Positions 1 to 33,695 of a stretch of DNA of 33,695 nt are shown one piece after another. Both the position numbers and the translations under genes were made by a program. Location of the stretch: positions 1 to 33,695 of the IMG/VR virus record IMGVR_UViG_3300035698_007183. One strand, given 5' to 3'. The notes under the pieces were generated by a model. That model was not told the DNA's origin and did not search any database. It worked only from the letters and a program-made list of their open reading frames with translations. Source of the stretch: a virus. Position 1 is the first letter of the stretch. Each line of letters starts with the position of its first letter.

Positions 1-273
1 ATATTTATTTTGCTTCAATGGGCAATAATGCTCATTTAAAATGGCGCAAGAAACGGGAAAGGCTGAGACGCTAACCCGAATGGAAGGCTATCTATAAAAA
101 GATATCCACATGCAACGCATAGGCGATGGAACTATTTATTATAAATAGACGATAATTCGCCCACGAGTGCGCCGTCCCTACTCTTTAATAAGAGGGGATA
201 AGAGATATGCTGAACTTAGTTGAAAAAAAACACTAAGAACATAGGGATAAAAAACCTTATGGTTAACACAATG
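1..273 (+). ncRNA. Group I intron, 3' part, interrupting the large terminase gene
   Basis: This is the 3' portion of a self-splicing intron; the 5' part lies outside the window. Visible core: an R-like segment around 113-123 contains GCATA, which pairs with TATGC in the S-like segment around 205-212, forming P7. Hairpins flank it: TGGGCA/TGCTCA near 18-33, a GGCTATCT/AGATATCC hairpin near 86-107, CTATTTA/TAAATAG near 131-147, CTCTT/AAGAG near 181-194 (P8-like), and CTTAGT/ACTAAG near 215-237 (P9-like). Downstream the terminase frame is open, but it is closed by TAG at 217-219 inside the intron. I place the 3' splice site after the G at 273 because the terminase-like sequence begins there and group I introns end in G. 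The exact site is inferred, since the internal guide sequence is not in the window. Confidence 0.82.
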
Positions 274-1569
274 AACCGCAGTAATATAAACGTGTTGGAA
301 GAAAGACGCTTAATTCCGAACAGTATTATAGAGGCTATCCTGCGTCCGTTTTTGGTTAGCAGACAGCCACCTTATATGAAAAACCCGAAATATTCTCAAA
401 TAGAAGAACTTCGAGAAGAGCCACAAGAAATTATTATTACCAGCGCACACTATAAATCAGCCGAATGGTATCCCGAAGCGAAGAAATTCTTAAGACAAAT
501 AGCAAACAATGACCCCGATACAAAGTGTATTTTCTTAGATTATTTAATTTCACTGCGCCACGGAATTAAAACACGCAAACAAATGATACGGGAAAAAGCT
601 AATCTTGATTTCATCACATTTTTGATGGAATATGGAAATATTGCTTACGGCTCATCAAGTAAATCTTTTTATAAACTTGGTTTGTTTTCCAGAAATGTCA
701 AACGTAGCTGGAGACCTATTACAGATGAAAATTTTATAACAACAGGGAAAAATCCTTATAATATACCAAAATTGCCAGAAGAAATAAGAATTGTTTCTGT
801 TGATGTAGCCATGAGAGCAGGTTCAACCAATGATAATACCATAATTGCTTGTGCTAGACTATTTCCTAGCAGAAAAGGTTGGTTAACAGAATATTCCTAC
901 ATGGAATCCCACAATGGGAAAAATACAATTTTACAAGCATTGAGAATAAAACAAATATTTACAGAATTTCAGGCAGATACACTAGTGCTCGACCTCCAAA
1001 ATGCAGGAATTTCCGTATTCGACGCTTTATCTTCTATTACTAAAGATGAACCTCGTGAAGAAGAATATCCCGCTTATACTGTTACAATATCCCCACATAT
1101 AGACGACAAGGTTTATGAGGATTTGACAAACAGAACTTTGGGACAAGATGCTCTTCCTTGTGTATTCCCTGTATCAGCTACGGCTCCCCTAAACTCGTTA
1201 ATAGCAGTTAAATTTAGAGAGAGATTAAAGAAAAAACTGATAAGTTTTTTAGTTGATGATACTACAGAAGAACAATTTTTGATAAAAGCACGAAACAAAG
1301 ATATATTAGACCAAGAAAATATTGAAAAAAGAGCATATCTATTGCAAGCTCATATACAAACAAGCCTATTTATAAATGAATCTATTTCTTTAGAACAAAT
1401 TATACAAAACGGTTTAATTAAACTAATAGAACCGTCTACCGGAAGAAAAGATAGATATACTGCTTGCAGTTATCTTAATTACTATATCTCTTTGTTAGAT
1501 GTAGAACTTTTAAAAGACAAGGAAATATTTGGAGATGAAGAATTTCTAAGAATGTTCCAGATTACATAA
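274..1569 (+). CDS. terL: Terminase large subunit, 3' exon (partial)
   Basis: This is the C-terminal part of the ATP-driven DNA packaging motor and headful nuclease; the N-terminal Walker A part is upstream of the window and of the intron. The exon opens with a Walker B-like strand ending in LEE, then the coupling-motif segment ITSAHYKS around 434-460. The RNase H-fold nuclease follows with three acidic positions: Asp at 802 (VSVDVA), Asp at 991 (VLDLQN) and Asp at 1450 (KDRYTA). The open frame extends back to a TTG at 220, but that codon lies inside the intron P9 hairpin, so it is probably not a real start. The portal gene follows after 12 nt. The family call is confident; the first exon residues depend on the inferred splice site. 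Confidence 0.88.
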   Translation, partial: NRSNINVLEERRLIPNSIIEAILRPFLVSRQPPYMKNPKYSQIEELREEPQEIIITSAHYKSAEWYPEAKKFLRQIANNDPDTKCIFLDYLISLRHGIKTRKQMIREKANLDFITFLMEYGNIAYGSSSKSFYKLGLFSRNVKRSWRPITDENFITTGKNPYNIPKLPEEIRIVSVDVAMRAGSTNDNTIIACARLFPSRKGWLTEYSYMESHNGKNTILQALRIKQIFTEFQADTLVLDLQNAGISVFDALSSITKDEPREEEYPAYTVTISPHIDDKVYEDLTNRTLGQDALPCVFPVSATAPLNSLIAVKFRERLKKKLISFLVDDTTEEQFLIKARNKDILDQENIEKRAYLLQAHIQTSLFINESISLEQIIQNGLIKLIEPSTGRKDRYTACSYLNYYISLLDVELLKDKEIFGDEEFLRMFQIT

Positions 1570-1581
1570 GGAGAATCACAT

Positions 1582-3252
1582 ATGGCAGTAAAAAACATGA
1601 AAGAAGAGAAGCAACCAGAAGAAGAGATAAATTTAACTGAAGCTGAAGTATGGGATGTAATTAAATTTTCTCGTAGTATGTCTGGTATGTCAGGGCAATA
1701 TTTAACCCCCGAAATGATAAACGCACGTCTTAAGGATATTTCTCTAAACCCGATGGAGGCAACTCAAGCCGACCTCGATAAGGCGATGAAGAATCCTAAA
1801 AATAGCGAAATAACTCTTCAGAAGTTTTCAGATTCGTTCGAAATACAGTCAATGATTTATAAAAGGCTAATTGCATATCTAGCTAACATGATTTCTTTCG
1901 ATATTACATATACATCTAACGCAAAAGCAGAAGAACTCAAAACTCCTAGATATAAAACTGACCTAAAAATACTGGAAGATTTTTTAGATAATTTTGACTA
2001 CAAAAAAGAACTTCGTGTTGTTGTACGAGAACTTTTAAGACACGATGCTTATTTTGGTTGTTTTGTAAAAACAAAAACCGGATACGTTTTGCAGGAACTT
2101 CCTTCCGAATATTGTAAGATAACAGGAAGATGGCAGGGAGGATTTCTTTTTAGTTTTAATATGTATTGGTTTATACAAACTGGTATAGATATTAACATGT
2201 ATCCATCATTCTTTAAAAGAAAATATAATCAGATATACAAAAAAACTGGTAAAAATAAAACGTATATGCCAGCCATTAATCCAAACTTGAGAGGGAAATC
2301 TAGCTGGGTAAATTGGGTAGATATTCCTACAACACTAGGCGTATGTTTTAAGCTATCTCCTGAGTTGGGAACAAGATTACCTTATTTCCTACCTTTGTTT
2401 AATGACTTGATATTACAAAGCTTAATGCGTAATCTTCAAAAAAATGTAAATATGGCTGCTGCTAGTAAAATGATTATGGGTGAAGTGCCCATGTTAAACA
2501 AAGAAGCTAAAGCCACAGTCAAAGACAGTATTGCCATCAGTCCTGATTTGCTCGGCAAATTTATGGCTTTAGTAAAAAATTCTGTTTCAGAAGCAATCAA
2601 GGTTGCTTCCGCACCATTGGAAAATATAAAAAGCTTTAGCTTTGATGCAGAAAACGAACTGTACGATAGCTATTTGAAAACAGCGTTAGCGTCCAGTGGT
2701 ATTAATACAAATTTAATATTTACTAGCAATCTAAAAGCAAATATTATGGAAACACAATTAAGTCTAAATGTTGATGAGCAAATGATGACTTCTTTGTACC
2801 CGCAATTTAATTCCTTTATGGAAAATTTTGCTAACAGAGAAACAAATAAATTTAAATTTAGCATAGCATTTGAGGGAACTAGTTTCTTTACAGACAGAGA
2901 AAAAAGATTAGATACTGCTATGTTGCTTCTTGATGCTGGTATTGCGATGCCACAAAAAATAGCTGCGGCTATTGGCATGAAACCATCGCAGCTTAGAAAA
3001 CACATGGAACAAGCAAAAGAAAACGGATTTATAAAAAAGCTTACACCACCTTCTGTCGAGTTTGACAAGCAGTTAGCTAAATTAAATCCAAATAAAGATA
3101 TTTCTAGTTCTACTCCTGTTAAGAAGAAGGAGAGAACTTCTATACTAAAGAAAAAGAGAGGTAGACCCCTAAAGGATGATTCGGAAATAAGTGACGAAGG
3201 TCAAGCTACCCGAGATGGAGGGTCTAATATTGGAAGAGGCGGCAAATCGTAA
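1582..3252 (+). CDS. Portal protein
   Basis: A 556-aa protein directly after the terminase, preceded by an AGGAG ribosome binding site. Portals form the dodecameric ring at one capsid vertex through which the terminase pumps DNA and to which the neck attaches. Support is position (terminase-portal-protease-capsid order), length within the usual 400-600 aa range, and a portal-like composition: an alpha-helical N-terminal third with an aromatic-rich region around residues 150-250, a long helical stem-like segment (residues ~270-330), and a Lys/Arg-rich disordered C-terminus containing KKKRGRPL around residue 520. No short motif is diagnostic for portals, so the call rests mainly on synteny and overall resemblance. 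Confidence 0.85.
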   Translation: MAVKNMKEEKQPEEEINLTEAEVWDVIKFSRSMSGMSGQYLTPEMINARLKDISLNPMEATQADLDKAMKNPKNSEITLQKFSDSFEIQSMIYKRLIAYLANMISFDITYTSNAKAEELKTPRYKTDLKILEDFLDNFDYKKELRVVVRELLRHDAYFGCFVKTKTGYVLQELPSEYCKITGRWQGGFLFSFNMYWFIQTGIDINMYPSFFKRKYNQIYKKTGKNKTYMPAINPNLRGKSSWVNWVDIPTTLGVCFKLSPELGTRLPYFLPLFNDLILQSLMRNLQKNVNMAAASKMIMGEVPMLNKEAKATVKDSIAISPDLLGKFMALVKNSVSEAIKVASAPLENIKSFSFDAENELYDSYLKTALASSGINTNLIFTSNLKANIMETQLSLNVDEQMMTSLYPQFNSFMENFANRETNKFKFSIAFEGTSFFTDREKRLDTAMLLLDAGIAMPQKIAAAIGMKPSQLRKHMEQAKENGFIKKLTPPSVEFDKQLAKLNPNKDISSSTPVKKKERTSILKKKRGRPLKDDSEISDEGQATRDGGSNIGRGGKS

Positions 3253-3260
3253 GGAGGAAT

Positions 3261-3743
3261 ATGATACTCTCACCTACTTTGAATGACATATTCAACGAAC
3301 AAGTCATGCACGAATACCGCAACCAGTCAATATACAGACAAATACAAGACGCATTCAAAGAGATGGGTCATAATAATATCGCAAAATATTTCCACGACCA
3401 AGCTTTACATGAAGAATCTCATGGGGATATGATATGTGAATATCTGGACAACAGAACAGGCGGAGAAGTTATTGTTATTAAAGTTGAACCCTTTGTTCTC
3501 GTCAGTAAAGATTTGTATTATATTGCAGACTTATATATTTCTACAGAAGAGGGAACAACACTTTCAATAGAAAGTATATACGAGTTTGCACTAAAAGAAA
3601 AGTCTTTTGTGGATTTTCCTTTTATTTTGAAACTTCTTAAAGAACAAATAGGGGAAGAATCTGAAGCAAATGATTTTGCTATAGGATTAAAAATTACAAA
3701 AAATTTAGACCTGTTTAATAAAAATTTTAATGAGGAAGAATAA
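3261..3743 (+). CDS. Ferritin-like di-iron protein
   Basis: A 160-aa protein that aligns by eye with bacterial non-haem ferritins (FtnA type). Helix A contains NEQVMHEYRNQSIY, with Glu18 in the position of the FtnA ferroxidase glutamate. Helix B contains AKYFHDQALHEESHGDM, with Glu51 and His54 forming the ExxH metal motif, followed by EYLDNRTGG, matching the family's YxxxRGG turn. Helix C carries Glu108 (IYEFALKE) and helix D carries LLKEQIGEE (Glu128, Gln129, Glu132). All expected ligand positions therefore appear present. The B-C loop looks about 20 residues longer than in FtnA, and the C-D connection about 12 residues shorter. It sits 8 nt after the portal gene behind GGAGG, inside the head operon. 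Iron oxidation or storage is known for the family; its role in this phage, host iron handling or a structural use of the fold, is unknown. Confidence 0.78.
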   Translation: MILSPTLNDIFNEQVMHEYRNQSIYRQIQDAFKEMGHNNIAKYFHDQALHEESHGDMICEYLDNRTGGEVIVIKVEPFVLVSKDLYYIADLYISTEEGTTLSIESIYEFALKEKSFVDFPFILKLLKEQIGEESEANDFAIGLKITKNLDLFNKNFNEEE

Positions 3744-3747
3744 TATT

Positions 3748-3945
3748 ATGTTAGTTAATCCTTGGATATTAAAAAACACATACAAATGTAAAAAGCCGAT
3801 TATGAAATATCTTGTATTTAAGTGTGGTTTGTCTTTTGCTGGTTATGAAAAAAATACATATTATTTTGTTAAAAATAGGGACTTAATACAACATTTAAAG
3901 AAAATGCCTATTGGTTTAAAACTACTAGATGCTTTTAAAAGATAA
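3748..3945 (+). CDS. Small hypothetical protein
   Basis: A 65-aa basic protein with no recognised family. An in-frame ATG at 3730 overlaps the ferritin-like gene by 14 nt, but the ATG at 3748 sits about 9 nt after GAGGAAG and just after the preceding stop, so I prefer 3748. It is rich in Lys, Tyr and Phe, with two Cys (KCKK and FKCG) and a C-terminal basic helix. Close packing behind the ferritin-like gene suggests co-translation. No function can be assigned. Confidence 0.6.
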   Translation: MLVNPWILKNTYKCKKPIMKYLVFKCGLSFAGYEKNTYYFVKNRDLIQHLKKMPIGLKLLDAFKR

Positions 3946-3987
3946 TATATTTATAAAATCATCTTTCGGGAAGGAGGTTAATACTAT

Positions 3988-6045
3988 ATGGAAAAATTAA
4001 TATTCTCAATTGAAGATGGTCAAGTTGTTAAGGAAAATCCTGATTCAAACTTTGCAGTTTTATCTTTGGATTTTTTTGCATCCGGTGTAAATCGTAATGA
4101 CATGTATATTTCAGAGGAAACATTAATTCGAACTGCTGATACTATTAAAAACTGTCCCCTAGTCTGGAAATTTGATGAAAGATTGCATGATGCATACACG
4201 CACGATGCTGATGAAGTGCCGTGTGGCTTTATACCAGAAACCTCCAAAATAAAAGCTAAGAAACTAAAAGATGGCAGAACAATGTTATCAGTAGTGGCTT
4301 ATGTTTGGAAGAGGTATACCGGAGAACTTTTAAAAATCTTCAAGCGAGACGGCGGAAGAAAAGACGTGAGCGTAGAAATGTATGTTCTTGATGCAAAAGA
4401 AAAAGACGATGGAAATTTGGAACTCTTAGATTTCAAATATATAGGTGTTACAATACTAGGAAAGTTGATAAATCCAGCAATACCCTTGGCTGGAGCAACT
4501 GTTCTTTCTTTTGCAGATATGAAAAGTGACTACGAGAAAGACTGGGAAGAAGAATTTGCTACTAAAAAATGTGATAACTATGTTAATATGCAAATACCTC
4601 AATGTGTTAAAGAAAGCGCTCAAAAAGGTTTAAGTCTTTCGAGAAAATACAACAAGGGAGATACATCTGTGAACTTATCTGTTGCACGTTATTTGTTAAG
4701 AAATGACTACATATCAGAAGAAAAAATTACCCACATAACAAAATTCTTTTCTAATAACAGTGATAATTCAGATAGAGAGGATAAGCTTTCGCAGTTTTAC
4801 ATTGGTTGGCTGCTTTTCGGTGGTGATGCTGGTGAACAGTGGTCACAAACCGTTGCAGGAGAATTAAAGAAAGAAAAGGAACAAAAAATGTCTCTAAAAG
4901 ATACTCAAGTAACATTTCCTTATAAATCCAAGGAGGACATGAACCCCGCTTTAAAGGGAATAAAGCCTCCCATCAGCTTATCACAAGCCAATGCGATATC
5001 AAGACAGGCTGATGCTATTGGCACTGATAAAAATAAAAATGGTTGGGCTATTGCAATTAGCGCTTTCAAGAAAAGTCACACTGTTGAAGACGGAAAGTGG
5101 ATAAAAAAGGAAGGTAAGTCTATTGGCGGAGAAATTAACTCAAAATCAAAAGAAAATCAGAAACAGGGTATAGATGGGGAAAAACAAGAGACATACCTTG
5201 GAGAAGAAACTTTAGGAAAGGAGGAAGAAAGCATGGACAATAAGCAGAACAAGAAAGCGGTTGCACCTGAAGGAAAGAAAGATGAAATTGTAGTTGCAGA
5301 AGAAATACAGGAGGAAATCAAAGAGGAAGAAGTTGTAGAAGCTTTAGAAGAAAAAATTCCTGCTGAGAACGAAGTTGAAGAAGAGGCAGAAGAAAAAAAG
5401 CCAAAGGAAGACGAAAAAGAAAAGGAAGATGAACCAAAAGAAGATGAAGCTTCAGAAAAAGAGAAAGAAGAACCAGAAGAAAAAGTGGAAGCTTCTGATG
5501 AAACCAAAATGGCTTTAGCTGTTGGTAAAGTATTAAAAATATGCGCATTGAGTGCTCCTGCTTATCGTGAAATGGAAACCGGATACGGTAATAATATTCT
5601 AGAACTTTTTGAAAGTTTTGCTGTAGATGTTTCGGAAGGAGCTTTTGATTTTGCTACAAATATGAGCAAATTCCTTAAAGAGTTCATATTTGCTTCTAAT
5701 GAAAAGATTTTAGAATTACAAAAATCATGTGAAGAAGCTCAAGCAGAAGTTGTTAAACTCGAAGAATTTAAAACAGAAAGCGAAAAGGAAAAGCTAAGTC
5801 ACGAAATCAATACTGTTTTAAGTGAGGCGTATGAAGCCGGTATGTCAAAAGACGATATTAAAATTTTCAGACAAGAAGCAGATAGTTTCACTTTAGAAAC
5901 AATAGATGCTTTTAAAAATATGGTAAAAGCAAAAGCATTTGTATTTGTTAGTGGCAGCAAAAAAGCAGAAAGAGAAGACAATACTGTAAAGATAGGTCTT
6001 CCGTTTAACGAAGAAAAACCCAAAGCAGAATCTTTTTGGGACTAA
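3988..6045 (+). CDS. Prohead protease fused to scaffold (685 aa)
   Basis: The start follows an excellent AAGGAGG. Residues 1-180 resemble phage prohead maturation proteases: candidate catalytic His72 (or His67) in THDADEVPCG and Ser128 in DVSVEM, then the IGVTILGKLINPAIP segment typical of such domains. Residues ~200-300 form a helical module ending in a GWLLFGGDAG-like motif; residues ~301-380 resemble the ChaB-like GWAIAISAFKKSH module often fused to phage proteases. A highly charged Glu/Lys stretch follows (~415-510), then a helical C-terminal region (~510-685) that looks like a scaffold. The protease would cleave scaffold and capsid N-termini inside the procapsid. Two internal in-frame ATGs have plausible ribosome binding sites (4888 and, much better, 5233). 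The catalytic residues are inferred by eye. Confidence 0.78.
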   Translation: MEKLIFSIEDGQVVKENPDSNFAVLSLDFFASGVNRNDMYISEETLIRTADTIKNCPLVWKFDERLHDAYTHDADEVPCGFIPETSKIKAKKLKDGRTMLSVVAYVWKRYTGELLKIFKRDGGRKDVSVEMYVLDAKEKDDGNLELLDFKYIGVTILGKLINPAIPLAGATVLSFADMKSDYEKDWEEEFATKKCDNYVNMQIPQCVKESAQKGLSLSRKYNKGDTSVNLSVARYLLRNDYISEEKITHITKFFSNNSDNSDREDKLSQFYIGWLLFGGDAGEQWSQTVAGELKKEKEQKMSLKDTQVTFPYKSKEDMNPALKGIKPPISLSQANAISRQADAIGTDKNKNGWAIAISAFKKSHTVEDGKWIKKEGKSIGGEINSKSKENQKQGIDGEKQETYLGEETLGKEEESMDNKQNKKAVAPEGKKDEIVVAEEIQEEIKEEEVVEALEEKIPAENEVEEEAEEKKPKEDEKEKEDEPKEDEASEKEKEEPEEKVEASDETKMALAVGKVLKICALSAPAYREMETGYGNNILELFESFAVDVSEGAFDFATNMSKFLKEFIFASNEKILELQKSCEEAQAEVVKLEEFKTESEKEKLSHEINTVLSEAYEAGMSKDDIKIFRQEADSFTLETIDAFKNMVKAKAFVFVSGSKKAEREDNTVKIGLPFNEEKPKAESFWD
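5233..6045 (+). CDS. Scaffold protein from internal in-frame start
   Basis: Inside the protease ORF, an AAAGGAGG sequence ends 8 nt before an in-frame ATG at 5233 (codon 416), as good a start signal as any in the window. Initiation here would give a 270-aa protein of the Glu/Lys-rich linker plus helical C-terminus: small, acidic and coiled, as expected for a capsid scaffold. Nested protease/scaffold genes sharing a C-terminus are known in lambda (C/Nu3) and many other phages. The ribosome binding site is directly visible; separate expression is inferred. A weaker candidate start is at 4888, behind AAAAGGAA. Confidence 0.6.
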   Translation: MDNKQNKKAVAPEGKKDEIVVAEEIQEEIKEEEVVEALEEKIPAENEVEEEAEEKKPKEDEKEKEDEPKEDEASEKEKEEPEEKVEASDETKMALAVGKVLKICALSAPAYREMETGYGNNILELFESFAVDVSEGAFDFATNMSKFLKEFIFASNEKILELQKSCEEAQAEVVKLEEFKTESEKEKLSHEINTVLSEAYEAGMSKDDIKIFRQEADSFTLETIDAFKNMVKAKAFVFVSGSKKAEREDNTVKIGLPFNEEKPKAESFWD

Positions 6046-6061
6046 AAAAGGAGAATAAAAA

Positions 6062-6601
6062 ATGGCATATGGAGTTTTAGTACAAGAAAAAGTTGCAGCT
6101 ATGAATGTCGATTCTCTTAATAGACCTTGCGTATCAGCGAGCCCTATTGAAAACGGAATGGTAATGAACCTGCTTTCAAAAGATACCACATCTGGAAGTG
6201 AAGTATGGACTGCTACTTATCCAATTACAGGAAGTTTAGTAAATTTGTGGATGGCTTATGAACCAGAAGTTGTCATAACAACTAGTGGAAACAGCTCGTA
6301 CCGGGGAATCGACCCAGACCCACGTAACTTTAGAACTGCGGCAGAAGATGTTTTCACCGCATTTAAATTACAGATTAGCGATTTATTAATGATAACTCCT
6401 GATGGTTTAAGTGGTTCAAGGTCAACGGGTGATTATGTAGTAGCGGCTAATGAAGATTATCAGTTAACTTGGGCGGGTACACCCGCAGCGGGGTTGACAC
6501 TGCACTATTTATACACAGGATATATCTCAATCGGAACAGGCGCAATTGACTCACAGCGCATTGTTGGCTACAAATTTGAAGTTACAAATATAGACGAATA
6601 A
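6062..6601 (+). CDS. Putative capsid decoration protein, copy 1
   Basis: A 179-aa protein, the first of two tandem paralogues placed between scaffold and major capsid gene, the position of gpD in lambda-like order. It is beta-rich, with Gly/Ser/Thr-rich segments, a DPDPRNF motif around residue 86, and a C-terminal GYISIGTGAIDSQRIVGY segment. It shares its first 14 residues and most of its C-terminal 30 residues with copy 2, often with identical codons. I recognise no family motif; decoration or head-fibre function is inferred from position and small beta-rich character. Confidence 0.55.
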   Translation: MAYGVLVQEKVAAMNVDSLNRPCVSASPIENGMVMNLLSKDTTSGSEVWTATYPITGSLVNLWMAYEPEVVITTSGNSSYRGIDPDPRNFRTAAEDVFTAFKLQISDLLMITPDGLSGSRSTGDYVVAANEDYQLTWAGTPAAGLTLHYLYTGYISIGTGAIDSQRIVGYKFEVTNIDE

Positions 6602-6647
6602 TTCTAGGAAAAAAGACTAAAAAATTAAAGGAAAGGAGATAGATAAA

Positions 6648-7196
6648 ATGGCATATGGAGTTTTAGTACAAGAAAAAGTTGCAGCTATGAACATTGACTC
6701 TCTCAATAGACCTTGCGTTAGCGCAACAGCTATAGAGAATGGAATGGTTATGAATCTGCTTACAAAAGACACCACATCGGGCAGTGAAGTTTGGACTGCA
6801 ACAAATCCCGTAACTGGGAGCTTAATAAATTTGTGGATGGCTTATGAGCCAGAGGTTGTCGTAACAACTAGTGGCAACAGCTCATACAAGGGAATTGACC
6901 CTGACCCACGTAACTTCCGCTCAGAAATCGGAGATTTGTTCACAGCCTTCAAGCTTCAGCTTGGAGATTTAGTTATGATAACACCCGACGGACTAAGTGG
7001 TTCTCGCTCAACCGGAGACTATGTGGTAGCAACAAATGCTGATTTCCAGTTAAACTGGTCAGCGGCTCCCATAGCAGGAACAACATTGAAGTATACCTAC
7101 ACAGGATATATCTCAATCGGAACAGGCGCAATTGATTCGCAGCGCATTGTTGGTTACAAATTTGAAGTTACAAACATAGACGAACAATCATCTTAA
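6648..7196 (+). CDS. Putative capsid decoration protein, copy 2
   Basis: A 182-aa tandem paralogue of the 6062-6601 gene, starting behind GGAAAGGAGA. The N- and C-termini are almost identical to copy 1, while residues ~90-100 and ~128-150 diverge, consistent with a duplication followed by drift or with selection for two surface variants. It lies immediately upstream of the major capsid gene. The same functional reasoning as for copy 1 applies: a capsid-surface or stabilising protein is likely but unproven. Confidence 0.55.
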   Translation: MAYGVLVQEKVAAMNIDSLNRPCVSATAIENGMVMNLLTKDTTSGSEVWTATNPVTGSLINLWMAYEPEVVVTTSGNSSYKGIDPDPRNFRSEIGDLFTAFKLQLGDLVMITPDGLSGSRSTGDYVVATNADFQLNWSAAPIAGTTLKYTYTGYISIGTGAIDSQRIVGYKFEVTNIDEQSS

Positions 7197-7215
7197 GAAA
7201 GGAGGAATAAATAAT

Positions 7216-8343
7216 ATGAAAATCTCTAATAAAATTTTAAGTTTTGCTGGCGGAGAAGCCAATGTTGCTCCTTATAGAGCGTTCATTGATTACTGGAATC
7301 ACTTCCGCTCAATGACAGACAAAGGTAACTCTCAGAAATACGATTTCCAGCGCAGCCGTAGTGACGGAACAACAATCACATTTGACGAGAAAGAAGTTCA
7401 AATGAACAAGTCTCTTCGTCAAGAGATACTCAGACACGCTAATGTTGATAATTTTGATGCATTTCCGTTAGAACAGTGGATTACCAATCCTATGATTTCT
7501 TGGGCAACATTTGCCGTTGTAAATCAGCTTGTTGATATGGTACTTCCCGATACGATTATTGACAGCATTGGTTTGTACACAGAAGTACGCCAGATAGATT
7601 GGGGCGACAGTGCTGCTTTCGAAATCAAACCTCGTGACATCTTCGTTGTTTCAAAAGCAGGAAGAGGCATGAGAACTGCCGAAGTTCACAAACAATTCAA
7701 CGGACAGGTAACAGTTGTTCCTGTTATGCGTGAACTAACCGTGCAAGTTTCGCTATATAAAGTTCTTGCAGGAAAAGAATCTCTTGGTGACTTTGTTGCT
7801 AAAGTTATTCGCTCGCTTGAAACAGACATGGCAAAAGACGCTTATACAACATTTAACACTGCTATGACAGCGCTTTCTGCTACTGGCGACGACAAACTGT
7901 TATATGCTGGTTACAGCCAGTCAGACCTAATTACATTAGCGCAAAAAGTTTCTGCGTGGAATGGTGGAAACAAAGCTGTAATTGTTGGCACACCAGTTGC
8001 TCTTTTAAGTGTGTTACCAGCAGATGCTAACTACAGATATACTCTAGAAAGTGACTATGTAAAAATGGGTTACATTAACACAATGGCAACCTACGACGTT
8101 CTTTCTATTCCTCAGTTGGCTGATTTCTCGGTTCCATTCAAAATGATGCTTGATGACACAAGACTATATGTGTTATCTCCTTCAGCAGGAAAAATCGTAA
8201 AAATGGTTATCGAAGGCTCAACAATGTCCAACATTGACTCATCCTTCGCAAATGCTAACTTGAACCAAAATGCTACATTGTACAAGGCATGGGCAAGTGG
8301 TGTGGCTACCTCGTCGATTGCGGGAATATTAACCCTTCCCTAA
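7216..8343 (+). CDS. Major capsid protein (unspliced reading; exon 1 ends at 8318)
   Basis: A 375-aa protein behind AAAGGAGG, following protease/scaffold and decoration genes. This position, the length, and an HK97-fold-like make-up support major capsid protein: N-terminal charged helical arm, a GLYTEVRQIDWGDSAAFEIKP-type beta segment around residues 115-135, and a long alpha-beta region with MAKDAYTTFNTAMTAL near 210. The contiguous frame ends at 8343, but the last 25 nt (8319-8343) lie inside a group I intron. Splicing would join 8318 to 8633 and end at 8657, also giving 375 aa. The two products differ only near the end: IAGILTLP unspliced versus IAGVMTLP spliced. The gene thus tolerates the intron whether or not it splices. 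Confidence 0.88.
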   Translation: MKISNKILSFAGGEANVAPYRAFIDYWNHFRSMTDKGNSQKYDFQRSRSDGTTITFDEKEVQMNKSLRQEILRHANVDNFDAFPLEQWITNPMISWATFAVVNQLVDMVLPDTIIDSIGLYTEVRQIDWGDSAAFEIKPRDIFVVSKAGRGMRTAEVHKQFNGQVTVVPVMRELTVQVSLYKVLAGKESLGDFVAKVIRSLETDMAKDAYTTFNTAMTALSATGDDKLLYAGYSQSDLITLAQKVSAWNGGNKAVIVGTPVALLSVLPADANYRYTLESDYVKMGYINTMATYDVLSIPQLADFSVPFKMMLDDTRLYVLSPSAGKIVKMVIEGSTMSNIDSSFANANLNQNATLYKAWASGVATSSIAGILTLP

Positions 8344-8632
8344 TGGCTGTCGAAACATATGGTAACATATGGATTAGGAAAACCTAATTGGTAAAGGACT
8401 ATAACGGTTAATAGGCAGACATGCCCAAGACCGTAGGAAGATTGGCAAAAGCCAAAACCTCGAACGACTGCGGGGAGTTTATAGTAATATAAATTCTGAA
8501 GTCCTTCTCTGTTAAAAAACAGATGAATATACAGTCTAGACTACGACTATAATGTAAACATGAAATCGTAGAAGTTGGATTAACGTCCAACTCGCTTGCG
8601 TTATGCAAGTCATAAAAGTAATAGAAAATGCG
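8319..8632 (+). ncRNA. Complete group I intron in the capsid gene (314 nt, ORF-less)
   Basis: Splice sites are fixed by base pairing. The guide GGCT-GTCGA at 8345-8353 pairs with the joined exons TCGAT-AGCC (8314-8318 and 8633-8636), giving P1 with the required U.G at the 5' splice site and P10 directly adjacent; the intron ends in G (8632). The core is visible: GACTG at 8466-8470 pairs with CAGTC at 8532-8536 (P7), inside R-like and S-like contexts. Further hairpins: ATTAGG/CCTAAT near 8373-8388, TTGGC/GCCAA near 8441-8454, TCTGTT/AACAGA near 8507-8525 (P8), CTACGA/TCGTAG near 8541-8571 (P9), GTTGGA/TCCAAC near 8574-8591, CTTGC/GCAAG near 8595-8609. The P1 loop (8319-8348) is unusually long and encodes a copy of the displaced capsid C-terminus plus stop. 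Confidence 0.94.
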
Positions 8633-8657
8633 AGCCGGAGTAATGACACTGCCTTAA
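8633..8657 (+). CDS. Major capsid protein, exon 2
   Basis: These 25 nt complete the split Ile codon and add AGVMTLP and TAA after splicing. This matches the unspliced ending AGILTLP at the same length, which confirms both the intron borders and that the intron-encoded tail is an imitation of this exon. Without the intron, the gene would end here, just before the terminator at 8690. Confidence 0.88.
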
Positions 8658-8689
8658 TTCTACAATGGTATAAATTATTGTTGTATTAC

Positions 8690-8721
8690 AGAAGGGGGAG
8701 CAAATAATAGCTCCCCCTTCT
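8690..8721 (+). terminator. Terminator-like hairpin after the capsid gene
   Basis: A 12-bp perfect stem, AGAAGGGGGAGC with GCTCCCCCTTCT, and an 8-nt loop. No long T-run follows (TCACAATT), so it may act as a terminator, a processing site or an mRNA 3' stabiliser for the abundant capsid transcript. Confidence 0.7.
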
Positions 8722-8754
8722 CACAATTAAAAATAAAATAAAAAGAAAGTAAAT

Positions 8755-9621
8755 ATGTCACACAGAATTACAGAAATAGAAGCTACAGAAAGACTATATA
8801 AAAACAATAAAAATACAATTAATATGAAAAACTATTACGCATCTAGACAAAAAGCCGATTTTACATGTAGTGTATGTGGTTATAAATGGAAGACCATGGC
8901 TTATAACGTAATAAACGGCAAAACAGGCTGTTATAATTGCGCCCACAAAAGAATAGGAGAAAAACAATCTACTACATTCCAAAATGCAGCTGAAAAGCTT
9001 TATAAAAAGCATAAAGATAATATTATATTATTAAAATATGGTGGAACTTCCCATAAAAAATCAGAATTTGAATGTACAAGATGTGGAAATATTTTTATTT
9101 CAGATGTACATAGTGTATTGTCTCAAAAATATGCTTGCAGAAAATGCTGGATAAAACAAATGGGAAAACTTAAATCTGGAGCCAATAGCAATCTTTGGAA
9201 AGGTGGAATAACCAAACTTAGACCGTATATAAAAACATCTTTAACTGAATGGAAAAACCTTTCTATGGAAAATTGTAATTATAAGTGTGTTGCATGTTCA
9301 AACACCAATACTTTTGATGATATACATCATTTATATTCCCTAAATAACGTTATTGAAGATACATTAAATGAGCTTGGTTATGATGAAAAAGAAAGGATGA
9401 TAGATTACAAAATAGAAAATATAGAAAAAATTGTTAATAAAATTAAAGAAATTCATTCTAGACATCCTCTTGGGGTATGCCTTTGTAAAAAATGCCATAA
9501 AAGATTTCACAAAACATATGGCAAATTAGATAATACGCCTGAACAATTCTATGAATTTTTAAGAAAAAGAAACATTCAAATAGATAATAAAATTATAATT
9601 CGGGAACAAACATGCGCTTAG
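8755..9621 (+). CDS. Free-standing HNH homing endonuclease with two zinc ribbons
   Basis: A 288-aa DNA endonuclease. Two N-terminal treble-cys modules (C38/C41/C59/C62 and C107/C110/C128/C131) resemble DNA-binding zinc ribbons of homing endonucleases. The linker has the SNLWKGG motif common in phage HNH proteins. The nuclease has CVAC (C178, C181), HH at 191-192 and CLCKKCHKRFH (C244, C247, H248, H252). It lies 98 nt after capsid exon 2 and outside the intron. There is no strong ribosome binding site (only AAAGAAAG), the gene is AT-rich, and it ends in TAG, unlike most neighbours, which suggests separate acquisition. Its likely target is the capsid gene or an intronless allele; this is inferred. 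Confidence 0.88.
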   Translation: MSHRITEIEATERLYKNNKNTINMKNYYASRQKADFTCSVCGYKWKTMAYNVINGKTGCYNCAHKRIGEKQSTTFQNAAEKLYKKHKDNIILLKYGGTSHKKSEFECTRCGNIFISDVHSVLSQKYACRKCWIKQMGKLKSGANSNLWKGGITKLRPYIKTSLTEWKNLSMENCNYKCVACSNTNTFDDIHHLYSLNNVIEDTLNELGYDEKERMIDYKIENIEKIVNKIKEIHSRHPLGVCLCKKCHKRFHKTYGKLDNTPEQFYEFLRKRNIQIDNKIIIREQTCA

Positions 9622-9669
9622 TAGCGTTTTACCATTTTAATAATAAAAAAATAAGGAGTTACAAATATA

Positions 9670-10317
9670 ATGGCTGAAAAAGATACCACAAAAAAGGTTG
9701 GAGCACAAAAAAGTACCGTAAAAAAATCTGTAACACAAGAAGACCAAGAATTAATTAGGTTAACAAGAGAAAATGAAATTCTTTCAAGACAAGTAAAAGA
9801 ACAAGACGATAACACTGGTATTCCACTAGATGCTTATATTGAAGTTATGTCTCTTGTACCATTCAAGTTAAATCTTTCTACAGAAAAACTCGGAAGAGGA
9901 AGACAGTTTTCTTTCAGCAGATTTGGAGAAGTAAAAAGAATTCTTTATAACGACCTAGCCAGCATTTTTGAGAATTACAGAACTTTTATGGAATATGGTT
10001 ACTTCTACATACTTAACCAAAAAGTAATTAGAAAACACGGTCTTGATGATTTGTATGATAATTTACTAACCAAAGCTATGATGGAAGATATTTTAAACTT
10101 TGAGACAGATACCGCTGTAATATTATACGAAAAAGCAAACTCACATCAAAGAGATGTTATTGATGGGATGTTAGTGCAGATACTTAAAGACAGTGATGAA
10201 ACTACTTCGAACGTCGATTTCAATGTAATTTCTCAGATATCAAAAATTGGAGGCAAGGATATTCTTACAATTGCAAAAGAACTCAAAGAGTTAGAACAAT
10301 TACCTATGGACGCATAA
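9670..10317 (+). CDS. Hypothetical structural-module protein
   Basis: A 215-aa protein behind AAGGAG. The first ~50 residues are charged, Lys-rich and coiled-coil-like (a leucine-spaced stretch around residues 28-42), followed by a compact alpha-helical domain. I recognise no family. Its place between capsid and connector genes suggests a head-completion, adaptor or internal head protein. A strong terminator-like hairpin follows 20 nt later. Function is not assigned. Confidence 0.65.
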   Translation: MAEKDTTKKVGAQKSTVKKSVTQEDQELIRLTRENEILSRQVKEQDDNTGIPLDAYIEVMSLVPFKLNLSTEKLGRGRQFSFSRFGEVKRILYNDLASIFENYRTFMEYGYFYILNQKVIRKHGLDDLYDNLLTKAMMEDILNFETDTAVILYEKANSHQRDVIDGMLVQILKDSDETTSNVDFNVISQISKIGGKDILTIAKELKELEQLPMDA

Positions 10318-10336
10318 GGGTAAATTTTTAAAAAAT

Positions 10337-10384
10337 AAGAGGATTTTTGGATAAACAAATATAATGCCAGAAGTCCTCTTTTTA
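10337..10384 (+). terminator. Intrinsic terminator
   Basis: A 14-bp stem with two G.U pairs (10337-10350 with 10367-10380), a 16-nt loop, and T-rich sequence immediately after. It separates the 9670 gene from the connector genes. The surrounding gap (10318-10445) holds nothing else I can support. Confidence 0.75.
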
Positions 10385-10445
10385 AATATAATAAAAAAAA
10401 CGAGAAGTAAAAAAATTCATCTTCTAAATATATTAGGAGGTTCAT

Positions 10446-10901
10446 ATGACAACACCTACAAACGAAGTCTTCGACATGTTTATGCTTACTGTTACTGATT
10501 ATCGCTTGTTGGATTTGTTCGCCGCTTCTGAGGATGATTTTGAAGACTATTTAGAAGTATGGTTAATTTTTGCAATAAACGATTTTTCTATTTGTGACCA
10601 GAGTTTAGTGTTTGATGAAGATACAAAACTTTTTACCGCCACACTAACCAGCAAGAACAAGGTTATTTTAGCTAAGTTAATGATTAAATACTGGCTACAA
10701 AAATCAGTAAATGATATTACACAACTAAATCTTCATATTACAGACAGAGACTTCAAGATTGCTTCTGAAGCACAAAATTTAAGAGAGAAATCTAATTATT
10801 TAAATACTATAAAAGAAGAATGCTCACAAATGTTGGTTAATTATGGTGTTGCTCAAATAGAGTGGGCAGAATGGTATAACCAAGATTTTTCGGGGTTATA
10901 A
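10446..10901 (+). CDS. Putative head-tail connector protein
   Basis: A 151-aa mostly helical, acidic protein behind TTAGGAGG. No family motif is clear. Its size and its position after the capsid module, before an Ig-containing neck protein and a tail-terminator-like protein, fit a head-completion adaptor that bridges portal and neck. The next gene starts 2 nt after its stop without a strong ribosome binding site, so the two are probably translationally coupled. Confidence 0.5.
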   Translation: MTTPTNEVFDMFMLTVTDYRLLDLFAASEDDFEDYLEVWLIFAINDFSICDQSLVFDEDTKLFTATLTSKNKVILAKLMIKYWLQKSVNDITQLNLHITDRDFKIASEAQNLREKSNYLNTIKEECSQMLVNYGVAQIEWAEWYNQDFSGL

Positions 10902-10903
10902 TC

Positions 10904-12196
10904 ATGGCATACAAATACACAAAAGCGTCTTTAGCGGCAATAGCTCAAAAGGGAGCTACTCCCAAAAACCAATATTTAGAATTGTTCCAAGAAACCCTAG
11001 ACAAACAATTCTATAACTCGTCTAATTGGTGGACTGTAGAAGAAGAAACGGCAGTAGGTTCAGAAGTATATGCAGATATTGATGTACGTCTGACCCATGT
11101 TATTAATGCCGAGACAGGACTAAAACTCGGAGACGATTGGAAGACAATTTTATTCAAAGACATAGAACATGGTGTCAATTTGGGAAGATTTTACAAATTT
11201 AATGATAATACTTGGCTAACGGTAAACACTGAAATACTTAAGAATCTCTCCCAAACATGTACTATTAGAAGATGTAACAATACACTAAGATGGATAAATG
11301 AATCAACGGGTGCTCACCACGAAGAACCATGCTGCATTGAATATCTAGTTAAAGAACCTAGAGATTATGCTACACAAGGTTCTCCTTTTATGACTCCCGG
11401 TGGTTTTTTGCATATTGAGACACAATTTAATATAAGAACTAACTTAATAAAACAAAATCAGAGGTTTCTATTTGGAAACTCTGGACACTGGACTTGTTAT
11501 AAAGTAATTGGAACTGGAATAAATGATTTTAAAAATTTGGAAACATACGACAACGATAGTGCAAAAATATTAACACTAGACTTAGTTGCTAACTTCGTTA
11601 ATGACGAGTTAGACGATGTTGTGGATGGTGTTGCGGATGTTTATACCAACGTTTACGTTATCGCATTGGACAAAACCACCGCATCAGGGTCTCCTCTTGG
11701 AGCAGTACAACTGACCCCAAGCATTACTTACAATGGAGATAGTGTTTCAAGAGACACAACATGGACAACTTCTAATTTAAAAATTGCCACAGTTGATACT
11801 GCTGGTCTTGTATCTTTGGTGGCAAGCGGGAGCTGTATAATCACAGGAACCATCGAAGACAATCCTGCCTCTGGTTCTTGTCTAGTGACCGTTAGTGGAA
11901 GTCCAACAGTTAATACTGAAGTTGTAATTTCACCTGATTTAAACTATGTTCTTGAAGGAAACACACAGGCTTACACAGTGTTTTTGTATAAAAATGATGT
12001 GGTTCAAGTGGATGTGTTTACAATAACATGCGGCGGAAACAGTGTACCTTCTACAAGTTACACATTTACACAAACGGGGACAAACGCATTTTCTATTGTC
12101 AACACGCTACGAGATGTTGCATCCTACTTAACAATTTCATGTGTATCTGGAGCAAATACAAAAACAACTAATATTTATTTAAGGGGCGCTTGGTAA
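10904..12196 (+). CDS. Neck/head-closure-like protein with Ig-like modules
   Basis: A 430-aa protein starting 2 nt after the upstream stop. Residues 1-245 form a domain with several Cys (CTIRRCN around 125, EEPCCIEY around 142) and aromatic-rich strands, which by position may be a head-closure or neck component. Residues ~255-340 look like a bacterial Ig-like group 2 module: LTPSITYNGDSVS, TTWTTSNLKIATVD, GLVSLVASGSCIITGTI. Residues ~345-430 are a second beta-sandwich-like module (VVISPDLNYVLEGNT). Ig modules on virions commonly mediate weak surface or mucus binding. The Ig call is fairly confident; the neck role is inferred from synteny. Confidence 0.6.
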   Translation: MAYKYTKASLAAIAQKGATPKNQYLELFQETLDKQFYNSSNWWTVEEETAVGSEVYADIDVRLTHVINAETGLKLGDDWKTILFKDIEHGVNLGRFYKFNDNTWLTVNTEILKNLSQTCTIRRCNNTLRWINESTGAHHEEPCCIEYLVKEPRDYATQGSPFMTPGGFLHIETQFNIRTNLIKQNQRFLFGNSGHWTCYKVIGTGINDFKNLETYDNDSAKILTLDLVANFVNDELDDVVDGVADVYTNVYVIALDKTTASGSPLGAVQLTPSITYNGDSVSRDTTWTTSNLKIATVDTAGLVSLVASGSCIITGTIEDNPASGSCLVTVSGSPTVNTEVVISPDLNYVLEGNTQAYTVFLYKNDVVQVDVFTITCGGNSVPSTSYTFTQTGTNAFSIVNTLRDVASYLTISCVSGANTKTTNIYLRGAW

Positions 12197-12246
12197 AATT
12201 AAGTAATAGCCCGACTTGGTCAAAAAAATATAGGAAGGAGTAAAAT

Positions 12247-12804
12247 ATGGCAGTAATCACACCCGATGTGGGAGATTCCGCTTATTCAGATTTTTCCCAA
12301 TTTTCCACTTTTTCCTATAACTGTATTAAGCATATGATGGACAACAACGAATTAATTTGGAAACTTCTCAAGTACACAGATTCAGATGCGTGGAGTGAGG
12401 CGAATTTAACTCAAGAAGAAAAAGGCGCTCTTATATACAACGGGCAACAAGATACATCAGAATTCAATGTATTTATGGACGGAAAACAACCCGATGTAAT
12501 GATGAAAGAAGTATCACTTCTTAGAATAATGCCTTCCTATGCCTTTGGAGCAAATAGGACAGTTGGTGTAGTGGAGATAAGTATGGAGGTGTATGCACAC
12601 TATAAGATAAATCATCTTTCAAATTATAAAACGAGAGTCGATACAATTACAGAGGAACTTTTAGGAACATTTAATGGGACAAATATCGGTGGATTAGGTT
12701 TACTATCTTTCAACAAAATGGCTGACCAAAGTTCTCGATTATTCCAAGCGGGACAAATACCTTTTGGAGGAAAGCAAATAGTATTTAGTACTTATACAGC
12801 ATAA
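12247..12804 (+). CDS. Putative tail terminator/completion protein
   Basis: A 185-aa protein behind AGGAAGGAG. It has an N-terminal helical region (NCIKHMMDNNELIWKLLKY) followed by beta-rich sequence with VVEISMEVYAHYKIN and an IGGLGLL turn. The layout recalls tail-terminator or head-tail joining proteins, which begin with a helix and then process a measured quantity into beta strands. It precedes the tail tube gene by one gene, as expected. No diagnostic motif is present, so confidence is moderate. Confidence 0.5.
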   Translation: MAVITPDVGDSAYSDFSQFSTFSYNCIKHMMDNNELIWKLLKYTDSDAWSEANLTQEEKGALIYNGQQDTSEFNVFMDGKQPDVMMKEVSLLRIMPSYAFGANRTVGVVEISMEVYAHYKINHLSNYKTRVDTITEELLGTFNGTNIGGLGLLSFNKMADQSSRLFQAGQIPFGGKQIVFSTYTA

Positions 12805-12811
12805 GGAAAAA

Positions 12812-13597
12812 ATGGATATCACCTATTACCTTACATACGATTTACCAGTTATCTATAGAAACATAAAAATATACCCGGCAACAGTAAAAGATTATATATA
12901 TTTCAACGCATATGTAAAGTGCTTAACTCTGGAAAAAGACACGATTCCAGACCCAATAATTATATCAATGACCAATTTAGATTACTTATTTTATGCCACT
13001 GAGCAAGACGTTGAAAGCCAACCCTACTTGTTTTGGTTTGATAGATTGCTCTCAATATGCCTAAGAGACGACGCTTCTTTCGAAGAAGTGGAAAAAAGCA
13101 TCTTGAGATATGCATACGATGAAAAACACAAAACAATATTTAGGATAGGAAAAGAGATGTATGCATCGAAAGATTTTGAAAATATAAAAGACATAATATG
13201 TCAACAAAATCTAGTAGAGCTACCAGATAAAAATATTTCTAAGGAAGTTAGAGAGTCGTTAGAAAAAGCATTAGAACATAAAAGAAGAATGTCTGGTAAA
13301 AAATCAGGCACATTTGAGGACTATCTTATTGCTCTATCTATAGCAACAGGATGGAAGTTAGATTATATCTATTCTATGAGTATAAGAAAATTCATAAAAA
13401 GCATAAGACGAATGGATAACCTGATGCATTATAAAATTTATCTAGCAGCAAGCATGTCAGGAATGGTAGAATTTAAAGATAAATCTTTTATAAAACACTG
13501 GCTGGCAGATTTAACTGATAAGGATAAGTATAAAGATGTTTCTGTAGACTTGGATACAATAAAGAATACCGTGTCATTAGAAAGTGCTATGAATTAG
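12812..13597 (+). CDS. Hypothetical tail-assembly protein ending in TAG
   Basis: A 261-aa, largely helical protein rich in Lys, Tyr and Ile, starting 8 nt after the previous gene behind AAGGA. The N-terminal ~110 residues include a beta segment (PVIYRNIKIYPATVKDYIYF) and the C-terminal half has IALSIATGWKLDYIYSMS. The general look, a small soluble helical protein beside the tail tube gene, recalls tail or baseplate assembly chaperones, but I cannot name a family. It is the only non-endonuclease gene here ending in TAG, and the same frame remains open for 19 more codons beyond that TAG (13598-13657). Confidence 0.55.
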   Translation: MDITYYLTYDLPVIYRNIKIYPATVKDYIYFNAYVKCLTLEKDTIPDPIIISMTNLDYLFYATEQDVESQPYLFWFDRLLSICLRDDASFEEVEKSILRYAYDEKHKTIFRIGKEMYASKDFENIKDIICQQNLVELPDKNISKEVRESLEKALEHKRRMSGKKSGTFEDYLIALSIATGWKLDYIYSMSIRKFIKSIRRMDNLMHYKIYLAASMSGMVEFKDKSFIKHWLADLTDKDKYKDVSVDLDTIKNTVSLESAMN

Positions 13598-13657
13598 TTT
13601 ATGGCAAACACAAAAAGTTCGAAAATAATAAAAGATTATCTAAATAAGGAGGTATAA
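13598..13657 (+). other. In-frame extension after TAG (readthrough candidate or short ORF)
   Basis: Directly after the TAG at 13595-13597, the same reading frame continues with Phe, then an ATG at 13601, and 17 further codons to a TAA at 13655. The encoded peptide (MANTKSSKIIKDYLNKEV) is helical and basic, like the parent protein. No ribosome binding site precedes the ATG at 13601, which argues for readthrough or re-initiation if it is translated at all. The AAGGAGG for the tail tube gene lies inside its last codons. Confidence 0.3.
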
Positions 13658-13661
13658 AATT

Positions 13662-14711
13662 ATGGCAACACGCAAATTCTTGACAAGTGTGGCTGACGTG
13701 TACGCATATGACGAAGACGATAATGTTCTTTTTACTGGAACAACGTTATTGGATAGTTCAATCGAAGTCTCGCTTGGTTCTGCACCCGTTCGTGGCGGAC
13801 GTGGAAACCAATTGCAATATATATATTACCACACGGGTGAAATGAATTTCACTCTTACAGACGTTCAATGGAATTTAGAAATGCTAAGTTCAACAGTAGG
13901 TTCTGATTTGGAACTTGGTAGCTACTACAAGGAAGAGACCGTAACAGTTTCTTCTGGCTCTGGTACTGTTGACAAAACACCTTTGGCATTTACAGGTTCA
14001 ACTATATATGGTTGGGCAACATCACCGTTAGAAGTAACACAGAGAATCACGTTTACCGGAAGTACATTTACGGTTACAGGAGATGAAGATAGCGGGAGTT
14101 GGTGTATAAGATATTACACAGCAAACATTAGTGAAGGACACTCGTTTACCGTTAAAGCTAACATGATTCCTGAAATTGTAAAGCTTGTAATGGAAACACA
14201 ATTGAATTCGGCAGACGTAACTACAAACAAGATAGGAATAGTACAAATTATTGCTCCAACAGTTACTTTGTCTGGTGCATTCACAGTTTCTATGACAGCA
14301 GACGGAGTAGCAAATACTCCTCTAACTGCTTCCGCACTAGCTTACACCGGAACTGTTGGAACAGATGCTTGCGCAAATGACCCTTATTACGCAAAAATCA
14401 TTGAAATTATTGACAACTCTAACTGGTATGACAACGTTTATGACTTAAGCGTATCTGGTGGAGATTTTGACATGGACATAAATGAAACAGCAACATTAGC
14501 TGTATATGGTGTTCCTACCGAAGGAAACTCCTTCTTAGTACCAAATGCATACTTAGATTTTACTAGAGTAAGCGGTACTGCTAGCGAATGTACTGTTGGT
14601 CTAAATACTGGTATAGTTGATTCTGGTTCTACTGCGGGTTCAGCGTTGCTAAATGTTGAAATTACTTCAGCTTCAGATGTTGATACAACTGTTTCCGTAA
14701 CTATAACCTAA
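13662..14711 (+). CDS. Major tail (tube) protein with C-terminal Ig-like domain
   Basis: A 349-aa beta-rich protein behind AAGGAGG. N-terminal features fit a tail-tube fold: MATRKFLTSVADVYAYDEDDN, LLDSSIEVSLGSAPVRGGRGNQ (the S-[IL]-x-V-x-L..P.RGG type start seen in tube proteins) and a beta-hairpin HTGEMNFTLTDVQWN. The final ~90 residues resemble an Ig-like fold with SG-rich strands ending VDTTVSVTIT. The tube forms the conduit around the tape measure protein; the C-terminal domain would decorate the tail surface. The position before the chaperone-like genes and tape measure gene agrees. A terminator-like hairpin follows. Confidence 0.75.
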   Translation: MATRKFLTSVADVYAYDEDDNVLFTGTTLLDSSIEVSLGSAPVRGGRGNQLQYIYYHTGEMNFTLTDVQWNLEMLSSTVGSDLELGSYYKEETVTVSSGSGTVDKTPLAFTGSTIYGWATSPLEVTQRITFTGSTFTVTGDEDSGSWCIRYYTANISEGHSFTVKANMIPEIVKLVMETQLNSADVTTNKIGIVQIIAPTVTLSGAFTVSMTADGVANTPLTASALAYTGTVGTDACANDPYYAKIIEIIDNSNWYDNVYDLSVSGGDFDMDINETATLAVYGVPTEGNSFLVPNAYLDFTRVSGTASECTVGLNTGIVDSGSTAGSALLNVEITSASDVDTTVSVTIT

Positions 14712-14724
14712 TTAATTTAAATAA

Positions 14725-14754
14725 AATGCAGAGTAGAGAAATCTGCTCTGCATT
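14725..14754 (+). terminator. Terminator-like hairpin after the tail tube gene
   Basis: A 12-bp stem (14725-14736 with 14743-14754, one T.G pair) and a 6-nt loop. It is followed by ATTCTA rather than a full T-run, so it may be a partial attenuator that tapers expression after the abundant tube transcript. Confidence 0.65.
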
Positions 14755-14770
14755 ATTCTAAGGAGAATTT

Positions 14771-15049
14771 ATGGACGAAAACAAAAATGTCAAAAAAGAT
14801 TTTTTTAAATATGAACCAGAAAAACAAAAAGAAGAAGAACCAAAAGAGGTTGTTGCTAAAGAAAAACCAAAAGCAAAGCACAAACCAAAAGCTTCTTCAG
14901 TAAACAAAAATAAAAGAAAATTAAAGGTCGAAAGAGCTGGAGGAAGTCATCTGATTTTAGTAGACGACAATAAACACGGTTACAAAATCCCCCGGACAGC
15001 CGAGCACATGAATATAGCTGTGGGCGATATTGTTTATATAGACTTTTAA
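14771..15049 (+). CDS. Small Lys-rich hypothetical protein
   Basis: A 92-aa protein behind AAGGAG. Residues 1-55 are disordered and Lys/Glu/Pro-rich, with alternating KPKAKHKPKA; residues 56-92 form a small beta domain (LKVERAGGSHLILVDDNKHGYKIP, then VGDIVYIDF). The charged tail could bind nucleic acid or be an assembly linker. No family is recognised. It sits between tail tube and a small structural protein gene. Confidence 0.6.
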   Translation: MDENKNVKKDFFKYEPEKQKEEEPKEVVAKEKPKAKHKPKASSVNKNKRKLKVERAGGSHLILVDDNKHGYKIPRTAEHMNIAVGDIVYIDF

Positions 15050-15075
15050 AAAATTAAATTAAAGGAGAAAATAAT

Positions 15076-15444
15076 ATGGCATTGACAAGTACGCAGATTA
15101 CACAATTAAATAATTCAATGGAAGCAGCCCAACGCATAGGTCTCGGAGACCTTATGAACGAAATACTAACTGACTTAATTGATAGTGGAAGTGTAGTTCC
15201 ATCAAGTTCAAGACAGGTAGTTACAACCGACCTGACAACAGTTGAATACGCTGTATGCAGCCTATCCGGTAGCCCGGTTGATAGTCACGTATTTTCAACC
15301 GCTTCGGCTGGAAGTGTTGTAGGTGATGTTATTCTAGAACAATGGGCACCAGTTTCAGGAAGTTGGTCGGGAGATTATGCGCTTGCCTCTGGCAGTACTT
15401 CAGATGTATTCGCAACAGTAACATGGGTTGCTGTAGGAACATAA
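15076..15444 (+). CDS. Small structural protein
   Basis: A 122-aa protein behind AAAGGAG. The N-terminal ~35 residues are helical (ITQLNNSMEAAQRIGLGDLMNEILTDLI is split by a Gly turn), followed by a Ser/Gly/Val-rich beta domain ending in TVTWVAVGT. A helical oligomerising N-terminus plus a small beta domain is common for phage surface proteins such as head or tail fibres. A strong intrinsic terminator follows at once, suggesting high independent expression. The exact role is unknown. Confidence 0.6.
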   Translation: MALTSTQITQLNNSMEAAQRIGLGDLMNEILTDLIDSGSVVPSSSRQVVTTDLTTVEYAVCSLSGSPVDSHVFSTASAGSVVGDVILEQWAPVSGSWSGDYALASGSTSDVFATVTWVAVGT

Positions 15445-15453
15445 TGTAATATT

Positions 15454-15491
15454 AAATACACCGTCATCGGAAGATGGCGGTGTATTTTTTT
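15454..15491 (+). terminator. Strong intrinsic terminator
   Basis: A 15-bp stem (15454-15468 with 15473-15487, one T.G pair) closed by a GGAA tetraloop and followed by a T-run. It is the clearest rho-independent terminator in the window. Confidence 0.9.
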
Positions 15492-15514
15492 AATTCAATA
15501 ATACGGAGATTAAA

Positions 15515-16066
15515 ATGGAAAAAAAAGTTGAAATGAAGTTTATTGCTTCAAAGAGTGAACCTCTTGAATATAACAACGTAAAGTTTAATCTAATCCCCTT
15601 TTTAACAACGGTTCAACAGATATTTCTAATAAACAAATACGTGGGGGAATATTTCGGTCTATTGGATACAAATGTTGTTGAAAAATCAGATTATGAATAT
15701 TTATCAGCAGAATATAATATGATTAATTATATTTTACAAATGAATACAAACATAGAGACAGATGGTTTAGATAGTAATTTATATTCAGACACAAAATTTG
15801 TTAATTTAATAACATCCAATATTACAAACTATTTTGATTTCCGAAATAAATTAAACTTTATTATAAACGAAATAAAACAGCAGAATGTCTTAAAAAGCTC
15901 AGTAGGAGAAGTTTTGTCCGGATTTCTTGATAATATACAGGGTGTATTGGATAATATTTCAAAAATAACACCGGAAGAAATCAAAAGTGTGCAAGATTCA
16001 AGTGTAAAGCTAATAAAAAAACTTGAAGCTTCTTCTATTATAAAAGACAAAAACAATAAAAAATAA
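15515..16066 (+). CDS. Putative tail assembly chaperone
   Basis: A 183-aa soluble helical protein behind ACGGAG, at the place (between tube and tape measure) where siphoviruses carry tail assembly chaperones. The N-terminal MKFIASKSEPLEYNNVKFNLIPFLT, then helices and a Lys-rich end, fit a chaperone that coats the tape measure protein. The following gene is in the -1 frame relative to this one, the arrangement used for chaperone frameshifts, but the -1 frame is closed by TAA at 16057-16059 and no good slippery heptamer is seen. The functional call rests on position. Confidence 0.45.
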   Translation: MEKKVEMKFIASKSEPLEYNNVKFNLIPFLTTVQQIFLINKYVGEYFGLLDTNVVEKSDYEYLSAEYNMINYILQMNTNIETDGLDSNLYSDTKFVNLITSNITNYFDFRNKLNFIINEIKQQNVLKSSVGEVLSGFLDNIQGVLDNISKITPEEIKSVQDSSVKLIKKLEASSIIKDKNNKK

Positions 16067-16080
16067 GAAAAAGGAATAAC

Positions 16081-16296
16081 ATGATAGGCAGACTTAAGCA
16101 TTCTCTAAAAGAAAAATGTTCAGAATGCGGGAAAGTTCTTCAGCTTAGAGTTAGAGATATTAAATCAATACTAAAAGGAATAGAGGTAATAATACCGGAA
16201 GAATATATTTGCTGTTCTGATGAAAACTGTGGCTATGAAAGAGATGTTGAACAAAAAAGAAGAAGAATACAAAGAGAGGATATTTCTATGGAATAA
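16081..16296 (+). CDS. Small zinc-ribbon-like protein
   Basis: A 71-aa protein starting behind AAAAAGGAA, 14 nt after the upstream stop. It has CSEC (C13, C16) and, about 40 residues later, CCSDENC (two Cys spaced like a CxxC half-site), so a single zinc-binding ribbon is likely. The C-terminus is Arg-rich (KRRRIQRED). Zinc ribbons bind nucleic acid or stabilise small proteins; its role between chaperone-like and tail genes is unclear. Confidence 0.6.
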   Translation: MIGRLKHSLKEKCSECGKVLQLRVRDIKSILKGIEVIIPEEYICCSDENCGYERDVEQKRRRIQREDISME

Positions 16297-16325
16297 AAAT
16301 CTATGTTATTTTGAAGGAGAATGTT

Positions 16326-17213
16326 ATGACACCTACGGCGAAGCAACTCGCAAATAAACTTGACGGAATACGAGAGTTTCAAAATGCCGCAAAAGGAATT
16401 CTTGGAAATACAACACATGGCATAATTGGTTCTTTGTGTAAACAGATAAAAAACGATTTCGGAAATGTTATTTATAAAGGATTAGCTCACTACGTAAAGT
16501 CGGGTCAATGGTTTGATGCCTCGAATAGAAAATATGAAGATTTTGGATATTCAAAAGCGAGTAATTCTATGGGGGTATTTTTCGAAAGAGGCTTATTTGG
16601 AGAATATGACTCTAAACCAACGGCAGACAGACCATTTTTAAAAGGAGAGTTTGATAGAATATTAGAAGACTATAAAACCGAATATGAAAGCGGGACAGAA
16701 ATTAAAACCCAGCTTGAGGGAAGAACAGACCTATCTATAGGAAAAGTTCGGCTTATGGGAGAAGTAAATATTGGGAGTGCAGATGTCCGCAGAGCCGCTG
16801 CTTATAAAATAGCAAGAAAAATGAACCATCTTCTTTATGTAATGACTAGACAAAAGAAAAATCTAGGAAGTCCAAGAACACAGTTTCTTTTTGTACGAGC
16901 AGACGTGTTTTCTCACATAAAAGACGAGTTTATTGAAGAAATACTTGCTCCTAAAATTAAAAGCGCACTTGGTATAAAAGTATATAAGTATAACAAAATA
17001 ACAAAGGTTACTACTCTTAAAATAATGATACACTTTAGTAAAATAATAAATGCAATGGATGATATGTTCGGATATCTTGCAAACATGTATCATTATAATG
17101 AAAATGTATGGGATTTAAGCAAGAATGATATCAAAAAGTTCTTTGCTTTCATGCAAAAAGCGGGAGGAAAAGGTTCTACTATTGGATTCGCACCAAAAAA
17201 TGAAAGAAAATAA
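16326..17213 (+). CDS. Hypothetical protein upstream of membrane protein
   Basis: A 295-aa protein. The start at 16326 is chosen because GAAGGAGA lies about 7 nt upstream; a TTG at 16311 would overlap that site. The protein is mixed alpha/beta and basic, with a central segment RRAAAYKIARKMNHLLYVMTR and a Lys-rich end. I recognise no family. The position before the tape measure module suggests a tail-related or DNA-contacting role, but nothing specific supports either. Confidence 0.6.
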   Translation: MTPTAKQLANKLDGIREFQNAAKGILGNTTHGIIGSLCKQIKNDFGNVIYKGLAHYVKSGQWFDASNRKYEDFGYSKASNSMGVFFERGLFGEYDSKPTADRPFLKGEFDRILEDYKTEYESGTEIKTQLEGRTDLSIGKVRLMGEVNIGSADVRRAAAYKIARKMNHLLYVMTRQKKNLGSPRTQFLFVRADVFSHIKDEFIEEILAPKIKSALGIKVYKYNKITKVTTLKIMIHFSKIINAMDDMFGYLANMYHYNENVWDLSKNDIKKFFAFMQKAGGKGSTIGFAPKNERK

Positions 17214-17238
17214 TAATAAGAAAAAAAGGAGAAATAAG

Positions 17239-17607
17239 ATGAATTTTAAAGGTCGTGCACGAATGATATTTGCCCTCTTGGGCGGAGTTATATTTTTAAT
17301 AGCACAAGCTGTTTTTCCAGAAATTCCATTTACAGAAGAACAAACAGTTTTATTTATGGGTATATTAGCAGCCTACATCCTAGGTGAAGGTATTGGTGGT
17401 ATAGTAATAAAGGAAAACTTACTCGATGTATTAAAGTCACAAAAATTCCAAGCCCTAATCGCTGGTCTTTTGGTTTCAGTGGCTAAAGCTTTCTTCCCCA
17501 ATTTTCCTATTGCAGATGCCCAATTACAAGCACTTGTAATCGCTTTGATGGCATTTATCGTAGGTTCAGGAGTAACAAAACTTAGCTATGCTATGAGTCA
17601 CAAATAA
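17239..17607 (+). CDS. Duplicated small membrane protein (holin-like)
   Basis: A 122-aa protein starting at the ATG 10 nt after AAAGGAGA; an upstream start at 17125 would overlap the previous gene heavily and is rejected. It has four predicted membrane segments in two repeats: residues ~8-53 and ~70-115 each read hydrophobic helix, then FP.(I/F)PF/I with acidic/Gln residues, then hydrophobic helix ending in a Gly-rich turn (YILGEGIGG and FIVGSGV). The repeats suggest an internal duplication of a two-helix unit. Size and topology fit a holin or another small inner-membrane protein, though no lysin gene is next to it. A strong terminator follows. Confidence 0.6.
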   Translation: MNFKGRARMIFALLGGVIFLIAQAVFPEIPFTEEQTVLFMGILAAYILGEGIGGIVIKENLLDVLKSQKFQALIAGLLVSVAKAFFPNFPIADAQLQALVIALMAFIVGSGVTKLSYAMSHK

Positions 17608-17625
17608 TCATTTTGTTTTAAAAGT

Positions 17626-17655
17626 AGTGGGGCGGTTTATCCGCCCCACTTTTTC
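17626..17655 (+). terminator. Intrinsic terminator
   Basis: A perfect 10-bp GC-rich stem AGTGGGGCGG/CCGCCCCACT with a 5-nt loop and TTTT after the stem. It ends the membrane-protein transcript; the RusA-like gene starts 10 nt later, so its ribosome binding site is just past the terminator. Confidence 0.88.
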
Positions 17656-17665
17656 GGGAGAAGGC

Positions 17666-18097
17666 ATGAAGAAAATAAAAATTAGTATTACAAATGAAGC
17701 CATAAGAGCTTATACCAAACATTATTTTAAGAAACATCCTAGAAGAACTAAAGTTCCAATCACAAAGCCAATACCACCAAGTTTGAATAAATGGATGATT
17801 ATGAAAAGATACCAAATGAACAATGAGAAAAAATTGTGGAAGGAATTCGGCGAATGGATAGTGAAAAGAAATAAATTAGAAAATATGCAAATAGAAAAAT
17901 GTACTATTGTTATCGAGTACTTTTTTGGAGATAAGAGGAAACATGACAGTGACAATTATACCCCAAAGAATCTGTTTGATGCATTTACAAGTTCTGGACT
18001 TCTGATTGATGACGATTTTAAACATGTAGAATCTTTAACTATAAAAGGTAATTATTCTAAGGAAAATCCCAGAACAGAAATAACATTTATCTATTAA
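17666..18097 (+). CDS. RusA-like Holliday junction resolvase
   Basis: A 143-aa protein. The start at 17666 follows GGGAGAAGG; a longer frame from 17627 would begin inside the terminator. RusA resolvases cut four-way DNA junctions as dimers using conserved acidic residues. Visible signatures: PPSLNKW around residue 38, KRKHDSDNYTPKN with D94, D96, N97 and K101, FDA (D105), and LIDDD (D115-D117). Length is typical (RusA is ~120 aa). It begins an accessory island before the tape measure gene, and such resolvases usually act in replication or packaging, so a tail-gene location is unusual. Confidence 0.85.
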   Translation: MKKIKISITNEAIRAYTKHYFKKHPRRTKVPITKPIPPSLNKWMIMKRYQMNNEKKLWKEFGEWIVKRNKLENMQIEKCTIVIEYFFGDKRKHDSDNYTPKNLFDAFTSSGLLIDDDFKHVESLTIKGNYSKENPRTEITFIY

Positions 18098-18108
18098 AGG
18101 AAATTAAA

Positions 18109-18822
18109 ATGATAAGCGGAATTTACTGTATAGAAAATATAATTAATAATAAAAAGTATATAGGTCAAGGAATAAATGTAAAAAGAAGGATGAAGACTAA
18201 TCACAAGGAAATTATTGTACTAAACAACGCAGTAGATAAATACGGAGAAATAAATTTTAAACGATATATAATAGAATATTGCGATACAAATAAATTAAAT
18301 TGTTTAGAACAGTATTATATAAAGAGATTTCATTCTCACGTTTCAGATAACGGATATAATATTTCTTGGGGTGGTGGCACTCCTATGAAAGGGAGAAAAC
18401 ACTCAGAAGAAACAAAAAAGAAAATAGGAATAAAAGGAAAAGGAAGAAAGCATTCGGAAGAATCAAAAAGAAAAATGAGAGAAAATCATCCAGATTGTAA
18501 TGGAAAAAACAATAATTTTTACGGAATGTCTCATAACAATGGGTGGAAGAAAGAAAAAAGAAAAGACATGCTAGGAAAAAACAATCCTTCTTTTGGAAAA
18601 AAAAGGAATAACTCTTCTTCCAATTATTTAGGAGTATACTTCCATAAAAGAGATTTTTGCTGGCAAGTATCTGTTAGCAAAAATGGTAAACTTATATATG
18701 TAGGCTCTTTTCCAAAAGAATCAGAGGCAGCAATAGCCTATGATGATTTTATACTAAAAAACAAACTAAAAAATCCGTTAAATTTCCCGAAAGAAATATC
18801 AAAGGAGATTTGCAATGCCTAG
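18109..18822 (+). CDS. GIY-YIG homing endonuclease with NUMOD3 and AP2 modules (1)
   Basis: A 237-aa endonuclease starting 11 nt after the RusA-like gene behind AAGGAAA. GIY at 4-6 and YIG at 17-19, Arg26/27 and catalytic Glu67 (CLEQYY) define the nuclease. Residues ~92-165 carry NUMOD3-type DNA-binding repeats (GRKHSEETKKK, GKNNPSFGK). Residues ~171-226 form an AP2-like DNA-binding domain (NYLGVYF..WQVSV..GKLIYVGSF..EAAIAYD). It ends in TAG and its end overlaps the recombinase start by 8 nt. It would make a double-strand break that drives its own spread. Confidence 0.9.
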   Translation: MISGIYCIENIINNKKYIGQGINVKRRMKTNHKEIIVLNNAVDKYGEINFKRYIIEYCDTNKLNCLEQYYIKRFHSHVSDNGYNISWGGGTPMKGRKHSEETKKKIGIKGKGRKHSEESKRKMRENHPDCNGKNNNFYGMSHNNGWKKEKRKDMLGKNNPSFGKKRNNSSSNYLGVYFHKRDFCWQVSVSKNGKLIYVGSFPKESEAAIAYDDFILKNKLKNPLNFPKEISKEICNA

Positions 18823-19816
18823 AAAAACAGCAAGAAAAATAATTACATCAAAGAAACTAACAAAGAAAATTAATCCCGACAATAAGAAATTAGTAGAAAA
18901 TTTTCTGAGAGATAAATCTATTAGAACTAGCGATACAACAATTGTCGTATATGAAAGTAATTTAAATATTTTCTTCGTGTGGAATTTACAAAATAATGAA
19001 AATAAAAAATTTACAGATATTAGAAAAATAGAATTCTCAAACTTTTTTTCATATGCTTCATCTGAACTTGGATTGGGCTCTTCTAGATTAAATAATTTGC
19101 GAAGTACCTTATCTTCTTTATCAAATTTCTTAGAAAAGTTTTACGATGAAGAATATCCCGATTTTAGAAATGTGATTTTAAAAGTTATTGAATCTGCACC
19201 AAAAGAGATGCGTAGAAAAAAAGCTATACTTAGCGATGAGCAAGTGGATAAACTTTTATCTCATTTAGAGAAAACCAATACACAGAGGGCGTGTTGGTTA
19301 GCCCTAGCAATTACAAGTGGAGCCAGATTTACAGAACTTTTAAATTTTGAATGTGATTTAATAGACGAAAATAGAATGGCTTTTGGAGATATATTCCTAG
19401 AAACAACACGAGAAATAAAAACAAAGGGCAGGGGAAAATCAGGTAAAATGATATATAAGTATATTTTACGTGATAAATTTTTACCTTATTATAGAAGTTG
19501 GGTGAAAGAACGGGAAAAAATTTTAAAGAAAAAAGGTTTAGAACACAACAATCTTTTTATAAAAGTAGACGGCAACCCTGCTACACCTGCGACAATTTAT
19601 GGTTGGGTTGCAAGTTTTGAAAAATATTTAGGAGTACCATTTTATACTCATGCGTTGAGGCACTATCTTACAACCCTTCTTTCCAAAAAAAATATACCCC
19701 CTACAATAATTAAAGAGATATTCGGGTGGGGTGATTTGACTATGGTGGGAATTTATAACGATGAAACAGCCGCCAGTATGACCTGCCCCGAACTTGAAAA
19801 TTTGAAAGGATTATAA
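18815..19816 (+). CDS. Tyrosine recombinase (integrase/XerC-like)
   Basis: A 333-aa site-specific recombinase behind AAAGGAG. Residues ~25-125 form an N-terminal SAM-like DNA-binding domain; the catalytic domain begins near 138. Active-site set: Arg171 (SGARFTELL), Lys in the following beta-turn (203-211), His279 and Arg282 (HALRH), Trp305 (GWGD), Tyr314 (GIYND). All catalytic positions are present, so it is probably active. It overlaps an endonuclease gene upstream by 8 nt and shares its stop A with the next start. No attachment site or repressor is visible here, so it may serve in dimer resolution, integration, or movement of the island. Confidence 0.88.
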   Translation: MPRKTARKIITSKKLTKKINPDNKKLVENFLRDKSIRTSDTTIVVYESNLNIFFVWNLQNNENKKFTDIRKIEFSNFFSYASSELGLGSSRLNNLRSTLSSLSNFLEKFYDEEYPDFRNVILKVIESAPKEMRRKKAILSDEQVDKLLSHLEKTNTQRACWLALAITSGARFTELLNFECDLIDENRMAFGDIFLETTREIKTKGRGKSGKMIYKYILRDKFLPYYRSWVKEREKILKKKGLEHNNLFIKVDGNPATPATIYGWVASFEKYLGVPFYTHALRHYLTTLLSKKNIPPTIIKEIFGWGDLTMVGIYNDETAASMTCPELENLKGL

Positions 19817-20643
19817 TGGATAATTTTTCAAAAGAATCCGGAATATATTGTTTTGAGAATATTGTTAACAATAAAAAATATATAGGGCAAGCAATAGATT
19901 TAAATCAAAGAGTAAAACAACATTTAAGAGATTTAAAATCGGAGAGAGACTTCTCCATTTTATTACAAAGAGCATGGAAAAAATACGGGAAAGAAAACTT
20001 TAATATATTTATTATTAAATTTTGCAAAATAGAACTTTTAAATAAAAAAGAAATATATTATATAAAAAAATTTAAATCTTTAAGCCGTGAAAATGGTTAT
20101 AATATTTCTCCGGGTGGAGGGGTAATGAAAGGAAGCAATCATCCAAATTTTGGAAAACATCCTTCAGAAGAAACTCGAAAAAAAATGTCTAACTCTCAAA
20201 AAGGAAGAAAACATAGTGAAGAAACAAAGAAAAAACTCTCAAGTGTTTTATTTGGACATTCTGTATCCAAAAAAACAAGAGATAAAATAAGCAATAAACT
20301 AAAGGGCGTAAAGAGAAATCCTCTTTCGGAAAAACATAAAGCAAAAATATCTAAAAGCAATACTGGAAAAATAATACCGAAAAAATCTATAGAAAAAATG
20401 AGATATTCTCAATTATGTGGTAAAAAAACTAAAAAGAATAGAACCAGCAACTATAAAGGAGTTTCTTTTGAAAAAGGTTTAAGAAAAAAACCTTGGAAAG
20501 CTCAAATTCAAATAAAAGGAAAAAACAAAAACATAGGAAGATTTTCTACAGAAATAGACGCAGCTATTGCTTTTGATAAATATGTATGGGATTTATTTCA
20601 TGATACACTGAAATTAAATTTCCCTTCTACTGACAATATATAA
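19816..20643 (+). CDS. GIY-YIG homing endonuclease with NUMOD3 and AP2 modules (2)
   Basis: A 275-aa endonuclease whose ATG overlaps the recombinase stop (TAATG), so it is probably translated by re-initiation. GIY at ~9-11 and YIG at ~22-24, catalytic Glu79 (NKKEIYY). Several NUMOD3 repeats follow (residues ~105-210, units like GRKHSEETKKKLS and GVKRNPLSEKHKAK), then an AP2-like domain (residues ~216-270, NYKGVSFEKG..WKAQI..GRFSTEIDAAIAFD). It shares its layout with the 18109 protein but has more repeats, so the two are probably diverged relatives flanking the recombinase. Confidence 0.9.
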   Translation: MDNFSKESGIYCFENIVNNKKYIGQAIDLNQRVKQHLRDLKSERDFSILLQRAWKKYGKENFNIFIIKFCKIELLNKKEIYYIKKFKSLSRENGYNISPGGGVMKGSNHPNFGKHPSEETRKKMSNSQKGRKHSEETKKKLSSVLFGHSVSKKTRDKISNKLKGVKRNPLSEKHKAKISKSNTGKIIPKKSIEKMRYSQLCGKKTKKNRTSNYKGVSFEKGLRKKPWKAQIQIKGKNKNIGRFSTEIDAAIAFDKYVWDLFHDTLKLNFPSTDNI

Positions 20644-20711
20644 AAAACTGGAGAATTTAAAAATATAAGATAAAATAACTTTCACATAATACTTTATAAA
20701 GGAGGTCTTAC

Positions 20712-23700
20712 ATGGCAACTAATGAAATTAAAATTCCTGTTGGCTTAGACATGCAAGCGGAAGATTTTCTATCAAAGTTTAAAGATTTACAAAAAAACAT
20801 TGTAAGCAATCCTTTTAAAGTAAATATAGAAGCTGTTATGGGTACTAATGTGAAAGATACCGACGACTTCCTAAAAACTGTTGGGGGAAGTGTAGACCAA
20901 TTATCTAAAGTTCGAGTTGAATATAAAAATTTTACAGACCAATTAACCGGAGAAGAGCTTTCTTACGCAAGTAAACAAGTAATGACTTTTAAAGATAGCC
21001 TTGGTTTATTGGTGGAAGTAGAAAGAGATATTAATAAAGAAAAAATAGCAACAGCCAATGCCCTAGAAGATATTGTACCTAAAGGGAGCACAAGTGCGGT
21101 CATTGATATGGGAAAAGCTTCAACCCAACTCAGCAAACAGTTTAACAATATGTCCAAAGAAGTCAAAACTACTGGAAAAAATATAGATACATTCTTATCC
21201 AAATCAGAAAACATGTCTGGAAAAGAAGTTGAAAATGCTAGAGAAATAGCTTTGTCAATTAGAGAAAAAATAAAAGCATATGATGACCTTGCAACAGCCC
21301 AAAGTCCAAATATGGAATTGGTCAAAAAATCATCCGATGCAATAAAAGAACAGGCAAAAGCATTTGGCATTGCTGAAGCTGCAACCAAAAGAGGAGCTAA
21401 TGCTGTTAAAAATTGGACTGACACTATAAAAACGTCCATGAAACAAACTATTTCATATGCTCTTACTATAGGATTAGTACGTAGTGCTCAAAGAATGTTA
21501 AATGATGGAATCAAATATGCTATTGAATTAAACAAAGAGATGATTAAAATTCAAGTTCTTCAAGCTCAAGGAGCCCAAACACCAGAAGAAATTCGTAGTT
21601 TGGCTCAATCTTACAATGAACTTGCTAAAGAGTTAGGAGCAACAACATTAGAAGTTGCAAAGGGTAGTGTTGAGTGGTTAAGACAGGGTAAGACTATAAC
21701 AGAAACTACAGAACTACTTAGAGCCTCAACAATTCTTGGAAAACTTGGTAACTTGTCTCTTGCAGAATCAACAGAATATCTAACATCAACTGTTAATTCA
21801 TACAAGTTGGAAACAAAAGATGTTATTGGTGTTGTTGATAAACTTATTGCAGTAGATAATAAGAGTGCTACCAGCGCAAAAGAAATGGCTACAGCGCTTA
21901 GATATGCGGCTGCGGCCGCTGATGAGGCTGGAGTATCTCTAGAACAGCTTATCTCCTATATTGCAACAGTATCAGCTGTAACAAGACAAAACGCAGAATC
22001 AATAGGACAAGGTTTTAAAACAATATTCACCCGTATGGAAGATATTAAAGCTGGTGCAATTGACGAAGACGGTATTGGAATAAACAATGTTGAGATGGCT
22101 TTGAAACGTGTTAAAATAGAACTTAGAGATACGGATACAAGTATTAGAGATATGGGTGATGTATTAGAAGAAGTTTCGAAAAAATGGGAAACTCTAAACG
22201 ATATCGAACAAGCAAATATCGCTAAAGCTATAGCGGGTGTAAGACAACGAAACTCGTTTATTGTTCTTATGCAAAATATGGATATGGCTCTAGAGCTACA
22301 AAGCGAACAGTTCACGTCAGCGGGAATTGCTTCTGACAGATATCGAATTTATATGGAGGGGCTAGAGGCAGCCCAAAATAGATTTAAAGCTTCTATAGAA
22401 TCTTTATGGCAATCTGGTATATCAAGTGGATTAATAAAATTCTTTGTGGATTCCGGTATATATGTAGTTGAACTAATAAATAATCTGGGCGGATTAAATA
22501 TAGTGCTCCCTGTTACCATTGCGCTTTTTGCCGCTTTTAATATTACCTCTATTATTTCAAATTTTGAATCTCTAGCTTATTCAATAAGAAGTATAACTTA
22601 TCTTCTCAAAGGACTAAATGCCGCAAACGCAGCAGTAACGGGTACTTTGTTAATAGAAGCGGGAGTATTAGTTCCGCTAATAGCTATACTTGCTGCTGTA
22701 GCTGGAGGAATATATTTATTAGCTACAGCCAATGAAAGGGCAGAAAAATCTTTCCAAAAATCAACTGCTGCTATAAAAGAAAACCTAAACGCAATAAAAA
22801 ATTATAAAGACAGTGTTGAAGCTACAGAAGAACTTATTAAAAAATTTAAAGAATTAGAGGCTAAAGGTACTTCTAAAACAGCCGAAGAAGCAAAAGAGTT
22901 CCTTAAAGTTCAACAAGAATTATATTCATTATATCCCTCTCTATCAGGACAATGGGATGAAAATCTTAATTTCCTCGTTGATGCAAAAACATTAGAAGAA
23001 GAAATTTTGGGAATACAAGAGCAACAACTTGATATATTGAAAAAGCAAAACGCAGAAGATTCTAAACAATATATAAAAGACGCTGCAAGACTACTAAAAC
23101 AAAAAACAAAACAACGAGACATACTTCAAGAACAAAAAGATACAGGGAAAAAGGAAGTTAGAACTCGAACTGGCACAACAATGGTTGGCATGACGGAAGA
23201 AGAAGTAGAGGAAAATAGAAAAAATCTTAATGCAGCCAATCGTGATATTAGTTTAATAACAAAAGAGATTGAAAATACATTTGGTAGTCTTCCGGAAGTT
23301 ATAAGAGAAAAAACAGAATCTATGATACAAAATATGGTTTTTCTACCAGCAGAGTTGAAAGAAAGACTGCGGGGTGTTTTCGATGAGGTAAAAGAGATTG
23401 TCGAAGAAGAGCCCGAAGAAGACATTACTTTTGCTTGGGAATCCCAAATGGCAGCACTAGAACAACTGGCAGAAAGTTATAACAAAATTACAGATGCCGC
23501 CTTAGAATATGGGAATAAATCTCCCGAAGCTTTTGCTGCTGTAAAAGATGCCGGGTTAGAGCTATCTGAATTTTTAAGCTCAGACGGAACAATTAATTTA
23601 GACCTTCTTGAAAGACAAACCAATGAAAACGTATCTAATATAATTAAAAACTATGAGGCTTGGATTTCTTCTGGTGCAAAAGTTTCAGAAGGAGTAAAAG

Positions 23701-25175
23701 CAGCATTCGAATCAATAATCAAAAGTACACAATCGGCGGTTAATACATACGATGTTTTTGGTACAAAAGTATCTGAAGGTGTATTTTTAGATTTAGCCAA
23801 TCAAGCATCTACTGCTTTATGGCAGGTTATGTCTGACGCAGGTCAAGCTACTGTTGTGGTAGAGGGTATGGCTCTCACGAGTGCAGATGCAATATATAAT
23901 TTTGTTGCCGCATATCCGAATTCTATATCAGCGTTGATAGACGCAGTTGTAGCAATAAGCGGGAACGGCGCTTTAGCTGTTCAGCAACAATGGGCTGGAA
24001 TTGCTAATATGATAGGGCAGTTTGGTGGAAGTCCCGGATTTACCGCTCCGAAAATAACAGCACCCGCTTCTTCAGGTGGCGGAGGAAGTAGTGGAGAATC
24101 TATTGAAAAGAAGAGAATTGACGCTGAAATAAAATCTCTTGATAGAAAGAAGGACAGACTTGATGACCAACTTGACAATTATAATAGATATATTGACGCA
24201 CAAAAAAAGTCATTAGAACTTCAAAGAGAAGAAGCTAGATTCACAGATGAGCTTGAGAAGAAAAACCAATCTCTAGCTAAAATGCGTACAGAAATAATCA
24301 TGCTTTCTCTTGATGATAGCGAAGAAGCTAGAAATACGAGATTAGATTTGGAAGAAGAGGCTGCTAATTTAGCAGAAGAAATAGCAGAGGACAGTGAAGA
24401 AAGAAAGTATGACCTTCAAATAGAAGCTCTTGATAAATTACAGGAAAAGTTTGAATTAAAAATTAAAAAACAATTAGACAGTATTGACGATGTAATAAGC
24501 AGACTGAGAGACGAATCATCAGAACTTAAAAATGTTAGTGGTGGTGCAGTATCAGCCGGAAATGCGTTTACTGATATGGGACAGGCAGGAGTAAGTGCTG
24601 CTGACAAAGTAATGGGAGGATTGAAAGGTATTGGAGATGCAACAGATGCACAAAAAGACAAACTGCGGGATTACATAACCGCCCTTCAAGATGTAAAAAC
24701 TGAAGCCTCTCTTGTTGACCAAATGGCACAAACCACATTAAATAGAATGTTAAACATTGTTTCCGTTGCAGCAACATATAGTAATCTAATATCTACATGG
24801 GGAAGGTATGCTCAAGACCGTCCGTGGGCTTACCACGACGGCGGAACTGTAGAATCTCACCATGACGGAAGCTTTGCTGGAAATTTAAGGTCTAATGAGG
24901 TATTTTCAAAATTGTTAGAAGGCGAATATGTTTCTACAGAAAGTCAGATGGATAATTTTATGAAAAACATATTGCCTAAAATAGCGCAATATCCAGTCAC
25001 AAACCCCGCAAACAGTGGTCAAACTGGCGATACAACATTCAACATGGAAGTCAATGTTGATGGTTCTCTCGACAAAAGCGTTCTTCCAGAACTTAAGAAT
25101 TCTGTATTAGAAGAAGTGAATAAAGCTCTGAAAGTAAGAGGGGTTAAGAGAACTGCTACAAGTCTTAGTATATAA
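20712..25175 (+). CDS. Tail tape measure protein (1487 aa)
   Basis: By far the longest gene in the window, behind AAAGGAGG. It resembles the phage tail tape measure family: a helical N-terminus, a conserved core around residues 265-520 (QAQGAQTPEEIRSLAQSYNELAKE, then SAVTRQNAESIGQGFKT and AGVRQRNSFIVLMQNMD), two hydrophobic segments at ~593-616 and ~644-672, long coiled coils at ~680-760 and ~1135-1290, and a flexible GGGGSS linker near 1125. The protein sets tail length and is ejected at infection. At about 1.5 A per residue it suggests a tail near 220 nm. No peptidase or muralytic domain was recognised. A terminator follows immediately. Confidence 0.95.
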   Translation: MATNEIKIPVGLDMQAEDFLSKFKDLQKNIVSNPFKVNIEAVMGTNVKDTDDFLKTVGGSVDQLSKVRVEYKNFTDQLTGEELSYASKQVMTFKDSLGLLVEVERDINKEKIATANALEDIVPKGSTSAVIDMGKASTQLSKQFNNMSKEVKTTGKNIDTFLSKSENMSGKEVENAREIALSIREKIKAYDDLATAQSPNMELVKKSSDAIKEQAKAFGIAEAATKRGANAVKNWTDTIKTSMKQTISYALTIGLVRSAQRMLNDGIKYAIELNKEMIKIQVLQAQGAQTPEEIRSLAQSYNELAKELGATTLEVAKGSVEWLRQGKTITETTELLRASTILGKLGNLSLAESTEYLTSTVNSYKLETKDVIGVVDKLIAVDNKSATSAKEMATALRYAAAAADEAGVSLEQLISYIATVSAVTRQNAESIGQGFKTIFTRMEDIKAGAIDEDGIGINNVEMALKRVKIELRDTDTSIRDMGDVLEEVSKKWETLNDIEQANIAKAIAGVRQRNSFIVLMQNMDMALELQSEQFTSAGIASDRYRIYMEGLEAAQNRFKASIESLWQSGISSGLIKFFVDSGIYVVELINNLGGLNIVLPVTIALFAAFNITSIISNFESLAYSIRSITYLLKGLNAANAAVTGTLLIEAGVLVPLIAILAAVAGGIYLLATANERAEKSFQKSTAAIKENLNAIKNYKDSVEATEELIKKFKELEAKGTSKTAEEAKEFLKVQQELYSLYPSLSGQWDENLNFLVDAKTLEEEILGIQEQQLDILKKQNAEDSKQYIKDAARLLKQKTKQRDILQEQKDTGKKEVRTRTGTTMVGMTEEEVEENRKNLNAANRDISLITKEIENTFGSLPEVIREKTESMIQNMVFLPAELKERLRGVFDEVKEIVEEEPEEDITFAWESQMAALEQLAESYNKITDAALEYGNKSPEAFAAVKDAGLELSEFLSSDGTINLDLLERQTNENVSNIIKNYEAWISSGAKVSEGVKAAFESIIKSTQSAVNTYDVFGTKVSEGVFLDLANQASTALWQVMSDAGQATVVVEGMALTSADAIYNFVAAYPNSISALIDAVVAISGNGALAVQQQWAGIANMIGQFGGSPGFTAPKITAPASSGGGGSSGESIEKKRIDAEIKSLDRKKDRLDDQLDNYNRYIDAQKKSLELQREEARFTDELEKKNQSLAKMRTEIIMLSLDDSEEARNTRLDLEEEAANLAEEIAEDSEERKYDLQIEALDKLQEKFELKIKKQLDSIDDVISRLRDESSELKNVSGGAVSAGNAFTDMGQAGVSAADKVMGGLKGIGDATDAQKDKLRDYITALQDVKTEASLVDQMAQTTLNRMLNIVSVAATYSNLISTWGRYAQDRPWAYHDGGTVESHHDGSFAGNLRSNEVFSKLLEGEYVSTESQMDNFMKNILPKIAQYPVTNPANSGQTGDTTFNMEVNVDGSLDKSVLPELKNSVLEEVNKALKVRGVKRTATSLSI

Positions 25176-25182
25176 AAACAGG

Positions 25183-25212
25183 TAAAGGGCACGATATAAA
25201 ATGTGCCTTTTA
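25183..25212 (+). terminator. Intrinsic terminator after the tape measure gene
   Basis: A 10-bp stem (25183-25192 with 25203-25212, one G.U pair), 10-nt loop and an AT-rich run. It separates the tape measure gene from the third GIY-YIG gene. Confidence 0.7.
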
Positions 25213-25225
25213 TTATGTATAGTAT

Positions 25226-25292
25226 GGGATGGATAGATAAGCATAATTAACTTATTGACAAGAGGTATACTTTCGAATACCTCTTCCATCCC
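25226..25292 (+). other. Predicted three-way-junction RNA upstream of endonuclease gene
   Basis: An outer helix GGGATGG/CCATCCC (25226-25232 with 25286-25292) encloses a small hairpin ATAAG/CTTAT (25237-25241 with 25251-25255) and a perfect 9-bp hairpin AAGAGGTAT/ATACCTCTT (25260-25268 with 25277-25285). It ends 37 nt before the GIY-YIG start. It could be a 5' leader that limits endonuclease translation, an mRNA processing site, or a mobile-element remnant. I matched no known riboswitch or ribozyme motif. Confidence 0.45.
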
Positions 25293-25329
25293 GTTTACAA
25301 TCGAATGTTTATCACGAAAGGATAAAGAT

Positions 25330-26163
25330 ATGAATACTGGAATTTATAAAATAGAAAATCTAACTAATAACAAATGTTATGTTGGACAAACAATCAATTT
25401 AAGAAACAGAAGGTCTGTGCATTTTGCAAACCTTAACAACAATAAACACCACAGCTTGCATTTGCAAAACTCGTACAATAAATATGGGAACAATAATTTT
25501 AAATTTTCTATTCTAATATATTGTGAAGATTTCGAATTAACAAGATACGAACAATTTTTTAATGATTATTATACAAATTTCGGGCTTTCTTATAATCTTA
25601 GAAAATGTGTAGATAGTCCTAAAGGAACCAAGTGGTCTGAAAAAAGTAAGAAGAAAGTTTCTGGAAAAAATCATCACGGGTATGGAAAAACCGGAGAAGA
25701 TTCTCCTAGTTTTGGCAGAAAACATACCAAAAAAGAGCTTGAGAAAATGGCAAAGTCACAAAAAGGAAAGATTATTTCGGAAGAAACTAAGAAAAAATTA
25801 TCTTTAATAAATACTGGGAAAAAATTATCTGAAGAGACTAAAGAAAAAATATCTAAATCTCTTAAAGGTCGCTTTACTGGAGAAAATCACCCGTTTTACG
25901 GCAAACATCATTCGGAAGAAACTAAAGTAAAAATATCTAAGTCTGAGCTAGGAAAACACCCTTCTAAAGAAACTTTAAAAAAAATGTCTACAGCACAATG
26001 CGGAGAAAATAATCCAAATAGTAAATTAAAATTTAGCGATGTTTTAGAAATAAGAGAAATGATTAAAAAGAAAGAAAAAATTTTAGATATAGCAAAACAG
26101 TTTAATGTATGTATAGGAACAATCTATTTAATTAAAAACAATAAAATATGGAATAATTCTTAG
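25330..26163 (+). CDS. GIY-YIG homing endonuclease with NUMOD3 repeats and C-terminal HTH (3)
   Basis: A 277-aa endonuclease. The start at 25330 is chosen behind AAAGGATAAAG; the longer frame from 25255 would begin within the structured leader. GIY at 4-6, YVG at 17-19 (a YIG variant), catalytic Glu74 (RYEQFF). Residues ~95-225 hold at least five NUMOD3-like repeats (GRKHTKKELEKM, GKIISEETKKKLS, GKKLSEETKEKIS, GKHHSEETKVKIS, GKHPSKETLKKMS). Residues ~230-277 look like a helix-turn-helix (KFSDVLEIREMI..ILDIAKQFNV..IYLIKNNKIW) instead of the AP2 domain of the other two. Its TAG stop overlaps the ribosome binding site of the Dit gene. Confidence 0.9.
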   Translation: MNTGIYKIENLTNNKCYVGQTINLRNRRSVHFANLNNNKHHSLHLQNSYNKYGNNNFKFSILIYCEDFELTRYEQFFNDYYTNFGLSYNLRKCVDSPKGTKWSEKSKKKVSGKNHHGYGKTGEDSPSFGRKHTKKELEKMAKSQKGKIISEETKKKLSLINTGKKLSEETKEKISKSLKGRFTGENHPFYGKHHSEETKVKISKSELGKHPSKETLKKMSTAQCGENNPNSKLKFSDVLEIREMIKKKEKILDIAKQFNVCIGTIYLIKNNKIWNNS

Positions 26164-26172
26164 GAGGTTACT

Positions 26173-26970
26173 ATGGCAAATTTCTCAGGATACGATTTCA
26201 TTTTCGATGGAACCCCCAGCCAAATGTATTCTCTCAGGATTTACAATTTTGATTCTGGCGGAGTATCTCGGGGAACTGGGAGCTCTGATGTAAAGATTTT
26301 ATCACAAAGAGTCTTGAGAAAATCAAAGCCTTATTATCTCGGAAGAACAACGGAACCCGTTTTAGAATTTCCCCTAACTTTTGGCGCAAAAGTACCTCTC
26401 AGCGGAATGGAACGAGATATTATTTCTAACTGGCTGTTTGGAAGGTCTGAATATAAAAAACTTTATATTGTCGAAGATGGTTTAAATGGAGCTTATTTTA
26501 ACTGTTTTCTTACAAATCCACAACCCGTTTATGTGGGAAATCTCCAATACGCTTTTGCGTGTACGGTTGTTTGTGACAGTCCATTTGCGTATAGTCCTGT
26601 AAAAACCATTTCTGGAAGTTTTGTTGGAGATAATGTTGTTGACTATGATTTTATTGTATACAATTATTCTAGCGATGACGACTATTTATACCCCACAATT
26701 ACTTTCGGTCTAAATGCCGTTGGAGATGATTTTAGTCTTGAAAACGAAACAGATAGTAGAACATTCGAATTTACAGATTTGCAAGCAAACGAATTTGTAC
26801 AAGTAGACAATGACTTACAAACAATTACCTCAAGCGGTTCGTTTTTGCGACTGTCTGATTTTAACAAAAACTGGCTTAGATTTTTACCGGGAAAAAATAG
26901 TATGCACTTAGAAGCGGGAATTGGTTCATTTGAAATAACTTATCAAGAACGCTGGAAAATAGGTGGGTAA
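26173..26970 (+). CDS. Distal tail protein (Dit)
   Basis: A 265-aa protein behind TTAGGAGG. Dit is the hub at the distal end of the siphovirus tail, connecting tube to Tal and receptor-binding proteins. It matches the siphovirus tail-component family: N-terminal FIFDGTPSQMYSLRIYNFDSG start, then the beta-sandwich PYYLGRTTEPVLEFPLTF, an acidic-aromatic turn, SNWLFGRSEYKKLYI and YVGNLQYAFACTVVCDSPFAYS. The remainder is a galectin-like beta domain. It precedes the Tal gene as expected. Confidence 0.9.
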   Translation: MANFSGYDFIFDGTPSQMYSLRIYNFDSGGVSRGTGSSDVKILSQRVLRKSKPYYLGRTTEPVLEFPLTFGAKVPLSGMERDIISNWLFGRSEYKKLYIVEDGLNGAYFNCFLTNPQPVYVGNLQYAFACTVVCDSPFAYSPVKTISGSFVGDNVVDYDFIVYNYSSDDDYLYPTITFGLNAVGDDFSLENETDSRTFEFTDLQANEFVQVDNDLQTITSSGSFLRLSDFNKNWLRFLPGKNSMHLEAGIGSFEITYQERWKIGG

Positions 26971-27008
26971 TAATATTTAAAAGAAATAAGCAAATAAAGG
27001 AGGTAAAA

Positions 27009-29819
27009 ATGGGAATTACATCGTTTGACTTTTTCGGGTTAGCAGAAACTCCCGTTTTTATTATTTGCAACCCAAACAAAGAACAGTTGTACGCTTTAGG
27101 AGCTATATCAGAAAGAAAATATTCTCCCAGATTTAATTCTTTTGATGAACTATCTTTTAGAGCGGACGAATATGTAAACGACACACTAATGGAATATTAC
27201 AGCTTCTTGGCACATCGCCGTCTTGTATATGTTGAAGAACTTGGTTACTTTATGATTACCTCCGTCAACGAAACCGGGAATGGAATAGAAAAATATAAGG
27301 AAATAACTTGTCAATCATTAGAAGTAGAATTAGCAACTAAGAAATTAAGTGTATTTACAGGCACTTATCAATTTTATAACGCTGTTAGTCCCACAGGAAC
27401 TCTACTTCAGGAGATATTGGACTATTTACCCGGTTGGTCGGCGGGAACAGTAGATGCCGAAATTGCAGTTAAATACAGAACGTTCGATATTTCCGATAGT
27501 ACTATATATAATTTTTTAATGACAGATGTTGAGCAAGCATACGAATGTGTGTTCACGTTTGATACAGACAATAGAACAATAGATGCTGAAACTTTAACAA
27601 ACGCAACAGCAGATACGGATATATATATTTCTTACGATAACGTTATCGAAAGAATAAGTATAGATGAAGTTACCGATAATTTAGTTACCTCTCTAACTGT
27701 TTTAGGAGGCGGCGGATTAGGAGTCAATCGTGTAAATCCTTTAGGAACAAATAATATATATGACATTTCATATTTTGAAGATACAGATTGGATGAATCAG
27801 GCTCTAATAGATGCTCTTGATACATGGGAAGCATTAATTGAAGCAAACCAAAGCGGATATGCTGTTTTATTATCTACCCTATTAACTCAAAACGAAACCA
27901 TGGTAACTTTGGAATCTGACCTTGTTGAACTACAAACTGAACTTTCTGTATTACGAACAGAGCAAGCGACTCTAATTCAACAGGGAGCAAGCATCTCAGC
28001 AAAAAAAGCACAAATCACAGCAAAAAAAGCTGAAATAACAACCAAAGAATCAGATATAGTTAATCAGCAAAGTTTAATTGATGGTACAACTACTCAACTA
28101 ACAGACATAAATACAGCATTATCTTTTGACACCAATTTTACCTCTGACCAACAGGAAGAGTTACAACCATTTATTATACAATCTAGTTATATAAACGAAA
28201 ACTTTGAAATAAGAGACAGTATGAGCGCTTCAGCTATACAAGTTGAGTCGCAATACCTATATGACCAAGCAGAAGGTGTTTTGGCTAGATTGTCAGAACC
28301 AAGATATACTTTTGATGTTGATAGTGTTAACTTTATGCTAATTTCAGATTTTCAAAATTTTATCGACCAGATTGAACTTGGCGCTATTATTAATCTCGAA
28401 GTAGAAGAAGGGGTAATTACATATCCTGTCTTATTAGGTTTTGATTTAAATTATGACAACCCCACCGATTTCAAGTTAATTTTTGGAAATCGTCTGAGAT
28501 TAGACGATGAAGCATTTCAATACAGCGACCTGATAGGAGAAGCAATAAGCGCCGGAACAACGACAAAAGTAAATTCTCTTCAATGGAATAATTGGGATGA
28601 AAACTACAAGGATGATGTAAGTACTTTTATAACATCAGCTTTAGATGCATCTCTAAATAATGTTGTAAGTGGAAGTGCTCAAGATATTATAATTGACCAA
28701 AGCGGACTTCGTGGAAGAACTACCGAAGGTGGAGATTATTCTCCAGAGCAAATATGGATTGTAAATAATATGATTGCTTTTACAGACGATGACTGGGATA
28801 GCGCAAAAATGGCTATTGGCAAATTTGATACGGTCAGCGGGTCTGCATGGGGAATCGTTGGAGACTATTTAATTGGAAGAGTTGTCGCTGGAAATTCTCT
28901 TATTATATCGAACGGAGAAACTGACGAAACAAGCACCTTTGTTGTCGATGGAGATGGAGCAACACTTACCAATTCAACTCTCGAAGTTACTACAACAGAT
29001 GGAAAAAGCGTTATAAGTATAGACCCAAGTCTAGGAATAAAAATTCAAACAAGTATTAGCGGAGGTAGTCTTGGAAATAGATTTTATGTTGATACTGCTG
29101 GAAACTTAGTTGTTGCTGGTAAAATTACAGCGGAAAGCGGAAATATTGGCGGTTGGAGCATTAATTCAAGCGGTTTATACTACAATTCAACCAATTATAT
29201 ATACCCAACTTCTATAAAATTACTCAATGGTGCTTTAACTATGAACGGGTCAGATATTGAATTTACAGGAGATATACGTGCAAACAAGCTTTATGGAACA
29301 ATAGACTTCAGTCAGGTTACAAACATTCCCGCTGGTAATGTTGCAAGTGGGACACTGGGGGGAATGAGCATGTCTAACACTGGAACTGTAGCTTGGTCAG
29401 GGGGAAATATTTATAATTCGGGCGGAATAACAACCATGAATGCGAACGGAACTATTATTCTTAGACCCTATAATTCAACAAGGATGATAATTTCAAGTGC
29501 GGCAACAACACTATATACAGATTTAAGTTGTGATGATTTTTATGCGGATTATATTACTGCCTCAAGACTATATAGTTCCGGTGGTGTATATTCCTACGGG
29601 GCTTTGGTTGCAACTCAAAGTTGGGTAACAGGACGAGGATACGCTACTCAATCTTGGGCAAACGGTAGATTTTATTCTTCTGGAGAAAGCGCATATTTCT
29701 ACAATACAACCTCATCAAACGTATTTACTTGTCAAGGATATAGCGGAGTAAATGCAACAATATATACTCCATCCTATATGAAGATTCGAGGAGGAATTAT
29801 TACAGCAATATCAGAATAA
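27009..29819 (+). CDS. Tail-associated lysin-position protein (Tal) with coiled coil and fibre region
   Basis: A 936-aa protein behind AAAGGAGG, directly after Dit. The first ~260 residues match the baseplate/tail-hub N-terminal domain of Tal/gp27-like proteins (VFIICNPNKEQLYALGAISERKYSPRF, SFRADEY, LGYFMITSVNE). Residues ~261-370 are a long coiled coil (LLTQNETMVTLESDLVELQTELSV). Residues ~400-500 complete the hub with FDVDSVNFMLI and VLLGFDLNYDNPTDFKLIF. The last ~350 residues are beta-rich, fibre-like (SGGSLGNRFYVDTAGNLVV, ATQSWVTGRGYATQSW), as in tail-tip fibres and side-tail tips. No lysozyme or peptidase motif was seen. It probably forms the trimeric tail tip and may contact the receptor. 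Confidence 0.88.
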   Translation: MGITSFDFFGLAETPVFIICNPNKEQLYALGAISERKYSPRFNSFDELSFRADEYVNDTLMEYYSFLAHRRLVYVEELGYFMITSVNETGNGIEKYKEITCQSLEVELATKKLSVFTGTYQFYNAVSPTGTLLQEILDYLPGWSAGTVDAEIAVKYRTFDISDSTIYNFLMTDVEQAYECVFTFDTDNRTIDAETLTNATADTDIYISYDNVIERISIDEVTDNLVTSLTVLGGGGLGVNRVNPLGTNNIYDISYFEDTDWMNQALIDALDTWEALIEANQSGYAVLLSTLLTQNETMVTLESDLVELQTELSVLRTEQATLIQQGASISAKKAQITAKKAEITTKESDIVNQQSLIDGTTTQLTDINTALSFDTNFTSDQQEELQPFIIQSSYINENFEIRDSMSASAIQVESQYLYDQAEGVLARLSEPRYTFDVDSVNFMLISDFQNFIDQIELGAIINLEVEEGVITYPVLLGFDLNYDNPTDFKLIFGNRLRLDDEAFQYSDLIGEAISAGTTTKVNSLQWNNWDENYKDDVSTFITSALDASLNNVVSGSAQDIIIDQSGLRGRTTEGGDYSPEQIWIVNNMIAFTDDDWDSAKMAIGKFDTVSGSAWGIVGDYLIGRVVAGNSLIISNGETDETSTFVVDGDGATLTNSTLEVTTTDGKSVISIDPSLGIKIQTSISGGSLGNRFYVDTAGNLVVAGKITAESGNIGGWSINSSGLYYNSTNYIYPTSIKLLNGALTMNGSDIEFTGDIRANKLYGTIDFSQVTNIPAGNVASGTLGGMSMSNTGTVAWSGGNIYNSGGITTMNANGTIILRPYNSTRMIISSAATTLYTDLSCDDFYADYITASRLYSSGGVYSYGALVATQSWVTGRGYATQSWANGRFYSSGESAYFYNTTSSNVFTCQGYSGVNATIYTPSYMKIRGGIITAISE

Positions 29820-29847
29820 GTATTATTGGAAAAAGGATTTTATTATT

Positions 29848-30069
29848 ATGGAAAACAATTTTTTAAAAATAAATCAAGAATGTTTACAAAATTTAGTTAA
29901 CATAAACAGTGGTCTTGCTTTAGTAGAAACTAAGGGGGAAAGCACTGAAATAATGTACAAAGTTAGGTTAATATTAAATTCAACACTAACACAAATACAA
30001 GAGGACAATAAAGAACAAGAGAACGAAAACATTATCATAGACAACACCAAGAAGAAGGAGGAAAAATAA
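29848..30069 (+). CDS. Small acidic coil-rich protein
   Basis: A 73-aa protein behind AAAAAGGA, ending 1 nt before the BppU-like start. The N-terminal half is helical (INQECLQNLVNINSGLALVETKG), the C-terminal half is Glu/Asn/Lys-rich and probably disordered. Its place between Tal and a BppU-like gene hints at a tail-tip connector or assembly helper. No family is recognised. Confidence 0.55.
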   Translation: MENNFLKINQECLQNLVNINSGLALVETKGESTEIMYKVRLILNSTLTQIQEDNKEQENENIIIDNTKKKEEK

Positions 30070-30070
30070 T

Positions 30071-30436
30071 ATGCCATCAAATACCTTCGGAAATGTTATC
30101 GCTAATGATTTAGACGAAATTCAAATGATTGCTGGAGATAATCAGAGATTTGACTATACTATTTATAATAACGACAACGGTCTTATGGATTTGTCTTCCG
30201 CAACATGTACGGTACTAATTTTTAAATATGGAGACCCGGCTAATTTGATTCTAGAGCTCACGGGGGTTGTTAGTGCATCTCCGACAGTTGGAGAATATAC
30301 AGCAGAATTTCCTAGTTCCAGCAGTATTGATTTATCTGGAGTCTACCAACAACAACCAAAAGTCATTGATTATACTGGAGTTACACATATTCCTAGTCAA
30401 GGAAAAATTATTATATTTCCTACTCCGGATAGTTAA
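30071..30436 (+). CDS. BppU-like baseplate N-terminal domain protein
   Basis: A 121-aa protein behind AAGGAGG. It matches the N-terminal domain of the baseplate upper protein family: DLDEIQMIAGDNQRFDYTIYNNDNG, then ATCTVLIFKYG, ELTGVVSASP and GVYQQQPKVIDYTGVTHIPSQGKIIIFP. This is an Ig-like domain that docks receptor-binding proteins to the Dit-Tal baseplate. Here it stands alone without a stalk, so the receptor-binding part is likely supplied by downstream fibres. Confidence 0.78.
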   Translation: MPSNTFGNVIANDLDEIQMIAGDNQRFDYTIYNNDNGLMDLSSATCTVLIFKYGDPANLILELTGVVSASPTVGEYTAEFPSSSSIDLSGVYQQQPKVIDYTGVTHIPSQGKIIIFPTPDS

Positions 30437-30456
30437 ACAATAAAAAGGAGGTTTTA

Positions 30457-30867
30457 ATGTCAGCAACATATTACTCAGAAAACAAAGTTTTAGACCAGCT
30501 ATTCGGAGCAACCTCAATTGTTGCCTCTATACCCGGTACTTGGTATGTAGCACTATCCACAAGTACCCCAAACGAAGGTGGCACAGGGGTAACAGAACCA
30601 TCCGGGGGAGCATACGCTCGAATAGGAGTAACAAACAACAAAACAAATTTTGGAACTGCCGCTACCGGAGAGCTTGTAAACGATGTTGCCATCACGTTTG
30701 TAGAATCGTCAGCTTCGTGGGGTACTATAACTCATGTAGTTTTCTACGATGCTCTTACTGTCGGAAATGTGTGGTACTATGAAGCACTTCCCGTAGCAAG
30801 AGCTGTTGCATCTAACACAACCGTGTATTTTGAGGTAGGTTCTTTAACAGTATCGAACACTAACTAA
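30457..30867 (+). CDS. Phage tail/fibre-associated beta-rich protein
   Basis: A 136-aa protein behind AAAAAGGAGG. It follows a well-known phage pattern: YYSENKVLDQLFG, VALSTSTPNEGGTGVTEPSGGAYARIGV, ITFVESSASWGTITHVVFYDALTVGN, YYEALPVARAVASNT. Such proteins occur beside tail-fibre genes and probably form a small beta-sandwich tail decoration. The family resemblance is good; the exact partner is unknown. Confidence 0.72.
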   Translation: MSATYYSENKVLDQLFGATSIVASIPGTWYVALSTSTPNEGGTGVTEPSGGAYARIGVTNNKTNFGTAATGELVNDVAITFVESSASWGTITHVVFYDALTVGNVWYYEALPVARAVASNTTVYFEVGSLTVSNTN

Positions 30868-30882
30868 TCGAGGATAAAAACC

Positions 30883-31377
30883 ATGCAAGCAATACACTCA
30901 TTTAAAGTATACATAGAGAATAGAAAAGAATTTACTCTTATAATGGGACTTTTTAGGACAACTAGCGCATGGTTCATGACCCTACGCACAAACACAGTTA
31001 GCCTTGTAGTTTCTGCCTTTAGTTTTCTAATAGACATTCCCATAACACTAGAAATAAATACAATCGAGATGGTTGCTTCCATTAAAGCTTTATTGGACAT
31101 TCCCGTAACACTTGTAGTTAACACGATAAGTTTTACGGCTATTATGAGAATGCTCGAAAGATGGACACAAACATTAATTATTAATACAATAACTCTAACA
31201 TTAAACATAAAATCTCTTTTAAACATTGGGGGATTTACTATTGATATACCGAGTATAATGATTTCTGCATCCCCAATTGTTGCTCAATTCAGAGTACTAA
31301 ACTATTTTAGTGGTTCTTTGCTAAGTGAAATGGACGGCAGCACTCTCGCCGACTTAGATTATACTGTAATTCCATAA
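30883..31377 (+). CDS. Hydrophobic repeat protein (four 21-residue units)
   Basis: A 164-aa protein behind GAGGATAAA. Between residues ~35 and ~120 it has four imperfect units of about 21 residues: NTVSLVVSAFSFLIDIPIT, NTIEMVASIKALLDIPVT, NTISFTAIMRMLERWTQT, NTITLTLNIKSLLNIGG. Alternating polar/hydrophobic positions suggest beta strands of a solenoid or trimeric fibre shaft rather than membrane helices. The C-terminal YFSGSLLSEMDGSTLADLDY is structural-protein-like. It lies between two tail-fibre-type genes. The function is unknown. Confidence 0.55.
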   Translation: MQAIHSFKVYIENRKEFTLIMGLFRTTSAWFMTLRTNTVSLVVSAFSFLIDIPITLEINTIEMVASIKALLDIPVTLVVNTISFTAIMRMLERWTQTLIINTITLTLNIKSLLNIGGFTIDIPSIMISASPIVAQFRVLNYFSGSLLSEMDGSTLADLDYTVIP

Positions 31378-31394
31378 AAAAGGAGGAATAGATT

Positions 31395-33227
31395 ATGGCA
31401 ACACCCAACCTAGGATTAAGTTCTACTTCTTCGGCAGCAGGAAGTGCAGTAACATTTCTAACTTGGCGCTTATTGCAAGACGGAGATAGCAACTCAAACG
31501 CAATAACAATAGATACATGGGCTGGAGAAGTTAGTGCTTCAATGGTAACTGTGGAATCTGGAATCATATATATATGTGATGCAACAGATTCGGGAGCACC
31601 AAACTATATCGCAACTGTTTCTGGTATTACTTCCTATGATACCGGAATGATTATAGCCTTAAGCGTTGACCTTACTACGACTGGAACAGCAACCCTAAAT
31701 ATAAACACATTAGGAACAAAATCTTTGTATAAAACTGCTTCAAACGGAGTATCTGGAAACTTAGATTCAGGGGACTTGGTAACAGCAAGATACCACTTCT
31801 TCGTATATACAGGAACATATTGGTTATGGATGGATAGCACAAGTTCAGACCAAATCGGAATATCTGGAAATCAAAACGAAATAGTAATATTATCTGGAAG
31901 TGGGAGTGGAGTTGAAAGTAGTGGCGTTTTAATAAGCGATATACCTTCTTCTAGTGGAAGCTATATTGTTCTTGAACTAAACTCAACTATGAATAACGAG
32001 TGGCTTCTTTCTGACGGCGATTCGACAACCGTAATAAGTGACGTATCAGCATCAACCGTTCAAGTAGATGTTCTTGCTGGCGGAGCTATCGACTCTAGCG
32101 GGTCAGAAATATCTCTTATAACAGGAGGAGTTCTTTCAAGCACTGGCTCAGAAGTATCATTACAGCGTGGTGGAGTTTTAACAACCAGCGGTTCAGAATT
32201 ATCTGTAGAGACCGGGGGAGTTCTTTCAAATAGTGGTTCAGAAGTATCATTACAGCGGGGTGGCGCTCTTACAACCAGCGGTTCAGAACTATCCGTTGAA
32301 GTTGGTGGGGTTCTTTCATCCAGCGGTTCAGAACTATCTGTTTTATCTGGCGGAGTTCTTTCGTCCAGCGGGTCAGAGCTATCTTTACAAAGAGGTGGAG
32401 CTCTTACAAGCAGCGGTTCAGAACTATCCATTGAAGTTGGTGGGGTTCTTTCATCCAGCGGCTCAGAACTATCTGTTTTATCTGGTGGAGTTCTTTCATC
32501 AAGTGGTTCGGAATTAAGTCTTCAAAGAGGAGGAGCTTTATCAACCAGTGGTTCGGAACTATCTATTTCTGTCGGTGGAGTTCTCTCTTCAAGTGGTTCG
32601 GAGCTATCATTACAACGTGGTGGCGCTCTGACAACAAGTGGTTCAGAGCTATCTATTACCGAGTTCGAACGTCTAACTTTAGAAGCAGCCACCGAATTAA
32701 CAGTCACCTCTGATGCGATAACAGTTACACAATCATCTCATAAATTACAACCACAAACAGGTACGGCAGATGACTTAGAAACCATCAGCGGTATGCAAAC
32801 AGGAGATATTCTCGTGCTTTATGCGTCGGACGCAGGAACAGACACTATTACCATAAAACACGGACTTGATAACATTAGTTGTATGGGAGATAACGACATC
32901 GAATTATCTGAAGGAATGGTAATATGCTATTATGATGGCTCAACAGTATACGTTTCTGGCGGTGGTGGAGGCGGAGGACATGTTATATATGATGCCGACT
33001 CTGCATTTACTCAAAGGAGTAATCTCGCACTCTTGGGTTCAGGATTTACTCTAGAGGATAATGCTGCTGGCGATGCAACTTGGGCTAAGGTCGATTGGAA
33101 TATGACTTCTACGGAAATTACATCTGGATGTACAGTAACAATTCCGTCGGGAGTTGGCTCTGTTGTTGTTGGAGCTCTAAACGTAGTTGGAACTCTTGTA
33201 ATTAATGGAACAATGGTTGTTTTATAA
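31395..33227 (+). CDS. Tail fibre with 13 tandem 15-residue repeats
   Basis: A 610-aa protein behind AAAAGGAGG. Residues 1-228 are a beta-rich N-terminus with segments such as TARYHFFVYTGTYWLWMDS, probably a virion-docking module. Residues 229-423 are thirteen repeats of GGVLSSSGSELSLQR-type units (15 aa each). Residues ~424-540 match a common fibre module (DDLETISGMQTGDILVLYASDAG, IELSEGMVICYYDGSTVYV). A GGGGGGG linker near 525-531 leads to a C-terminal beta domain (VTIPSGVGSVVVGALNVVG), a likely tip. This is a good candidate for a receptor-binding or host-range fibre whose length can change by repeat slippage. Confidence 0.75.
   Translation: MATPNLGLSSTSSAAGSAVTFLTWRLLQDGDSNSNAITIDTWAGEVSASMVTVESGIIYICDATDSGAPNYIATVSGITSYDTGMIIALSVDLTTTGTATLNINTLGTKSLYKTASNGVSGNLDSGDLVTARYHFFVYTGTYWLWMDSTSSDQIGISGNQNEIVILSGSGSGVESSGVLISDIPSSSGSYIVLELNSTMNNEWLLSDGDSTTVISDVSASTVQVDVLAGGAIDSSGSEISLITGGVLSSTGSEVSLQRGGVLTTSGSELSVETGGVLSNSGSEVSLQRGGALTTSGSELSVEVGGVLSSSGSELSVLSGGVLSSSGSELSLQRGGALTSSGSELSIEVGGVLSSSGSELSVLSGGVLSSSGSELSLQRGGALSTSGSELSISVGGVLSSSGSELSLQRGGALTTSGSELSITEFERLTLEAATELTVTSDAITVTQSSHKLQPQTGTADDLETISGMQTGDILVLYASDAGTDTITIKHGLDNISCMGDNDIELSEGMVICYYDGSTVYVSGGGGGGGHVIYDADSAFTQRSNLALLGSGFTLEDNAAGDATWAKVDWNMTSTEITSGCTVTIPSGVGSVVVGALNVVGTLVINGTMVVL
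32079..32663 (+). repeat. 45-bp coding tandem repeat (13 units)
   Basis: Thirteen contiguous 45-bp units, starting GGCGGAGC and ending at 32663, encode the 15-residue fibre repeat. Units 5-7 and 8-10 form a second-order 135-bp repeat, and units 11-13 form a shortened version, showing past unequal exchange. Because 45 is a multiple of 3, copy-number change keeps the frame. Confidence 0.93.
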
Positions 33228-33260
33228 TAAATACAATTAATATAAAAGGACAATTTTATA

Positions 33261-33299
33261 ATGAATATACTTGAAAAATACAATAAAGGAGGTAGCTAA
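33261..33299 (+). CDS. 12-aa leader ORF (candidate)
   Basis: ATG at 33261 behind AAAAGGA, ending in TAA that shares its last A with the next ATG (33299). It encodes MNILEKYNKGGS, and the AAAGGAGG for the downstream gene lies within its final codons. It could couple translation of the fibre-tip gene, or be chance. Confidence 0.3.
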   Translation: MNILEKYNKGGS

Positions 33300-33565
33300 T
33301 GAGTGACGGAACATTAGTATTACCTGAACGGGCATCTGCTCCCACAGGAGTTAGTGCAAGCACAAGAGCAATATGGGTGGATGACGATGGGTTGATAAAT
33401 TCGACAGATTCTAGCAATGTTTCTCATGTAGATACACAAGTTGTAGATGTTCCTGCGAGTGCAAGTGCGACTGGTGTTGCTGGTCAGATTGCTTTCGAGT
33501 CAGGTCTTTTATATACTTGTATTGCTGCAAATACTTGGGAAAAAGTAGTAATAGCAACATGGTAA
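33299..33565 (+). CDS. Short fibre-tip protein
   Basis: An 88-aa protein behind AAAGGAGG. It combines two common phage fibre modules: LVLPERASAPTGVSASTRAIWVDDDG at the N-terminus and SASATGVAGQIAFESGLLYTCIAANTWEKVVIATW at the C-terminus. Both occur at the ends of tail-fibre and receptor-binding proteins. A paralogue begins at 33627. It is probably a small tail-tip or fibre cap; binding function is inferred. Confidence 0.7.
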   Translation: MSDGTLVLPERASAPTGVSASTRAIWVDDDGLINSTDSSNVSHVDTQVVDVPASASATGVAGQIAFESGLLYTCIAANTWEKVVIATW

Positions 33566-33589
33566 AACATAATAAAATGGAGATTTTAT

Positions 33590-33637
33590 ATGATAAATTT
33601 AATTAAAAATATAAAGGAGGTACATTATGGCAGATAA
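33590..33637 (+). CDS. 15-aa leader ORF (candidate)
   Basis: ATG at 33590 preceded by ATGGAG, reading through the AAAGGAGG of the next gene and ending with TAA at 33635-33637, so it overlaps the next start (33627) by 11 nt. It encodes MINLIKNIKEVHYGR. It mirrors the 33261 leader before the paralogous gene, but the overlap type differs. Confidence 0.22.
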   Translation: MINLIKNIKEVHYGR

Positions 33638-33695
33638 TGGAGTTCTAAGTCTACCCGAAAGGGGGACAGCACCTTCACCTCCAAGTGCGGGAAAT
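33627..33695 (+). CDS. Fibre-tip paralogue, 5' end (partial)
   Basis: Starts behind AAAGGAGG and runs off the window edge after 23 codons. MADNGVLSLPERGTAPSPP matches the N-terminal LPER module of the 33299 gene, so it is a paralogue or the start of a larger fibre with the same docking module. Confidence 0.75.
   Translation, partial: MADNGVLSLPERGTAPSPPSAGN

What the first reader, a model, noticed from the sequence alone, without database searches (positions are those of the whole stretch)
3261..3743. Ferritin-like gene inside the head operon
All ferroxidase-type ligand positions (E18, E51, H54, E108, E128/Q129, E132) appear conserved, which implies selection for metal binding. Its place between portal and protease, with 8-nt spacing, suggests co-expression with head genes. 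Options: iron sequestration in the infected host, protection from oxidative damage, or a virion component. The lengthened B-C loop and shortened C-D link are unusual for ferritins.
Basis: partly seen in the sequence, partly recalled or inferred. Interest (0 to 1): 0.75.

Follow-up and report, generated by a model that had tools for sequence, protein, structure and literature searches.

The report
Phage ferritin fixed in head operon
This virus carries a genuine iron-oxidising ferritin gene locked between its capsid-building genes; dozens of related phages keep it in exactly that place, and some cultured gut phages carry a version there that has lost the iron site, so iron chemistry or a ferritin-shaped part may be tied to building virus heads.

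Summary
The ORF at 3261-3743 is real and is a ferritin: Pfam Ferritin E 1.7e-9, AlphaFold pLDDT 95, TM 0.92 to Thermotoga ferritin. Across 35 phage homologues (down to 20% identity) only nine columns never vary. Seven are the ferroxidase centre: E18, Y25, E51, H54, E96, Q129, E132. The gene is not a stray. In 39 of 49 portal-seeded viral contigs that continue past the portal it sits between portal and protease. These 41 ferritins form one clade apart from the cellular ones sampled. A second family occupies the same slot in other phages, including cultured Enterocloster and Thomasclavelia phages. It keeps the ferritin fold (Z 22) but has lost all ferroxidase ligands. Some relatives lack any ferritin-like gene there, so it is dispensable. 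Best reading: a late-expressed working ferritin tied to the head-building stage. Whether it acts in the cytosol or is built into proheads is open; the iron-dead versions favour a head-associated role. No paper found describes this head-operon ferritin lineage.

The parts
3261..3743 (+). ferritin subunit gene, 160 aa, H-type / bacterial non-heme ferroxidase centre E18, Y25, E51, H54, E96, Q129, E132
   Evidence: Pfam PF00210 E 1.7e-9; AF2 pLDDT 95.1; TM 0.92 to T. maritima ferritin; ligands invariant in 35 homologues; purifying selection, dN/dS about 0.06-0.19 in most pairs
3253..3260 (+). 8-nt gap between portal stop and ferritin start, ggaggaat, a Shine-Dalgarno sequence
   Evidence: read directly
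1582..3252 (+). portal protein gene (556 aa), upstream neighbour
   Evidence: PHROG 2739 portal E 5.4e-51
220..1569 (+). probable large terminase, first gene of the head module
   Evidence: position and profile match to relatives' terminase-position genes including PMBT24's annotated terminase
3748..3945 (+). small conserved ORF after ferritin (65 aa from 3748; ORF finder start 3730), same slot in nearly all relatives; the equivalent in phage TR-TP1 is labelled DUF5659
   Evidence: no Pfam or PHROG hit for the window copy
3988..6045 (+). prohead protease/scaffold-like gene (685 aa, acid-rich middle), downstream neighbour
   Evidence: PHROG 3313 (unknown function) E 9e-23; same position in relatives; the protease assignment is from position and is inferred
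6062..7196 (+). two tandem paralogous small head proteins (179 and 182 aa), decoration-like by position
7216..8343 (+). probable major capsid protein (375 aa)
   Evidence: PHROG 4088 E 1.8e-41, unknown function; matches the annotated MCP position of PMBT24

Best explanation
The gene encodes a true ferritin subunit of a phage-only lineage kept in the head gene cluster. It is translated with the portal and protease late in infection. It most likely assembles into a ferritin cage that oxidises Fe2+ at an ordinary in-subunit di-iron site, lowering free iron and consuming oxygen or peroxide in the infected cell while heads are built and filled. Shown here: ferritin fold, invariant ferroxidase centre, purifying selection, fixed slot next to the portal, single phage clade. 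Inferred: late expression (from the operon), cage assembly, iron oxidation, and benefit during the head-building stage. Not settled: whether the cage stays in the cytosol or joins the prohead.
For: Pfam Ferritin above cut-off. AF2 model pLDDT 95.1, Foldseek TM 0.92/0.90 to TmFtn, Z about 22 over residues 1-159 to many 24-mer ferritins. In 35 homologues down to 20% identity the only invariant columns are L7, E18, Y25, F44, E51, H54, E96, Q129, E132, i.e. the complete ferroxidase set plus two. Slot conserved in 39 of 49 portal-seeded contigs (my count), typically within tens of bases of the portal and 0-9 nt from the small ORF. Phage clade separate from cellular ferritins, SH-aLRT 98.6. Purifying selection.
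Against: No expression, proteomic or biochemical data. Some relatives with the same head genes lack it (L015, L016, L029, L033, L094, L095), so it is not essential. Ferritin-fold proteins without the ferroxidase centre fill the same slot in other phages, which a pure iron-enzyme role does not explain. Helix E is short, so 24-mer assembly is not certain.
Confidence: 0.5

Rival explanations
1. Head-associated protein: the ferritin-fold protein is built into the prohead or virion (as core, portal-associated or encapsulated protein). In most environmental phages it also works as a ferroxidase, so that the head acts somewhat like an encapsulin iron compartment; in the iron-dead family only the structural role is left.
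For: Position between portal and protease in deeply diverged phages, where T4 has prohead core genes 67/68 (background knowledge). Iron-dead ferritin-fold proteins in exactly the same slot, with helix E kept and full-length profile homology (P 4.9e-6 against a best of 0.012 in 200 shuffled controls; a profile of these alone ranks ferritins first among 4982 targets). BFVD entries labelled Prohead protease have weak ferritin-fold matches. A Phyre2-predicted ferritin was found in virion mass spectrometry of phage Sajous1 (PMC10892097), though not beside the portal.
Against: No virion proteomics for this family. Absent from several close relatives, so not needed for head assembly. A 12-nm ferritin cage inside the head would take DNA space. 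The Sajous1 case is another gene context with low spectral counts.
Confidence: 0.37
2. Passenger metabolic gene: a host-derived ferritin that happens to lie in the late operon and is swapped, lost and regained with homing-endonuclease traffic, with no link to heads.
For: At least 4 switches between the two ferritin subclades and 5 presence/absence changes on the portal tree. Endonuclease genes flank ferritin in L077 and fill the slot in L108. Phage-borne Dps is known as an oxidative-stress gene (PMC8008677, PMC6669764).
Against: All head-slot ferritins form one clade apart from cellular ones, which repeated capture from hosts would not give. Replacement is in situ and mostly like for like. Purifying selection like the portal's.
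Confidence: 0.1
3. The iron-dead members co-assemble with host ferritin subunits and poison or redirect host iron storage (an L-chain-like or dominant-negative role), while the catalytic members add capacity.
For: Fold retained, ligands lost; L-chain ferritins are a precedent for subunits without a ferroxidase centre (background knowledge).
Confidence: 0.03

Closest known systems
Bacterial/archaeal non-heme ferritin (Ftn, PF00210; T. maritima 1Z4A, A. fulgidus 1S3Q, E. coli FtnA 1EUM)
   Same: Same fold over the whole chain, same in-subunit ferroxidase ligands, 20-24% identity
   Different: Separate phage clade, head-operon location, slightly short D-E turn and helix E
Ferritin-annotated genes of Enterocloster phage PMBT24 (WDQ45549.1) and Thomasclavelia phage TR-TP1 (XPO98013.1)
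   Same: Same gene slot after the portal, same fold, same order of head genes
   Different: They lack every ferroxidase ligand; the PMBT24 paper lists ferritin under other functions without comment (PMC11035940)
Phage-borne Dps and Mn-catalase of gut phages (Gratiaviridae, PMC8008677) and of Lactobacillus plantarum phages (PMC6669764)
   Same: Ferritin-superfamily iron proteins carried by phages
   Different: Dps family rather than Ftn; the L. plantarum copy lies near replication and repair genes, not in the head operon; read as stress genes
Encapsulated ferritin-like proteins in encapsulins (EncFtn, PMC5012862)
   Same: Ferritin-superfamily protein linked to a capsid-like shell
   Different: EncFtn is a two-helix protein that builds its iron site between subunits and sits in an encapsulin shell in cells; here a full four-helix ferritin in a phage genome and no shown packaging
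Sajous1 gp217 (Vi01-like phage, PMC10892097)
   Same: Ferritin-like prediction, detected in virion mass spectrometry
   Different: Next to a tail completion gene rather than the portal; homology to this family not tested

Membership tests
Non-heme ferritin (Ftn) | Sequence match to the Ferritin family above the curated cut-off | tested here: met
   38.2 bits vs 24.5; relatives up to 92 bits
Non-heme ferritin (Ftn) | Four-helix bundle with long B-C crossover and C-terminal helix E | tested here: met
   AF2 model, five helices, pLDDT 95.1; Z about 22 over residues 1-159
Non-heme ferritin (Ftn) | In-subunit ferroxidase ligands (human H: E27, Y34, E62, H65, E107, Q141) | tested here: met
   E18, Y25, E51, H54, E96, Q129 plus E132 invariant in 35 sequences
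Non-heme ferritin (Ftn) | 24-subunit cage | not testable with these tools
   no complex prediction or biochemistry available
Non-heme ferritin (Ftn) | Fe2+ oxidation and storage | not testable with these tools
   needs purified protein
Bacterioferritin (Bfr) | Heme-ligand Met at position 52 and ExxH in helix D | tested here: not met
   residue 52 is E; helix D has EQIGE with Q129 and E132
Dps | Inter-subunit ligands, short helix in the B-C loop, no helix E | tested here: not met
   in-subunit ligand set complete; no helix between 65 and 84; helix E present
Rubrerythrin | Duplicated ExxH di-iron motif, usually a rubredoxin domain | tested here: not met
   weaker Pfam hit than Ferritin (30.3 vs 38.2 bits); no ExxH in helix D; no rubredoxin part in 160 aa
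Encapsulated ferritin (EncFtn) | Two-helix protomer, site between subunits | tested here: not met
   four-helix protomer with a complete in-subunit site
Virion protein | Present in purified particles | not testable with these tools
   no proteomic data held for this family; PMC11035940 has no mass spectrometry

The most novel reading that the evidence does not exclude
A ferritin-fold protein is a prohead or virion component of a widespread group of tailed phages. In most it carries out iron oxidation inside or at the head, a viral counterpart of encapsulin iron compartments; in gut phages it persists as a purely structural, iron-dead ferritin.
Probability: 0.33. Interest if true: 0.85.

Novelty: new variant of a known kind. 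Interest (0 to 1): 0.6.

Why it matters
Phage ferritins and Dps proteins are usually read as borrowed stress genes. Here a ferritin lineage is maintained beside the portal gene across deeply diverged phages, with an intact iron site in most and an iron-dead version in cultured gut phages. That gives a direct and cheap test, virion proteomics and iron assays on isolated Enterocloster and Thomasclavelia phages, of whether a ferritin can be a head protein. It also offers a natural series from active enzyme to possible structural part.

Tried and rejected
The search for related loci with P0001 alone in viral contigs found nothing, so the family had to be reached through the portal and then a ferritin alignment. 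Portal and ferritin scans of genome contigs gave no prophage and one weak cellular locus, so the host of the window phage stays unknown. Phage-collection hits to P0001 (SA 1306 Kay, MT838998) and to clade 2 (MT836766, MT838721) show no match to this head module's profiles and look like cellular ferritins on unverified records. Chance similarity of the iron-dead family to ferritins was tested with 200 shuffles, a reversed profile and about 4900 decoy ORFs and rejected. DNA from the fetch of an annotated region was not handed to structure prediction because that tool admits only loci from its listed sources.

Full report
Observation. The window is a whole IMG/VR virus record of 33,695 bases. The ORF at 3261-3743 (+) encodes 160 aa with an ATG start. 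The portal gene stops at 3252 and the 8-nt gap is ggaggaat. Pfam gives Ferritin at 38.2 bits against a cut-off of 24.5. The best solved relative by sequence is Thermotoga maritima ferritin, E 2e-6, with a nearly gapless alignment. Downstream come a small ORF (65 aa from 3748), a protease/scaffold-like gene, two tandem decoration-like genes and the probable MCP.

Structure. AF2 with 35 phage homologues gives pLDDT 95.1 and pTM 0.88, helices 5-34, 38-64, 85-112, 116-145 and 149-154. Foldseek places it on T. maritima ferritin at TM 0.92/0.90. VIA-align gives Z about 22 at 1.2-1.7 A over residues 1-159 against many 24-mer ferritins. The B-C crossover (about 20 residues) and C-D turn are therefore ordinary; only the end is a few residues short.

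Ligands. In 35 sequences as low as 20% identical to the window, nine columns are invariant: L7, E18, Y25, F44, E51, H54, E96, Q129, E132. By standard ferritin numbering (background knowledge: human H chain E27, Y34, E62, H65, E107, Q141) this is the full ferroxidase centre. dN/dS between close pairs is mostly 0.06-0.19, like the portal.

Slot. Portal-seeded scans and one ferritin-seeded scan gave about 70 contigs. Profiles for seven head genes show one order: terminase, portal, ferritin, small ORF, protease, decoration, MCP. Counting only portal-seeded contigs whose DNA continues past the portal, 39 of 49 have the ferritin (my count; near-identical contigs are included, so this is not 49 independent cases). 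Six go straight from portal to the small ORF: L015, L016, L029, L033, L094, L095. L108 has a GIY-YIG endonuclease there and L120/L122 an unrelated 163-aa ORF. The gap from portal to ferritin is mostly -4 to 77 nt; larger gaps are insertions, some of them endonuclease-like genes.

Lineage. 41 head-slot ferritins form one clade (SH-aLRT 98.6) against cellular ferritins from Chloroflexota, E. coli, S. aureus and T. maritima; L069, in another context, falls outside. The cellular sample is limited (the E. coli sequence and the T. maritima fragment were typed in as yardsticks), so the nearest cellular source is not identified. On the portal tree the two ferritin subclades switch at least 4 times and presence/absence changes at least 5 times, so alleles are replaced in place. 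L020 and L022 have ferritins that differ essentially only in the C-terminal tail.

Iron-dead family. L010 has a 165-aa ORF in the same slot without the ligands. Related proteins occupy the same slot in L132, L134, L135 and L136; L133 begins at this gene, so its portal is not seen, but the protease and MCP follow in the same order. The same holds for the cultured Enterocloster phages PMBT24 and CB473P1 and Thomasclavelia phage TR-TP1, where two depositors wrote 'ferritin'; further Enterocloster phages and TR-TP2 have it at matching positions. Profile-profile comparison with the catalytic family is collinear over 157 columns with P 4.9e-6; 200 shuffled controls reached 0.012 at best. A profile of these proteins alone ranks ferritins, phage and cellular, directly after its own members among 4982 targets. 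The L010 protein alone reaches Pfam Ferritin at E 0.0012, below the curated score. Its AF2 model has pLDDT 93.1 and aligns to ferritins at Z 22 over the whole chain including helix E. Whether it descends from the catalytic phage clade or from another ferritin is not resolved, as it hits cellular ferritins equally well.

Mechanism. Shown: fold, site, selection, slot, single clade, iron-dead counterpart in the same slot. Inferred: late co-expression with head genes, cage formation, Fe2+ oxidation. I commit to a working ferritin made at the head-building stage (0.5), against a head or virion component (0.37) and a passenger stress gene (0.1). The iron-dead family is the strongest argument for the head-associated reading; loss in some relatives and the lack of proteomics are the main arguments against.

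Known work. Gut phages with Dps or Mn-catalase are read as oxidative-stress aids (PMC8008677); L. plantarum phages carry Dps near replication genes (PMC6669764). PMBT24's ferritin is listed without discussion (PMC11035940). A Phyre2-predicted ferritin was detected in virion mass spectrometry of phage Sajous1, not next to the portal (PMC10892097). Text searches found no paper on a head-operon ferritin family, within an open-access library only.

Noticed in passing
window 18109-18822, 19816-20643, 25255-26163, 8755-9621: Three GIY-YIG/NUMOD3 endonuclease genes and one probable endonuclease (weak DUF4379/DUF723 hits) interrupt the structural module.
   Followed up: partly
window 18815-19816: A tyrosine recombinase (Phage_integrase E 4e-18) sits inside the tail module between two GIY-YIG genes.
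   Followed up: no
window 31395-33227: A 610-aa protein with many near-identical GGVLSSSGSELS-type repeats and no Pfam match.
   Followed up: no
window 6062-6601 and 6648-7196: Tandem paralogous head proteins; relatives have one or two copies.
   Followed up: no
L077 2013-2765 and 3300-4052: The ferritin gene is flanked on both sides by probable endonuclease genes (the downstream one GIY-YIG/NUMOD3), a possible route for in-place allele exchange.
   Followed up: partly
L020 3891-4376 vs L022 9761-10252: Ferritins differ essentially only in the C-terminal tail (EWWQCVIWDATGG vs GEDWYRVKVWSDSIGG), one of two tail types that recur across clade 2.
   Followed up: no
BFVD A0A6J7WIS1, A0A6J7WPK9, A0A6J7XDU5: Viral proteins labelled Prohead protease give weak ferritin-fold matches, and several long Dps-labelled phage proteins do too: possible ferritin/protease fusions.
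   Followed up: no
L122 8615-9106: The ferritin slot holds an unrelated 163-aa protein in a 166-kb phage contig.
   Followed up: no
L045, L166, L167: Unverified 'phage' records carry ferritins with no match to this head module's profiles, probably host contamination.
   Followed up: partly
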